NCBI RefSeq assembly: GCF_900696045.1
Contig: NZ_LR216287.1
Span: 1-64,000, forward strand
DNA from: Candidatus Nitrosocosmicus franklandus
GTDB taxonomy: Archaea > Thermoproteota > Nitrososphaeria > Nitrososphaerales > Nitrososphaeraceae
Direction of reading: 5' to 3'
Length of the DNA stretch: 64,000 nt
How positions within the stretch are numbered: the stretch's first letter is position 1; each line of letters begins with the position of its first letter. Below are positions 1 to 64,000 of the stretch, one piece after another. The position numbers and the translations under genes are program-made. The notes beneath the pieces are model-generated. The model had not been told where the DNA came from. It saw nothing but the letters and a program-made list of their open reading frames with translations, and made no database searches.

Positions 1-2988
<2,988 letters not shown>

Positions 2989-3916
2989 TTATTTTGTTTA
3001 TCTAGTCACTCACTCATCAAAATGATGATGGTGATGGTAATGGTGATTGCTTTACTTTACCAGTTCCTTTCTTTCTTTATTTTTGTAGTGGAATAAAAAG
3101 TCTAATTCGAGTATTGTATTAAACATAGATTCTCTGTCAGTGTAATTTTTTATTTCTTGCTGTTTGCACTACAACACCACGATACGATATATTTACTACA
3201 AAATCTATTCCATTATTACGCGAATAGTTTTCCTAGTTCTATATTCTACATTTTCGATTTTTTGATGGAGTTTTCCTATACACGATGATCATCGTAGACT
3301 CCGAGTCTACTACATCAACTTCATCCTTTGTCAGTCGCGCCCATTTTTCTCTTTGTATCTATATGGGGTCTTTTTAGCTCCTCACGTTTGACGACTGTTT
3401 TCGACAAAGGATTGCATCCGGTTTTGTACTATTTGGTTTTTTGCTGACTTAAACCTTTGCTTGGTTGGTTATTTTATCTTTAATGATCAGATAGATGCAT
3501 TAATTATTATTATTATTATTATCAGTTGTACTATGATGTCTTTCTTTTGATATTTACACAGATGTCCAATAGTTATAGTAATGATTCCAAGCAAGGAATG
3601 ATGTATATAACAATACACATTCATAACAGATTAGTTTGGTAGTTAATTAATTTCTTTCAATCAATTGTAGTAAGATGAAAAATTAAGGAATTGTTATTAC
3701 TATTGTTGGATTATTTTTGATAATATAATAATTGTATTATGTGTAGCTTTTTTGCAGGCTAGACTAGATAACTAGTAAAAGAAGACATGACAAGACAAGA
3801 CAAGACATACATGTTCATGTACATCTAATCCATTATCTTTACCTTTACTTTTACCAGCCATCCAGCCAGCCAGCCTGCTATTATTCTGCCACTACTATAA
3901 TACAATTTTTTTATCT
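2989..3916. other. 16S-23S internal transcribed spacer, no tRNA
   Basis: About 930 bp between the rRNA genes with no reading frame and no tRNA fold; a tRNA-Ala common in euryarchaeal spacers is absent. It is AT-rich with simple repeats: an ATT run near 3500-3520, an ACAAG triplication near 3790-3806, and a CCAGCCAG-type tandem near 3854-3875 close to the 16S 3' end, where processing stems are expected. No convincing bulge-helix-bulge could be assigned by eye. Confidence 0.7.
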
Positions 3917-5386
<1,470 letters not shown>

Positions 5387-5390
5387 CAAT

Positions 5391-5408
5391 GGCAAAATCT
5401 CTTTTGCC
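5391..5408 (-). repeat. Short hairpin immediately 5' of 16S rRNA
   Basis: Perfect 7-bp inverted repeat GGCAAAA / TTTTGCC with a 4-nt loop, beginning 5 nt upstream of the mature 16S 5' end. It would fold in the pre-rRNA leader and may take part in processing; the role is inference. Confidence 0.6.
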
Positions 5409-5437
5409 TTTTATCCGTTGAATCACTTTCTCGTTTA

Positions 5438-5578
5438 TACATACGTTCTTTTTTCCTTTCTTTTCCTTCCTTTTTATTCCGATTGACCGACTGCTTTCTT
5501 GTTGATGATAATAATCAATCATCAAGTAGTAGTCAAAGAAGGAACAGGAAGAAAGAAGAGAAAGAAGAGAACGTACGT
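5438..5578 (-). repeat. Long imperfect inverted repeat in the pre-16S leader
   Basis: A pyrimidine-rich arm (about 5440-5505) is the imperfect complement of a purine-rich arm (about 5520-5577). The base carries ACGTTC / GAACGT-type pairing and the tip an exact 8-bp stem TTGATGAT / ATCATCAA around a short loop. In the minus-strand transcript this forms a hairpin roughly 55-60 bp long, starting about 55 nt upstream of 16S. It may be a transcript-processing or antitermination structure; no function is demonstrated. Confidence 0.6.
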
Positions 5579-6037
5579 CCCTGATGGAAACTAATAATTT
5601 ATTTAGTATCCAGTCAGGACATTTATTGAGTTTATTTCTTTCTTGTTGTTAGTATTCTTTTTCTTTGTATAAGAGAGAAAAAGTTACAACCACTAATCAA
5701 CCAAGAAAGAGAAAGAGTACGATCGATTGAAAAAAACTAACTAACTGTACTATTCCGTATAGTGTATAGACATAGACATTCAGATTCATTCTTATTGGAT
5801 CATCTTTAATGCAATCAAAAAAAAGTAACTGATAATACTAGTATTTGTTCATCCTTTATTTTAGTTAGTACAGTATCATTGTTATTTACGTGTCTTTATA
5901 TCTTCGCATACATGCATCTACCTGATCATTCCCATGTCAGATTCAATCTATCAGGTCAGCACTGATATGCTGATTGAACCTCCATTATGATTTTGTTATT
6001 ATTACTATTTACTATTAGATTCATCATCCATATATTC
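5579..6037. other. Intergenic region upstream of the rRNA operon
   Basis: AT-rich sequence between the rRNA leader hairpin and the polB side. No reading frame of note. The rRNA promoter should lie here or just inside the leader on the minus strand, but I could not assign it. Confidence 0.5.
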
Positions 6038-6062
6038 AACAACCACATTGGGGTTGTTTTTC
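6038..6062 (+). terminator. Hairpin followed by T tract
   Basis: AACAACC (6038-6044), 7-nt loop, GGTTGTT (6052-6058), then Ts. It resembles an intrinsic terminator on the plus strand, but no plus-strand gene precedes it. It may instead be a structured element between the divergent rRNA and polB transcription units. The next 430 bases up to polB hold nothing I recognise. Confidence 0.35.
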
Positions 6063-6492
6063 TACTGTTGTGTATCTAAATCGTTTTTATTGTCAAGAGC
6101 GCACCTGGAGGTCTGTAAATCATATTATGGCATTAGCCAATTTTTTTTCATTACCGACGCCGCCTTTTGTCTTGGATGCGTTCATTACCATTTAGATAAT
6201 TGATAATATTAACTTTAGCATTAAGGTATTGCAAAGAGGATAGATTTTCTTAATTTATGGCAAGAGTTGCCTTGATTTCTATTATAGATTGGATTAATAG
6301 TATTGGTAACTAAGATGATTGACACAATAAACAGATTTGATAAAAGTTTGATGTATGTGTTCGTTGACCCATTCAATGAAAGCACACCTGCCTGGAGTGT
6401 GTCTTGATTTGCAAATGTTCACCTACTCATAAAGAGATAGGATTTAATCCTTGAAATGCCGATCGAAAAGTGGGGAGGTGTAGCAAGGAAAT

Positions 6493-9210
6493 TTGTCAAC
6501 TTTGACCTCAACAAAAAGAGGAGAAGAGTATTACTTAAAAATGATTCCAGAAAATATGCCCTGTTTACTTCTTTCATCCTTTTATGTAGGTGAAAAAAAA
6601 TCTGTATTTTTGAAATTTTATAACCCGTCTGATTCTCAAGTATATTTTTGGAGTGAATATTTCTTACAAGGAAATGCAAATAACAAACATCAACCCTATT
6701 GCTATGTAAAAAAAGAATTTGCATCAGAAGTCAATCGAATAGTAGATGATGAAAAGACCAGATACAGTATCCAGGAAGTAAAAAAACTAGATGATATTTT
6801 GGACAAAGAAATTGATATCCTCAAAATATTGGCTCCAGATCCACTCGCAATTGGAGGAACTGATAACAGTTTTAGAGAAAAGGTAACCTCATGGGAGGCC
6901 GACATAAAATATCATGAGAGTTATATGTATGATATGGGTCTGATTCCGGGTGCGTATTATAAGCGTGTTGGAAATAGTTTGGTGTTACACGAGTTTTCAA
7001 TTTCAAAGGGTGTTGATAAATATCTAAACACCCTCTTTACATCAAATAAATTTCAGAGTAATTTTAGCAACAATGAATACGATAAATTTCTTTTAAAGTG
7101 GTCACGGCTACTGAACCAACCTATTCCCAACATAAAAAGACTTGCTTTAGATATTGAGGTTGATTCAGAAGAAGGGCGTATGCCTACGGCCAGAGAACAT
7201 GATCGAGTCATTACTGCGGTTGGAATTTCTAGTTCAGACGGCCTAAAGAAAGTTTATGTTTTAAAAAAAGGATCTGATGTACAACTAGACTCTTTGGATC
7301 AAAGCATTGAGGTTTGTGAAACTGAAAAAGAAATGCTGTTAAAGGTTTTTCAAGTAATACAAAATTATCCAATAATTTTGACTTATAATGGTGATGATTT
7401 TGACTTGCCTTATCTATATGCCAGATCTCAGGATCCTAGAATCGACCCCATAAATGCTACTCCTATAGAAAAGGAACTAGTTCCTATAGTAATTAAAAGA
7501 GAGTCCTTCATCAAACGAGGGATGCAAGCAGATCCTGTAACATTGCAAACAGGAATTCATATTGATTTATTTCGAACATTTCAAAATCGATCTGTCCAGA
7601 ATTATGCTTTCAGTCATAAATATTCCGAATATACGTTAAACGCCATTTCTGAAGCCCTATTAGAGGATACAAAGATCGAATTTGAAGGGAGTATCGGCGA
7701 TTTATCTATTCAAAAATTAGCAGAATATTGTCTTAAAGATGCGGACTTGACTTACCGCCTCAGCTCTTTTAATGATAATTTACTGATGAAATTGATTGTT
7801 ATCATCGCTAGGATTTCAAGAATGTCTATAGAAGATATTACAAGGTTTGGTGTGAATCAATGGATTCGATCCATGATGTTTTTTGAACATAGACAACAAA
7901 ATATTATTATTCCTAGACGCGATGAGCTACTACAAAAAGGTAGCTCTTCTACCACAGCTATAATCAAGGAGAAAAAGTATAGGGGAGGATTAGTGGTTGA
8001 ACCCGAACTGGGAATTCATTTTAATGTTGTTGTCGTTGATTTTGCCAGCCTATATCCAAGCATAATTAAAGTACACAATCTTTCTTACGAGACAGTTAAC
8101 TGTCCACATGATGAATGTAGGAAAAATCCAATTAATCATATAGAAGGGACAACACATTGGATCTGCAGAAAAAAAAGGGGTATGACTTCGATTCTCATAG
8201 GCACTTTGCGTGACCTGCGAGTAAATTATTATAAACATTTGTCAAAGGATAAGACACTTAATAACGAGGACAGACAGCTGTATAGTGTAATTAGCCAAGC
8301 AATTAAGGTGATTTTGAATGCCACTTACGGTGTTATGGGGGCGGAAATATTTCCTCTGTATTGTCTACCTGTAGCTGAAGCTACAGCTGCCATAGGAAGA
8401 TCTACTACAACGAAAACCATACGAAAATGCAATGAAGATAATGTTAAAGTCATTTATGGTGACACTGATTCCTTATTCTTGAAGAACCCCACAGACGAGC
8501 AACTTAAATCAATTTCTAACTGGGCAAAGACAGAATTAGGTGTTGATTTAGAGATAGACAAACGGTACAGATATGTGGTATTTAGCGCGCTAAAGAAAAA
8601 TTACCTAGGTGTTCTTGATGATGGGACCGTTGATGTAAAAGGGTTAACAGGTAAAAAATCCCATACACCACCCTTCATACGGAAGGCTTTTTATGAAATA
8701 TTGAATGTCTTAAGAGATATATATTCGGAAAAGGATTTTACCAATGCAAAGACTAAGATAAAGGAAATTATTCGTTCCTTAGCTGAGGATTTAGAGAACA
8801 GGAAAATCCCTCTAGCTGAGTTGAGTTTTAATGTGATGATTAATAAATCGCCCGAAAAATATGGAGTCCGGTCTCAAAATAACAATGAAAACCATACGTT
8901 ATCATTGGGTGGTAAATCTAAGGATTTTGGCAATGTCAAAGGTATTCCTCAGCACATTAAGGCAGCCAAACAATTAGTCGAATTAGGACAGGAATTAAAG
9001 GCAGGTGATATTATTTCTTATGTAAAGACAAGAACAGTAGATGGTGTAAAGCCGGTATCGCTGGTGAGCAAGTCAGAAGTCGATAACGAAAAATATCTAG
9101 AAGCTATGGAAGCGACATTTGACCAGGTTCTTTCTTCATTGAACTTGAATTTTAAATCTATAATTGGTAAACCTCGTCAGTCAAATTTGGATGAGCTTTT
9201 TTGGGGTTAG
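6493..9210 (+). CDS. polB: Family B DNA polymerase
   Basis: Replicative/repair family-B DNA polymerase with 3'-5' exonuclease, 905 aa, close to the usual thaumarchaeal length. Exo I is visible as ALDIEVDSEEG and Exo II as TYNGDDFDLPY. Polymerase motif A is DFASLYPSI (Ala replaces the commoner Tyr/Ser), motif B lies around KVILNATYG and motif C is VIYGDTDSLF. A Cys-rich stretch (CPHDEC ... WICRKK) after motif A fits a metal-binding loop. The C-terminal QSNLDELFW fits a PCNA-interacting peptide. The longest frame starts at TTG 6493; ATG 6541 (MIPENMPC) starts nearer the conserved N-terminus and is a real alternative. No intein. A single gene, followed after 47 bp by the ureohydrolase on the same strand. 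Confidence 0.97.
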   Translation: MSTLTSTKRGEEYYLKMIPENMPCLLLSSFYVGEKKSVFLKFYNPSDSQVYFWSEYFLQGNANNKHQPYCYVKKEFASEVNRIVDDEKTRYSIQEVKKLDDILDKEIDILKILAPDPLAIGGTDNSFREKVTSWEADIKYHESYMYDMGLIPGAYYKRVGNSLVLHEFSISKGVDKYLNTLFTSNKFQSNFSNNEYDKFLLKWSRLLNQPIPNIKRLALDIEVDSEEGRMPTAREHDRVITAVGISSSDGLKKVYVLKKGSDVQLDSLDQSIEVCETEKEMLLKVFQVIQNYPIILTYNGDDFDLPYLYARSQDPRIDPINATPIEKELVPIVIKRESFIKRGMQADPVTLQTGIHIDLFRTFQNRSVQNYAFSHKYSEYTLNAISEALLEDTKIEFEGSIGDLSIQKLAEYCLKDADLTYRLSSFNDNLLMKLIVIIARISRMSIEDITRFGVNQWIRSMMFFEHRQQNIIIPRRDELLQKGSSSTTAIIKEKKYRGGLVVEPELGIHFNVVVVDFASLYPSIIKVHNLSYETVNCPHDECRKNPINHIEGTTHWICRKKRGMTSILIGTLRDLRVNYYKHLSKDKTLNNEDRQLYSVISQAIKVILNATYGVMGAEIFPLYCLPVAEATAAIGRSTTTKTIRKCNEDNVKVIYGDTDSLFLKNPTDEQLKSISNWAKTELGVDLEIDKRYRYVVFSALKKNYLGVLDDGTVDVKGLTGKKSHTPPFIRKAFYEILNVLRDIYSEKDFTNAKTKIKEIIRSLAEDLENRKIPLAELSFNVMINKSPEKYGVRSQNNNENHTLSLGGKSKDFGNVKGIPQHIKAAKQLVELGQELKAGDIISYVKTRTVDGVKPVSLVSKSEVDNEKYLEAMEATFDQVLSSLNLNFKSIIGKPRQSNLDELFWG

Positions 9211-9257
9211 GAAGATTATATCTGGTAAATACTCAGCAGTGGTGAAATACTACTAAA

Positions 9258-10250
9258 TTGGATATTTTAACGAAACTCGAAAATATGTTTACTAGACCCG
9301 AGTATACTTTATCTGGCTGTAATTTTTGTGATATACCCATTCCTGTTACCTTCGATAACGCAAATGTAGTTGTTTTTGGAGCTCCTATTGACATCACAAC
9401 TACATTCGGAAAGACTACATCCATGGGTCCTCATGCAATTAGGACTACATCCTCTAAGCAAATTGAGACATTGGTTTATGAGAAAAACATTGAAATCTAT
9501 GACAAAGCACTAGTCTATGACCTTGGAGATATTAAATCAGATAATTCAGATTACTCCGATGTACATGATTTGGAAAAAATAGAATCTTTTTGGAACAACT
9601 TTGATGAAAAAATCTCAGTTGTTATAACACTATTAAGAGACACACAAAAAATACCTGTGATTTTAGGTGGAGAGCATACGATTACTTATTCAATCTTTAA
9701 GTGGATATCTCGAGAGCGGCCGTTATTACTGCATTTTGACGCCCACAGAGATATGAAATCTACTTATGAAGGGATGACTATGTGTCATACAACTCCTTTT
9801 TATCACCTAATCGAGAATGGATATCTAAGAGGTCAAGATCTGGTACAGATTGGCATCCGACAAGGTGATAGGAATGAAAATCAATTTGCTCTTCGCCAAG
9901 AGGTCACTACATTTGACGCATGGAATTGCCATAATGATTTTGATGAAATAAAATCGTGGATAAGAAATAATACACGCAATCGAAAAATCTATGTATCTTT
10001 TGATATTGATGTTTATGATTTATCGTATGTGTCATGTACAGGCACACCCGAACCCTATGGTTTGAGCCCTTTTCAAATTGTGGACCTAATTAATAGTATT
10101 GATGAAAGTGCAGTCCTAACAGGAGTAGATTTCGTCGAAACAGGATTTAAGAACAATGATTTTAGAGAAGGGGCTTTGGCAACTCAGACTCTACTCAGAA
10201 TACTAACGGGAGATTTTATGTCAAAAAAAGCAAGTAAAATTCATTTTTAA
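9258..10250 (+). CDS. speB: Agmatinase/arginase-family ureohydrolase
   Basis: 330-aa dinuclear-manganese ureohydrolase that should release urea from agmatine or a related guanidino compound, feeding polyamine synthesis. All family metal motifs are visible: GGEHTITY, LHFDAHRDMKS and SFDIDVYDLSYVSCTGTPEP. Substrate choice (agmatine, arginine or another guanidine) cannot be read from sequence. Agmatinase is preferred because archaeal members normally act there. Urea production would matter in an ammonia oxidiser with urease, but no urease is in the window. Start is TTG 9258, with ATG 9285 as alternative. Convergent with thrS, 18 bp between stop codons. Confidence 0.88.
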   Translation: MDILTKLENMFTRPEYTLSGCNFCDIPIPVTFDNANVVVFGAPIDITTTFGKTTSMGPHAIRTTSSKQIETLVYEKNIEIYDKALVYDLGDIKSDNSDYSDVHDLEKIESFWNNFDEKISVVITLLRDTQKIPVILGGEHTITYSIFKWISRERPLLLHFDAHRDMKSTYEGMTMCHTTPFYHLIENGYLRGQDLVQIGIRQGDRNENQFALRQEVTTFDAWNCHNDFDEIKSWIRNNTRNRKIYVSFDIDVYDLSYVSCTGTPEPYGLSPFQIVDLINSIDESAVLTGVDFVETGFKNNDFREGALATQTLLRILTGDFMSKKASKIHF

Positions 10251-10268
10251 AATAACGATTAGGTTGCA

Positions 10269-12257
10269 TTAAGAGGCAATCCTTGGTCTATTCGACAATT
10301 TTTCTTGCAAGTTGATTGGTAGAAACGGTTTATCTTTAATTTGATCTTTAATTATTGAAACTAACTTCGTGCCGTCTTCTGAATAGCTTTTCTTTGTTAA
10401 TCTTTCCCTTACGGAGACCGTTTTTGATGCAACTTCTTTTTCACCTATTATTACCACATAATGTATCCATTCAGTTTCTGCCTCCCTTATTTTCTTGGAT
10501 AATGTGTCATCTCTATCGTCTATATCACCACGTATGGAATTTTCCTTTAATATTTTTAGGAATGACTCACATTGAGGTAAAAATTCATCCCTGACTGGAA
10601 TAATTCTTACTTGTGTGTTCATTAACCATAAAGGTAAATACGGAACCTTGCCTTCACGCATTAATCTGGCAGATTTTTCCAATAATGCAAAAATCACCCT
10701 TTCAATTGCTCCACTTGGGGAATTGTGTAATATGACCGGGTTCTTTTTATTTCCATGTTCATCTACATAGGTGATGTCGTATCTTTCAGCATTTTCAATA
10801 TCTATCTGATCTGTAGATAGGGCTGATGCTTTACCAAGATTGTCAATGAAATTAAACTCCCATTTTAACGTAAAATAAAAAAATCGTTCCTCCCACAATT
10901 CTACTAGAACCGGTTTCCCAAAATTTGATACTAAATCGTGGATATATTGCTTGTTTTCATTGTAAAAGTCTTTGGTAAACCTGATGGCCATTTCCAAGTC
11001 ATCTCTAGTTGAAAGACCTATATCTTCAATGACTGATACTGATAATTGAAACCGTTTTAAAAATTCTGTTTTGGCTTGCTCAATGTCTTGACAAAACGCA
11101 TGACAATCTGGCATACTAAATGCACGTAGTCTTCTTAAACCAACTAATTCTCCACTTTTCTCTCTTCTAAAGCTATAACGCGTTAGTTCATATAATTTAA
11201 GTGGCAGATTCTTGTATGACATCTGAAAATCTTTTGTCATAAGAAATTGACCAAAACATGCTGCGAAGCGCAAGAAGAGATCCTTTTGATCGGACTTTAT
11301 ATTGTATTGTCTTGCGGGAAATCTGTTGAAATAACTCTCCATTGAAGGATGGTGCGAATCATACATTATCGGAGTTTCAACCTCCAACCCTCCGTAATCT
11401 AATACCTTTCTTGTGACAAATTGTTCGAGCAAAGATTTCATTAGTCGCCCCTTTGGATAATATCTCATGTTACCTGAATCTGAGGCGGGCTCATAATCAG
11501 AAATGCCTAACCTTCTCATCAATTTGACGTGGGGTGGTTGTTCGTCAACAACCCGTTTCTTAAGAATTTCATAGTTAAGCAAATTTTCTAGATTCTTTTC
11601 TGATTTTCTAAATTTATATTCATCATGTTTTACTAAATTTCCTTGGGTATCCATTATATACCAGTTTGATTTCAAATTTTTTTCAGATTTTAATGCCTCA
11701 GAGACATCTTCTTCTTCTTCCTCCTCCTCCTTCTCCACTTCCTCTAGATGGTGACAAGCATCTACAGACATTCTGCCATCTTTCTTAAGGTGATGCTGAG
11801 TCTGCTCTTGTTGTGCTAACTCTTGAGGACTCTTTTTATGAAAGGATTTAGAATTTTCGGCCATTGGGTGACCTTTCACTTTAAATTCTAGCGATTTTGT
11901 CCAACCAAATGGTGCTCTACTTACTGTGATTCCAGATTGACTCAAGGACTCGTTTAAAGCTTTTTCTATTTCAATTAACAGTCTAAATGATTTGCTTGGA
12001 GTCTCTAAATTTGAACTAAGATGAGCATATGGATAAAGCAGGATGGATTTACCCTTAATTTTTGAAAGATAGTCGTTAATTTCATGGACAATATCCATAA
12101 TCATGCTTCTGTCGTCTCCTTTTTCGATTGACATCAAAATTACGACTGTATCTTCCAACCTCTGTTTTTCATTTATGGTCAAAGATTCTGCGTCAGAAAT
12201 CTCTTTGCTGACGGGATGATATTCAATATAATCAACATGCAGCTGTAAAATTCGCAT
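10269..12257 (-). CDS. thrS: Threonyl-tRNA synthetase, archaeal type
   Basis: Class II aminoacyl-tRNA synthetase charging tRNA-Thr, 662 aa. The N-terminus (MRILQLHVDYIEYHP) is the archaeal editing domain related to D-aminoacyl-tRNA deacylase, which removes mischarged serine. The catalytic core shows motif 2 around TRYSFRREKSGELVGL with MPDCHAF, and motif 3 near the Ser-Pro-Ser-Gly-Ala-Ile-Glu-Arg stretch. A C-terminal anticodon-binding domain follows. Odd feature: between editing and catalytic domains (about residues 135-195) lies a charged linker with an uninterrupted run of seven Glu. ATG start at 12257. It is the only gene in its transcription unit. Confidence 0.96.
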   Translation of the reverse strand: MRILQLHVDYIEYHPVSKEISDAESLTINEKQRLEDTVVILMSIEKGDDRSMIMDIVHEINDYLSKIKGKSILLYPYAHLSSNLETPSKSFRLLIEIEKALNESLSQSGITVSRAPFGWTKSLEFKVKGHPMAENSKSFHKKSPQELAQQEQTQHHLKKDGRMSVDACHHLEEVEKEEEEEEEDVSEALKSEKNLKSNWYIMDTQGNLVKHDEYKFRKSEKNLENLLNYEILKKRVVDEQPPHVKLMRRLGISDYEPASDSGNMRYYPKGRLMKSLLEQFVTRKVLDYGGLEVETPIMYDSHHPSMESYFNRFPARQYNIKSDQKDLFLRFAACFGQFLMTKDFQMSYKNLPLKLYELTRYSFRREKSGELVGLRRLRAFSMPDCHAFCQDIEQAKTEFLKRFQLSVSVIEDIGLSTRDDLEMAIRFTKDFYNENKQYIHDLVSNFGKPVLVELWEERFFYFTLKWEFNFIDNLGKASALSTDQIDIENAERYDITYVDEHGNKKNPVILHNSPSGAIERVIFALLEKSARLMREGKVPYLPLWLMNTQVRIIPVRDEFLPQCESFLKILKENSIRGDIDDRDDTLSKKIREAETEWIHYVVIIGEKEVASKTVSVRERLTKKSYSEDGTKLVSIIKDQIKDKPFLPINLQEKLSNRPRIAS

Positions 12258-12360
12258 AACTACTACTATTATTATCTAGAATCTTTGGTTTGATATATTC
12301 CATACTTTATGACGACAAGAAAATGAAATTTTTTATTCTTCGGATTCTTCCTATAATTGC

Positions 12361-12726
12361 GTGGGAATTAATGATTTTTGTTTTGCTTGTTCTTTTGATG
12401 ACTCTCAAGAGTATTGTACCTATGATAATCCTGTAGCACCGTTTGGAGAGGAGCAACAGGATTATTCCCTTATGTTTGTCTTTTCTAAAATTTCACAGAT
12501 TAATGGTTTTACGAGTTTTGAAAATATTGAGGATTTGATCGAGAGAGTCATTTCTCATGAAACAATACATGTAGTTATTCTAAAGTTAGAGGGTCGGGAT
12601 GCGTCAGACACATTGGATGATCTGGAAATTGTTTATACATTCGGAGCAGGCAGACCTCATATAATCCGAATGAATTTCTTAGGTTATGCTAATGATAATA
12701 CTGGTCTTGTGACAGCTACTCTATAA
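12361..12726 (+). CDS. Small conserved-looking protein with HExxH motif
   Basis: 121 aa from a GTG start, in the gap divergent from thrS. Not recognised as a named family. The segment ERVISHETIHVVILKLEG contains HETIH, which matches the HExxH signature of zincin metallopeptidases on a helix-like amphipathic stretch; the N-terminus carries two Cys (CFACSF). A zincin of this size would be a minimal one, and a third ligand is not obvious (candidate acidic residues follow about 10-20 residues later). Metallopeptidase activity is therefore inference. Its last 11 bases overlap the convergent nuclease-like gene. Confidence 0.62.
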   Translation: MGINDFCFACSFDDSQEYCTYDNPVAPFGEEQQDYSLMFVFSKISQINGFTSFENIEDLIERVISHETIHVVILKLEGRDASDTLDDLEIVYTFGAGRPHIIRMNFLGYANDNTGLVTATL

Positions 12727-13525
12727 AATCTGTTATCTTGTAATTTGTTAAATGCTTGATGGATTTTAAAATCTCTTTTTTTATGTTAATTTTTTGATTT
12801 ATTGTTGATAATTCTTCTACGAATCTTAATTCATCTTCGTGGAATGATTGCTGGTCGAGGAAAATTTGATTATAAATTAGTTTTTGATTTATAGTTTGTA
12901 AAGATCTTAGATTTCTTTGGAGGCTCGAAATATTAACATTAGAATTTGATTTTTCTAGAGCTCTGATTAAACCAATTTTATTTATATTCAACAGACTATC
13001 CGAAATAACTCTGCTAAATTTATTAATGAGAACAAATTTGTCATCAGACTCTTGGTAGCCTATTATGGTAGATGGTAAGATCCTCTTTAATCCATTTTTT
13101 TTCATGTTTTGACAGTGCTTGCTATCTAGGATTATAACAGATCTACCGAAAGACATGATAGCGTCAATTATCTGGTTGCCTAACCTTTCATCTAGTTTGT
13201 CTTGATTTGACTTGATTTCAATTGGGAAAATCGTCATGTTTTGGATTTTAATCTTATGTGTTTGAGAAATGTTCTTTAAAAGAGTTCCACGTGTATGAAT
13301 ATTTTTGAGATCATCATCTATCTCAATCGAATTTTTTCTGATCTCTTTGGGTTTGTAACCAGAAGTTCTTATAATTGCTAATATGAAATCAAACCTTCTG
13401 TTCAATGCTTCGTTCTTTATTTCCAAGAAATGCTGAGGCTTTTCTACCGTTTTTCCAAAAAAACTATTATTGGGATTGGTCTTTAGATAACTTAAAAATT
13501 TGTCTTTAAGTTGGGATTCGTTCAT
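12716..13525 (-). CDS. Uncharacterised protein, possible PD-(D/E)XK-type nuclease fold
   Basis: 269 aa, ATG start. The N-terminal half contains RRFDFILAI and then FPIEIKSNQDKLDERL, an arrangement resembling the D ... E-x-K core of PD-(D/E)XK nucleases, followed by helix-rich sequence (DAIMSFGRSVIILD). The C-terminal third is helical and lysine-rich. No close family can be named from sequence alone. It starts 40 bp after trpA on the same strand, so it is probably the last gene of the trp transcription unit. Its 3' end overlaps the HETIH gene by 11 bp. Confidence 0.7.
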   Translation of the reverse strand: MNESQLKDKFLSYLKTNPNNSFFGKTVEKPQHFLEIKNEALNRRFDFILAIIRTSGYKPKEIRKNSIEIDDDLKNIHTRGTLLKNISQTHKIKIQNMTIFPIEIKSNQDKLDERLGNQIIDAIMSFGRSVIILDSKHCQNMKKNGLKRILPSTIIGYQESDDKFVLINKFSRVISDSLLNINKIGLIRALEKSNSNVNISSLQRNLRSLQTINQKLIYNQIFLDQQSFHEDELRFVEELSTINQKINIKKEILKSIKHLTNYKITDFIE

Positions 13526-13565
13526 TGTTTTGGGTGTGGGGGCTCTATCCTTTGGACATCTCCAC

Positions 13566-14384
13566 TCACGCTTTACAAGCTTCCTTTAGTTGTCTCACAA
13601 AAGAACTTAAATTTTCAAGCATAGCATCCTTATTGTCTTTGTATTCCTCTATTACTTTTATCAGTGAGCTTCCAACAATTACACCGTCTGCACCTGCTCT
13701 GATCATTTTACGCACATCAGCAGGGGTGCTAATACCAAATCCAACAGCCAAAGGTTTGCCGTATCTTGACGTGATCTCTTTTGTCCTCTTGATTGATTCA
13801 AATGTATATTTCTCGAATCGGTTTCTAGATCCGGTAATACCATAAACCGAAACCATATAAACGAAACCTGTGGAAATCGCGGATATTTTTTTCAATCTCT
13901 TGTCATTTGTATTTGGGGATGTAAGAAAAATTGTTGCCAATTGAAATTGCTTTGAAAGGTTAAGAAAGTCTTCGGCTTCTTCAAAGTTAAGATCAGGAAT
14001 GATGAATCCATCGACACTATAATCTTTTGATTGTCTCAAAAACTGTTTAAATCCGGTGGAATACAATATGTTTGAATAAGTCATTGCCACCATAGGTGTG
14101 TTAGGAAATCTTTGTTTTATTGATTCTACTAACTTGAGACAATCAATTGGTTTGATTCCTTGCTTTAAAGTATCAGAAAATGCATTCTGGATTACTGGAC
14201 CATCAGCCATCGGATCTGAGAAAGGGATGCCTATTTCGACGATGTCTGCACCTGATGCAATTACTGTTTCTATTATCTGTTTAGATGTTTCTAAATCAGG
14301 AAATCCACCTACCAGGTATGTAATCAGTGCTTTCTCTTTACGCTTTTCTAATTCTAAGAACTTTAAAACAACTTTGTTCTTCAA
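13566..14384 (-). CDS. trpA: Tryptophan synthase alpha subunit
   Basis: 272-aa TIM-barrel subunit cleaving indole-3-glycerol phosphate to indole and glyceraldehyde-3-phosphate. The catalytic Glu lies in DIVEIGIPFSDPMADGP, which also carries the catalytic Asp. The phosphate-binding end shows VGFGISTPADV and GVIVGSSLI. Full length for the family. TTG start at 14384 (MKNKVVLKF). It follows trpB by 24 bp, so it is co-transcribed in the order trpC-trpB-trpA. Confidence 0.97.
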   Translation of the reverse strand: MKNKVVLKFLELEKRKEKALITYLVGGFPDLETSKQIIETVIASGADIVEIGIPFSDPMADGPVIQNAFSDTLKQGIKPIDCLKLVESIKQRFPNTPMVAMTYSNILYSTGFKQFLRQSKDYSVDGFIIPDLNFEEAEDFLNLSKQFQLATIFLTSPNTNDKRLKKISAISTGFVYMVSVYGITGSRNRFEKYTFESIKRTKEITSRYGKPLAVGFGISTPADVRKMIRAGADGVIVGSSLIKVIEEYKDNKDAMLENLSSFVRQLKEACKA

Positions 14385-14408
14385 TTTCTAACAATATCCT
14401 CCTCTTTT

Positions 14409-15626
14409 CTATCCCTTTGCATGGTATTGATCATGGCTTTGAATATTTGCCAAAAAATCCTGTACTACATGGAGGTCTTTGTCTCCTCTTCCAGAAACAG
14501 TTATGACCACAACATCATCTTTCTTGAATTCCTTTGCGTTTTTCATTATATAAGCCAAAGCATGTGAAGATTCTAGTGCGGGAATAATTCCCTCCGTTCT
14601 CGAAAGCTCCAGGAAGGCATTAACAGCCTCTTTATCTGTGATTTTAGGGTAGATAACCCTCTTAATGTCCTTTAAATACGCATGTTCAGGTCCGATTCCT
14701 GGATAATCCAATCCTGCTGAAATACTATGAGCTTCCTTTATCTGACCATAATCATCCTGCAGAAAATAGCTTTTCATGCCATGAAAAATACCCACCTTTC
14801 CTTTTGATAAGGTTGAAGCATGAAAATCTGTTTTGATGCCTTTACCCCCTGCTTCAACTCCGATGAGTTTTACTTTCGTATCATCGATAAACGGATAAAA
14901 AGATCCGATTGCATTACTTCCTCCACCAACACATGCAACAATGGCATCCGGAAGATTGCCTGTTAATTTTATTGCCTGATTCTTTATCTCCCTTCCTATT
15001 ACAGCCTGAAAGTCTCTGACTATAGTTGGAAATGGATGGGGGCCCATAACTGATCCAATTAAATAATGAGTATCATTTACATTTGAGATCCAATCCCGTA
15101 GCGCTTCATTAATTGCATCCTTTAAAGTCTTTGACCCAGAATGTACTGGATGAACCTTAGAATTCATTATTTGCATTCTAAACACGTTAGTTTGCTGTCT
15201 TTCGACATCTTTAGCACCCATGTAAATCTCAGATTCGAGTCCAAAAACCGCACATGCAATGGATGTAGCTACCCCATGTTGTCCGGCTCCTGTTTCTGCA
15301 ATTATCCTTTTCTTACCCATTTTGACGGCTATTAGCGCTTGACCTAAGGTATTGTTTATTTTGTGGGCACCACTATGCAATAGATCTTCTCTTTTAAGGT
15401 AAATTTGGGGTCCGCCAAGTTTTTTTGTTAGATTTTTTGCAAAATAGAGTTGAGTTGGTCTACCTGCAAAACTTTCGAGCATATTGGCAAGCTCTCCTTG
15501 AAATTGTTTATTTATACTTAATTTTAGATACCATTTTTCCAAATCTTCTAAAGCAGGAATTAATGTTTCGGGCACATATCTCCCACCATAAGTTCCGAAC
15601 TTACTCGGCAAAAAATTAGATTTCAA
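14409..15626 (-). CDS. trpB: Tryptophan synthase beta subunit
   Basis: 405-aa PLP enzyme condensing indole with serine to give tryptophan; it forms a complex with TrpA and receives indole through a channel. The PLP lysine is in [15 protein letters not shown], and further motifs are [10 protein letters not shown] and the glycine loop [10 protein letters not shown]. The Tyr-Gly-Gly-Arg-Tyr-Val-Pro-Glu N-terminus is typical of the TrpB1 type that pairs with TrpA. TTG start at 15626. It lies 60 bp downstream of trpC and 24 bp upstream of trpA. Confidence 0.98.
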
Positions 15627-15686
15627 TTAATTAGAGTTAAAATGAGTTATACTATTTAATATTCTATCGATTTATTGCTTATCTAC

Positions 15687-16538
15687 CTACCTACTGCTTG
15701 TTAATTCTTTAATCCTTTTGCTTATTGATTCAGGATTCTCCATCAATGATGTTCCGATTAAAAAGCCGTCTGTTCCCACTTCCAATAAGCCTGCAATGTC
15801 TTCGGGTCTTTCAATACCACTTTCAGAAATTACTGTGTTTCCCGATTTTGGTACGCTGGATAGAATATTGATCGTAGTGTCTAAACTTGTCTCTAACGTG
15901 TCTAAATTTCGGTTATTTATCCCTATAATGTGTATATCATGTGAATAGTGGCGTTGTAGTTTAATTGCCTCCTTAAATTCATCTATATCATGAATTTCCA
16001 AAATCGTCTCTAGTCCAATGCTACTTGCATATTCGATAAGGGTCTCGAGATCTTTTTCAGCTAGGTTCCTATCAAATACTGATTTTATAAAAAGCACGCA
16101 GTCTGCGCCAGCAGTTTTTGCGGCCTTTATTTGGGTGTCACTAACAATAATATCCTTCATCAGGAGTGGTAAAGTGGTTGCTCTCCTTGCCTTTAATACA
16201 TTTGTAATTGATCCATTAAAAAGGTACGGTTGAGATAAAATTGATATTCCAGCAGAGCCTGCTGATTCCATTGTAGAAGCTATCTCTTCTACTCGAAAAG
16301 TTTTTGAATCAGCCAATACACCTTTCGATGGAGAAGCATACTTTATTTCTGTTATTAAAGGCACGACTGACGATGATCGGATCCTATTTTTGAGGCTAAT
16401 TGTTTTGTGATTAAAATAATTGCGTTCATTTCTAGTGTTAATTTCATATAATCCCTCATCAATTGCTTTAAATGAATTCATTGCCAGGGTTTTGAGAACT
16501 GATTTACTTTGAGTGAATCTTAGATCATTTGCTACCAT
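15687..16538 (-). CDS. trpC: Indole-3-glycerol-phosphate synthase
   Basis: 283-aa TIM-barrel enzyme closing the indole ring from carboxyphenylamino-deoxyribulose phosphate. Visible signatures are TEIKYASPSKGVL (catalytic Lys/Ser-Pro-Ser), LLMKDIIVS, IGINNRNLDTLE, VISESGIE and GFLIGTSLM. ATG start at 16538. It leads trpB and trpA in the same operon. trpE, trpG, trpD and trpF are not in the window, so the pathway is split on the chromosome. Confidence 0.97.
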   Translation of the reverse strand: MVANDLRFTQSKSVLKTLAMNSFKAIDEGLYEINTRNERNYFNHKTISLKNRIRSSSVVPLITEIKYASPSKGVLADSKTFRVEEIASTMESAGSAGISILSQPYLFNGSITNVLKARRATTLPLLMKDIIVSDTQIKAAKTAGADCVLFIKSVFDRNLAEKDLETLIEYASSIGLETILEIHDIDEFKEAIKLQRHYSHDIHIIGINNRNLDTLETSLDTTINILSSVPKSGNTVISESGIERPEDIAGLLEVGTDGFLIGTSLMENPESISKRIKELTSSR

Positions 16539-16579
16539 ATCAGAATTCTTTATCCAAACAAAATTAGTGCTATGAATGT

Positions 16580-16999
16580 TTAGCTGTAAAAGTTAATATA
16601 TCTATCTTTTATCTTTGCTTCTTTTTGATTTTTCATCAATCCAATGAGAATGTCCATACATGTGTTCTCGGTTATTTGACCAAATGCAACTTGGGCAGAG
16701 AGATTTCTTAAATCTAAATTGCTATCAATAAAGCTCTTCATACTTGATAAGGACTCTGATTTCTCTATCATTTTTTGAATTCTTAAACTATGATAGTTGA
16801 TGTGAATTTCACTAGCCTCATCATAATCGACGCCATAAATATCAGAAATTTTGAGAATTAGATCCTTTTCTTTTTCTTTTACTATGTTTTCATGAAGAGC
16901 ATCCAATGCGTTCTTTCCCTTAGAAACTCCATTGTTATTTATTCGTTCTGGGTTATTCTCTTTGTCGGTGAAATTATCTTCGTTTTTAAAAGAATTCAT
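16580..16999 (-). CDS. Uncharacterised helical protein upstream of trpC
   Basis: 139 aa from ATG 16999 (MNSFKNEDNF); an in-frame TTG at 17068 would add 23 residues and is less likely. Charged N-terminus rich in Asn, Lys and Glu, then helical segments (ALDALHENIVKEKEKDL, KMIEKSESLSSMKSF). No recognised domain. The gap to trpC is 41 bp, so it appears to be the first gene of the trp unit. It is divergent from pyrG. Confidence 0.6.
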   Translation of the reverse strand: MNSFKNEDNFTDKENNPERINNNGVSKGKNALDALHENIVKEKEKDLILKISDIYGVDYDEASEIHINYHSLRIQKMIEKSESLSSMKSFIDSNLDLRNLSAQVAFGQITENTCMDILIGLMKNQKEAKIKDRYINFYS

Positions 17000-17136
17000 T
17001 AATATACTATTTATATGTAGAATCGCATAATAAAACTTTCCTACTTGTCTGTGAGAAACGGAGGACAAAAGGCTGGATTGTCTTCACATAACACTTAATT
17101 AAAATAGCCATTGATTATTTTTTTCATATAATAATT

Positions 17137-18780
17137 ATGGCAAATTCTCCAAAATTTATTTTCATAACAGGAGGTGTTATGTCTGGGCTAGGTAAAGGTA
17201 TTGTAACTTCGTCTATTGCAAAATTGCTGCAACTTTGTAACCTGAAAGTTTCTTGCGTTAAGATGGATCCGTATTTGAATTTTGACGCTGGCACGATGAA
17301 TCCACTGACCCATGGGGAGGTATTCGTTACTGATGATGGCGGTGAATGTGATATGGATATAGGAAATTATGAGCGCTTTTTGAACACAAGCCTAAAGTCC
17401 AGCCATAATCTTACAGCTGGTAGAATATTTTCCAATGTTATGAGATTGGAACGTGAGGGGAAATATCTTGGTCAGTGTGTTCAAATTATTCCTCATATAA
17501 CTGATGAAATAAAAAAACAATTAAGAAAAATAGCCACCGAGGAAAGTGTAGATGTTCTAGTTGTAGAATGTGGTGGGACTGTAGGGGATATTGAAAGTCT
17601 GCCTTTTCTGGAATCTCTAAGACAGATGAAATTAGAGGATGGGATTTCAAATACCTTTTTTGTTCATGTTACTCTGGCTCCTGTTTTAGACGCCGTCGGC
17701 GAACAAAAAACAAAACCTACCCAACATAGTGTTCAGGAATTAAGAAGGATAGGTATCCAGCCCGACCTTCTTGCCGTAAGATGCAAGACTCCATTGACTC
17801 GTGAAACTATAAGAAAAATATCTCTTTTTGCTAGTGTTCCCACTGATTGCGTAATATCTAGTCATGATGTTCCATCAATTTATTCCGTCCCAGAGGTTCT
17901 GTATAAACAAGGGATAACTGAGGTTATCCTGAGGAGTTTGAATTTGAGAGCTAGGACCAACATTGCAAAGTGGAATAAAATAGCTCGGACGTTCGTTGAT
18001 ACTAATGGTATTTTGAAGATTGCCATAGTAGGCAAATACGTTGATCTGAAAGACAGTTATGTGAGCGTGTACCAGGCTTTGCTTCACGCTGGTGCTAAAT
18101 TTGGCAAAGAAATATTGATCGATTGGATCGATTCCATGCACTTTGAAAATTCTCCAGAAGATGGCGAAATTGGGAATGATGCCGAGAAGACTCGTTTACA
18201 TAATAAATTGAGTCAATTTGCTGGGATACTTGTACCAGGTGGATTCGGAAGCAGGGGTAGTCAGGGTATAATCAATACATGTAATTATGCTAGAGTTAAT
18301 AACATTCCTTTTTTAGGAATTTGTTTTGGATTTCAACTAGCTATAGTTGAATTTGCTCGCAACGTGTGTGGATTAGACTCCGCTAACTCCACTGAGATAA
18401 ATCCAGATACAGACAATCCAGTAGTCATCTATATGCCTGAACAAAAAAATATTAAAGAAATGGGAGGAACAATGCGGTTAGGTTTACACGAGATAAATGT
18501 CAAAAGCGGTTCTATTGCGAATGAAATATACAAAAAAAAGACAATTCAAAAAAGACATAGACATAGATACGAATTTAATCAAAAATACACGGAATTGGTT
18601 GAAGAAAAAGGTCTTAAATTTTCGGGATCCTCGGATGAGGGAAAGAGAATGGAAATACTCGAAATACCAAGCCACCCTTTTTACTTTGGGATTCAATATC
18701 ACGGTGAGTTTCATAGTCGACCAGGAATTCCAGAACCAGCTTTTGAAAGATTTGTAAAAACCTCAATTCAGAACGTCTAG
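17137..18780 (+). CDS. pyrG: CTP synthase
   Basis: 547-aa glutamine-hydrolysing enzyme making CTP from UTP and ATP. The N-terminal amidoligase domain begins with the P-loop GGVMSGLGKGI and carries VECGGTVGDIESLP. The C-terminal class I glutaminase domain has the nucleophile Cys in LGICFGFQLA and the His/Glu pair in GIQYHGEFHSRPG (Gly replaces the usual Pro between His and Glu). Standard length and ATG start. Converges on nadK with 12 bp between the stop codons. Confidence 0.98.
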   Translation: MANSPKFIFITGGVMSGLGKGIVTSSIAKLLQLCNLKVSCVKMDPYLNFDAGTMNPLTHGEVFVTDDGGECDMDIGNYERFLNTSLKSSHNLTAGRIFSNVMRLEREGKYLGQCVQIIPHITDEIKKQLRKIATEESVDVLVVECGGTVGDIESLPFLESLRQMKLEDGISNTFFVHVTLAPVLDAVGEQKTKPTQHSVQELRRIGIQPDLLAVRCKTPLTRETIRKISLFASVPTDCVISSHDVPSIYSVPEVLYKQGITEVILRSLNLRARTNIAKWNKIARTFVDTNGILKIAIVGKYVDLKDSYVSVYQALLHAGAKFGKEILIDWIDSMHFENSPEDGEIGNDAEKTRLHNKLSQFAGILVPGGFGSRGSQGIINTCNYARVNNIPFLGICFGFQLAIVEFARNVCGLDSANSTEINPDTDNPVVIYMPEQKNIKEMGGTMRLGLHEINVKSGSIANEIYKKKTIQKRHRHRYEFNQKYTELVEEKGLKFSGSSDEGKRMEILEIPSHPFYFGIQYHGEFHSRPGIPEPAFERFVKTSIQNV

Positions 18781-18792
18781 ATATAATCAATC

Positions 18793-19797
18793 TCAAATTT
18801 TTAATTCATAAATCTTCTGCCTCGCGTCTCTAAGGGAAATTTTTTTCTTCACATAACCCCTATTCAATAAATGAGATAATGATAACCTGATCGTACGTTC
18901 GGGCAGCATGGTCTTGTTGATGAGATCTTTTTGAGTCATCGCGCCTTCGTATTCCAATGTTTTTAAAATCAGCTTGGCACTTGGAGGCATCCTTAGCAAA
19001 TCTTCTGCATACTTGACCTTCTTTTCTATTATCTTTGTTGCAGAATAGTTATTATTTAAAGTAACCAGTCTTGCTGGAAATTCATGTTTGTGGCATTGAA
19101 GTTTGTCAGTGATTTTTACTCTAGTACTTCCGTCCAGAATCACTTCACAATGATGACTTGAAGTTATATCAACAATTTCCACAAAGCTGTCGTCAGAAAC
19201 AATTAAGGGACGACGAGTATTATCCAGCGAGTTAACGGATACGATAACAAAGACATGAGAATTTTGTAAGACAATTGGACCTCCTGTGGACATTGCATAA
19301 GCGGTAGAGCCAATAGGAGTTGCAATTATGACACCGTCACTATTGTCATGCCAAATATCCTTATTATTTATTCTGAGAAAATGTTCCATTAAAATGGCAC
19401 TTTTATTTGAAAAAATGGCTACATCATTTAAAACTGGTTCAGTCTCCTTGCCATCTACTATCACGGCTATTCTTTCTTCCTCTCTTATTTCATAATTGCC
19501 AGATTTTAATGAGTCTTTAATCATGTCAATCCCTTTCACATCAATCTGTGCAAGAAAACCTGTAGAATTTGACTCATAAAGGCCCAATACAGGAGCAGAT
19601 TGAACAGTTATTTTGTGAAAGTAATTTAGGATCCCTCTATCTCCGCCAGGTACTATTACCATGTCGACGTCTTTAGCAAGCTCTTGATTAGTAGAGTTCA
19701 TTATTTGAGTTTGAATATGGGAATCCTCAAGCGTTTTTATGACTTGATTCAACATTGTAGAATCCTTTCCTGTAAACCCCGACAAAGCTATTCGCAT
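18793..19797 (-). CDS. nadK: NAD kinase with C-terminal winged-helix domain
   Basis: 334 aa. The N-terminal two-thirds is an ATP-NAD kinase that phosphorylates NAD to NADP. The nucleotide motif reads VPGGDRGIL (canonical GGDGT; the Asp is kept and the next Gly is Arg) and the NAD motif is IATPIGSTAYAMSTGGP. The last 65-70 residues (PPSAKLILKTLEYEG to the end) form a MarR/ArsR-like winged helix with a recognition-helix candidate LPERTIRLSLSHL, suggesting DNA binding or regulation by NAD(P) state; that coupling is inference. ATG start at 19797. Followed 66 bp further right by the PfkB-type kinase gene, same strand. Confidence 0.92.
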   Translation of the reverse strand: MRIALSGFTGKDSTMLNQVIKTLEDSHIQTQIMNSTNQELAKDVDMVIVPGGDRGILNYFHKITVQSAPVLGLYESNSTGFLAQIDVKGIDMIKDSLKSGNYEIREEERIAVIVDGKETEPVLNDVAIFSNKSAILMEHFLRINNKDIWHDNSDGVIIATPIGSTAYAMSTGGPIVLQNSHVFVIVSVNSLDNTRRPLIVSDDSFVEIVDITSSHHCEVILDGSTRVKITDKLQCHKHEFPARLVTLNNNYSATKIIEKKVKYAEDLLRMPPSAKLILKTLEYEGAMTQKDLINKTMLPERTIRLSLSHLLNRGYVKKKISLRDARQKIYELKI

Positions 19798-19863
19798 TAT
19801 AGTAAATCTTTGTTAAATTGAGCTAATTTAATAAAGTTTGTATTTTTTCAACAAGCGGGTCGC

Positions 19864-20775
19864 TTAGTCAATGACTTTGAATTTAATTGTATTATAAATA
19901 TAAGTAGAATTTTTTTCTATTAATTTAAGACTAGATGGAATCTTTTCTATGCCCCGCTTTTTAGATTGAAGGGCCGATATCACAGAACCTGCCCCGAAAC
20001 TTATTGCCCATAAGGGATCCTTTTCCTTCAGATATGCACATGTAAAAGATGTGGCTAATATATCGCCCAAGCCAGTATGGTCCGGACTATCTATTTTCTT
20101 AATTTTAATTGAATAAACGATGTTTTTATTTAAAAAAATGATATCCGTTTTAGAAGTAGATATAATGTGTTCTATCCCATACTTTTTTTTCAACATTTTC
20201 ATTCCTTCTAAGGATGCCAGTCCACCTGTTAAAGCAGAAAGCTCATCTTCATCTGCTTTGATGGCTGTAACTCCTTTCAGATCTAAATCCAGATGCTTTT
20301 TGTTGGTAACTGAGCCGTCTTCACTTGCATTTCGTAAAAAACCTTGGGGATCAACCATAACAAACCTATTCTTTTCAGATTTAACAATCTCTGATAAGGT
20401 ATCAGCAGATATTTCGCCAATAACTGGACTAACTACTAATCCGTCACTGTGAGGAATATCAATTAACTTGATTGGTGAGCATCTAGACAAAAGAAATAAT
20501 TCTCTTCCGCCATCTCTTTTTGATTTTAACTTAAATCTAGTGGTGGGGTTCGAGGGATCGATCTGACTATCTACCAAATTGATACCATATTCTTTTAAAG
20601 TCTTGACTTTATCTGAAATATCTGTTCCTACCTTGGTTGCAGGACTAGGATCAAATTTGAACGTTTTTGCCAATAAAGATCCATAACATACTGGACCGCC
20701 AAGACTTTCTAACTGCTTCCCATCCAGATCAACTATTTCATCTAATACAATATGGGAAGCAATGCATAATTTCAT
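19864..20775 (-). CDS. PfkB/ribokinase-family kinase
   Basis: 303-aa small-molecule kinase of the PfkB fold. The catalytic signature is DHTGLGDILATSF (anion hole GLGD and catalytic Asp) and the N-terminal Gly-rich substrate region is LESLGGPVCYGS. The phosphate acceptor (sugar, nucleoside or a cofactor intermediate) cannot be assigned. It lies on the minus strand just upstream of nadK (66 bp), so the two are probably co-transcribed. ATG start at 20775, divergent from rps26e. Confidence 0.9.
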   Translation of the reverse strand: MKLCIASHIVLDEIVDLDGKQLESLGGPVCYGSLLAKTFKFDPSPATKVGTDISDKVKTLKEYGINLVDSQIDPSNPTTRFKLKSKRDGGRELFLLSRCSPIKLIDIPHSDGLVVSPVIGEISADTLSEIVKSEKNRFVMVDPQGFLRNASEDGSVTNKKHLDLDLKGVTAIKADEDELSALTGGLASLEGMKMLKKKYGIEHIISTSKTDIIFLNKNIVYSIKIKKIDSPDHTGLGDILATSFTCAYLKEKDPLWAISFGAGSVISALQSKKRGIEKIPSSLKLIEKNSTYIYNTIKFKVID

Positions 20776-20829
20776 TCTTTGACTATGAATTTCAGAGGTC
20801 TTAAAGGATCATAAGAAGGTTATCATAAG

Positions 20830-20837
20830 ATTTAAAG
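20830..20837 (+). promoter_or_regulatory. TATA-like box of rps26e
   Basis: GATTTAAAGG centred about 28-30 nt upstream of the rps26e ATG at 20864, the distance expected for a nearly leaderless archaeal transcript. Confidence 0.45.
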
Positions 20838-20863
20838 GATGGACTTTGTTTCAAAATTAATAG

Positions 20864-21151
20864 ATGCCTAAGAAAAGAACCAGCAGGGGTAGAACAAAGG
20901 GTGGAAAAGGTAGTTCAGGGACAGTACATTGTAGCCAATGTGGTGCAATGGTACCCAGAGACAAGGCAAAAAAAATAACCGGTAGGATAACTCTTGTGGA
21001 ACCCCAGTTAGCAAAAGAATTGAAATCACAAGGTGCTTATATTGCACCCGCAACAGATGTGAAATTTTATTGTGTGTCTTGTGCAGTACACAGAGGTATA
21101 GTTAAAGTTAGATCAGAGAACGATAGAAGAACTTCAGGAAGATTAGGGTAA
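20864..21151 (+). CDS. rps26e: Small ribosomal subunit protein eS26
   Basis: 95-aa ribosomal protein found in eukaryotes and some archaea, bound near the mRNA exit site and the 3' end of 16S rRNA. A basic Gly-rich N-terminus (RTSRGRTKGGKGSSG) precedes the zinc knuckle CSQCG ... FYCVSCAVH; the basic tail is VKVRSENDRRTSGR. ATG start directly downstream of its TATA-like box. Confidence 0.96.
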   Translation: MPKKRTSRGRTKGGKGSSGTVHCSQCGAMVPRDKAKKITGRITLVEPQLAKELKSQGAYIAPATDVKFYCVSCAVHRGIVKVRSENDRRTSGRLG

Positions 21152-21303
21152 ATAAGATAAAATCAAGTTCTTTTCGTAAGGGTTTGGTATTGACTGATTG
21201 ATTGGGTGTTTGATAATACCTTATCCTTATGGTTATTTTCTAAAAATATGACAATAAATTGATTTGAATAGTTTAAAGTAAAAGAATTATGAAATGCTTT
21301 TTA

Positions 21304-22497
21304 TTACTTGGTTTCTGTAGTCGTTGTTGATTTTTCATCGGGCTTTTTGGTTGTGTCTTGTTGATCAGCCGGGTCTTTTTCAGTAGTAGTTGTAGTAGTC
21401 GTTGTTGTTGAAGTAGTCGTTGTTGATTTTTCATCGGGCTTTTTGGTTGTGTCTTGTTGATCAGCTGACGAACTTTGATTTGATGAGCTAGTTGAAGTCG
21501 ATGTTTTTTGCTTTGAACTCTCCAAAAACCTCTTGTATATTTCATCTTCTTCTTTGTCCTGACTGAATACAATTTGAGCTACATTTCTTCCTGTTTCGTT
21601 AGGATCAGTTTTGTCCAAATAATCTGCCCTTGGCCTTGTTGTAGTAGAGGGCTTTGTATCTTGTTTTGTCGTTTCAGCGGGCCTAGAGGTAGTAGTTGTT
21701 GTACTAGTCGAAGTTGTGCTAGTGGATTCTGTCTTTTTGCTGGTAGGTTTGTCAAGGTAGTCATTAACATTTTTTGTAAGTTTAGATAATGAAGTAGGTG
21801 GTTCGTTCAATCTAGATATCTTGGTTCCATCGGCAACACCCTCGTATTCTGGATTTCTTTGGAATATTTCCCTAAATGTTTGTGCAGAAAAGAGAGGCAT
21901 GCCAAGCTTTGCAGATACGACCTTCAGCCTTTCTAATACTGTGATTGCAGATAGAATTGAGATTATCCATATTGCTACGGATATGTTGTCTGCAAACGGG
22001 ATAAAGCCAAGGATAGCAATTATAAGAATTCTTTCTGCTCTTTCGGCAATCCCCTTCCCTTTCAGATCTATGCCCAGTCCATCTCCCCTTGCTCTGGTAT
22101 AGCTTACTAACAAAGATAATCCTAACCCGACCAAAACAAGCACTGGGTTTGTAAAACTACCTATCATTATACCTACAAAAACAATAATTTCAGATACCTT
22201 GTCAATAACTGAATCTAAATATCCTCCAAGCGGTGTAGAACGCTTAGTAACCCGGGCGACAGCTCCGTCTACTGCATCAAAGAATCCTGCAATGATTAAA
22301 AATATGGCACCTAGAAACGTAGCAGTGTACCAATCCACCCCGATAGCAGGTGAATGCAGGGAAAACATAATAGCTGAAATGATTGAAAGAATTAAGCCTA
22401 TCCATGTCCAAAAGCTCGGTCCAAAGCCCAAGCTAGCAAATCCTCTACCAACTTTTTCAAACATAGGATCAAATTTATTTCTTAAATTGTTAAGCAC
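21304..22497 (-). CDS. CDP-alcohol phosphatidyltransferase (archaetidylinositol-phosphate synthase-like) with Thr-rich tail
   Basis: 397 aa. Residues about 1-200 are an integral membrane CDP-alcohol phosphotransferase with six likely helices. The family signature D-x2-D-G-x2-A-R-x8-G-x3-D-x3-D is complete in DAVDGAVARVTKRSTPLGGY followed by LDSVIDK. Family members join CDP-archaeol to inositol-1-phosphate or a similar head group, the first step of polar lipid head-group assembly. From about residue 235 the protein changes to a low-complexity Ser/Thr/Lys/Gln/Asp-rich tail containing two copies of DQQDTTKKPDEKSTTTT, encoded by an exact 53-bp repeat. The tail is not part of the family fold and may be disordered. 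ATG start at 22497. Confidence 0.9.
   Translation of the reverse strand: MLNNLRNKFDPMFEKVGRGFASLGFGPSFWTWIGLILSIISAIMFSLHSPAIGVDWYTATFLGAIFLIIAGFFDAVDGAVARVTKRSTPLGGYLDSVIDKVSEIIVFVGIMIGSFTNPVLVLVGLGLSLLVSYTRARGDGLGIDLKGKGIAERAERILIIAILGFIPFADNISVAIWIISILSAITVLERLKVVSAKLGMPLFSAQTFREIFQRNPEYEGVADGTKISRLNEPPTSLSKLTKNVNDYLDKPTSKKTESTSTTSTSTTTTTSRPAETTKQDTKPSTTTRPRADYLDKTDPNETGRNVAQIVFSQDKEEDEIYKRFLESSKQKTSTSTSSSNQSSSADQQDTTKKPDEKSTTTTSTTTTTTTTTEKDPADQQDTTKKPDEKSTTTTETK
21317..21369. repeat. 53-bp direct repeat, copy 1
   Basis: Identical to 21413-21465, with a period of 96 bp, inside the Thr-rich tail of the phosphatidyltransferase gene. Identity at all codon positions points to recent duplication or gene conversion. 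Confidence 0.9.
21413..21465. repeat. 53-bp direct repeat, copy 2
   Basis: Exact second copy of 21317-21369; a 96-bp in-frame (32-codon) period preserves the reading frame whether the unit is gained or lost. Confidence 0.9.
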
Positions 22498-22644
22498 GTA
22501 ATAATTTGACCCGATTCGTAATATATAACCTTTTACTATACATTTACCTTTTTGATTCCTAATTTTTTATTAAGGAACATAAATAACATAATATTATAAG
22601 GAAATTTACTTCGTGCTAATTGTTTCTTAATTCTTTAATAATTT

Positions 22645-23751
22645 ATGAATGGACTATCACTATATTTGTCAAACGAAATTAATCTCAAAAATTTAACGTT
22701 TAAGCCAAGGAGGGTAGTTATTATCGGCCTTGGTCAACTTGGTCTTCCAGTTGCAAAATATGTTAAAGAACATGGATTTGATACCTATGGTTACGATATT
22801 AATCAAAAAGCCATGCAGTCAGCTGAATCAAAATATGGGATAAAACCTGCTACAAACTTTGGTGACTTTGACGTACTTATTATCTGTGTTTCTACACACA
22901 GACCAGATGACATGTTCTCACCCCAAGTAGAGGGATTAATGTCAGTTGTAGAAAAGATATCAAGGGAAGCAAAGACCGGTGCACTCATATCAATTGAAAG
23001 TACAATTCCAAAAGGCACATCAAAAAGAGTATTTGAGAAATTAGATCACAGACTTCACGTAGTACATGCACCTCACAGGTGGTATGCATTAGAAGAAGAC
23101 ATTCACGGTGTCAATCAGCTGCGAATAATAGGTGGTGTTAGTAGATGTTGTCTGCAACATGGACTCAACTTTTATGATGGAAGACTACTCGACAAAGAAG
23201 ATAAAGCAGTAACAATGATGCCAAATGCATCTTCATCACCATCCTCATCACCATCCTCCTCCACAATGGTAGACAACTCTTTGTCAGTAGCAACAACTTT
23301 GGAAGCAAAAAGCAAAACAAAAACTTCAAGCTCTATTACTACTAAATTAAACAAAAAAAGAAGCCTAGGTATACCAATGCATCCAGTATCTTCAGTTGAA
23401 GTAGCTGAATTAACAAAAATAATTGAAAACGCACATAGATACCTTCAGATAGCATTTGCAGAAGAACTGTATCTTTACTGTAAATCAAATGGCATAAGCT
23501 TTCCAGAGTTGAGGGAATCTCTTAACACCAAATGGAATGTTGAGATACTAGAACCAAGAGATGGAATAGGAGGTCACTGCCTACCCAAAGATACAAAGAT
23601 GTTTATCAATTCATCAAACACAATAAAGAGCAAGATTTTACAAGCAGCAATGGAGATAGATGAAGACTACCGTGGGTACTTCAATAGCGCAGATGAACCA
23701 AAGGTTCCTCGTAGCCGAAAAGATTATGAAGTGATTAAGGCACTAAGATAA
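22645..23751 (+). CDS. UDP-glucose/GDP-mannose dehydrogenase-family protein lacking the C-terminal domain
   Basis: 368 aa. N-terminal Rossmann domain with IIGLGQLGLPVAKYV and the sugar-dehydrogenase pattern FDVLIICVSTHRP ... ISIESTIPKGT. The central helical domain shows EVAELTKIIENAHRY with its Lys and Asn, then GIGGHCLPKDT with the catalytic Cys. The protein ends about 50 residues after that Cys, so the usual C-terminal nucleotide-sugar-binding domain of about 100 residues is missing. A Ser/Thr/Lys-rich insertion of about 55 residues (near 191-245, encoded partly by CATCCTCATCAC repeats) splits the core. It probably oxidises a sugar or sugar-like substrate not carried on UDP; that is inference. 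It runs into the PIG-L gene after 19 bp. Confidence 0.85.
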   Translation: MNGLSLYLSNEINLKNLTFKPRRVVIIGLGQLGLPVAKYVKEHGFDTYGYDINQKAMQSAESKYGIKPATNFGDFDVLIICVSTHRPDDMFSPQVEGLMSVVEKISREAKTGALISIESTIPKGTSKRVFEKLDHRLHVVHAPHRWYALEEDIHGVNQLRIIGGVSRCCLQHGLNFYDGRLLDKEDKAVTMMPNASSSPSSSPSSSTMVDNSLSVATTLEAKSKTKTSSSITTKLNKKRSLGIPMHPVSSVEVAELTKIIENAHRYLQIAFAEELYLYCKSNGISFPELRESLNTKWNVEILEPRDGIGGHCLPKDTKMFINSSNTIKSKILQAAMEIDEDYRGYFNSADEPKVPRSRKDYEVIKALR

Positions 23752-23770
23752 ACCGGAACGCAGATCAAAA

Positions 23771-24406
23771 ATGTCTAAATCGCAGAATATTCTGGTATTT
23801 GGAGCTCACCCTGATGACATTGAGATCGGCATGGGTGGAACTGTTACAAAACTGTCTAGACTGGGATATAACGTTAAACTGGTGATTGCAACGCTTCCTA
23901 ACTTTACCCAGAACGACAAAAAAGAAGAAAGAAGGATGGAAGCCATTAGATCTTCAAAGGTGATGGGTTGTCCTGAACCTGACTTTTTGGATCTTCCTCC
24001 TGAACAAATGACTCATAGCAGGAAACTCGTTGGGATTATGGATAAATATATACTGGATTATAGACCCGCGGCTGTATTTACGCAGTGGATAGGTGATTCT
24101 CATCAAGACCACCAAGCCTTGACCAGATCTGTAATATCTGGAAGTCGAGATACAACTGACCTCTACATGTACGAAACAACCATTCCTGGCGGGATCACCG
24201 AACAAGCGTTCAGACCACAGCTATTTGTTGATATAACCGACTATATAGAACCCAAAAAATCAGCTCTCGAATGCTTTGAATCTCAACAAGCTCGATGCGG
24301 TCCAATTTGGATAGATGCTATAGTTGGAAGAGCAGCATATAGGGGATATCAACTCAATTGTAAGTATGCAGAAGCTTTTGAGGTAATCAGAGTATCTAAA
24401 TGGTAA
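23771..24406 (+). CDS. PIG-L/LmbE-family deacetylase
   Basis: 211-aa zinc deacetylase of the family that includes GlcNAc-PI deacetylase, MshB and BshB, which remove acetate from N-acetylglucosaminyl compounds. Zinc and catalytic motifs are GAHPDDIEIGMGG near residue 11 and GDSHQDHQAL near residue 110. Full length for the family, ATG start. It is 19 bp downstream of the dehydrogenase-like gene and on its strand, and faces the ATP-grasp and BshC-like genes. In bacteria BshB (this family) acts just before BshC, which gives the neighbourhood significance. Confidence 0.9.
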   Translation: MSKSQNILVFGAHPDDIEIGMGGTVTKLSRLGYNVKLVIATLPNFTQNDKKEERRMEAIRSSKVMGCPEPDFLDLPPEQMTHSRKLVGIMDKYILDYRPAAVFTQWIGDSHQDHQALTRSVISGSRDTTDLYMYETTIPGGITEQAFRPQLFVDITDYIEPKKSALECFESQQARCGPIWIDAIVGRAAYRGYQLNCKYAEAFEVIRVSKW

Positions 24407-24429
24407 TGAAGTTATTACTTCATAACTCA

Positions 24430-25506
24430 TCAAAAATAATCAAAAATTTTTGATTCCATTTTTTTTATATTAGATTTCTTTGACTTTACAATTTCCATTT
24501 CTTTTTTATCAAGATAAGTTTCATTCCAGTATCTCATGCATACCAGATGTCTGTATTTATCAATCTTTATTTTCTCATTAAATAATACGTTTCTTACTAT
24601 GATATCGGGTTCGTTTATTCCGGCCACTGTTCTCATCGGACAAGTTGCTGAAAACCGGGGATTAATTTCTATAATCTTTACTTGATTGTCATCATTATCT
24701 ATTCTAGATTGTATGTTAATCGGTCCAAATGCTTTTAAAAAAGTCGCTATTTTGTTACAAACCTTTGTAACCTTTGGAAAAACGTCAATAAAAGCTTTGT
24801 ATGTTTGCCCATGTTTCAAGACCTTTCTCATAGTTATCGAAGACATTATTCCTTTACCATCCTTATCCATAGTAATTCCTGTTGTATACTCCTTTGAGTC
24901 GTTTTCCAAATATTTCTGAATCATTGGTTTCCACTTTGCATTTTCTATAGTACTAATAGCAAAATCTAACTCATTTCGGTTATTGACCACATGAAACAAT
25001 TTAGATCCAAAGCCCTCTCGTGGTTTTACTACCAAAGGGTACCTTTCTTGCTCCAAGAATGACTCCAAGTCACCGGGTAGACATGTGGGAATACCGTTTA
25101 AATTATTCTTGGACAAAAATTCATTTGTCAAATATTTGTCCCTGCACATATTGACAATGCCTTGTTGGTTTGAAATTACCTTGGCACCTGTCTTATTCTC
25201 AATTTCATCCTTATACTCTGAAAGGATTTGGAGTTCAATATCAGAGCCTATGAACAATATCTGAACTTTATTTTCAATACACACATCAATCATTCTTTTT
25301 AAATAATCTGGATCAGAGGGTTTTTTGATTATAGAAAACCTATCAACGCGGTAAAGTCCTGCAGATTCATAGGTTATATCTGTCCCGATTATTTTGTATA
25401 GGTGATCACTCTTTTTTTTATAAAGATTATGGTATTTTAGAGATTTGATGATACCTTGGGCTACAATGCCTCCGGTAGATGTAACTAGAGTATGGATATT
25501 TTTCAT
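24430..25506 (-). CDS. ATP-grasp carboxylate-amine ligase (A)
   Basis: 358 aa with an N-terminal preATP-grasp domain (NIHTLVTSTGGIVAQGIIKSL, then GTDITYESAGLY) and an ATP-grasp core. The ATP lysine is in YPLVVKPREGFGSKLF, and the metal-binding Glu/Asn are in VKIIEINPRFSATCPM. It is related to the carbamoyl-phosphate-synthase/PylC-like group that couples a carboxylate to an amine through an acyl phosphate. Substrates are unknown. ATG start; 25 bp after the BshC-like gene on the same strand. Confidence 0.88.
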   Translation of the reverse strand: MKNIHTLVTSTGGIVAQGIIKSLKYHNLYKKKSDHLYKIIGTDITYESAGLYRVDRFSIIKKPSDPDYLKRMIDVCIENKVQILFIGSDIELQILSEYKDEIENKTGAKVISNQQGIVNMCRDKYLTNEFLSKNNLNGIPTCLPGDLESFLEQERYPLVVKPREGFGSKLFHVVNNRNELDFAISTIENAKWKPMIQKYLENDSKEYTTGITMDKDGKGIMSSITMRKVLKHGQTYKAFIDVFPKVTKVCNKIATFLKAFGPINIQSRIDNDDNQVKIIEINPRFSATCPMRTVAGINEPDIIVRNVLFNEKIKIDKYRHLVCMRYWNETYLDKKEMEIVKSKKSNIKKMESKIFDYF

Positions 25507-25531
25507 TTAAATAAGATGCGACCAAAAAAAT

Positions 25532-27190
25532 CTAGTTTATATAAACAGGTTTGGTAAGGTCGTTATTTTTGACTAAATTTTCTGCCCATTCATTTTCTAT
25601 TTGCTTAAGCCCTATGTTAACAGCATAATCTATTATACATGATTTAAGTTTTAAAGCATTCCTTGATTTTTGAACATTTTTCTGAAGTTGCTTAATTTCT
25701 CTTTGTTCTTGTTTATATGTAAATAAATCTTTCAATAGTTCATTTAACTGTTCTTTATCGTTGTATATCATCGATCTCTTTCTTATTAATGGCTCTATTT
25801 TATTTTTCAGCTCATTATATTTTAAATCTATATCAATTACAAAATTTGAAATGTTAGTGATATTGTTTTCGCTTAGATAATTGGATGCCTCTTTTTGTGC
25901 AAATCCTGTGTATACGTCACTTCCCGCCCAAAGTATCATGGTAGGTAATTTTACTTTTAGGTCATCAAATACTTTCTTGCCTACTAGAGTATATCCAATA
26001 CTCCCCCCCGTTCCAGATATATACCCAGTAATGGACAATTCTCTTGAGAGTAATAGCAAGATCGGAATTGCCCTCGGGGAAACCAATGACAATTTGTCTT
26101 CTGGAATTGAAGCATTACCCTTTTTTCCTATAAAAAGGGATAAATTCTTTTTGCAAGACATGCATTTTCCTATCAGAGTTGCTCCGTGATTGTCGTCATA
26201 CCGAATCTTTGAAGATGCTTTGCTTCCACAGTTACAATGTATCCATAAAGAAGAATGTTTGTCTAAGTTGGGGCTTACTCCTGTAAATATTCCACGGGAT
26301 CTGAAAAACCCTTCTGATTTGTCTAATGATTCTATGTATGTATCGTTCTCTGAAAGTAAATAATTGTAACCTCTCTTAAATACATTTGACATATCTGACA
26401 AGTTAACAAAGAGTACATCGTAACCCCAAACAGAATTGACAATTTTTGACATAATTATTGAATTAAATTCAGAATAACTTTCAGCAACTGCAAATGATTC
26501 TTCAACAATATTCCAAAAGTCCTTGTATCTTGCATAAAGTGATTTTATTTCTTGCTTTGTCAGATTCTTGCTGTTTTTTATCCAACTATAAATTTGATCC
26601 TCCCAATCTTTAATTAAAGATCTGGTAGGAGGCTCTGTCTTGCTTGATACCTTCCATCTAGTTGTTTCATTTATCGGGTATCTTAAATCCAGTATACCGC
26701 TTGAACTCCTCACGTTAGGCAACTTGGCTATATGCATCCATTTGTCGCCCATAAAATCGTGATCAACAATTAAAAATAGAGGTACAACTTTGGGATTTGT
26801 CTTTCTAATGTGATTTGATAATACTTGTAAAAGAACAATTTTTTTAAATACTCCACTAAATGCAAATAGATTGGGTTGGTGAATCCCAACTACAATCTTG
26901 ATATCTTTTTCACCAAGTGTTTCGACTTGTTTTAATATCTTGTTATCTAAGGTACCGGCCTTTTTATGAAATTTTGTAACCACTCCTTTTAATTTTTCTC
27001 GATTAGAGTAAACAACTTCATCATTAACCGTCGAGGTTTGATTGTTAACGGCTTTAACGGCATCATCAAAAGTAACTGGGATAGATTCTATGAATTTAAT
27101 TATATCTGAATCCGAGGAATTCAGGTATTTTGAAAATATTGCGTTTAGTTTGCTATTGCCTTCAATCCTAGCGACCGTGTTACTTCCCAA
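25532..27190 (-). CDS. BshC-like protein with inserted zinc ribbon
   Basis: 552 aa. The region around residues 102-122 (VGIHQPNLFAFSGVFKK) and 137-150 (PLFLIVDHDFMGDKW) matches the BshC pattern GQQPGLFTGPLYT ... PVFWIAGEDHDF. BshC is the enzyme thought to add cysteine to glucosaminyl-malate in bacillithiol synthesis. A zinc ribbon, CNCG ... CMSCKKN, lies near residues 320-345, and the C-terminal part is a Lys/Glu-rich coiled-coil-like segment (EQREIKQLQKNVQKS), as in BshC. TTG start. It lies between the ATP-grasp A and PHP genes, 49 bp from the latter. Bacillithiol itself is not established in this group, so the product is an open question. Confidence 0.78.
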   Translation of the reverse strand: MGSNTVARIEGNSKLNAIFSKYLNSSDSDIIKFIESIPVTFDDAVKAVNNQTSTVNDEVVYSNREKLKGVVTKFHKKAGTLDNKILKQVETLGEKDIKIVVGIHQPNLFAFSGVFKKIVLLQVLSNHIRKTNPKVVPLFLIVDHDFMGDKWMHIAKLPNVRSSSGILDLRYPINETTRWKVSSKTEPPTRSLIKDWEDQIYSWIKNSKNLTKQEIKSLYARYKDFWNIVEESFAVAESYSEFNSIIMSKIVNSVWGYDVLFVNLSDMSNVFKRGYNYLLSENDTYIESLDKSEGFFRSRGIFTGVSPNLDKHSSLWIHCNCGSKASSKIRYDDNHGATLIGKCMSCKKNLSLFIGKKGNASIPEDKLSLVSPRAIPILLLLSRELSITGYISGTGGSIGYTLVGKKVFDDLKVKLPTMILWAGSDVYTGFAQKEASNYLSENNITNISNFVIDIDLKYNELKNKIEPLIRKRSMIYNDKEQLNELLKDLFTYKQEQREIKQLQKNVQKSRNALKLKSCIIDYAVNIGLKQIENEWAENLVKNNDLTKPVYIN

Positions 27191-27239
27191 ACCTTTTTAT
27201 CATTATTATCTATATAAGTTTCTTTTTAACTCTATCTTA

Positions 27240-27866
27240 TTACTCTTCTATAAGATTTATCAAATGATTTATTCTATTGAAATTGCCTATTTCCCCAAGC
27301 GAGTGGGCATCGCTTCCAAGGTGAAATTTAACACCTTGCCTTTTGAAAATCTCAAGGAATTTAACAGGGGGGCGAACATACTTTGAATTAAGTTCAACTA
27401 TCTTGTCATTTGCTTTAAAGAGTTCTCCTAATTTTTCAATTTCTTGATCATTCAAACTAAAACCGACCTCTGGCGCCAAATGCCCAATCACGTTTACAAA
27501 AGGATTCTTGGCCACTTCTATCAATGCTGAATACCATAAATCTTTAGGATATTTAGTATGAAAGCTTGCTATTATGAAATATTCACTGGCAAGGTATTCT
27601 TGTGGACAGTCGATTTCTCCATTCTGCAATATTTTCGCTTCAAAACCAGGAAGTATCTTTACACGACTACTTGGTATATGTGTATTCAATTCCTCAATAT
27701 ATCTTCCGGTCCATTCTGAAGACCTCCTTACATGCTCTGTTATTGCTATTTTTTTTAATTTTTTTTCCTCTGCTGTTCTAATAATATTGGGTACAGTTAG
27801 GTTAAGATCTGAATGGTCGTTATAACTGCAATGAATGTGCATATCTTGTTGCCTGTCAAGTATCAT
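27240..27866 (-). CDS. PHP-domain phosphoesterase
   Basis: 208 aa of the polymerase-and-histidinol-phosphatase fold. Metal motifs are DMHIHCSYNDHS, AITEHVRR, IIASFHTKYP, VIGHLAP and FHLGSDAHSLGE. Members are metal-dependent phosphoesterases, including HisK-type histidinol phosphatases. This one is shorter than HisK and sits at the head of a minus-strand unit with the BshC-like and ATP-grasp A genes, so a dephosphorylation step in that pathway is more likely than histidine synthesis. ATG start at 27866, divergent from ATP-grasp B with 76 bp between. Confidence 0.87.
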   Translation of the reverse strand: MILDRQQDMHIHCSYNDHSDLNLTVPNIIRTAEEKKLKKIAITEHVRRSSEWTGRYIEELNTHIPSSRVKILPGFEAKILQNGEIDCPQEYLASEYFIIASFHTKYPKDLWYSALIEVAKNPFVNVIGHLAPEVGFSLNDQEIEKLGELFKANDKIVELNSKYVRPPVKFLEIFKRQGVKFHLGSDAHSLGEIGNFNRINHLINLIEE

Positions 27867-27942
27867 GTTTATCTGAAAAAAGTATGGTTATATCTTTAAT
27901 AATTTTTCTACATTATCTATGTAAAAAATATTTATATCTTAA

Positions 27943-28974
27943 TTGGATACCATTATTAAAAACGGATGCCGATTGCATAGAGAAATTTCCACAGTATTGA
28001 TACCCGGTGCTTCCGCACCAGCTGGCATCAATACTATAAAATCCTTGAGATTATCAGGCTTTAAGGGTAAAATATTATCTACTGATTCTAATAGTTTGTC
28101 GGCAGGTTTTTACTTATCTGATTTCTATGAGGTTATTCCAGAGGCCGAGGCAGACAACTATCTGGAAGTGTTACTGAACATTATCGATAAATATTCCATC
28201 CAGGTGTTGATGCCATCATCTGGATATGATATATTTCCTTTTAGTGAACATAAATCCAAATTAAAAAAGCACGGTGTATTTCCAGTAGTCAGCGATAGGA
28301 AAATACTGGAGATTTGTAGGGACAAAATTAGCACTTTTAACAATTTAAAGACAGAATTCAGATTGCCCTTTACAACCCTTAACCCCGAAGAAGTAAGTGT
28401 GTACCCCGTTATCGCGAAACCACGGTACGGAAAGGGTAGTAGGGATATTGTTCAGGTTAATGATGAACAAGACTTGCGTTATGTTTCCTCAAAATTTTCC
28501 GATATGATTTACCAGGAATATCTACCCGGTGATGAATATACAATTGATGTCATGAGTGACTTGGAGGGTAATCCAATTGTATCTGTCCCTAGAATACGGG
28601 TGCAAACAAAGAGCGGCATATCTACCAAAGGCAAGATAGTATTGGACAAGTATTTAATCGAAGAATCGATGAAAATTGTAAGGAAACTTAGAATCATCGG
28701 ACCGTCTTGTATTCAAATGAAGAAAGACAAACTAGGTGAATTCAAACTGGTTGAAATTAACCCTAGGCTTGGGGGAGGCACTATATTTGCTACCTTGGCT
28801 GGAGCCAACTTCCCAAAGATGATAATTGACTTGATTGAAGGAAAAACTATTGTTCAACCAAAAATTTCTGAGATTACAGTATTAAGGTATTTTGAAGAAA
28901 TAGTATTGGATGAAAGGAACAAAATCAACTACATTGGAAAAGACCTTTTAACCAGTAATGCATGTCATGTGTAA
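27943..28974 (+). CDS. ATP-grasp ligase (B), CarB/PylC-like
   Basis: 343 aa. The N-terminal Rossmann-like half carries VLIPGASAPAGINTIKSL and LSTDSNSLSAGFY, and the ATP-grasp half carries PVIAKPRYGKGSRDI and KLVEINPRLGGGTIFATL (metal ligands Glu and Asn). The domain order is the same as in ATP-grasp A but sequence identity is low by eye, so they probably act on different substrates. TTG start at 27943, divergent from the PHP gene. No signal peptide, so it is cytoplasmic. Confidence 0.87.
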   Translation: MDTIIKNGCRLHREISTVLIPGASAPAGINTIKSLRLSGFKGKILSTDSNSLSAGFYLSDFYEVIPEAEADNYLEVLLNIIDKYSIQVLMPSSGYDIFPFSEHKSKLKKHGVFPVVSDRKILEICRDKISTFNNLKTEFRLPFTTLNPEEVSVYPVIAKPRYGKGSRDIVQVNDEQDLRYVSSKFSDMIYQEYLPGDEYTIDVMSDLEGNPIVSVPRIRVQTKSGISTKGKIVLDKYLIEESMKIVRKLRIIGPSCIQMKKDKLGEFKLVEINPRLGGGTIFATLAGANFPKMIIDLIEGKTIVQPKISEITVLRYFEEIVLDERNKINYIGKDLLTSNACHV

Positions 28975-29158
28975 ATTTGCTTAGCGGTTGGTTTGGGTCT
29001 TGATGAAGGTTATTGATATCTAGATAGTTACCACTAGCCTCAATCAGCTGACAGGGCCACATTCCAGTTAAATTCATCAAAATTATGCAAAAACCTACAG
29101 CCATGCCCATCCCTATTAATATTACATCTAAATTTTTTGAGGATGCTTGAGTAACCAA
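28925..29158 (-). CDS. Possible small single-span membrane protein
   Basis: 77 aa from TTG, with one hydrophobic stretch (VILIGMGMAVGFCIILMNL) after a short polar N-terminus. Its 3' end overlaps the ATP-grasp B gene by 50 bp on the other strand. It fills an otherwise empty gap of about 250 bp. Composition is plausible, but nothing confirms expression. Confidence 0.33.
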   Translation of the reverse strand: MVTQASSKNLDVILIGMGMAVGFCIILMNLTGMWPCQLIEASGNYLDINNLHQDPNQPLSKFTHDMHYWLKGLFQCS

Positions 29159-29228
29159 GATCTCATCACTTGTCCTTTATATAAGATTGTTTATTCTGCA
29201 TGTCAATATCTTTTTTTTTAACGTTGTC

Positions 29229-30704
29229 TTATCTCCATCCCGTCTTCTTAATTGTGATTGCTCCATAGATTAAAAGCCATGTGTACACATATGTAGATAA
29301 TAGCGTAAAGAACGGTCGATACAACCAATTCCTATCACCAGGATTACGAAGTCTAAAGTCCACCGCATAAATCATTCCTGTAAATAACACACCTGCAAAC
29401 CAAACTACTGGTGTAATATAGTCCCCCATTAGTGGCAGAAAGACTACGGTTGAGGCCACAATATATGGTCTGATAAATTTCATAGAAGTTTGTAGATAGT
29501 ATAAGAGCGCTACATAAAATGGCCTCTTCCAAAATATTCCTCCTGCTGCAAATAGACTTCTGATAAAACTTTTCCTCCACCGAATTTGTTGCTTTATAAG
29601 TGACTCTAATGTTGGAGGTACACCAATGTTCACTCTAATACTCTGTGAATACATTACTTTCCAATAGCCATTCACTACTTTTTTTCCATCAGACTCTGAT
29701 TCTGAATTTCCAGGATTTTCTGAAAACACACTTTCTGAAGCATATCCCTCACCATTCAAAACTGGAACTGCAGCTTGATTTTGATTTTTAGAACTGTAAG
29801 AGATCGCAGGTGGACGTGTTGACAATACGTGTGCAGTCATTCTTCTGTCTGTTGCAAACTTGAATTCCATTCCCAAGAATCTATCCCTTGCCCATTGAGG
29901 AATGAAATCTTGAATGGCATCTCTCCTGTAAAAGCTTAAAGAACCTGCACAGCAGGTGACGGAAGCATAAACACTTTCCATCCCTTTTTGAGCCCTGCAA
30001 GCACCATCAGCATAAACATCTTGTAATTTTTCAAGAAAATGATCTCTGAATCCACCTGTGTGGCGATTCTTTACCCTGCCATGTCCTGTCACTGCTCCTA
30101 ATTGTTTGTCCCAATAAAAGAGCTGAACAGCCTTCTCGGTGGCATCATGTGCCATATCGCAGTCACTATCCATAAAGGCATAAATTTCGCCTTTTGCTAT
30201 CTTGCTTGCTACTTCTATTGCTTTCTTTTTACCTACACTTTCCTTTAGATGCACAATTCTCAGATTCGCAGATGGATTTGCATTCTTAATATCATCTAAT
30301 ATTGCTCCCGTGTTATCGGTACTGCCATCGTTTATTACGATAATCTCTTTTTTCTTGTATGTTTGATCTATACAAGATTGAACACAACTAGTAATATCAT
30401 TCTCCTCGTTTTTTACAGGAACTACAATCGATACCAGAGGCAGTTCGTGTTCAGGAATTTTTTTGTTAAAGACCTTGAAATAGGGATCTTTATATCTAAA
30501 GTAGGAAATAAACAAGATATTAAACAAAACAAAGGAAGTGAGTATACTGTAGATACCTACCCCTAGGTCTATTACAAATATTGTAAGGTAAACTTTTGTA
30601 AATAAGATTGTTAATACGGCAGATAAAAGTAATGCCCTAACAAGCCACCTCTTATTGTCCAGTTCTCTCGTTTCAACAATCTTAGGTACACTACTTAATG
30701 ACAA
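29229..30704 (-). CDS. Processive-type family 2 glycosyltransferase, membrane
   Basis: 491 aa. Two N-terminal membrane segments (residues about 22-65) precede a cytoplasmic GT-A domain with SIVVPVKNEEND, IIVINDGSTDNTG, FMDSDCDM (DxD) and the Q-x-x-R-W acceptor-site motif QQIRWRKSF. Several C-terminal membrane segments follow. This is the architecture of hyaluronan, chitin and cellulose synthases and NodC, which polymerise and export polysaccharide. A polar insertion near residues 300-335 is unusual. TTG start at 30704. It ends the envelope cluster and is the best candidate for exopolysaccharide or S-layer glycan synthesis. Confidence 0.9.
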   Translation of the reverse strand: MSLSSVPKIVETRELDNKRWLVRALLLSAVLTILFTKVYLTIFVIDLGVGIYSILTSFVLFNILFISYFRYKDPYFKVFNKKIPEHELPLVSIVVPVKNEENDITSCVQSCIDQTYKKKEIIVINDGSTDNTGAILDDIKNANPSANLRIVHLKESVGKKKAIEVASKIAKGEIYAFMDSDCDMAHDATEKAVQLFYWDKQLGAVTGHGRVKNRHTGGFRDHFLEKLQDVYADGACRAQKGMESVYASVTCCAGSLSFYRRDAIQDFIPQWARDRFLGMEFKFATDRRMTAHVLSTRPPAISYSSKNQNQAAVPVLNGEGYASESVFSENPGNSESESDGKKVVNGYWKVMYSQSIRVNIGVPPTLESLIKQQIRWRKSFIRSLFAAGGIFWKRPFYVALLYYLQTSMKFIRPYIVASTVVFLPLMGDYITPVVWFAGVLFTGMIYAVDFRLRNPGDRNWLYRPFFTLLSTYVYTWLLIYGAITIKKTGWR

Positions 30705-30869
30705 ACGTTAAACCAACTCACTAATAATTAAATTCCAATAAAGCTGTTTATTACTTTTTTCCTCTTAGGTTACTTTACTTAGTTATTAGAATTTCTAATA
30801 GTAGAATATTATATAATAAAATTAAACAGGGAGATTTGTCTTATGACCAATTATTAAAAAGATTACCCG

Positions 30870-31079
30870 CTAATCCCATCTCATTCTTTCGGTTTCACGG
30901 TCTGACTTGGTAGATTTCTTCCAGTCTTTATAATGATTTCTGCATAAATAAATGCGTTTTTTAGAGCTGTCAAAGTCCAAATCAGGTGACATTTTTGCCT
31001 TTGTCAAGCTCATCGATCTATCAGCAGAATCTTCACATCCGTTTACACTACAGCTTACTCCTTTTTCCACTTTGCCCAT
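30870..31079 (-). CDS. Small zinc-finger protein
   Basis: 69 aa with CSVNGCEDSADR near the N-terminus and YLCRNHYKDWKK near residue 48. These give a C-x4-C ... C-x2-H set able to bind one zinc, followed by a basic charged tail. No family name is available. It lies 72 bp downstream of the MetH-core gene on the same strand; ATG start. Confidence 0.68.
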   Translation of the reverse strand: MGKVEKGVSCSVNGCEDSADRSMSLTKAKMSPDLDFDSSKKRIYLCRNHYKDWKKSTKSDRETERMRWD

Positions 31080-31151
31080 GAAAATGCAAAACTCGTTGCA
31101 GTATAATAAAGTTATTTTGGAATTTCAAAAAAATAAAGTAAACATTTTCAC

Positions 31152-33746
31152 TTACAGGGTAAAATACTGTGCAACCGGATTATGAACAACAATGGCGGCA
31201 GTTGAAAACTCGGGAACTATCTGGCCACTTTCTGTGAGTGTCATTCCATTTATCGACGGATTTAAGAGTTTCCAGACGAGAAAATGTTGAGTGATATCAG
31301 GACAACTTGGATATCCCCAGCTATATCTTAGACCTCCTTCCTTTAAGGACAAATCTTCTTTTATCCTATTGTTAATCCAATCTGCCAGAGCTTCTGTTGA
31401 TTCTACTGCTAATCCATGTAAATAATACGCATCTGTGTATCGTCCATTCTTGTTCCATTCCTCTATTATTTCAGCTACTCTATTTCCCATTGTTACAGAC
31501 TGAAAAGCAACGATATCGTCCTCTTCTGAATCAAAATAATCTGCTAAACACAGGTGCTGTTCGTTTGAAGATCTAGGGAACTCAAAAATCAACTCAGATT
31601 CGTTTTGTTTCTCGTCTATGTATTTTATCAAGAGATTGTTCTTGCCTACTCGTCTGCACTTAAAGTATGAATAAACTGCTTGAGGTTCAAATAGGTTTTC
31701 TTCTATGACTTTATTTTTCCATTCTGTGAGAAGATTTTCATATTGGTTCCTTAGATCCTTTGCGCTTTTTCCTCTCAATCCCCAAGAAAGTACAAAAAGA
31801 GATTTTTTATTCAGGTAATTCCAAATATCAGGCAATGAGAGATCAGTATTTTTGAATCTGTACACATAATTCAGTCTTGGGGGAACGGGTTTATTTTTGA
31901 CCGGTCTAACATTGCTTACAAAATCCTCCGAGTTTGCTTTTGATGCTGAAGTATCATATTTTCTTTCCTCCCATTTGGTAATTTTTTGAATCCAATCACT
32001 CATAAATTGATCTCTTTCTTTACTCATCAGTTTATTCATCACTTTTAGACCCTCAAAGGCAGTCTTGCAATAAAAAATTCCTGGTTCATAAATTGTTCCA
32101 TCTCCTTTTGCTATTCTATTAATGTAATCGCTGTTTATCGCCGCTCCTCCACATAAAACCGGAATTTCAATTCTATTTTCACGCAAAAACTCGGCGAATA
32201 ATTGCATCTGTTTTGACGTAGATACAAGCAGAGCAGACAATCCCACAGCATCAGCATTTACCTCTTTTATTTTGTTAATAATCATTGGTATCGGAACCTG
32301 CTTGCCCAAGTCATGTACTTCATATCCATTGTTTATGAAAATCGTTTTAACCAAATTTTTCCCAATATCATGTACATCTCCATAAACAGTACACAATACT
32401 AATTTTCCTTTACTAATTCCCTCTTGTTTGATAAGGTATTTCTCTAGCTCTGCGACAGCGGCCTTCATACATTCTGCCGATTTTAATACAAATGGGAGTA
32501 TCAGTTCACCGGCTCCGAATTTATCCCCTACCTCTTTCATAGCAGGTAAGAGTACTTCATTTAAAGTCTCGACTGCTGCCTTGTGTAACATTTCTTTATC
32601 TCCTTTAATTTCGATTTTTTTGATCCCATTTTCGTCCATTTGGGTTTCGACGATTTTCATTTGCGAATCTGATTGATTCCTGTCTGAAATTGCTAATGCC
32701 ACATCGTTTTCTATTCCATCCTTTAGTCTATTTACAATCCTAAAGTAGCATCTTTTTCCTGCATCCCAGTTCATGTCGAGTTCCAATACACTATTTTGCT
32801 TTGAACTTTGACCGCCCTGCGACTGAAATGAGGTATTGTCTGAGCTAAAGTGTGAAATTAATTCTGCCAGAGCATTGTTACTGTTATTAAAGATCAGATC
32901 TTCGCATTTAGCTCTGTCTGATCTACTAATTTGAGGGTAAGGGATAATATCTTTTGGATTTATAATTACAGTATCAAGTCCATTTTGAATTGCATGGTAC
33001 AAGAATACTGAATTAAGGAATTTTCTTGCCAGAGGAGGAAGCCCAAAACTAACGTTACTTAATCCAAGAGTGGTCAGGACTTTGGGATATTTTTCTTTGA
33101 CCAGTTTTATCCCCTTTAAAGTTTCCGATGCAGAGTTAACATATTCTGCTTCGCCAGTCGCCAGAGTAAATGTAAGTACATCAAAAATTAACTGCCAGGG
33201 TTTAAGTTCGATTTCCATTGACTTGTTGTAAATCAAACTTGCGACTGCTAATTTTTCGGTACTGGTTTTGGCCATTCCATCTGGACCAATACACATGGAT
33301 ATAGCAGGCGCACCATATTTTTTCATTAAAGGAGTGATGTCAGTAAATCTACTTCCATCTCCCTCCAGATTGATGGAATTAATAATAGGCACACCGGGTA
33401 TTTGTCTAAGTGCAGCCTTTACGACTTTAGAATCTGTCGAGTCGATAACTAAAGGGGCTTCTATCTCTAGACTAAGCCTCTTTACGAGTTTTTCCATAAA
33501 CTCTTTTTCATCAGAACGCTCCGTTGTAGCAACGCATACATCTATGCAATGTGCTCCATCCTCTACCTGACGTCTTGCTATTTCAATCAGACCATCAAAA
33601 TCATCGTTTAATACCATCTGTTTGGCCTTTTTTGACCCCTGAGAGTTTAGCCTCTCACCTATTATCAGGGGTCGTGGATTCTGAAATAGATCTACAGAGT
33701 TTAAGGCCGACGAAACCTTTGGACTGTCGTTATATTTTATCTTCAT
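31152..33746 (-). CDS. metH: Methionine synthase MetH, pterin/B12/activation part
   Basis: 864 aa covering the MetH modules after the homocysteine domain. These are a pterin-binding TIM barrel (about 25-300; IGERLNSQGSKK, CIDVCVATTERSDEKE), a B12 cap domain, a Rossmann B12-binding domain with the cobalt-ligand His in YGDVHDIGKNLVKTI and CGGAAINSDY, and a C-terminal AdoMet-binding reactivation domain (RYSWGYPSCPDITQHF). Together with the next gene it transfers a methyl group from a methylated pterin to homocysteine through cobalamin. The reactivation domain shows a full MetH cycle rather than a corrinoid protein. ATG start, 37 bp after the Hcy-domain gene. Confidence 0.94.
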   Translation of the reverse strand: MKIKYNDSPKVSSALNSVDLFQNPRPLIIGERLNSQGSKKAKQMVLNDDFDGLIEIARRQVEDGAHCIDVCVATTERSDEKEFMEKLVKRLSLEIEAPLVIDSTDSKVVKAALRQIPGVPIINSINLEGDGSRFTDITPLMKKYGAPAISMCIGPDGMAKTSTEKLAVASLIYNKSMEIELKPWQLIFDVLTFTLATGEAEYVNSASETLKGIKLVKEKYPKVLTTLGLSNVSFGLPPLARKFLNSVFLYHAIQNGLDTVIINPKDIIPYPQISRSDRAKCEDLIFNNSNNALAELISHFSSDNTSFQSQGGQSSKQNSVLELDMNWDAGKRCYFRIVNRLKDGIENDVALAISDRNQSDSQMKIVETQMDENGIKKIEIKGDKEMLHKAAVETLNEVLLPAMKEVGDKFGAGELILPFVLKSAECMKAAVAELEKYLIKQEGISKGKLVLCTVYGDVHDIGKNLVKTIFINNGYEVHDLGKQVPIPMIINKIKEVNADAVGLSALLVSTSKQMQLFAEFLRENRIEIPVLCGGAAINSDYINRIAKGDGTIYEPGIFYCKTAFEGLKVMNKLMSKERDQFMSDWIQKITKWEERKYDTSASKANSEDFVSNVRPVKNKPVPPRLNYVYRFKNTDLSLPDIWNYLNKKSLFVLSWGLRGKSAKDLRNQYENLLTEWKNKVIEENLFEPQAVYSYFKCRRVGKNNLLIKYIDEKQNESELIFEFPRSSNEQHLCLADYFDSEEDDIVAFQSVTMGNRVAEIIEEWNKNGRYTDAYYLHGLAVESTEALADWINNRIKEDLSLKEGGLRYSWGYPSCPDITQHFLVWKLLNPSINGMTLTESGQIVPEFSTAAIVVHNPVAQYFTL

Positions 33747-33783
33747 TTTTATTGTTATCTAATTAGATTCTTGGTAGATCCGA

Positions 33784-34812
33784 TTATTTGACGGGTTGTT
33801 CTGCACCACTAGCAGTAGCGCCACTACCACTACTTACACTAACATCTGCATAATCATCACTATTTTGGCCTTTTGTTTGATCCAACTTGTCCAGCATTTG
33901 TCTCAACTGTGTGATATGTTCGGGGGATGTTCCACAGCACCCACCAATTATTCTAATCATCTCGTATTTCTTTACAAATTCTGATAACTTGGTAGTTATC
34001 TCACTGGGTGTCATCAGATATTTTGCCATACCATTCTCATTAATTGGCATACCGGCATTTGGCATTACTAAAATAGGTATCTCTTTTTGTTCACATAACC
34101 ACTGTACACTTGGAGTCATTTCAACCGGGCCTGTAGAGCAATTCAGCCCAAAAACATTAACTCCAAGATTGGATAACGTTGTATATGCAGACTGAACATT
34201 TGTGCCCAAAAGCATCTTGCCATACTGGTCTAAAGTAATATTTGATATAATGGGGATGTGTTTATCCAATTTTACCATGGCCCTTTTGCATCCTTCAACT
34301 GCTAACTTCATCTCTAATACGTCTTGACCTGTTTCAATTAAAAGTACATCACATCCTCCGCTGATTAAACCTTGAGCCTGCAAATAGTATGCTTCCTCTA
34401 TCTCATCTAATGGAATATTACCTAAATCGGAATCATTAGAACTTGGGAGAAAGCCAGTTGGTCCCATAGATCCAATAATGAAAACTTGTTTTCCTAATTC
34501 CGATGCTGCTTCCTTTGCTAGTGAAGTTGCTCTGATATTAAACTCTATAGTCTTATCACCCTCTCCAAATTCATCCAACTTTAACTTGTTACTTCCAAAA
34601 GTATTGGTTTCGATGCAATCACTTCCTGCTTTGATATAATCCATATGAATTTTTTTAATCCACTCTGGTCTCGTATAATTTAAACTGTCGTTAAAGCCAT
34701 CTTTGTTGTTTAGGTAATCACTTTCTTTGGGTGCGAATTTTTGAATCTCTGTACCCATTGCTCCATCAAAAAGAAGGATTCTATTGTTTAATTCATTCAG
34801 AAAAGAGGTCAA
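33784..34812 (-). CDS. metH: Homocysteine S-methyltransferase domain protein (MetH N-terminal part)
   Basis: 342 aa equal to the first module of MetH: LLFDGAMGTEIQ at the start, IETNTFGSNKLKL, and the zinc-thiolate ligands in GLNCSTGP and GGCCGTSPEHI. It binds and activates homocysteine. In most organisms this is fused to the following protein; here the two are separate adjacent genes in one operon, in the same order as the domains of the fused enzyme. A low-complexity C-terminal tail (DVSVSSGSGATASG) may be the former linker. TTG start at 34812. Confidence 0.94.
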   Translation of the reverse strand: MTSFLNELNNRILLFDGAMGTEIQKFAPKESDYLNNKDGFNDSLNYTRPEWIKKIHMDYIKAGSDCIETNTFGSNKLKLDEFGEGDKTIEFNIRATSLAKEAASELGKQVFIIGSMGPTGFLPSSNDSDLGNIPLDEIEEAYYLQAQGLISGGCDVLLIETGQDVLEMKLAVEGCKRAMVKLDKHIPIISNITLDQYGKMLLGTNVQSAYTTLSNLGVNVFGLNCSTGPVEMTPSVQWLCEQKEIPILVMPNAGMPINENGMAKYLMTPSEITTKLSEFVKKYEMIRIIGGCCGTSPEHITQLRQMLDKLDQTKGQNSDDYADVSVSSGSGATASGAEQPVK

Positions 34813-34913
34813 GATAATTATTAACTATATTTCCCCTTTGTTTGCTTATAATCCTTTCATTGAGCTAAAAAGATTAAAAAGAATTTTATACAAATTAACA
34901 ACAAAAAAAACAT

Positions 34914-34988
34914 GGGTTCATAGTTCAGCTTGGATAGAATGACTGCCTGCGGAGCAGTAGGTCGAGGGTTCAAATCCCTCTGGACCCG
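34914..34988 (+). tRNA. tRNA-Arg (anticodon GCG)
   Basis: 75 nt, no intron. Acceptor GGGTTCA/TGGACCC, D arm GTTC/GAAT, anticodon stem ACTGC/GCAGT with loop CTGCGGA giving anticodon GCG at 34949-34951, T arm GAGGG/CCCTC with TTCAAAT, discriminator G. Reads CGC. No CCA encoded. Small element-like genes begin about 275 bp downstream, so this tRNA is a plausible integration site. Confidence 0.96.
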
Positions 34989-35160
34989 ATCAAAATTTTT
35001 TCCTGGTCGACATTTTACAAGCGTGATTTCTAATTTCAAAAGGTTAATAGCTTAGCTTTTCTATAACTATAGTGTAGGTGCAAATGGGGAGTCACCTAAC
35101 AGACAGTTAGGGCCCAAGGGGGAATAGACAAAAGGGTTAGTGAGTGTTGATTCCATAACT

Positions 35161-35189
35161 CGTTTGTTTGTTTGTGTGTTTGTTTGTTG
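35161..35189. repeat. TTTG-type microsatellite
   Basis: GTTTGTTTGTTTGTGTGTTTG run between the tRNA and the small-gene operon. The same gap also holds the small inverted repeat CTAAC-AGACA-GTTAG (35096-35110) and two GGGCCC stretches near 35110 and 35212 in partly inverted context. Confidence 0.6.
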
Positions 35190-35233
35190 CATAACATGGA
35201 CTCCAATCTTGGGCCCCCCACTTTTTTTGCTCG

Positions 35234-35240
35234 TTATATA
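35234..35240 (+). promoter_or_regulatory. TATA-like box of the small-gene operon
   Basis: TTATATA centred 26 nt upstream of the first ATG (35263), as expected for a leaderless archaeal transcript. Confidence 0.5.
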
Positions 35241-35262
35241 TTGATTTTTCTTATGCTAAAAA

Positions 35263-35583
35263 ATGGAAAATATAATCAGGGGTATATCTGATGAAAAATT
35301 CCGATTCCTAATAGACTACTATCTAACGTCATCATACACAGAGATGGTTTCAAAGATACTGGCCATCATGTCACACCAGCAAATTCCAATTGATCTTCAG
35401 ATGCTAGGTGAACGACTACAAATTATCAATATGATTGCAACTAGATATGTTTGTAAACTTGACCTTCTCAACGAGATGCCAAAAGAGAAAGCAATTCAAA
35501 CCTGTGAAGGCACCGTGGTTAACTATCTGTATGATAGATACATTCACAATTTCAATCCTTTCAAAGAGCAGTATACAAAATGA
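35263..35583 (+). CDS. Small hypothetical protein, first gene of compact operon
   Basis: 106 aa, ATG. All-helical look (FRFLIDYYL, MVSKILAIMSHQQIPID, LGERLQIINMIATRY). No recognised family. The stop overlaps the next start as ATGA, which implies translational coupling typical of viral or plasmid gene packing. Confidence 0.62.
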   Translation: MENIIRGISDEKFRFLIDYYLTSSYTEMVSKILAIMSHQQIPIDLQMLGERLQIINMIATRYVCKLDLLNEMPKEKAIQTCEGTVVNYLYDRYIHNFNPFKEQYTK

Positions 35584-35822
35584 ATTTTCCCGCATTTGTC
35601 TTAGGTTACAAAATTTCAGATATGGGTAGTGTATCGACGGTAATACTTGATGACCTTCAAAATGGTGATCAAATAGTAACAATCGAACCGTATCAAGTAT
35701 CAAACAAAGAACAAATAGAAATGATGAAAGAATCAATGTTTCAAAGATGGTTATATGGTAAATTACCAAAGCCTATCAAGATTGACAAAAATATACATCA
35801 AGAAAGGTTGTTAGAAGAATGA
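35580..35822 (+). CDS. Small hypothetical protein, second gene of compact operon
   Basis: 80 aa. ATGA overlap with the gene before (35580) and again with the gene after (35819). Mixed beta/alpha appearance (FVLGYKISDMGSVSTVIL, GDQIVTIEPYQVS) and a basic C-terminus. Not recognised. Confidence 0.6.
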   Translation: MNFPAFVLGYKISDMGSVSTVILDDLQNGDQIVTIEPYQVSNKEQIEMMKESMFQRWLYGKLPKPIKIDKNIHQERLLEE

Positions 35823-35977
35823 CAACTCCTTTTAAAAAATTGAATCAAAAAAGTCCCCAAAGAAACTTACCTAAACATCTTGTATCCGATTTAGACCCAG
35901 ATGATTGTATTCACTATGCTAGGGTTTGCGATTCATGTGATGGTGGAAGTGAATATTGGCACTACTGGTGGGACTGA
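35819..35977 (+). CDS. Very small Cys/His/Trp-rich protein, third gene of compact operon
   Basis: 52 aa, starting in an ATGA overlap with the preceding stop. The tail DDCIHYARVCDSCDGGSEYWHYWWD carries three Cys and two His, a possible metal site. Start, overlap and composition support a real gene although it is short. Confidence 0.55.
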   Translation: MTTPFKKLNQKSPQRNLPKHLVSDLDPDDCIHYARVCDSCDGGSEYWHYWWD

Positions 35978-36012
35978 TCACGTGAGAAAAAATATTTGGA
36001 TAGTGAGAAAAA

Positions 36013-36293
36013 ATGATAGTCTCTTTTGACCCTGTTATGCAGTGGTATCTAGTTTCTAGTGAAGGTATATCTCATTCTAAAAAAAAGTGGTTCGGGGCCC
36101 CCGACCTGATGAACCATTTGACAAAAACAAAAAACAACAAAAATCAGATTTTTACAAAGTCTATTTCTCTAGGTCTAAAAACGACTGGATGTGTCATTGT
36201 AAATCCTATCACTACTCTAATTTCAAAATACATTGCAAGCATATCAAAAAAGTGCTAGAGTATCGTGAAAAACTAAGGGCTATTATAAACTGA
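36013..36293 (+). CDS. SWIM zinc-finger protein interrupted by a -1 frameshift at A_AAA_AAG
   Basis: The zero-frame product starts at ATG 36013 (MQWYLVSSEG within it) and meets the heptamer A_AAA_AAG at 36081-36087. A -1 shift there leads into the frame that encodes WMCHCKSYHYSNFKIHCKHI, a C-x-C-x(n)-C-x-H SWIM zinc finger, ending at 36293. The distal frame is closed by TAA just before the A run and has only a GTG start at 36087, so the finger is best explained by joining both frames (93 residues). Directly after the slip site lies a GC-rich hairpin GG-T-TCGG / CCGACC (36089-36106). Programmed frameshifting, decay, or a miscounted A8 run are all possible. Fourth gene of the compact operon. 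Confidence 0.55.
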
Positions 36294-36312
36294 ATTTTGG
36301 AGTGATTGAACA

Positions 36313-36625
36313 ATGAGTATTTTAGAGTTTGATTTTTTGGGCCGCGACAACGTTGCAGTTAGCACGGTTTACGATCCCAATGTGGATGAAAAATACAGCA
36401 TCCTAAAGTTAAAACTAGATAACATCCATCTAGAAGAACACCGTATCAAAAAAAGTCAAAGTAGAAATCCAATATTGGGATACAGACCCAACAAAAGAGC
36501 AATATAGAGATAACCTTCTTACAAACGAACAGGCAAAAATATTCAAACAGATTTACGATGAAGGATTCATTTCTAAAGAAGACTATGAAAGACAAATTGG
36601 GTATTTAAGAGCACGACGACAATGA
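36313..36625 (+). pseudogene. Small SHOCT-like-tail protein with frameshift at an A7 run
   Basis: Begins at ATG 36313 (MSILEFDFLGRDNVAV) and closes at 36507. Dropping one A from the A7 run at 36448-36454 joins it to KVEIQYWDTDPTKEQYRDN and LTNEQAKIFKQIYDEGFI, ending at 36625, for about 103 aa. The tail resembles the SHOCT motif (helix-turn of the LYDEGIISEEEFE type). Fifth gene of the compact operon. It may be a broken gene, a +1 recoding site or a homopolymer sequencing error. Confidence 0.5.
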
Positions 36626-36761
36626 TGAAAGTCTGGGACTCTAAGCACCCGCAGTAATATGATTCAGATGCATATGGATTTCGCAATCATGATGCTGCAG
36701 CAACCTTCCCTACAAATAGATTTTTATTTTTTTTAATTGATTTACCCTTTTGTTTATTTCA

Positions 36762-36968
36762 TTACGATATCTCTGGCAATAACAATGGAAATAGAAAGAT
36801 TGTAAATACTGAAAGAATAGTCGCAAAAATAGTAGGTACAATTCCATTCTTTATCATATCTTCAACCTTGATTTTGCCTTGTTCATAAACTAGCGCACTA
36901 GGAGGAGTTCCCATTGGTAGAAGGAATGCCAGGGAACTAGATAATGTAATTGCTGCAAGAAATGCCAT
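36762..36968 (-). pseudogene. C-terminal remnant of a DASS/SLC13-type anion:sodium symporter
   Basis: 68 aa matching only the last part of the divalent anion:sodium symporter family: AITLSSSLAFLLPMGTPPSAL with the Ser-x-x-Phe-x-x-Pro-x-x-Thr-Pro-Pro signature, then KIKVEDMIKNGIVPTI and a final membrane helix. The other roughly 400 residues are absent; an in-frame stop lies just upstream and the isochorismatase gene follows at once. A deletion remnant at the edge of the accessory region. Confidence 0.72.
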
Positions 36969-36993
36969 CGTGATCTTTCCTGCTCATATGACG

Positions 36994-37725
36994 CTATTGT
37001 TTCAGTATATCTATCAGTCGAAATTCTTTTAGAAACTTTTCGTATCTCTCATTTATCTCATTGCTAGCCATTTTGCCTGATTTTAAATCTCCAAGTGCAT
37101 TTACTAATTTGTATAGTCGAGTTGTATCAAGTACAAGACCATAGTAGTCTCTCACCCTTTCTAATGTTGTTTCATAGTGTTTTTGGTTTCCTGAAGCTGT
37201 GGAATCAGATACCAAAATTACATCATACCCAATGTTAAACGCTTCCCGTAATGATGTTTCCACGCAGATGGAAGTATCTACTCCGCAAAATATCAATGTA
37301 TTAATTCCCTCACTTTGAAGCCAAACTCTCAGTTCAGTGTCTTGAAATGCGCCATCTCTTCTCTTTATAACAACTAGATCGTTTTCTGTGGGTTTAATTT
37401 CATCTATTGTTTGGGCATCCCATGTGCCTCTTACAGTTATAGGAACTTTAAGTCGCTCTTCTCTTGCTAAAGGTAATAGTCTGTGAAAACGGGTTAAAAG
37501 ATCTATACCACTAGCCTCTCTAACAGCTTCTGTATAAAATATTGGTATATTCTTGGTCCTACAAAACTCAATCAGTTCCTTTACTTTTGGAATGATCTTT
37601 TGATATTCTTGAATGTTCATTCCCAAATGACTGTAAGAACCATCTTTACTTACGAAGCCATTCTGCATATCTATCACGACAAGTCCAAATTTAAAATCTG
37701 TTGCATCGATAGAATCTCGGGACAT
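36994..37725 (-). CDS. Isochorismatase-family cysteine hydrolase
   Basis: About 243 aa. The triad is readable: Asp in GLVVIDMQNGFV, Lys in LVVIKRRDGAFQ and Cys in GVDTSICVETSL. Family members hydrolyse C-N or ether bonds in small molecules (nicotinamidase, ureidoacrylate and biuret hydrolases, isochorismatase); the substrate here is not determined. ATG 37725 (MSRDSIDAT) is preferred, an in-frame TTG at 37746 adds seven residues. Divergent from the FMN-reductase gene. Confidence 0.88.
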   Translation of the reverse strand: MSRDSIDATDFKFGLVVIDMQNGFVSKDGSYSHLGMNIQEYQKIIPKVKELIEFCRTKNIPIFYTEAVREASGIDLLTRFHRLLPLAREERLKVPITVRGTWDAQTIDEIKPTENDLVVIKRRDGAFQDTELRVWLQSEGINTLIFCGVDTSICVETSLREAFNIGYDVILVSDSTASGNQKHYETTLERVRDYYGLVLDTTRLYKLVNALGDLKSGKMASNEINERYEKFLKEFRLIDILKQ

Positions 37726-37952
37726 GATAATAGTTATATGTTGCAATTAAAAAGAATATTGTCTAAGATTGTGATTGTTAGCTCGTATGTTCAAACATAT
37801 ACAACGACGTTGATCATCTCTCCAAAACCACTTATAAAGAATCAGTATTAAACTACAATATCACTCAAAATCCGTTTGAAAAATTATCTGCATAAAGTAT
37901 CCTAACTTATAGAAAGTTTGATTTATAATAACTTTGTTGCATAACTACTTGA

Positions 37953-38531
37953 ATGACTACACATAAACTCAAGGTTGCTATAATTATTGGTAGCACTAGA
38001 CCTGGTCGTAATAGTGAAGCAGTAGGCATGTGGATATATGAAATTGCGAAGAAACGAAGTGATGCCGAATTTGAGCTAGTTGACATTTTAGATTATAATC
38101 TTCCACTATTGGATGAACCTATTCCACCCTCTATGGGTCAATATTCAAAAGAGCATACAAAACGATGGGCTGAAAAAATAGATTCATGTGACGCATTTGT
38201 ATTTGTAACTCCTGAGTATAATCATGGGATTTCTGGTGCACTAAAAAACGCTATTGATTTTCTCTTCAAAGAATGGAACAACAAGGTAGCGGGATTTGTT
38301 AGCTTTGGGAGTGCCGGTGGTGTAAGAGCAGTTGAACAATTGCGTTTGGTAATGGCAGAGGTCAAGGTGGCAACTGTCCGAGCTCAGGTATACCTTTCTC
38401 TATTTACAGATTTTGAAAACTTTTCAAAGTTCAAACCCTCGCCCTTCCATGAGAATACAGCTAATACAATGTTAAATGAAGTCATAGAGTGGGGAGAAGC
38501 ACTAAAAACAGTCCGAACTAAACAAGGTTAA
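37953..38531 (+). CDS. NADPH-dependent FMN reductase (flavodoxin-like)
   Basis: 192-aa flavodoxin-fold oxidoreductase. The FMN phosphate loop is GSTRPGRNSEAVG and the isoalloxazine loop is TPEYNHGISGALKNAID, both typical of the NADPH-dependent FMN/azo/quinone reductase group. Likely role is reduction of flavin, quinones or xenobiotics under oxidative stress. ATG start; monocistronic. Confidence 0.9.
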   Translation: MTTHKLKVAIIIGSTRPGRNSEAVGMWIYEIAKKRSDAEFELVDILDYNLPLLDEPIPPSMGQYSKEHTKRWAEKIDSCDAFVFVTPEYNHGISGALKNAIDFLFKEWNNKVAGFVSFGSAGGVRAVEQLRLVMAEVKVATVRAQVYLSLFTDFENFSKFKPSPFHENTANTMLNEVIEWGEALKTVRTKQG

Positions 38532-38861
38532 TATTCATAATTTGTTTTTAGTGAAATACAGAATTGGTCATTCAGAGTATGTTTCGTACCATGAGATCAT
38601 CTTAAGAAAAACCCCTAATGATGGATTATGATATATCTCATTAAAGATAAGAACATATTTTTTCATACATTTTGATAAATATTGTTGTGCTATTGGACTA
38701 AATTAATCCTTGAGCAATGCTACCAAACATGTCTTCAATAGGAGATAAATTGTCTACGTTGTGCGCTATATCAAATCGAACTGTCTCTTGAATAGAGAAG
38801 AGAGTGTCAAAGGAATTAGTAACTCGAAATTGTATAAATAATGTAGAAATCTACTCTACTT
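38532..38861. other. Intergenic region, 330 bp
   Basis: No supported gene. On the minus strand a stretch ending at 38698 reads as about 50 open codons (…VDNLSPIEDMFGSIAQGLI) without an ATG/GTG/TTG at a sensible place; it may be a gene remnant, too weak to annotate. Confidence 0.3.
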
Positions 38862-40064
38862 GTGGAATCATCAATAGTACAAACTATACAAGATTTAACT
38901 GTTATCATGATAGTCGCCTCTATCACAACGTTACTATTTTACAAGTTAAAGCAACCTATAGTAATAGGACTAATTGTTGCTGGCATCGTAATTGGACCAT
39001 TTACTCCTCCCTTTAGTTTAATTCATAACATCGATATTTTAAACCTCTTTGCTGAGATGGGTGTGATATTATTGCTTTTCATTGTTGGAATGGAATTTCC
39101 TATTCAAAAATTAAAAGAAGTTGGAAGAAAAGCAATTGTAATAGCTTCAAGCGAAGCCTTTGGTACTTTAGCCATAGGTTTTATAGTTGCACAATCATTA
39201 GGATTAGGATTTTACGATAGTCTTTTTGTTGCTCTTGCTATATCAGTAACTAGTACTGTTATCATAATGAGAGTTCTTGGAGAACTCAGAATGATGAATG
39301 ACGAATCAGCTACTTTAATCTTGGGTACAACAATAATCGAAGATATCCTCATAATCTCACTATTGGCAATATTTCAATCCACAGGTGCGAGTGGAGAATT
39401 CGCTCTTAACGAAATCATAATTTCTGTAGGAATAACCCTTGGGTTTATTGCAGGAGTGTTATTAGTGGGCTCTAAAATTATCCCTAGAATAATGGATATT
39501 ATTGCACAAACCAATCAACACGATGTATTGATAGTCGCAGCCGTAGGAGTGGCTTTTGGATTTGCTTTTATATCATTTCAATTAGGAATATCTGTTGCTG
39601 CAGGTGCATTTTTTGCAGGTGTTCTTGTTGCAGAGTCTAGATCACACTCAGTAACAAGTGTTTTGGCTAATCCTGTAAAAGACATTTTTGCAGCATTGTT
39701 CTTTGTATCGGTTGGTGCGCTCATGGACTTTTCACTGATTCCCCAGTTTATAGTCCCTGCATTGATATTGATAGGAGTTTCAATAGGGGCGAAATTCATG
39801 ACTGTGTACCTTGCAGCCAGACTCCAAAAACTAAACAATCTTACATCTACAAGAACTGCCTTAGGTTGTTCCTCCTCAGGTGGTGAAATAGCACTTGTAG
39901 TAGCAAAAGGGGGAATAGATGTTGGAGCTGCAAGTCCAATTATTCTACCAATGATTGGTACGATGACAATTATAACAACATTCATTGCTCCTTATGTCAT
40001 AAAGTATGGATGGAAGTTTACAGAGAAATTAGCAAAAGTACAAGATAAAGACAGGGAACAGTAG
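38862..40064 (+). CDS. CPA2-family cation:proton antiporter (Kef/Nap type)
   Basis: 400-aa membrane protein with about 11-12 hydrophobic segments. Family landmarks are QPIVIGLIVAGIVIGPFTPPF, LLLFIVGMEFPIQKL, ISVTSTVIIMRVLGEL and the C-terminal SSGGEIALVVAKGG. It exchanges K+ or Na+ for protons. No RCK (TrkA-N) regulatory domain follows the membrane part, unlike full-length Kef proteins. GTG start at 38862. Confidence 0.92.
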   Translation: MESSIVQTIQDLTVIMIVASITTLLFYKLKQPIVIGLIVAGIVIGPFTPPFSLIHNIDILNLFAEMGVILLLFIVGMEFPIQKLKEVGRKAIVIASSEAFGTLAIGFIVAQSLGLGFYDSLFVALAISVTSTVIIMRVLGELRMMNDESATLILGTTIIEDILIISLLAIFQSTGASGEFALNEIIISVGITLGFIAGVLLVGSKIIPRIMDIIAQTNQHDVLIVAAVGVAFGFAFISFQLGISVAAGAFFAGVLVAESRSHSVTSVLANPVKDIFAALFFVSVGALMDFSLIPQFIVPALILIGVSIGAKFMTVYLAARLQKLNNLTSTRTALGCSSSGGEIALVVAKGGIDVGAASPIILPMIGTMTIITTFIAPYVIKYGWKFTEKLAKVQDKDREQ

Positions 40065-40188
40065 CAAAAGAATCGGTCTTCAAACATAGATGATAGTTCA
40101 AACAGGCCTTTTTAAGATATTGGAAAATTATATACTTTTAAAAAATCAGAGATTAAGCGATATTGTATAGATATCTTTAATACCTTTT

Positions 40189-40535
40189 TTGAGTATGTTT
40201 CTATCAGAAGGGAAAGATAAGAAAATCTTGTCTGGAAAGTCCCAAACATCTGAGAAAAATTCTGCAATGTATACCCTTGATTTCGGTACCATGGAATTTA
40301 TGAAATGGCTAATGGCAAAAGATACAAATTCTGGAGATACTTTGATAGCAGTAAAAGACTATTTTGACAATAAATATGTCATTTTGTTTGATAGATCTAT
40401 TCGAAAGACGTTATAGTTGGTTATAGAGACGGCATACCTTGGTGTATAGCCTGTAATGCTGATGATCGCGGTCATGTAGGGTTTGCTCTTTGCCTAAAAC
40501 AAAACTATGATAGGAATGACCAAGCAGTTTTTTAG
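40189..40535 (+). pseudogene. Hypothetical gene broken by a -1 frameshift
   Basis: Frame 1 (TTG 40189 or ATG 40195) gives MYTLDFGTMEFMKWLMA and FDNKYVILFDRSIRKTL before a stop at 40416. From about 40404 another frame continues convincingly: DVIVGYRDGIPWCIACNADD and GHVGFALCLKQNYDRN to a stop at 40535. Joined they give about 115 aa with a CIAC pair. I do not recognise the family. One missing base near 40400-40407 explains the break. Confidence 0.5.
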
Positions 40536-40809
40536 ACAAAAGTGAATGAAAAATTGCTTAGATTTAAGTTATCAAGATGTACAATTTAATAAGGAAAAAG
40601 AAAGTAGTTGAAATACGCCTTCAAAATTTGAAAAACTTCTAGTCAAAATTTTTAATCTTCTATACAACAGGTTCAAAGGATGAAAATTTTTTATTGAAAT
40701 CATATTTACTGAATTAGGGTCAAGATTTAATTGTAAATAATGCCAATTGATCTGTCTATTCCTTATACTAGAATAATCAGATTATATTGTATTAATCGAC
40801 TTTTGATTC

Positions 40810-41277
40810 TTATCTTACTATTAGCACGGCAATTTCTACTTCTTCAACAATTCTTCTTGCAACACTTCCTAATCTTTTGAACATGCCAGTAATTCCCTTA
40901 TGCCCAATGCTACCCATGACTATAAGTTCGATGTTATTCTGTTTAGCAAAATCGACAATCATTTCTACTGGATCACCTATTTTAATTTCTGTGGAGATAG
41001 AGATATAGTTTGTGGCATATTTATTTTTCACATCCTCTAGAATCAGAATCATTTCGTTTTTTATCTCCTCGTGGATCTTCTTAGCCAAGGGAGTAATAGT
41101 CACCTCATTGTTTTTTGACTCTATTTTTGAGTAGCGAATTGGTATTGGAATTTCATTAATTACATGGAGGATAAAGATTTGAGTTTGATTTTCTGCAGAT
41201 AATTCCATAGCTTTTTCCAAAGCCTTTACTGACAACTCGGAGGTATCAAAAGGTACTAATATACGCTTAAAGGGCAT
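40810..41277 (-). CDS. Universal stress protein, UspA family
   Basis: 155 aa with the ATP-binding UspA signature GSIGHKGITGMFKRLGSVA (G-x2-G-x9-G-S) near the C-terminus and the N-terminal ILVPFDTSELSVKALEKA. Soluble nucleotide-binding stress protein, role in energy or stress signalling. ATG start; a single gene. Confidence 0.93.
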   Translation of the reverse strand: MPFKRILVPFDTSELSVKALEKAMELSAENQTQIFILHVINEIPIPIRYSKIESKNNEVTITPLAKKIHEEIKNEMILILEDVKNKYATNYISISTEIKIGDPVEMIVDFAKQNNIELIVMGSIGHKGITGMFKRLGSVARRIVEEVEIAVLIVR

Positions 41278-41790
41278 CAGAGAATAATAATATCACGCTA
41301 TCAATATAAATAATAACTATTTTCTTGGAAAGAACATCGTGTTAGTGATAAGAAATGTTTCTTCTTTTGTAACTAATTGATGAGAACTAGGTAAATCTTT
41401 AAGTCAACATACGAATAAGAAGATGAATCAACTAAGGGTATGATTAAATATTAATCCTGTTACCTTTAGAATCCTACCAACACTCTATCTTACAAATGGT
41501 TATAATTCAATCCTTCCCCATCTTATGGTCGTAAGACTAGAACAATAATGGAGAAATAACTCAACAACGATTTTGAATTTTGAGATTACTCCCATTCCAT
41601 TTATAGATCACCCTACAAATTGAATGCGTATAACAAAGTGTTGATACGAAACAAAGATAGGATATAAGACATTTATTCTTACAATAATTAAAATTAAAAA
41701 CATTGTCACGTCACAAATCAACGTACTAGGTTCTCCATAATTTTAATCCGGACCTAACTGAAATTCTAATTTATCGTCGTATATATCTAA
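41278..41790. other. Intergenic region, about 510 bp
   Basis: AT-rich, stops in all frames. Nothing recognised. Confidence 0.5.
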
Positions 41791-42253
41791 TTAATATTTA
41801 GTTTCTTCTATTTGTTGAATCGTTTGTGTCATGCAATCTTTAGTGTTTACAATGTCCTCAAAAGAATAGCTGGCACTGCCATCTTGAGATATAAAAATCG
41901 CTCTACTTGTTGTGGAACTCGTACAATCATCCCTTGGAGCCATGATATCACTACCTGTAGTAGATATTTCCTGGTCTTTTAAAGTTCTATCCCCTTACGA
42001 ATACAGGGAGTTATTAGAGTACGCGATGTCATTATTGTTCTCATCATCATCATCACATAAAGACAGGGGAACTTTGAACTGTTCCATATAAATTGGCTTA
42101 CCGAGTGTCAAGGCGACATTTTGGATATCGATCGAAGTCAATGGACTGCCTTTTTTCCTATAGTGAATAAGCAAATTTCTATAAAGATGAGAACTAAATG
42201 GGTGCAACCAATATTGCGGCAAGAACCAATAACGAACAAATCATTATTTTCAT
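41791..42253 (-). pseudogene. Decayed gene of a secreted protein
   Basis: Three fragments in order. (1) ATG 42253 opens a signal-peptide-like MKIMICSLLVLAAILVAPI, interrupted by TAG at 42194-42196 and two further in-frame stops. (2) After a frame change comes SIDIQNVALTLGKPIYMEQF and KVPLSLCDDDDENNND up to TAA 41995. (3) After a -1 change comes VRDRTLKDQEISTTGSDIM and FISQDGSASYSFEDIVN, ending at 41791. The GKPIYxEQFK segment resembles short secreted proteins I associate with Nitrososphaerales; that association is from memory and uncertain. Confidence 0.5.
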
Positions 42254-42602
42254 CAATGAGTCTAAAAAAGGCGACATAAAATATTATTTCGTTACTCGGT
42301 ATAGATATTCATTTTAATATTGAATCATTTCTCAATAGAGTAGAAAAAAATTAATCCAATTTTTGTAAGATCATTGACGTCATCTGATAGACTCGATCTC
42401 AAACTTTTTATTAATGGCAAAATATATCGCCAAATATTTTAGACATTGAATTTACATCTCAAATGATGATGCAGAAAAGGGATCATACATCAACACGGTA
42501 TTATTACCGTTGCACATCAAGAGAATATACTCAAAACTATATAATGGATGTGGCGTTCTTAGTAAACGAATCATTAATTTAAATAATTACGATTTCTGAA
42601 GA
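42254..42602. other. Intergenic region, about 350 bp
   Basis: AT-rich, no supported frame. Confidence 0.4.
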
Positions 42603-42740
42603 CTAGAAATTGTTGGATTTATTATATTCAAAACGTAAAAATTTATTTTTTAAGAGTTTATAGATCAATTTGGAAAATTGAGTAAATAGGGAAGCTAATT
42701 CCTCTTCATCGTCTACTACTATACCCAAAATGGATTTCAT
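42603..42740 (-). pseudogene. Response-regulator receiver stub
   Basis: 45 codons: MKSILGIVVDDEEELASLF is the beta-1/acidic-pair start of a CheY-like receiver, followed by Lys-rich sequence and a stop. The phosphoacceptor Asp region and everything after are missing, and no continuation is seen downstream. Probably a truncated remnant. Confidence 0.45.
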
Positions 42741-43028
42741 GTTATAGGCAATAGATTACAGAGCCGAACTACTTAACTATATTCATGAATTTTATGGATT
42801 TTGATTTAAAAACGGTATTCATGTTGCTCATATAAGGTCAAAAAAATGGTAGCGGCTGGGTTGGTATTTAGGAAATATAATCAAAATCAAAAATCAAAAG
42901 TTTGCAAATTAGTAATATCTGAAGGGATTCATGAAACTGACGAGGCGAAAGTCCCATATATGTGAGGTCGAAGTTAGAACCAATAGGCTACTTTGTTTTG
43001 TTTGACTATAAGTCTGAGATATGATTAA
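42741..43028. other. Intergenic region downstream of the HxlR regulator
   Basis: About 290 bp. A 41-codon plus-strand frame from ATG 42846 is present but has no supporting feature. Confidence 0.3.
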
Positions 43029-43442
43029 CTAACCTGACCACTTCCTCATCCACTGCAGCAGACTTATGATCGATTCTACAAGTTCTTGACCTTTTTGTGT
43101 TAGGCGATATTCTACTCGTGGAGGAATTTCGTTAAAGTACTGTCTTGAAAGAATTCCGTTTTTTTCTAATTCCTTAAGACGAATAGTCAATGTTTTACTA
43201 CTGATACCTTTCATAGATTTTCTAAATGTTATATATCGAACTGGATCTGTCGAACAGCATAGTGGAATTAGAATCTCAAGTGTTCCTCTTTTTGTAACAA
43301 TCTTTCTTAACTCTGATGTTTCCCTCATTAGATCCTCTATGCTATAGCCTCGGAAATTGCAAGAGTTGTTATCATTTAGAATTGAAAGCTGATTTGACTT
43401 GACACTTGATTCTTTTCTCTCGTTCTGTTTACTTGGGTTCAC
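43029..43442 (-). CDS. HxlR-family winged-helix regulator
   Basis: 137 aa. The C-terminal two-thirds is a typical HxlR domain: GTLEILIPLCCSTDPVRYI, then GISSKTLTIRLKELEKNGI (recognition helix) and PPRVEYRLTQKGQELVE (wing). Cys residues at CCS and in the N-terminal NSCNF could sense thiols or As(III). It is divergent from arsM with about 50 bp between starts, so it most likely controls arsM. GTG start at 43442. Confidence 0.88.
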   Translation of the reverse strand: MNPSKQNERKESSVKSNQLSILNDNNSCNFRGYSIEDLMRETSELRKIVTKRGTLEILIPLCCSTDPVRYITFRKSMKGISSKTLTIRLKELEKNGILSRQYFNEIPPRVEYRLTQKGQELVESIISLLQWMRKWSG

Positions 43443-43468
43443 TTACTTTATCAATTTACTCTCACTAA

Positions 43469-43476
43469 TTTAAATA
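43469..43476 (+). promoter_or_regulatory. TATA-like box in the HxlR-arsM intergenic region
   Basis: AATTTAAATAG centred about 22-25 nt before the arsM ATG at 43494, so arsM would be nearly leaderless. Only about 50 bp separate the two start codons, so a regulator bound here would cover both promoters. Confidence 0.5.
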
Positions 43477-43493
43477 GTTTCCTCTGTAAACAT

Positions 43494-44300
43494 ATGGTAA
43501 TGAGTAAACAATCTCAATTAAAGGAAAAAATCAAAGAGCAGTATGAAAAAATTGCTATAGATGGAAATACCAATTCTTGTTGCATGCCCTCCAATGGTTG
43601 TTGTAATACTTCAAAGGTCATACTTACTCCTTTCGAATCATCAAAGGCTATTGGATATGATTCTGACAAGTTGAGGACAATCCCTGAATCTTCCATATTA
43701 GGAGTAGGGTGTGGAAATCCTACCCGATTTGGAGATGTAGGCGAAGGTGATACCGTGGTTGATGTGGGGTCTGGCGCGGGTATCGATGCTTTCCTGGCAG
43801 CCAACGTAGTAGGAGCATCCGGAAAAGTGATTGGCATTGATATGACAACAGCCATGTTACAAAAAGCGAGAGAAAACGCTGAAAAACATGGATACAAAAA
43901 CGTCGAATTTAGAGAGGGTGATATCGAAAGAAAGATCCCTGTTGATAATGATTCTGTGGATGTGGTACTTAGTAACTGCGTCATCAATTTGACAACAAAC
44001 AAGGAGAACACTTTTCGAGAAATTTATCGAATATTGAAACCGCATAGAAAAGGAAGAATGGTGATATCTGATCTTATAACATCCAAGGAAATGGATCCCT
44101 CGGAGGTTAACGAATCAAATTGGTGTAGTTGTATTGATGGAGCATTAACCAAGGAGAATTACATTCAAAGCATCAAGAATGCTGGTTTTGATCATATCGA
44201 GATACTGGATAAAAAACCGTATATGGAATTAGATTCGGAAAAGAAAAATCAAGAAAAGAGACTGATTAGGAGCATCTCAATTAGAGCGTTAAAGCCTTGA
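43494..44300 (+). CDS. arsM: Arsenite S-adenosylmethionine methyltransferase
   Basis: 268-aa class I SAM methyltransferase that methylates As(III) to mono-, di- and trimethylated forms. SAM site VVDVGSGAGIDAFLA, then GIDMTTAMLQKA. The As(III)-binding Cys set of ArsM is complete: GVGCGNPTRF, LSNCVINL and SNWCSCIDGAL. An extra Cys cluster (SCCMPSNGCC) lies at the N-terminus. ATG 43494, with another ATG at 43500. Divergent from the HxlR regulator. Confidence 0.93.
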   Translation: MVMSKQSQLKEKIKEQYEKIAIDGNTNSCCMPSNGCCNTSKVILTPFESSKAIGYDSDKLRTIPESSILGVGCGNPTRFGDVGEGDTVVDVGSGAGIDAFLAANVVGASGKVIGIDMTTAMLQKARENAEKHGYKNVEFREGDIERKIPVDNDSVDVVLSNCVINLTTNKENTFREIYRILKPHRKGRMVISDLITSKEMDPSEVNESNWCSCIDGALTKENYIQSIKNAGFDHIEILDKKPYMELDSEKKNQEKRLIRSISIRALKP

Positions 44301-44678
44301 AGATATTACTAGTTCATACTACAAGCAAGTTTTAAGTAGTCTGCAAGATCCCTTTGGTAAAATGTGTGAGTAGATAGTCCATTAAACGATTGAACTTGTG
44401 ATTTGACCAGTATACCATAACCCACATTACAACATTCCTCTAAATCTAATCAATTTTGGTAAGGGTCGTTCCATTTTTTTATCTCTATTTCTTCGAATTT
44501 TTTGGCGCCGCCTAAATTACACTAATTGATACTAAATTGCGGACTACAACAATGACAAATTCATAGCATTTTCGTAGGGTATTATCTCCATATAACTATT
44601 GATTTTGGAAATTGTAAAAAAAATTTTGACTAATCAATTATCTTTAACGCTTAAGTTTCAAATCTGAAATTTCGTTTT
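44301..44678. other. Intergenic region, about 380 bp
   Basis: No gene or RNA seen. Confidence 0.5.
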
Positions 44679-45260
44679 GTGAATCAAATTTACGGAAGTA
44701 CAATGCTATCTATTGTCGTGATGGCAATTGCAATGTTTTCAATTGATTCTTCATGCTTAAATATTGTACTTGCCCAATCCGGAAACAATCTGGGTCTGGA
44801 TGGAGACGATGATAATGATACATCACAACCAGAAACAAGTTCCCAAGAAGCGAACCATCACAGTATGTGTGTTTCTGGTGATATCACTTCATTGAGTTGT
44901 AACAATTTGTCTTCTGAAAGTATCGGTGACTATGCTCTTGGACCTAAAGGACCGACTGGTGAGAAGGGAGATAGAGGGCCACAAGGTCCAGCAGGACCAC
45001 AATCTATAGTGGGTAAAATTTATACCGCGGAACAGGTGACAGATGACACTTCTCCATTTGAGGCATTTTCACAGTGCGACCCTGGGGATTATGCAATTTC
45101 CGGTGTGACCTACTATCGATATCTTGGTGATACCGTTGCTCCTCTTGCCTTTCTTCAAACTGGCCAATCCTCATTAGATTCCTGGGGAATTGCAGCGACC
45201 CCATTAATGGAAGACGACTTTGAGGTTTTTGCTATGGCATATTGTTTCGACAACCCTTAA
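44679..45260 (+). CDS. Secreted protein with short collagen-like Gly-X-Y stretch
   Basis: 193 aa. GTG 44679; ATG 44703 is the alternative. Signal peptide MLSIVVMAIAMFSIDSS ending near VLAQS, then an acidic linker. Seven Gly-X-Y triplets (GPKGPTGEKGDRGPQGPAGP) precede a C-terminal globular domain of about 85 residues with paired Cys (FSQCDPGDYAISG ... MAYCFDNP). Bacterial and phage proteins of this plan form trimeric surface stalks; here a cell-surface or secreted trimer is inferred. Confidence 0.8.
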   Translation: MNQIYGSTMLSIVVMAIAMFSIDSSCLNIVLAQSGNNLGLDGDDDNDTSQPETSSQEANHHSMCVSGDITSLSCNNLSSESIGDYALGPKGPTGEKGDRGPQGPAGPQSIVGKIYTAEQVTDDTSPFEAFSQCDPGDYAISGVTYYRYLGDTVAPLAFLQTGQSSLDSWGIAATPLMEDDFEVFAMAYCFDNP

Positions 45261-45698
45261 CTCTTTTTTGGACAAATCAAAGAGCATCACTTTATCATCT
45301 AAACCCTTTGGGTAAAAAAACATGTTGTAGATCTGATTCGAGTTTTATAACTAATATGGTGACGGTTGAATTGCCGTTCTGCATGCGGTAAAAAAGAATG
45401 AGTAAAGAAAAGGCTGATCAAATGCTTTTCTTCTTCTTGTTGTCGGTCCTGCAAGAAGCTTCTAGCATTTCTGGTCTATCGTCTGAATCTTTGTATTTGT
45501 TACAGGTCCTTATAGTTGAAATTACTTGTTGCAAAGTTAACACACACCGAATTAAGTCGGGTATAAGAAAAAGTCATGGAAAATGGGAAACTAAAAGTGC
45601 ATATATGGAGGTTTAACTTTTGGTTGAGGCATCATTCATGTTCATGTATATTCTATTGATGCCTTATATTCATGATCCAAATTATCTATTAGTTTTGC

Positions 45699-46016
45699 AT
45701 GCTCAAATATAACCATCAATTAATAAAGACATTGTCAAAAAATGATGAATTTAGTAAAATCCCATGTGAACACATCAAACTTGTCGACATGGATAAGAAC
45801 GGGAATACAACAGGATGCGAGGAATGCGAAAAGATTAGAGATAAATGGGTCCACTTGCGAGTATGCCTTTCTTGTGGCAAAGTAGGATGTTGCGATAATT
45901 CCAAGAACAAGCACGCAACAAAGCATTTTAAAAATACCAATCACCCTATGATTCGATCATATGAGCCAAACGAATATTGGAAATGGTGCTATGTTGATGA
46001 ATTATTGATAGATTAG
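45699..46016 (+). CDS. UBP-type zinc-finger protein
   Basis: 105 aa. Contains the ubiquitin-hydrolase-type zinc finger almost alone: IPCEHIKLVDMDK, GCEECEKIRDKWVHLRVC, CLSCGKVGCCDNSKNKHATKHF and NTNHPMIRS, with the Cys/His ligand order of zf-UBP. In eukaryotes it binds the free C-terminus of ubiquitin; archaeal stand-alone versions are of unknown function. ATG start. No ubiquitin-like, E1 or JAMM gene nearby. Confidence 0.88.
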   Translation: MLKYNHQLIKTLSKNDEFSKIPCEHIKLVDMDKNGNTTGCEECEKIRDKWVHLRVCLSCGKVGCCDNSKNKHATKHFKNTNHPMIRSYEPNEYWKWCYVDELLID

Positions 46017-46318
46017 TAGATTTAATAGACACCTCAAATCTAAAAAAAATGATATTCATACCCAAGATTAAGATTTGCCATGGTGAATTAGGACCTACAA
46101 GATAAATATTCAAATTAAAATTATAATAATCTCAACAATATGTTGACATGGATTTGCAATTTTCGCCTCAAGAATACTTTGTTAGGCGCGCCCCAAGAAA
46201 GGTCAAAAGTTATTCAAATAGCAATAGATAGATGATTGGTCGTACTTGATAAATTAATACCCAAAGAATAGTAAAGATTTCAAATACTTGTATCCAATAG
46301 GTTTGGATTGTAGTCAAA
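46017..46318. other. Intergenic region, about 300 bp
   Basis: AT-rich, nothing recognised. Confidence 0.45.
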
Positions 46319-47646
46319 TTGACCACTCTTGAAAGACATGTTTCAATATTTTCATTGCTGTTATCAAATTTTATCGGAACTTTGAGTTTTAGTATCGTCT
46401 TGCCTTTTTTAATTTTTTTAGTAATAGATTTTGGCGGTAATGCGCTTGTGTAGGGAATACTATCTGCAATTTACTCTGCTTTCCAGTTGATTGGTGCCCC
46501 TTTATTAGGAAGATGGTCTGATACCATAGGGAGGAAAAAAGTTTTACTAATAAGCAATGGTGGAACATTCTTAGGCTGGATAATCTTCCTAACTGCCCTA
46601 TTATTGCCAGTCTGGAACATTTATGGTGTTGATACAGTCATACTAGGCACTTTTGTCATCACACTTCCGATAAATGACTTCCAATAATTGTATTATTTTT
46701 TTCAAGAACTCTAGATGGGATAACAGGTGGCAACATTTCTGTTGCTAATGCATATCTTGCAGATATTTCTACTGATAAATCTAGAAGTAAGAATTTTGGA
46801 AAGATGGCAATATCGTCTAATTTGGGTTTTATCGTGGGACCTGCATTAGCTGGAATTTTGGGTTCTACGGCTTATGAGGAATTGTTACCTGTTTTAGCAG
46901 CTGTATTAATTTCCTTTGCAGCAGTAGTTGTGATAGCGTTCAAACTGAAGGAATCAAAATTTGCGACAGCCATAACTACCTCAAAGATCAATCTGAGAGA
47001 AGAAACATCCATTAGAAAGATTTTTGCTTGTGAACCAAAGCCCTGTTATAAGCCTAACAATCCTAACAACCTCTCCATCCTAGATGTATTTCGATTGAAG
47101 AATTTATCATTCCTACTAGTATTATACTTTTTCATTTTCCTTGGATTTAATGTATTTTATACTGCTTTTCCCATTCATGCAGTTACAAGTTTGAAATGGT
47201 CCTCAACAGAAATGGGTCTATACTATTTTGTATTAAGTGGAGTAACGATTTTGGTTCAAGGACCCATACTTCGAAAAGCACTTCAAAAATTTTCTGAAGA
47301 AAAATTGTTCATAATAGGAAGTTTTATTTTGGGTGTAAATTTTTTACTGTCTATTCCTAATAGCACAATATTAGTCTATGTTGCATTAATCTTTTTTGCG
47401 GTAGGTAATGGTCTTAGTTGGCCATCATTTATGTCGATACTTTCAAAACACGCCGGGACAGTTCATCAAGGAGTGATCCAAGGTGTCGGAGGTAGTATGG
47501 GAAGCTTAGACAGTATTATAGGACTAATAACAGGAGGCATATTGTATAATTTGATTGGTTCTAATACCTTTCTTGTTTCTGCAGTGTTCATTTTTATCGT
47601 TTTTATTATGTCGTTTCGGCTTTTGAATATTGTGAAACAAACCTAA
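46319..47646 (+). pseudogene. MFS drug-efflux-type transporter, broken by a nonsense codon and a frameshift
   Basis: TTG 46319 opens MTTLERHVSIFSLLLSN and the first helices (SFSIVLPFLIFLVIDFGGNALV). An in-frame TAG at 46451-46453 interrupts them. The same frame goes on with GILSAIYSAFQLIGAPLLG and the MFS loop motif GRWSDTIGRKKVLL until TAA at 46685. A one-base loss near 46674-46687 moves the rest to another frame (PIIVLFFSRTLDGITGGNIS), which runs to 47646 with the remaining helices (last 280 codons open from 46804). All 12 helices are traceable, so decay looks recent. TetA/MdtG-like family. Confidence 0.85.
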
Positions 47647-48022
47647 TAGCTCCTTTACAAATACCGTTACTATTGCAACCATTCAATAGAAGTAAAACAT
47701 AGAAATAAATTATCAATCTAAACCTTCAGAAGTCTATTGTCACTTCTATGCTAATGTAACCTGACCTTATCCTTAAAGCAGTTTGACGTTTATTCTTCTC
47801 ATAAAAGTATAAGATTATGGATAACTTGTCATTCCAAATGCCGTTGGCTGTATAAAGATCATTACAAGATATGTATTTAGTAACGAATCCTAGAAATACT
47901 ATCGATATTAGGTGGGATACGACAATATTATTGAATTTTTATTTCCAAGATACCTTTTACGTTTTTACCAGCTTCAACAAAGTGGGTCATGCATTAAACA
48001 TTGGGACAATATTAAGTGGATT
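47647..48022. other. Intergenic region, about 375 bp
   Basis: No supported gene. Confidence 0.45.
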
Positions 48023-48388
48023 CTAAATCTCTCCAACAAGTCCAGTTTCTATCATGAGATCAGGAAAAGAGAGACGCTTGATTTGTACTATTGTACTTGA
48101 GATAACATGAATTTCAGAAAATATCTCTTGTCTATATTTGGAAGGATGAGTAATAGCTCCATCCTTATCGGTTATAATGAGGACCTCATCAACCAAATTT
48201 GCCATTGTTGCACCGTATTGGTTCAACAGTTTGAGTATATTTGTATAAGCCTGACGCAATTGACTCTCCATATCTCCCATCTGTGATATTTCCTGTATCA
48301 TCGTGGCTGACTTGTCTTGACTGAAAAATGGTATTGCCAATCTTTTCGGCTTGGAAATAACCTTATACTTTCTATCATGACAAATCAA
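48023..48388 (-). pseudogene. Degenerate RidA/YjgF-like gene
   Basis: 121 aa. GDMESQLRQAYTNILKLLNQ, ANLVDEVLIITDKDGAI and FPDLMIE align with the RidA fold (enamine/imine deaminase). The N-terminal strand region is poorly kept, the Ser-Gly-Gln segment is absent, and the catalytic Arg of the Pro-x-Arg motif is replaced (HVISSTIVQIKRL). TTG start only. It is probably inactive, or a divergent non-enzymatic homologue. Confidence 0.55.
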
Positions 48389-48868
48389 AATTTTTTGTTA
48401 CTGTATTGACATTCAAATCGATATTAACTTGTATCAATTATTAGATGATGACTTTGGCAAATTCATTATCTGATCGTCGATGCAATTTAGGTACCGTTCA
48501 GAAGATTCGACTTAATGGTAAAAGTGGTAAATGCAAATTGAGTTTTCAATATTAAATCTGTATATAGTATAATATTCATACTATGTTATGCTCACACAAA
48601 AAATGATTCCTTGGATAAATAGGTCACAAGTACTATCACCGTTCCTTTCTCCTTCGATTTGTAATAAGCATCTACTTGAATCCTTCGCAAGTAACAAATC
48701 AAGTCAATTGAATGGTATGACATCTAAGGAATATGACAAACTAGACAAATTATTCTATTCCTCAAATTTTGCAGAGTCAATCGATGTTAAGCGAATTTGG
48801 AGAATGAATTGTTTTAACCATCTCTGTCATATCTGAGATTTTTGCTAGTTTATTGGAATTGGTTATGA
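48389..48868. other. Intergenic region, about 480 bp
   Basis: An 82-codon plus-strand frame from ATG 48588 is open but shows no domain, no good composition and no operon link; not called as a gene. Confidence 0.35.
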
Positions 48869-50335
48869 ATGATAGGTAATTATCTTTTTGATTTGATTGT
48901 TATTGGCACAGGAACTGCAGGATCTGCAGTAGCATCGAAATGTCGCTCTGAGGGGTTAACTGTCGCGATTATTGACGAGATACCTTTCGGTGGAACTTGT
49001 GCAATACGCGGATGTGAACCAAAAAAGATTCTTTTGGAAGCTGCAAAAACAATTGATTCCGTCCAAAGGCACAAAGATAAGGGAATAGTCAATGTAGACG
49101 AGACCCACATAAAATGGCATGATTTAATAAGATTCAAGAGAACTTTTACAGATCCCGTACCAAAGGAGAAGGAACAGAGTTACGTCAATAACGGCATCGT
49201 TCCGTTTCACGGCCGTGCAAGATTTGTTGGCACTGATTTAATCAAAATTGAAAATGACTCTGGCAATACCACATTAAGAGGTAAGCATATTGTAATAGCT
49301 ACTGGTGCTAAACCGGCTGATCTAGATATTCATGGATCAGAGAACGTAATTACAAGCGATCAGTTCATGGAGCTAAATAAAGATCAATTGCCTGATAGTA
49401 TTGTATTCATAGGTGGAGGATATATTTCGTTTGAATTTGCTCATATTGCTGCTCGGTGTGGTATCAAAAAAATTACAATTTTGCATCGGGGTAGACAACC
49501 ATTGGGACATTTTGATCCAGACCTGGTAAATCAATTAGTAAAGAAGAGTAGAGATATCGGTATAAACGTACTATTGGAAAAAAAAGTTGAAAGAGTCGAC
49601 AGGCAGGAAGCATCTTTGGTAGATAGCGAGAATAGCAATGGTATTAAATTAATCGTTTACTATTCATGCAACACAAATCCTAATTCAAATGGAGAATCAT
49701 CTTTAACTGAGCCCACAATATCAAAAGTTGAAGCTGATATGGTGATACATGGTGCCGGGCGAGTCCCAAATATCAAGGGTTTGGATTTAGTAAGTGGCAA
49801 CGTCGAACACACCACCAGAGGTATAAAAGTAAATAGATATCTTCAAAGTATTTCTAATCCTATTGTATATGCATCAGGGGACTCTGTAGATAATGATGGT
49901 GCGCCATTAACTCCTGTTGCAAGTTATGACGGAAATATAGTAGCAAACAATATATTAAATGGAAACAATATGGAATCCAATTATAAGGGTTTGCCGAGTG
50001 TTGTGTTTACAATTCCAACACTTGCATCAGTAGGTTTGATAGAAAAAGAAGCAAGGGAACAAGGTCTAAAGTTTAGGGTTAACTACAAAGATACCTCAAA
50101 GTGGTACTCATCTAGACGAATAGGCGAAACTCATTCTGGATTTAAAATATTAATCGAAGAAGAAACAGATAAGATTTTGGGGGCTCATTTGTTGGGTTCA
50201 CATTCTGAAGAAGTAATAAATATCTTTTCAATAGCAATAAGATTAGGCCTAACTGCAAAAGATCTCAATAATCCGATACTGTATGCATATCCAACAAACT
50301 CGTCTAATGTTATTTATATGTTGCAGCCACAATAA
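48869..50335 (+). CDS. Flavin disulfide oxidoreductase (glutathione/mercuric reductase-like)
   Basis: 488 aa. FAD-binding VIGTGTAGSAVASK, redox-active disulfide GGTCAIRGCEPKKI, NAD(P)-binding FIGGGYISFEFA, second FAD motif VYASGDSVD, and a C-terminal dimerisation domain. The family's catalytic His-x4-Glu dyad (HPTxSE) reads YPTNSSN here, so both His and Glu are lost. That rules out simple assignment as dihydrolipoamide dehydrogenase or glutathione reductase. The substrate disulfide is unknown; a low-molecular-weight disulfide is possible. ATG start. Confidence 0.9.
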   Translation: MIGNYLFDLIVIGTGTAGSAVASKCRSEGLTVAIIDEIPFGGTCAIRGCEPKKILLEAAKTIDSVQRHKDKGIVNVDETHIKWHDLIRFKRTFTDPVPKEKEQSYVNNGIVPFHGRARFVGTDLIKIENDSGNTTLRGKHIVIATGAKPADLDIHGSENVITSDQFMELNKDQLPDSIVFIGGGYISFEFAHIAARCGIKKITILHRGRQPLGHFDPDLVNQLVKKSRDIGINVLLEKKVERVDRQEASLVDSENSNGIKLIVYYSCNTNPNSNGESSLTEPTISKVEADMVIHGAGRVPNIKGLDLVSGNVEHTTRGIKVNRYLQSISNPIVYASGDSVDNDGAPLTPVASYDGNIVANNILNGNNMESNYKGLPSVVFTIPTLASVGLIEKEAREQGLKFRVNYKDTSKWYSSRRIGETHSGFKILIEEETDKILGAHLLGSHSEEVINIFSIAIRLGLTAKDLNNPILYAYPTNSSNVIYMLQPQ

Positions 50336-50368
50336 GAAATGTATGTTGAAAAATAAATAATAGTAATA

Positions 50369-50584
50369 TTATCCCTTTTCCATTCCCTCTTTGTGTATCC
50401 AGTAGTAAGATACCTTATCTGCACTTATCCAATAGGTCTCGGTTCCTGTGTCAACAACAATCTCCTGTGAAGAGTCTTCGAACCTGACATTGTGCTTGTG
50501 CAATTCTATACTTTCGTTATTGTCTAGTCTTATCATTACTTCTCCACTTTCTTCCAAGCATTTCTTTATATTTTCATTTGCCAT
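50369..50584 (-). CDS. Small uncharacterised beta-rich protein
   Basis: 71 aa, ATG. VMIRLDNNESIELHKHNVRF then QEIVVDTGTETYWISADKV, an SH3-like strand pattern with a Lys/Trp-rich end. Not recognised as a named family. Converges with the oxidoreductase gene. Confidence 0.68.
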   Translation of the reverse strand: MANENIKKCLEESGEVMIRLDNNESIELHKHNVRFEDSSQEIVVDTGTETYWISADKVSYYWIHKEGMEKG

Positions 50585-51314
50585 ATGCGTAGTACATTTA
50601 GAAAAAGTTAATGCATAAAGCTTTCGCCTACAAATCAGATGTACTAGTACCTTAATGCAGAGGTGATCAATCAGTAAACGATATCTTCGTAATAATTAAT
50701 GATAAAACCGATTCAGTGATGCAGAAATTATTAGTATTTCATATAGAAGAAGATTTGTAGATTCATATGTAAAGTATATTTAAATAGGCAAAGAAAAAAT
50801 TAGTATCCTCTTGTTTGATATCCTTCAATGATAGAACTAGTGTTACTAAATACAACATATGTATCAAATCTATACTGACCTACTTTCTAACATTTTGTTT
50901 AGAAATTTAAATCAATTAGAATGTTGTAACATTAATTTTGCTCAGTTTGGCGATCTTTTACCAAACCTCTTTTTTCTAATACTAAGTGAATTATTCCAAA
51001 ATTGTTTACACATCCTTATTGGAATAACACAAACAATATAGATTTAGATGATATTGCCAAAACAACTCTGGACAGTTTCCAAAGATCATTTACACTTTAA
51101 ACGGTTTAATTCTCAAAAAAAATTTTGCAAAAGATCACTAATAGATAGATTTGTTACTAAGTATAAGAGAAAACTTATTCATTTTGAGTATGACTTTACA
51201 AAACTATTGAAAAGAGTAATAATAACCCTAACAAATTACAATTAATCATATCCCTTTTGAAACATGCTTACAAAAATAGTCAAGGATTTACACAATCAGG
51301 CTGGGTTAATTTAG
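50585..51314. other. Intergenic region, about 730 bp
   Basis: Two short plus-strand frames (50859-51041 and 51048-51245) rich in Asn, Lys and Phe. A third frame near 51000-51100 reads NNIDLDDIAKTTLDSFQ. These may be remains of one decayed gene, but no family is recognisable. Confidence 0.35.
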
Positions 51315-52091
51315 TTATTTGACTCCTACATCAAATATATGGTTTATATCATAATCACCTATTCTTTGAACAATAACTTTGATTTCCCATGTTCCATTTT
51401 GACTTAAATAGTTCCCAAATAACGAATATTTTCCAGGTGCTACTTTATCCATTGTATCATCTATAGGACCCAAATCTTTGCAGGATTATTAAACTCAAAT
51501 ACATTTCTAATATTTTCTACGGCTATTCCATTTGTATATAGTAGAAACATTTAAGCTGTTCTGGCCCGCCTTATTAGGATTTATCTCAAATACAACCCCT
51601 ATATCATCAGATGTCATAAAGTTGTTTAAGTAACCTGGTGATGAACTAATAGTAGAAGTATTTTGTTGTTGTTGTTGTTCTTGACTTTGAGCTTAAACAT
51701 TGTTCTCTTCAACTAAAAAAACATACGACCCTCTTGTAATGTGATCATCTTTTTTTGATAATACAAACCAATCTGTTGTATAGATTCCAGGTAAAATTCG
51801 AGACTTGTCTAAAGAAATAGAAAGTGACTTTCGAGCATCCAATACTTGTTAATCGTTGTTATCTATTCTCTCATTATTTGAATAGATGACCTTGATACTG
51901 CTTGCTCTTGGTTCAGGGCTTTCTGTAAAGGAAATTGTAACTTTGTCTGGTAAGGATTGAACCGAATCAAAAATCTAATTAGGACTTGGTTCTTCAGTAA
52001 TTGGACTTGTTTGACTATAAGCTTGCAATAGTGAAAAACCATTTCCCATTATAAACAAGATGGCAAAAGAGGTTATGACTATACTATTCAT
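51315..52091 (-). pseudogene. CopC-like copper-binding secreted protein, decayed
   Basis: ATG 52091 opens a signal peptide (SIVITSFAILFIMGNGFSLL ... QAYSQ), then the CopC domain: LPDKVTISFTESPEPRASSI, SLSISLDKSRILPGIYTTDW and DDHITRGSYVFLVEE. Three in-frame stops interrupt it without loss of frame: TAG 51975-51977, TAA 51849-51851, TAA 51693-51695. Near 51540 and 51480 the frame changes, and the C-terminal domain (YSLFGNYLSQNGTWEIKVIV, ending at 51315) completes the fold. Nearly every segment is still readable, so it was a full-length periplasmic-type copper protein until recently. Confidence 0.8.
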
Positions 52092-52337
52092 AATCTTGTA
52101 TCAATATAAAAGTATTTTATGACTATCGTTTATCAACGAGCCTACTTAATAACTGCAACAGTACATAATATTTTACTGTAATGATCAGAGATATCCTTTT
52201 GGTTATGGGAATCTATGAGGACCTTTCCTACGTCGACTGAAAATGAATTGTGAATCAACTCTGATGATAATTCAAATATTCTAACTTGGTTTTTACTTGG
52301 AAGGATTGTTATGGTAACTCGATTTTATATGTTTAGT
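52092..52337. other. Short intergenic region between the copC-like pseudogene and the cyclase
   Basis: About 245 bp, nothing recognised. Confidence 0.4.
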
Positions 52338-53021
52338 TTAATGAATTTTCTTTTCTCGAATGCTAAATACTTTAGTTTTTCCGTAAGAATAAATATCATG
52401 TGTAATCGTATCAAAATAGTAATTTTTTCCTATGAGATCGATGATCTCTTTTGAAACGACTATTTGATCTGCTTCTGCTATTCCTTCGAGCCTATTTGCG
52501 AAGTTAACATTAGAACCAACAAGGGTTATTTGGTTTCTACTTTTTGTCTCTAGGAGGCCAAACAAAACATTTCCTATGTGAATTCCACATATCAAGGTAA
52601 CGTCGTCTAGATTGATCGGTTTGGTAACAACTCTAGTGGACCAGCTTTTTTTTATTTCTCTAAATTTTTTTCTCATATCCAATGCAGCATCAATCGATTG
52701 TGAGGCAATTTCCTGTTTATCGTTAGAGGAATATCCGAAAAATGCCATCACACCGTCTCCTATGAATTTGTCTATTATTCCATCATATCTATGAATGACG
52801 TTGTTTGCTTCTTCAAAATATAATTCTAAAAGTTCAGCTACTGCAAATGGTTCGTTACTCAGATTATTGCATAAATCAGCAAATCCACTTAAATCCCAGA
52901 AGGCGATTGCAAGATATTTGTCTTTTAATTTCCGCTGCTCTGGATCCTTTAAGATATCGAGTATTTTTGAATCAAAATGTTTAGTAAGGTCATATTTGTC
53001 CATCTCAATATCCTTGTGCAT
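52338..53021 (-). CDS. Class III adenylate/guanylate cyclase domain protein
   Basis: 227 aa, essentially one catalytic domain. Metal-binding Asp in AIAFWDLSGFADL and in DKFIGDGVMAFFG (the Lys before it is the base-recognition position), transition-state Asn and Arg in GSNVNFANRLEGIA. No receptor, HAMP or transmembrane segment, so it is soluble. It should make cAMP or cGMP as a dimer. ATG start. Cyclic nucleotide targets are not visible nearby. Confidence 0.9.
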   Translation of the reverse strand: MHKDIEMDKYDLTKHFDSKILDILKDPEQRKLKDKYLAIAFWDLSGFADLCNNLSNEPFAVAELLELYFEEANNVIHRYDGIIDKFIGDGVMAFFGYSSNDKQEIASQSIDAALDMRKKFREIKKSWSTRVVTKPINLDDVTLICGIHIGNVLFGLLETKSRNQITLVGSNVNFANRLEGIAEADQIVVSKEIIDLIGKNYYFDTITHDIYSYGKTKVFSIREKKIH

Positions 53022-53389
53022 TAATTATGAGACATTTTCTCACACGAATCTAAATGTTTGTGCATTATTCTGTTATTTTAAAAAATTTATCAAGATTAGT
53101 CTTGCATTCTTAACTGATAATATCGATATTAGAGAAATTATAAAATACTTCTTGTTGTGATTAATCGCTTATTAACATCGGCACTTTGGGATAATGAAAT
53201 AGATTATTAATATCTCTTCCAATACCGCAATATTGACTCTTATCTGCCCTCCGATTTCAATAGAAAGTATGTAGTATTGGTTTCAATGATGTATTATATA
53301 CATTTAACCAATTTAAGTTGTTCTAGAGGTCAATTTGGGTGTTCAATGGATAGTAATTTCAAACGTTGTGATAAGAAAATAAATCATTC
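53022..53389. other. Intergenic region, about 370 bp
   Basis: No supported gene. Confidence 0.4.
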
Positions 53390-53533
53390 ATGTCAGGTTC
53401 CTTTTATGACTGCCACATACAACATTCGAACAGTCGCCATCTAGAGTGGGCTGCACCTGAATTACTAAATAACAAACAAAAGTGCCATGAACGAAAGTTA
53501 TCAAATTTTTTGGTTATGGAAGAATCTGGCTAA
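53390..53533 (+). CDS. Candidate small Cys/His-containing protein
   Basis: 47 aa from ATG. MSGSFYDCHIQHSNSRHLEW then NKQKCHERKLSNFLVME. The Cys/His spacing (C-x-I-x-H ... H ... C-H) could bind zinc and the composition is protein-like, unlike random frames in this AT-rich region. Too short to assign a family. Confidence 0.42.
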   Translation: MSGSFYDCHIQHSNSRHLEWAAPELLNNKQKCHERKLSNFLVMEESG

Positions 53534-53713
53534 ATCTATGACTGGTAAAATAAGAATAATCACCATTTTTAAAGATATGTGAAAAGTATTTTAGAAGTTT
53601 TTAGACTAATCCAAATTAGGGAGGTTGGTTTATTTTTATAAAAGTTATGTTGGTAGAACGATATTGGATGTTCTCAAAAGCATATTACCCACTTTACCTT
53701 TAATAAAAATGAA

Positions 53714-54940
53714 ATGATTTCTCAAGAAATCAGTAGAGATCTTTATGATTCTTTAATGGAAGTTCATAGCAGGAATATAAAGGAATTTGTAGAAAATCCA
53801 ATATTAACAAAAGAAGATGTACCAATATCTAAAATTATTGGAATGATGTTAAAAGAAGATGTTCATGAGGTGTTTATTCAATTACCAGGAAAATCCATTT
53901 CCTGCATAAATATAAGAGATATTCTATCTTCCACGCATATTGAAACGTTAAAATCTTCAACTGTAGGAAGACCCATCCCCACTCTGACAGAGAATGACAA
54001 TCTAGGAACCGCTGCAAGGTTAATGAATCTGCAGAGACTGAAATCTCTTCCTGTAGTAATCGACCAAGACGGAAATCAAGATCAAGAAATAATTGGACAA
54101 ATATCGTCAAAGAGAATTATGCAGTATATTTATGATACTATCTCAAAGAAAAAGACTAATCTTCAGAGCAAGATAACTGCAGCAGACATTATGACGCCAA
54201 CGTTAATAACTATTAATCCATCCGATAAATTTGATACGGCCAAAGGTATGATGAAAAAAGAGTCCATAGATCACCTACCTGTTGTAGAAAATCGCCGGGA
54301 CAGTAGTGTAGTGATAAAAGGAATGATAACTTCAACCCATATTCTACAGACGCTGATACCTGCTGAAAGCATTGGAAGGAGATCTTTAGGGTCGGATTAT
54401 GAGCTAAAATCAAATCAGGAAGTAATGGGTTTAGCTGATAAAAATGTTGTAACAGTCAAACCCAATGATAATATAACAACTACGATTAATACATTGTTAA
54501 AGACGAATTCAACTTACACTATGGTTCAATCCTCAGACGACGTGTTGGGGATAATTACATATCGAGATATAATTTCATTGTTAGGAGAACAAACTCAGAG
54601 GGAATTGCCTGTATATATAATAGGGATGCCTGATGATCCGTTTGATTCAGAATTGATAAAATCAAAATTCTACAATATTGTAGAATTTCTAAGCAAGATT
54701 ACCCCAAAAATTGAAGAAGCAAGATGTAGGATTAAAGCGATAGAAAGCGAAGGCAGCCAGAAAAAAAGATATGAAGTGACGGCTAATATATTCACAGCAA
54801 ATAAGCGTTATATTTATACCTCGAAGAAGAACTGGGATCTAGTTTCAATATTTGACGACATAAAAGAAGGTTTAAGGAATCAGATAGGATCTGAAAAAGA
54901 TGACAAACAGAAAGCATCGATAAGATATCCTCAGGAATAA
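53714..54940 (+). CDS. CBS-domain protein with C-terminal HPF/ribosome-hibernation-like domain
   Basis: 408 aa. Four CBS motifs in two pairs: about 15-75, 80-150 (VGRPIPTLTENDNLGTAARL), 155-215 (TAADIMTPTLITINPSDKF), 232-290 (VVTVKPNDNITTTINTLL, GIITYRDIISLL). CBS pairs bind adenine nucleotides. Residues about 295-395 resemble the HPF/sigma-54-modulation fold, with YEVTANIFTANKRYIYTSK and WDLVSIFDDIKEGLRNQI matching the family's final helix. HPF proteins inactivate ribosomes. A nucleotide-gated ribosome-hibernation factor is a reasonable inference. ATG start; a TTTTATAAAAG box lies near 53633-53643. Confidence 0.85.
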   Translation: MISQEISRDLYDSLMEVHSRNIKEFVENPILTKEDVPISKIIGMMLKEDVHEVFIQLPGKSISCINIRDILSSTHIETLKSSTVGRPIPTLTENDNLGTAARLMNLQRLKSLPVVIDQDGNQDQEIIGQISSKRIMQYIYDTISKKKTNLQSKITAADIMTPTLITINPSDKFDTAKGMMKKESIDHLPVVENRRDSSVVIKGMITSTHILQTLIPAESIGRRSLGSDYELKSNQEVMGLADKNVVTVKPNDNITTTINTLLKTNSTYTMVQSSDDVLGIITYRDIISLLGEQTQRELPVYIIGMPDDPFDSELIKSKFYNIVEFLSKITPKIEEARCRIKAIESEGSQKKRYEVTANIFTANKRYIYTSKKNWDLVSIFDDIKEGLRNQIGSEKDDKQKASIRYPQE

Positions 54941-54951
54941 AAGAAGAGGGT

Positions 54952-54969
54952 ATTTCTTGTCTTTTTTTG
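54952..54969 (+). terminator. T-rich termination tract after the CBS-HPF gene
   Basis: TTTCTTGTC followed by seven Ts, 20-30 nt after the stop codon; archaeal termination uses such T tracts without a hairpin. Confidence 0.4.
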
Positions 54970-55506
54970 TAAAAAAGTTTGGTCTAATTAATGCCTATAA
55001 CATCGATGATAATGATGATGACTGGGACGACCGTGATGATTGATTGAAACAACCATACTTGCATCAATCCATTAAATAGTTGCTTCATTAATTTTTTTCG
55101 AAATCAACTATATTCAGATTAGTTACCGTTTATTCAGAAATTTGTAAGAATCTTGTAATAATGCAAGTCATTCTTATGTTATTAGAAAAGGGTAAGTAAA
55201 ACCAAAGGTAAAATTTCTGTTAGTTACAGGTAAGCGTTGATTTCCACTTTACGAATTGATTCATCTAATGGGAATAGTGGTGGCCCTGACATCTTTTAGA
55301 AGTAGGAGGCGGCAGGACTAATGAGCCATATCGAAAATGCTTAATGAAGACCTTGAATTTGCATTCGGTAATTATGATCGACAATCAGCGTATTTATATA
55401 CCTTTTTACTCTCAATTATGAGTTGTGTATCAATTACAAAATCGTTAAATATGTTAAAATTTTAGTTTATTTCTCTCTGATTCAGACGTGAAAATATGAA
55501 CAGGTC
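54970..55506. other. Intergenic region, about 540 bp
   Basis: AT-rich with GATGAT-type repeats near 55000-55040. A minus-strand fragment near 55230-55300 reads MSGPPLFPLDESIRKVEINA then a stop, protein-like but too short to call. Confidence 0.35.
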
Positions 55507-55722
55507 CTAGTCAACTACCGTCCAAGGTTGATTGTTGCTCTGCCTGTCAAAAGGGATCGGAGAGGAACAACAAGAATAATCTGCAAATAGTAGATGCAAA
55601 TGTTTAGATTCATATAGAGGCCTTAATTTTCCTTCTGGTGCATCTACAGCGTATGTTTATCCCTCTTGGCTTTTTTGTCTGGGATTAGAATTTCTATATT
55701 TGTCTATTGGAATTTTTCTCAT
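55507..55722 (-). pseudogene. Short gene with one in-frame nonsense codon
   Basis: 72-codon frame from ATG 55722 (MRKIPIDKYRNSNPRQKS) interrupted by one TAA after residue 21. It then continues in the same frame with TYAVDAPEGKLRPLYESKHL and FDRQSNNQPWTVVD to TAG at 55507. The distal half has strong protein-like composition. The family is unknown. Confidence 0.38.
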
Positions 55723-56002
55723 TTTATTAATAACAATTGATAATCTTGGGATTCTACTTTTGCATCTGTTGACGGTTCATCTAATAAAGAATTAAGTCGA
55801 ACGTCACCAGGAAATGAAATAGAAAAATTAGGGTCTACTTGATGGTAAGAATGTATTAGATTAATCTATCAAACTTTAGACTGGATTTATAATTTGTCCG
55901 GATATCAAAAATTTAGACATCATGAAAAGTGTTAGGAACACAACTATAACAATACAAAACAAAACGAAACAACACAATACAATGTGATGATGAACTATCA
56001 AA

Positions 56003-56027
56003 AATGTAGTCTCAAGGTAACTACATT
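56003..56027. repeat. Inverted repeat next to the IS insertion site
   Basis: AATGTAGT / ACTACATT perfect 8-bp arms with a 9-nt loop, 13 bp from the left end of the insertion sequence. Confidence 0.55.
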
Positions 56028-56032
56028 GAATC

Positions 56033-56040
56033 GTAACATA
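56033..56040. repeat. Target-site duplication, left copy
   Basis: GTAACATA, repeated exactly at 56708-56715 on the other side of the insertion sequence. 8 bp is the size made by IS6-family elements. Confidence 0.9.
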
Positions 56041-56707
56041 GGCTCTGTTCAGTTAACAGGTTTTAATTCCTTGTTGTGATAGTCGACAAACAGGTTCAAC
56101 CAGTTTTTTACGTGTTTTAGTTTGCAGTTCTTTAGCCTGCAGGGAAAGTAATCATCGAAACTTTCAGTTCTGTCCTTGATATACTGCATTGTTCTTTCAA
56201 TCAAGTTTTTTTCATAGGAGGAATGGAGATGGTGTTCTAATTTAAGGAATTGACAAGCCATGGGATACCAAGTACCACCATCTGTTGAAACTGGATGCTT
56301 TCCATAGTCTCTGACTATGTTTGACAGAAACCGTTCCGCAACAAACATGTTTCTCTCCTTAGAAATGGATAGTGAGAGAATTTCCTTACTTTTCGCATCT
56401 ATTGCAACCCATAACCACGTGTATTCTGAACCAACCTTAAGCAATGTTTCATCTACAATGAATTCACATATCCTTCTTTGTTTTGTCTTGATAATCTTAG
56501 GTTGGTACTTTTGAATCCAGTTCCAGATAGTGACATGATTTCGTTTGATACAGTATGATAATCTTTCAGATGTTTTCCTAAGAGAAAGACCTGAAAAGTA
56601 CAAATGTAAGCCATAATACACATATTTTGAAGGTGTTCTGTTTCTAGTATTCATAAAAGAGATAGGACATCTTCAAGCTATAGACTTGACGCTAAATGAA
56701 CAGAGCC
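56041..56707 (-). mobile_element. IS6-like insertion sequence, 667 bp, intact
   Basis: Ends are 11-bp perfect terminal inverted repeats GGCTCTGTTCA (56041-56051) and TGAACAGAGCC (56697-56707), with partial pairing for about six further bases. One transposase gene fills the element, and both sides carry the 8-bp duplication GTAACATA. Size, terminal repeat and duplication length agree with the IS6 (IS26/IS240) family. No interrupted gene is recognisable at the join. Confidence 0.93.
56049..56654 (-). CDS. IS6-family DDE transposase
   Basis: 201 aa. N-terminal helix-turn-helix (GLSLRKTSERLS ... NHVTIWNWIQKY), then the DDE catalytic core: first Asp in EFIVDETLLKVGSEYTW, second Asp in PVSTDGGTWYP, Glu in KNLIERTMQYIKDR. 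Shorter than bacterial IS26 transposase (about 234 aa) but within the range of archaeal members. ATG start. All three catalytic residues are present, so it could be active. Confidence 0.93.
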   Translation of the reverse strand: MNTRNRTPSKYVYYGLHLYFSGLSLRKTSERLSYCIKRNHVTIWNWIQKYQPKIIKTKQRRICEFIVDETLLKVGSEYTWLWVAIDAKSKEILSLSISKERNMFVAERFLSNIVRDYGKHPVSTDGGTWYPMACQFLKLEHHLHSSYEKNLIERTMQYIKDRTESFDDYFPCRLKNCKLKHVKNWLNLFVDYHNKELKPVN

Positions 56708-56715
56708 GTAACATA
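56708..56715. repeat. Target-site duplication, right copy
   Basis: GTAACATA, identical to 56033-56040. Confidence 0.9.
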
Positions 56716-57310
56716 CCTTTATCTATTGATATTCAATTAACTGTAAGCACGGACTTATCCCGGCATTATTCTCTCATAAACATCATGCTGCTCAGAGATT
56801 CATGAAATTGATATGTTTGTTATATGGTTAAAGTTTAGTATGTATTTGTGCTGGTAATTAATACCAATATAAGTATCATATAATTGGATCCAAAAAAGTA
56901 TTATTACTACTGATTTATGAACTAACGAGACCTCTTAATAGGACAAAATAGAACCTCTGCAAGGAACTTTGATTGTCTGTCTTTTATGCAAGACTCGATC
57001 TTATTTCAAGTCATTACGTGATCAATTTTTATATATGCACATACTGCAATTGTGTATAGCAATAGTAATGAAAAAATTAGAATTGTTTAATGCAATTCTA
57101 ATTAAATTGTATGCATGCTGCGGCACACTTTAAGATTTCATCATGCGAGACAAAACACTTACAAAGTTTTGCAATGGTGCATTTCAATGGTGCATTTGGT
57201 TGGAGTATGCAAAAATGTACTCATCCCGAAAGCTCAAACCGTATTTTAAATTAGACATTGTGGAAATTAAACGGCTTGACAAAGAGACTTGTCCTTTTCT
57301 TTTACCTTGT
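56716..57310. other. Intergenic region, about 595 bp
   Basis: No supported gene. It contains an exact 13-bp tandem duplication CAATGGTGCATTT at 57172-57184 and 57185-57197. Confidence 0.45.
57172..57197. repeat. 13-bp perfect tandem duplication
   Basis: CAATGGTGCATTT twice in a row; a fresh slippage or repair product in non-coding DNA. Confidence 0.85.
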
Positions 57311-57432
57311 TTAGGGTTTCAAAGCTAAGCTTTCCTCGAGCATGATTTTTAATAGATTGTTCTTTGCCTTGGCACCTTGCTCTGCATTTTTCATCCTTTT
57401 AATTGCTTAATCTCATCAAATGCGTCTGACAT
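57311..57432 (-). pseudogene. Tiny helical ORF split by a one-base shift
   Basis: ATG 57432 gives MSDAFDEIKQLKG then TGA. With one more base in the A4 run the frame continues as RMKNAEQGAKAKNNLLKIM and LEESLALKP, ending at 57311: a 40-residue helical peptide. Weakly supported. Confidence 0.28.
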
Positions 57433-57517
57433 TGTTATATTGTATGAAGCATAGTTTACAATACTAGAAGAAATCCAATTGACAAAAAAAAGACACCAAT
57501 AAGTACGCAGATCAAAA

Positions 57518-57525
57518 TACTTAAA
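57518..57525 (+). promoter_or_regulatory. TATA-like box of the 53-aa gene
   Basis: TACTTAAA centred 28 nt upstream of ATG 57550. Confidence 0.42.
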
Positions 57526-57549
57526 GCAACAACGTGTCTTTATAATTAT

Positions 57550-57711
57550 ATGGTTCAAATAGATTTCTCGGAGGAAGATATAAAGAATCTAAAAACTATA
57601 CTCCAATTCTCTAAAGATGCTTGTCCTGTGGAAAGTCTTGAGGGTAATATGGATAATGACTATCTTGATACTTTGATAGATAAATTAGAAAAATCAAAAC
57701 CAGATCAATAG
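57550..57711 (+). CDS. Small acidic helical protein
   Basis: 53 aa, ATG, with a well-placed TATA-like box. Sequence from MVQIDFSEEDIKNLKTILQF to LDTLIDKLEKSKPDQ predicts two amphipathic helices and net negative charge. Not recognised. Well-formed start and promoter spacing make it likely to be real. Confidence 0.55.
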   Translation: MVQIDFSEEDIKNLKTILQFSKDACPVESLEGNMDNDYLDTLIDKLEKSKPDQ

Positions 57712-58465
57712 AACAGTCAAAACAATAAAACAATGAAGACAAAAATTTGGTTTTGGTAGATGCTCATCAAAATGCACTGGAGACATTGTCTCAAAGATAA
57801 TTTGCGTTTCCAAATCGAATTCAACGTTAATAATATTGCAAGATATTGAAATCTATTTTCTTGCATACCATTAATATCACAAGATCGTTGCTACTGTTGT
57901 GAAAACCCTGAGAGAGAAGATAAGAGTAGAATGAATGTAGTATTTTGTTTAAAAGCAACCCTTATACTATGCGATCGTTTCAATATAGGGCCAATTTGCA
58001 CTGCAGGTTTTATCAACTGATAACTCAAATGTTTCTTCTAGTGAATAGGTATAGCATAATAGAATCACAATTTTTTGGGTCCCTTTGATGGGGCTAGGGC
58101 TATTATTTGCCATTACACCAATTGGTTTCTTCTAAATAAGACTAATCGTTATTCTGGTATCAGTCGCTAGCAGCATTAACAAAACTATTAAATAAATAGT
58201 TGTGAATCCTCACAATTCATTTCGAAATTTTTCATAATTGTTGGAAATATCAATTAAGTTAGTTTTCACAATGACGGAAGTTTACCTGAGTCAAGAATAT
58301 CTCCTTACTATGAATGATAAGGGTTAGTACGTTTATTTAGTTTTAATTCATAGAACTGTTCTTCTTCCTTTTCATTAGTTTGTATAATCCTCAAGATGGT
58401 GAATTTACTCTTAAGTTATTTGAAATAATGGTATTATTTCACTTTTACGTGTTTCTCCTAAAATA
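57712..58465. other. Intergenic region, about 750 bp
   Basis: No supported gene, RNA or repeat. Confidence 0.45.
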
Positions 58466-58780
58466 CTAATCTTTTCTAACTGGTGTAAATGCCAAATGAG
58501 TATTGTATTCGAACCAAAGTCTAGGAGTATTTTCTTCATCAAACAATTGGACCCGTTTATTGATCTCATCATGTTCTATAATTATCTTGTTAAAATCAGT
58601 TCCCAATCTAAGATCATCAAAATTTATTGCATCTGGACCTCTATTTGCATAAAAGGGTGAGAGTTTGATTAACCCAGTGTCAAGATAAATCTGAAGTATA
58701 TGATATTGGCCTGAAAATATATGGCAAGTATAAGTATAATTGCCCATAAATTTATAAAGAGATATTCTTGTTTCTTCCAC
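58466..58780 (-). CDS. Uncharacterised protein
   Basis: 104 aa from GTG. Beta-rich, aromatic (YKFMGNYTYTCHIFSGQYH, LIKLSPFYANRGPDAINF, NTPRLWFEYNTHLAFTPV). No signal peptide and no known domain. Alone on its strand, about 215 bp from the coiled-coil gene. Confidence 0.55.
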   Translation of the reverse strand: MEETRISLYKFMGNYTYTCHIFSGQYHILQIYLDTGLIKLSPFYANRGPDAINFDDLRLGTDFNKIIIEHDEINKRVQLFDEENTPRLWFEYNTHLAFTPVRKD

Positions 58781-58995
58781 AGAAGATCCTGTAAGTAACC
58801 TTAATAAATAGATTTAGTAGTATAATATTCTGCAGTAACGATTATAAAATAATCAATGATATGCCGTTATATTAAATATAATGTACTGGTAATAATAGTC
58901 TATTAATTAGTAAACATAAATATTTTCAAATAAACATAACATTGCCAATTTCAGCGTTAATAAAGAAGACTGACTAGCGTAATTTATTGGGCTAA

Positions 58996-59397
58996 TCAGT
59001 CTTCTATTTCAGACAAGTCAGGTCTGACTTTTTTTAAAATTTTTTCTAACCTCTCTATTCTCTTCTCTTTTACTGCGAGGTCTTGTTTAAGAGAATCTAT
59101 CTTCGATAACATTTCGCCGATCATCAGATTTAATTCGTTTTGGTATTGATAAATTCTTAATTCCAATTCCATCTCGCCTCTTTGTTGGTTGAGAAAAGTT
59201 TGGACTGTCAAATCAACATGTCTAGTCTTAGATAATTCAGCTATTTTTTTAAAGTTTTGTCTTCTCAATGTATAATACTTTAAAGTATTTTGTATGTCTC
59301 CCTTTTCAACAAAAGCTCTCTGCTCTTTCTTCATTTTGTTGTCATGAAGTAGAGTTTTTACGAGGATTGTCTTTGAAAATTCATCCAATGAACTCAT
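58996..59397 (-). CDS. Coiled-coil protein
   Basis: 133 aa, ATG. The C-terminal half has heptad-like Leu/Ile spacing (LNLMIGEMLSKIDSLKQDL, KRIERLEKILKKVRPDL) predicting a parallel coiled coil; the N-terminal half is helical and basic. Structural or scaffold role only by inference. Confidence 0.7.
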   Translation of the reverse strand: MSSLDEFSKTILVKTLLHDNKMKKEQRAFVEKGDIQNTLKYYTLRRQNFKKIAELSKTRHVDLTVQTFLNQQRGEMELELRIYQYQNELNLMIGEMLSKIDSLKQDLAVKEKRIERLEKILKKVRPDLSEIED

Positions 59398-59990
59398 TTA
59401 TCTTCGACAAAGTTAGGTTTTTTCGTTTAAAAGTATATTGTACGGATAGAAAAGGCATTCTTAATGCTTCTTACTGTTTGATTCGCCATCTATTAAATCT
59501 GTAAGGACACAATTTTCTCAACATTTGTCAATCGCCGTTGGAAGTTTCGGCTTGATTTAGCGGACAATCGATACTGTAAATACGTACTATCACGATATCA
59601 AGACAAGCATGTCTTGATAGATGTCGCTAATCGCTTTTTTACATTCATTTTAGTTCCAATTTGATACCATAATATAGTATCTTACAGTCAGTATTTTTTA
59701 AAATGCTGGCGTTTGTTTCAGATGCAATAAATACAGGATTGCTAGCATTTCTCTAGACAAGATTTAAACACTCAGCTTTCTTCTTGATTTTTTTTTCATT
59801 CCTCCTCTCCATAGCTTGTTCCTTTTTTCCGACCGAATTTCACTATAAAATAAACAAATATTATTCTTAAATAGTTTGTTAGGAAGTTGGGTAAGCAATT
59901 TCAAAATAATTAACCTACAATATACACTACCTGATATTTTGCTTGGGATCAAAACCTAAAAATCAAAACAAGGATAGAATAAATTGTATT
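59398..59990. other. Intergenic region, about 590 bp
   Basis: Includes ATATAGTATC-type AT-rich sequence and an inverted pair TCAAGACAAGCATGTCTTGA near 59598-59617 (palindrome with arms TCAAGACA/TGTCTTGA). No convincing gene. Confidence 0.45.
59598..59617. repeat. Near-perfect palindrome
   Basis: TCAAGACA-AGCA-TGTCTTGA: 8-bp arms, 4-nt spacer, in non-coding DNA. It may be an operator-type site or a hairpin; no adjacent promoter is evident. Confidence 0.5.
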
Positions 59991-60188
59991 TCATGTATCT
60001 TTAAGACAAAGGGGGGCTCCTTTGGTAAATACTTCGAAACAACTTTGACACTCAATATCATAATAAGGTAATTTATCGCCATCGTCCAAAGTAAACACAT
60101 GTAACCCAATTACTTCCAAATTGTCATTACTACTTGTTGTATGGCATTTTGGACATATTACTGAAGATAAATCAAATTCAAATGACAA
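59991..60188 (-). CDS. Small zinc-ribbon protein
   Basis: 65 aa from TTG. ICPKCHTTSSNDN and DIECQSCFEVFTKG give a two-knuckle C-x2-C ... C-x2-C zinc ribbon, as in small nucleic-acid or ribosome-associated proteins. Function unknown. Confidence 0.55.
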   Translation of the reverse strand: MSFEFDLSSVICPKCHTTSSNDNLEVIGLHVFTLDDGDKLPYYDIECQSCFEVFTKGAPLCLKDT

Positions 60189-60774
60189 CTATCTTAGGTT
60201 GTTGATCTCTGATTAATATCAAGTTGGTGCAAAGCTTACATAATGTAGTTCTCCTTTATTTAGATATAAAATTCTTAGATAAACTGCTTCTGGTCTATTC
60301 AAAATTTTCCCAATAGGCGTTAAATTATTATGGAAATTGGTCATCTATGTAGATAAGAGTCATATGTTTTTTGATTACATTTGAACGAATAAATGAATGG
60401 ATAATTGGTTGATAAAAAAGCTAATAAAGATAATCAATCTACTAACTTAACTATGGTATCGTTTAACATAGTATTGATTGCAAGAATCCCACCTGTGAAA
60501 GGATAGTGGATGATGATGCTGTTTTGATTATTTATTGAAGAACTAGATTACCATCTTTATTTGACATTTTCATGATGTTAAAATGACGTAATATTCGATA
60601 GAATTCACACTTTTGCCCAATAACAAGTCCAAGTTGGTGATCTACTTTTATTTTTTGTCCAGCTAATTATTCCTGTACGGACGGTTATGGATTAGAGACG
60701 GTCAATAAGTATCATTATTAAGCAAACCCTTATTCTTACATGACCAAAAAGTATGAAATGTAAAAAGTTTATTT
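60189..60774. other. Intergenic region, about 585 bp
   Basis: Nothing recognised. Confidence 0.45.
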
Positions 60775-60798
60775 ATGCTATTTTTACCTATATCAATT

Positions 60799-61377
60799 AT
60801 GACTTCAGGAAAATACTTTAATAAAGGTGTAAAAGCCTTGGATGAGCCTAACGTTGGATATGTTGTAAGAGAAACCCCAGACAAGATAGTAGTATTTGGA
60901 GAAAAAAATGAAAGATATGATATACCGATAAAAGAAATCCAACAGGTAGGGGCTAACGTGCTCATAGGGCTGAATTTCAATGATTTGAGGAAGTATGCTG
61001 TACGAAGAGATGCTCCTCTGCCTGCAAGTAGAGAGGATCCTTGGAATGAACCAGACAAAATGGTGGATTTGGCCACCTATGAAGGAAAATATCCCAATAC
61101 CCTGTTTAACAAAGGAGTGAGGGCAAAGAATGAGGATCATGTGGGACACGTTATGAAAGAAACCCCAGACAAGATAGTCATTTTCGGCGAAAACAATAAG
61201 CGATTCGATGTCCCCAAATCCGAAATCTATCAAGTCGGAATGAATGTAATCCTCAAAATAGATTTTCCTGAAATTTACAACTACGAAGTAGACAAGAATG
61301 CTCCATTACCTACAGGCGAGCCTATCGAAACTGTCGAGAAGGACGCCTATCCTGAAGAATATCATGGACCCAAGTAA
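60799..61377 (+). CDS. Two-repeat barrel-like protein (PRC-barrel-like)
   Basis: 192 aa from ATG 60799 (MTSGKYFNKGVKALDEP); an in-frame upstream start at 60775 adds eight residues. Two tandem domains of about 70 residues are clearly homologous: FNKGVKALDEPNVGYVVRET / FNKGVRAKNEDHVGHVMKET, both followed by PDKIV(V/I)FGE, a five-residue spacer, (Y/F)D(I/V)P and QVG. Strand pattern resembles PRC-barrel/DUF2171-like domains, which bind partners or RNA; the family is not certain. No signal peptide. A tail TVEKDAYPEEYHGPK ends the protein. Confidence 0.78.
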   Translation: MTSGKYFNKGVKALDEPNVGYVVRETPDKIVVFGEKNERYDIPIKEIQQVGANVLIGLNFNDLRKYAVRRDAPLPASREDPWNEPDKMVDLATYEGKYPNTLFNKGVRAKNEDHVGHVMKETPDKIVIFGENNKRFDVPKSEIYQVGMNVILKIDFPEIYNYEVDKNAPLPTGEPIETVEKDAYPEEYHGPK

Positions 61378-61633
61378 CGAAATTTCCATCCCCATCACCA
61401 CCACCATTTTTTATGTTTTTTGCTCTTGATTCATCATTTTAATTTACGAACTAGTACTATGTTCGAGATTTTTGGATAATCACAGCATGTATCATACCCA
61501 AATAAACAACATTCAGATTTCTTATTATGATTCATAAATCATAACATATTGTACATAGCTTACCACAGTAGACTGGCATTACTAATTAATGCAATTAAAT
61601 ATGATTAAATTTAAGCGAATCTAAACCAAATCC

Positions 61634-62374
61634 ATGTTAAAGAACAAAGTTGTTTTGATAACTGGTGCAAGTAGCGGTATAGGATATTCGACAGCGATTA
61701 CCTTATCAAAAGCTGGTGCCAAAATCGTCGCCGGAGCTCGAAGAACTGAGAAATTAGACGAACTCAAAAAGGCGATTGAAAACGAAAATGGGAGTATATT
61801 AACAACCTCTTTAGATGTAACAAGAAGAGACGAGTGTACCAAGTTTGCAAATTTGGCCCTCCAAGAATATGGAAACATTGATGTACTTATCAACAACGCA
61901 GGCTTAATGCCATTAAGCTTTGTCAAGAATTTAAGATTAGATGAATGGGACAGAATGGTAGATGTTAATTTAAAGGGTCTTTTGTATAGCACGGCGGCCG
62001 TAATTCCTACAATGCTTTCAAATAAATCTGGTCATATAGTGAACATTTCTTCTGTTGCAGGAAGAGTGGTGTTCCCGGCAGGAAGTGTTTACTGCGCTAC
62101 TAAACATGCAGTAACTGCTTTTAGCGAAGGTTTGAGGCAAGAACTAAGCCAGAGATCCAACATTAGGGTAACTTGTATTGAACCAGGTGTTGTATCAACC
62201 GAGCTCTATAATACTATCACGGATGAGTCGCTAAAGTCCTTTGTTGAGTCAGTTAAAAAAATGAAAGCACTGGATGCGCAAGATATCGCCAACGCAATAT
62301 TTTATGCTTTAAATTCCCCTGCTCATGTCAATGTTAACGAGATCTTGGTTAGACCAGTCCAGCAAGACAGGTAG
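61634..62374 (+). CDS. Short-chain dehydrogenase/reductase
   Basis: 246-aa classical SDR. NAD(P) loop VLITGASSGIGYSTAI with Arg-Arg after beta-2 (GARRTEKL) favouring NADPH, NNAGLMPLS, catalytic Ser in NISSVAGRVV, and Tyr/Lys in VYCATKHAV. Closest in outline to YdfG-type 3-hydroxy acid dehydrogenases; the substrate is unknown. ATG start. Confidence 0.94.
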   Translation: MLKNKVVLITGASSGIGYSTAITLSKAGAKIVAGARRTEKLDELKKAIENENGSILTTSLDVTRRDECTKFANLALQEYGNIDVLINNAGLMPLSFVKNLRLDEWDRMVDVNLKGLLYSTAAVIPTMLSNKSGHIVNISSVAGRVVFPAGSVYCATKHAVTAFSEGLRQELSQRSNIRVTCIEPGVVSTELYNTITDESLKSFVESVKKMKALDAQDIANAIFYALNSPAHVNVNEILVRPVQQDR

Positions 62375-62586
62375 ATAGGTAGATACTCTGATCCCCGAGC
62401 AAGAGAATTTGACATTGTTTGGTAGGGATTTGCGGAGCTTTAGAAGGATCGATTTAAAACATCCAGAAAAATTTTTTTATTATTTACATATTAAATAAAA
62501 TACGAGTTCATTGATATGCAATTGAGAAATTTGGTTGTATCAAAAGCTATCAATCAACAGATTGATTAGGAGAATATAGGTAATAT

Positions 62587-63795
62587 ATGAATACGTCATC
62601 TAGCAATGTCCGTCCATCGCTTTTGTCAACCCTTCCTCGTCCTCGTCCTCTTCTTTTCGTTGTTGCTATTATTGTTATGCTTTTGCCTTTACACTCTCTG
62701 AACTTCAATGGGCAACCAATTGCTAGTGCTATAGTTACAGTTAATGATAACTGGTCAAAACTTGGTATCAAAGTGAATGATGACCTATCTATTATGCTAT
62801 CCTTACCAGATGATTGGAAAGTTGAAAAAAGCTCGTTAAATGATAATATTCAGAATGCCATTACCATAAGTCCTCCAAGAAATTTACCAGCCTTAGCGCA
62901 TCAAGATAAATTATCTGTGGGTATTGAGGAGTTGGAGGATTCAAACATCGATTTATATGCTTATTCAATATCAGCCAAAGAAATTTTGTCCTCAAGACTT
63001 ATTGATTTTGAACTGATAGACTCATTACCAATAAACATTACAGACCTTCAAGGGGAACGTATACTATTTAATCATAATGTAAATGGCAAAACAGTAAGAG
63101 TTTTACAGACTTGGATTATAGAAGATGATACCGCTTTCATATTGACCTTTGCCACCACTCCAGAAAGATTTGAATATTACAATCCAATGATAAACAAGAT
63201 TATTTACTCTCTGGACATTAACTGGGGTCAAAATGAAGTTAAAGATAATAATAACAATAATTTGTTACCTAATTCTTCAGATAATCATTCCATCTATAAA
63301 TCTGAGTTTGGGTTTGAGCTCTCATATCCTAATAGTTGGACCATAGATGAAGGAAATAATCGTGTTTCTTTTATCTCAACGCAAACTGACGAAATGGATA
63401 CCTATTTAGAGAGACTGGACATTTATTACAATATTTTTAGTAATAGTATTAACAATTTAACCTCTTCTCCAAATTTTACTCAAGAAATAGATGAAACATT
63501 AAGTGTTCACCTACTTGACGAAATTGAATACCTAAAGAACAACTTACAAGACTTGAACATTATTTCAATAAACAATTTCCAAAATGAAAATAATGCTTCA
63601 GGCAAGGAAATGGTTTATACTTATATCTCTAATGGTGTACAAACAAAGGTTTACGAATTTTTACTAATGGGGAATTCCAACTTTATTATTATGACTTTTT
63701 CTACGAATATCCTGGATTCTAATGATGATGAAGATGACTTTTTCTCAAATACATTAGAATTTATCGTAAATAGTATTAGGTTTCTTAACCGATAG
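62587..63795 (+). CDS. Secreted protein with two PsbP-like domains
   Basis: 402 aa. N-terminal hydrophobic segment LLFVVAIIVMLLPLHSLNF (signal or anchor). Then two related domains: about 55-215 (LSIMLSLPDDWKVEKSSL ... FATTPERFEYYNPMINKII) and 235-400 (FGFELSYPNSWTIDEGNNRV ... EFIVNSIRF). Each opens with the YP-x-x-W strand pattern and ends with the helix-plus-SI pattern of PsbP/Mog1-like lipid- or surface-associated proteins. Extracellular function unknown. ATG start. Confidence 0.82.
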   Translation: MNTSSSNVRPSLLSTLPRPRPLLFVVAIIVMLLPLHSLNFNGQPIASAIVTVNDNWSKLGIKVNDDLSIMLSLPDDWKVEKSSLNDNIQNAITISPPRNLPALAHQDKLSVGIEELEDSNIDLYAYSISAKEILSSRLIDFELIDSLPINITDLQGERILFNHNVNGKTVRVLQTWIIEDDTAFILTFATTPERFEYYNPMINKIIYSLDINWGQNEVKDNNNNNLLPNSSDNHSIYKSEFGFELSYPNSWTIDEGNNRVSFISTQTDEMDTYLERLDIYYNIFSNSINNLTSSPNFTQEIDETLSVHLLDEIEYLKNNLQDLNIISINNFQNENNASGKEMVYTYISNGVQTKVYEFLLMGNSNFIIMTFSTNILDSNDDEDDFFSNTLEFIVNSIRFLNR

Positions 63796-63924
63796 ATAGG
63801 GCAGTATGTATATCAGTAGGTAGAAGGGTATTTTGTCGCATTTAAATTGGGGCTGGATATACAAGTATATATATAGCAGTAACAAGAATTGAAATTTACA
63901 ATACATTAATTATGGGAGATTGAA

Positions 63925-64000
63925 ATGAGCGAGAATGTTATCTGTAGAAAAACTCAGGAAGATTTAATAAAAAAATTCAATTCTCCACCTCTTTATTCCA
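63925..64000 (+). CDS. Start of a gene cut by the window edge
   Basis: ATG 63925 opens MSENVICRKTQEDLIKKFN and stays open to the last base. Upstream ATATATATAG near 63868-63877 is a plausible promoter element. Too little to identify. Confidence 0.45.
   Translation, partial: MSENVICRKTQEDLIKKFNSPPLYS

Follow-up and report, generated by a model that had tools for sequence, protein, structure and literature searches.

Among the described factors that put archaeal ribosomes to rest, the closest to the locus studied here is HibA, which consists of four CBS domains and an HPF/RaiA-like domain (Madru et al., Nat Commun, April 2026, PMC13324472). Cryo-EM showed HibA on ribosomes of Pyrococcus abyssi, a gene knockout was examined in Thermococcus barophilus, and the factor occurs in 47% of archaeal genomes (PMC13324472). 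On the ribosome, its HPF domain sits in the mRNA channel of the 30S subunit, where two archaeal insertions in this domain contact uS19 and uS12, and its CBS module binds the 50S subunit at one of three alternative sites (PMC13324472). HibA blocks translation in vitro, and deletion of hibA in T. barophilus doubled the lag and left about 60% fewer 70S ribosomes (PMC13324472).

The window analysed here, a stretch of 64,000 nucleotides from the soil ammonia oxidiser Candidatus Nitrosocosmicus franklandus, carries a gene of this plan within a host genome that forms a single contig of 2.84 Mb (Table 1). The plus-strand reading frame runs from an ATG to its stop, and the protein shares the start M(I/L)S with its relatives in the genus. 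Comparison with an 81%-identical orthologue, located on JAKDMR010000332.1 (3301 bases) of Candidatus Nitrosocosmicus sp. isolate 48_S62, revealed purifying selection (dN 0.093, dS 0.76), and sequences with an identical plan of CBS module followed by HPF domain, 365–400 aa in length, were found across the phylum. The CBS and HPF architecture of the gene is confirmed as real and not a product of chance. We consider the product to be, with high probability, a HibA-type ribosome hibernation factor that parks and protects idle ribosomes, its ribosomal role being read from the P. abyssi and T. barophilus proteins. The locus itself contributes five established elements: the architecture, the HPF fold, the homology to HibA, the purifying selection and the existence of two paralogues.

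Table 1. Features of the HibA-like gene in the window (positions are those of the 64,000-nucleotide stretch).
Feature	Position	Strand	Basis or remark
HibA-like gene	53714..54940	+	408 aa; four CBS repeats, then a C-terminal HPF/RaiA-like domain
CBS1	53771..53938 (about residues 20-75)	+	sub-threshold in Pfam; conserved INIRDIL motif, alignment to P. abyssi HibA
CBS2	53969..54133	+	Pfam; signature IIGQISSKRI
CBS3	54182..54355	+	Pfam; signature IKGMITSTHI
Loop between CBS3 and CBS4	54359..54433 (residues 216-240)	+	alignment to 9sr9_H
CBS4	54431..54583	+	Pfam; signature GIITYRD at 54548-54568
C-terminal HPF/RaiA-like domain	54605..54919	+	structure model, Foldseek, VIA, family profiles

Kinship to HibA was apparent from sequence searches against the PDB. 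The best match of the window protein as a single sequence was P. abyssi HibA (9SR9 chain H, E 4e-13), and a 27-member profile ranked the same chain first (1.4e-36), ahead of 9l96 (1.1e-31), 9znf (8e-31) and the dormancy factor Dri (9e6q, 1.5e-20). That HibA led in both searches is a ranking by search score, and the CBS module may be closer to that of HibA (HibA-CM) than to the other modules, CM-1 to CM-6. The matched chains, 9SR9 chain H and those of seven sister entries, come from the HibA-ribosome structures deposited by Madru et al. (PMC13324472). In these depositions the HibA chain bears the name “Dehydrogenase”, so searches of the PDB by name miss it. The window protein is a member of the HibA family; its architecture has already been published, and it represents no new kind of system.

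Pfam identified three CBS stretches in the single sequence (E 3.3e-26). The alignment to 9sr9_H begins at query residue 35, or at profile position 17 when the family profile is used. Since the first repeat corresponds to CBS1 of P. abyssi HibA in this alignment and carries the conserved I-x-R-D motif, the count of four CBS motifs given in an earlier note on this DNA is right, three of them by Pfam and the first by homology and motif. The NCBIfam names PrdR, CcpN, HhpR and DS11 anti-phage were also considered for the protein and rejected, as these matches rest on the CBS domains and fall far below the cut-offs. The full-length AlphaFold2 model was built from two sequences and reached a pLDDT of 37.5, which made it unusable outside the C-terminus, so the layout of the CBS module is taken from homology.

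Within the module, CBS4 residues G279, I280, T282 and D285 are invariant in all 27 relatives (G-I-x-T-x-x-D), a pattern consistent with an adenine-nucleotide site that has been retained. In CBS3 of the window copy, a His replaces the Asp of GxxTxxD, and such a His is common at this position in other HibAs of the order. Residues 216-240, between CBS3 and CBS4, align at the sequence level with the peptidyl-transferase centre (PTC) loop region of 9sr9_H without large gaps; their placement matches, and their length resembles, the loop of P. abyssi HibA that enters the PTC, which comprises residues 190-207 (PMC13324472).

The C-terminal domain is far more diverged. As a single sequence it matched Pfam Ribosomal_S30AE (PF02482) at E 0.08 and 14.1 bits, under the gathering cut-off of 23.7, and family profiles were used for this reason. 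Among 33 relatives, 23 matched the same Pfam family (E up to 1, the best at 1.2e-4). A profile of the 33 relatives reached Staphylococcus aureus HPF at E 1.5e-4, and once further classes of the phylum were included, the profile reached it at E 3.4e-5; this phylum-wide profile also touched the C-terminal part of P. abyssi HibA (330-377) at a marginal E of 0.038.

Because the full-length model was of no use beyond the C-terminus, the C-terminal domain was folded alone, and scans of viral contigs yielded no further sequences. AlphaFold2 returned a mean pLDDT of 76 and the strand-helix order βαβββα, the order given for HPF/RaiA and HibA (PMC13324472). In Foldseek the top 17 rows were all HPF/RaiA/pY/RafH proteins, as were the top 33 rows of a VIA comparison against the PDB (Z 12.4 to 7.7), where the next fold was a dsRBD with Z 7.1. 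The absence of P. abyssi HibA from these rows is uninformative, given that its entries may postdate the library. The earlier note had read the C-terminus as HPF-like and named a fold unlike HPF as grounds for giving up that reading; the predicted fold is HPF, and the profiles match bacterial HPFs. Its further claim of ribosome silencing is likewise well supported by the HPF fold, the profiles and a characterised HibA family of matching architecture.

The HibAs of P. abyssi and T. barophilus would set the pattern for how the window protein docks on the ribosome, inhibits translation, preserves ribosomes and binds nucleotides. By analogy with these characterised proteins, the HPF domain would dock in the 30S channel, and the tethered four-CBS module would fill vacant tRNA sites on the 50S subunit at the peptidyl-transferase centre, uL5 or the L1 stalk. 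Through this occupation of the vacant sites, idle 70S ribosomes would be held inactive under starvation or stress and shielded from degradation. AMP is probably bound by the CBS3-CBS4 pair in preference to ATP, and this binding may tune the release or sequestration of the protein without switching ribosome binding on or off.

A different view of the CBS module is that ribosome binding is switched directly by the AMP/ATP ratio, in line with the nucleotide-gated, energy-state control of silencing proposed in the earlier note. The GIxTxxD signature of CBS4, retained in every one of the 27 relatives, favours this view, as does the P. abyssi CBS module, whose ligands are AMP (Kd 12 µM), ADP and ATP, with a single AMP site at the CBS3/CBS4 interface (PMC13324472). 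However, no nucleotide was seen in native P. abyssi HibA-ribosome complexes, and added AMP or ATP left the three HibA binding states largely unchanged, with no clear effect on ribosome binding or conformations (PMC13324472). We therefore regard such gating as rather unlikely: a direct nucleotide on/off switch is not supported, whereas a role for the nucleotide in the release or sequestration of HibA is possible.

The genome encodes a second HibA at 730360-731568 (copy B; G000:C1, L002), which is 51% identical to the window copy (copy A). In the phylogenetic tree, A and B form two sister clades, each with a support of 100/99, that split before the radiation of the genus. Both copies are kept in 2 of 15 genus genomes (G000 and G013), and most Nitrosocosmicus have only B. 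In three others (G009, G010 and G207) only an A-type copy was seen, some genomes in the comparison being incomplete, so that A can apparently serve as the sole HibA. The surroundings of copy B are conserved across Nitrosocosmicus: it is flanked by a thioredoxin-like protein and, on the opposite side, by a small charged protein. Close to copy B there is also a protein containing 22-residue repeats that are nearly identical (AYNQAKNTSMELVNQAPDALKG).

Copy A is an accessory copy. In the stretches compared, none of its neighbours recurs at other A-type loci, and no operon-based function is claimed for it. The adjoining gene in the window encodes a 227 aa protein with a class III adenylate/guanylate cyclase catalytic domain (52338-53021, minus strand), and an IS240/IS6-type DDE transposase (56049-56654, minus strand) lies 1.1 kb downstream. 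In G013, the orthologue of the window copy adjoins a short protein of 143 aa that appears ATP-cone-like by eye (L010:804-1235). Elsewhere in the genome of the window, a divergently transcribed gene pair (G000:C1:1357218-1359075, L008) encodes standalone four-CBS proteins of 297 and 299 aa, and the plus-strand one has 9zni chain 6 as its closest PDB entry. This pair coexists with the two HibA genes; HibA and some standalone CBS modules have been reported to be mutually exclusive (PMC13324472).

The presence of two copies raises the question of whether the window gene is the working factor. Copy A could be a diverged accessory paralogue that kept the fold and took on another role, for example as a sequestered or regulatory HibA, with B as the working factor. 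The 51% identity of the two copies, their joint retention in so few genomes, the conserved neighbourhood of B beside the unshared one of A, and the loss of the CBS3 Asp in type A copies but not in type B all point in this direction. The loop between CBS3 and CBS4 has also diverged (36% identical to copy B there), and from this loop and the lost acidic CBS residue it follows that the window copy could have specialised. Nevertheless, purifying selection acts on the CBS module of copy A and on its HPF domain alike (dN/dS about 0.12 against G013), A-type copies stand alone in the three genomes named above, and the CBS3 substitution is widespread in the order. We consider such a change of role quite unlikely. 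A related proposal, in which the paralogues split the job between a core B with both CBS3/CBS4 acidic residues and an accessory A with only that of CBS4, and hence differ in nucleotide or stress response, appears distinctly improbable. The least credible alternative is that the protein is a CBS-domain transcription or metabolic regulator of the HhpR or AMPK-gamma type whose C-terminal domain binds something non-ribosomal: HhpR has CBS modules of such a type (a weak NCBIfam match at E 8e-9, with 35 bits where the cut-off is 520), but no DNA-binding domain was found in the window protein, no fold rivalling HPF at its C-terminus scored above Z 7.1, and its closest solved relative is HibA bound to the ribosome.

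Taking the window protein as a HibA-type hibernation factor, we find the family to be patchily kept in ammonia-oxidising archaea, duplicated in some Nitrosocosmicus and, in one genus of a sister family, pared down to the HPF domain alone. Matches at E 1e-10 were present in 152 of 300 genomes from the class. The HPF domain was present in 105 of 200 genomes of the sister family f2, which is probably Nitrosopumilaceae; in its genus g16 the domain occurs mostly as a standalone protein of 111-134 aa. The standalone HPF-like loci of this genus are L060-L073, for example L061:1255-1593 and L064:1242-1574. Nitrosopumilaceae have been named among the lineages without identifiable hibernation factors, and standalone HPF/RaiA-like proteins have been listed in Nitrososphaerales (PMC13324472). 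If f2 is indeed Nitrosopumilaceae, the former statement needs to be narrowed to part of the family. These findings extend the HibA system into ammonia-oxidising archaea, slow growers that pass through long starved periods, and the natural variants (patchy, duplicated or reduced to the HPF domain) could be used to probe how the CBS module contributes to hibernation, which PMC13324472 leaves open.

Compared with the known systems, the window protein is nearest to HibA (P. abyssi Q9UYR4, PDB 9SRE/9SR9; T. barophilus F0LKU5; PMC13324472), which likewise has four tandem CBS domains followed by an HPF/RaiA-like domain. The two are of similar build (392 aa for HibA, 408 aa for the window protein) and share both the loop inserted between CBS3 and CBS4 and the GxxTxxD signature of CBS4. 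They differ in sequence, with strong similarity confined to the CBS module and the C-terminal domain the most distant part, in the change of the CBS3 Asp to His, and in the second paralogue within the same genome. Bacterial HPF/RaiA proteins (protein Y, YfiA) share their fold with the C-terminal domain of the window protein (about 100 residues aligned, VIA Z as high as 12.4) but lack a CBS module and are about 10-19% identical to that domain in structural alignments. Archaeal standalone HPF/RaiA-like proteins, of about 111-134 aa, have an HPF domain that is homologous to the C-terminus of the window protein, at 28-37% identity, again without a CBS module. Dri of Pyrobaculum calidifontis (9E6Q) is also an archaeal ribosome dormancy factor with CBS modules, and is a weaker match by the profile (E 1.5e-20); within its 655 aa, two CBS modules are fused and an HPF domain is lacking, whereas the window protein combines a single four-CBS module with an HPF fold, as HibA does.
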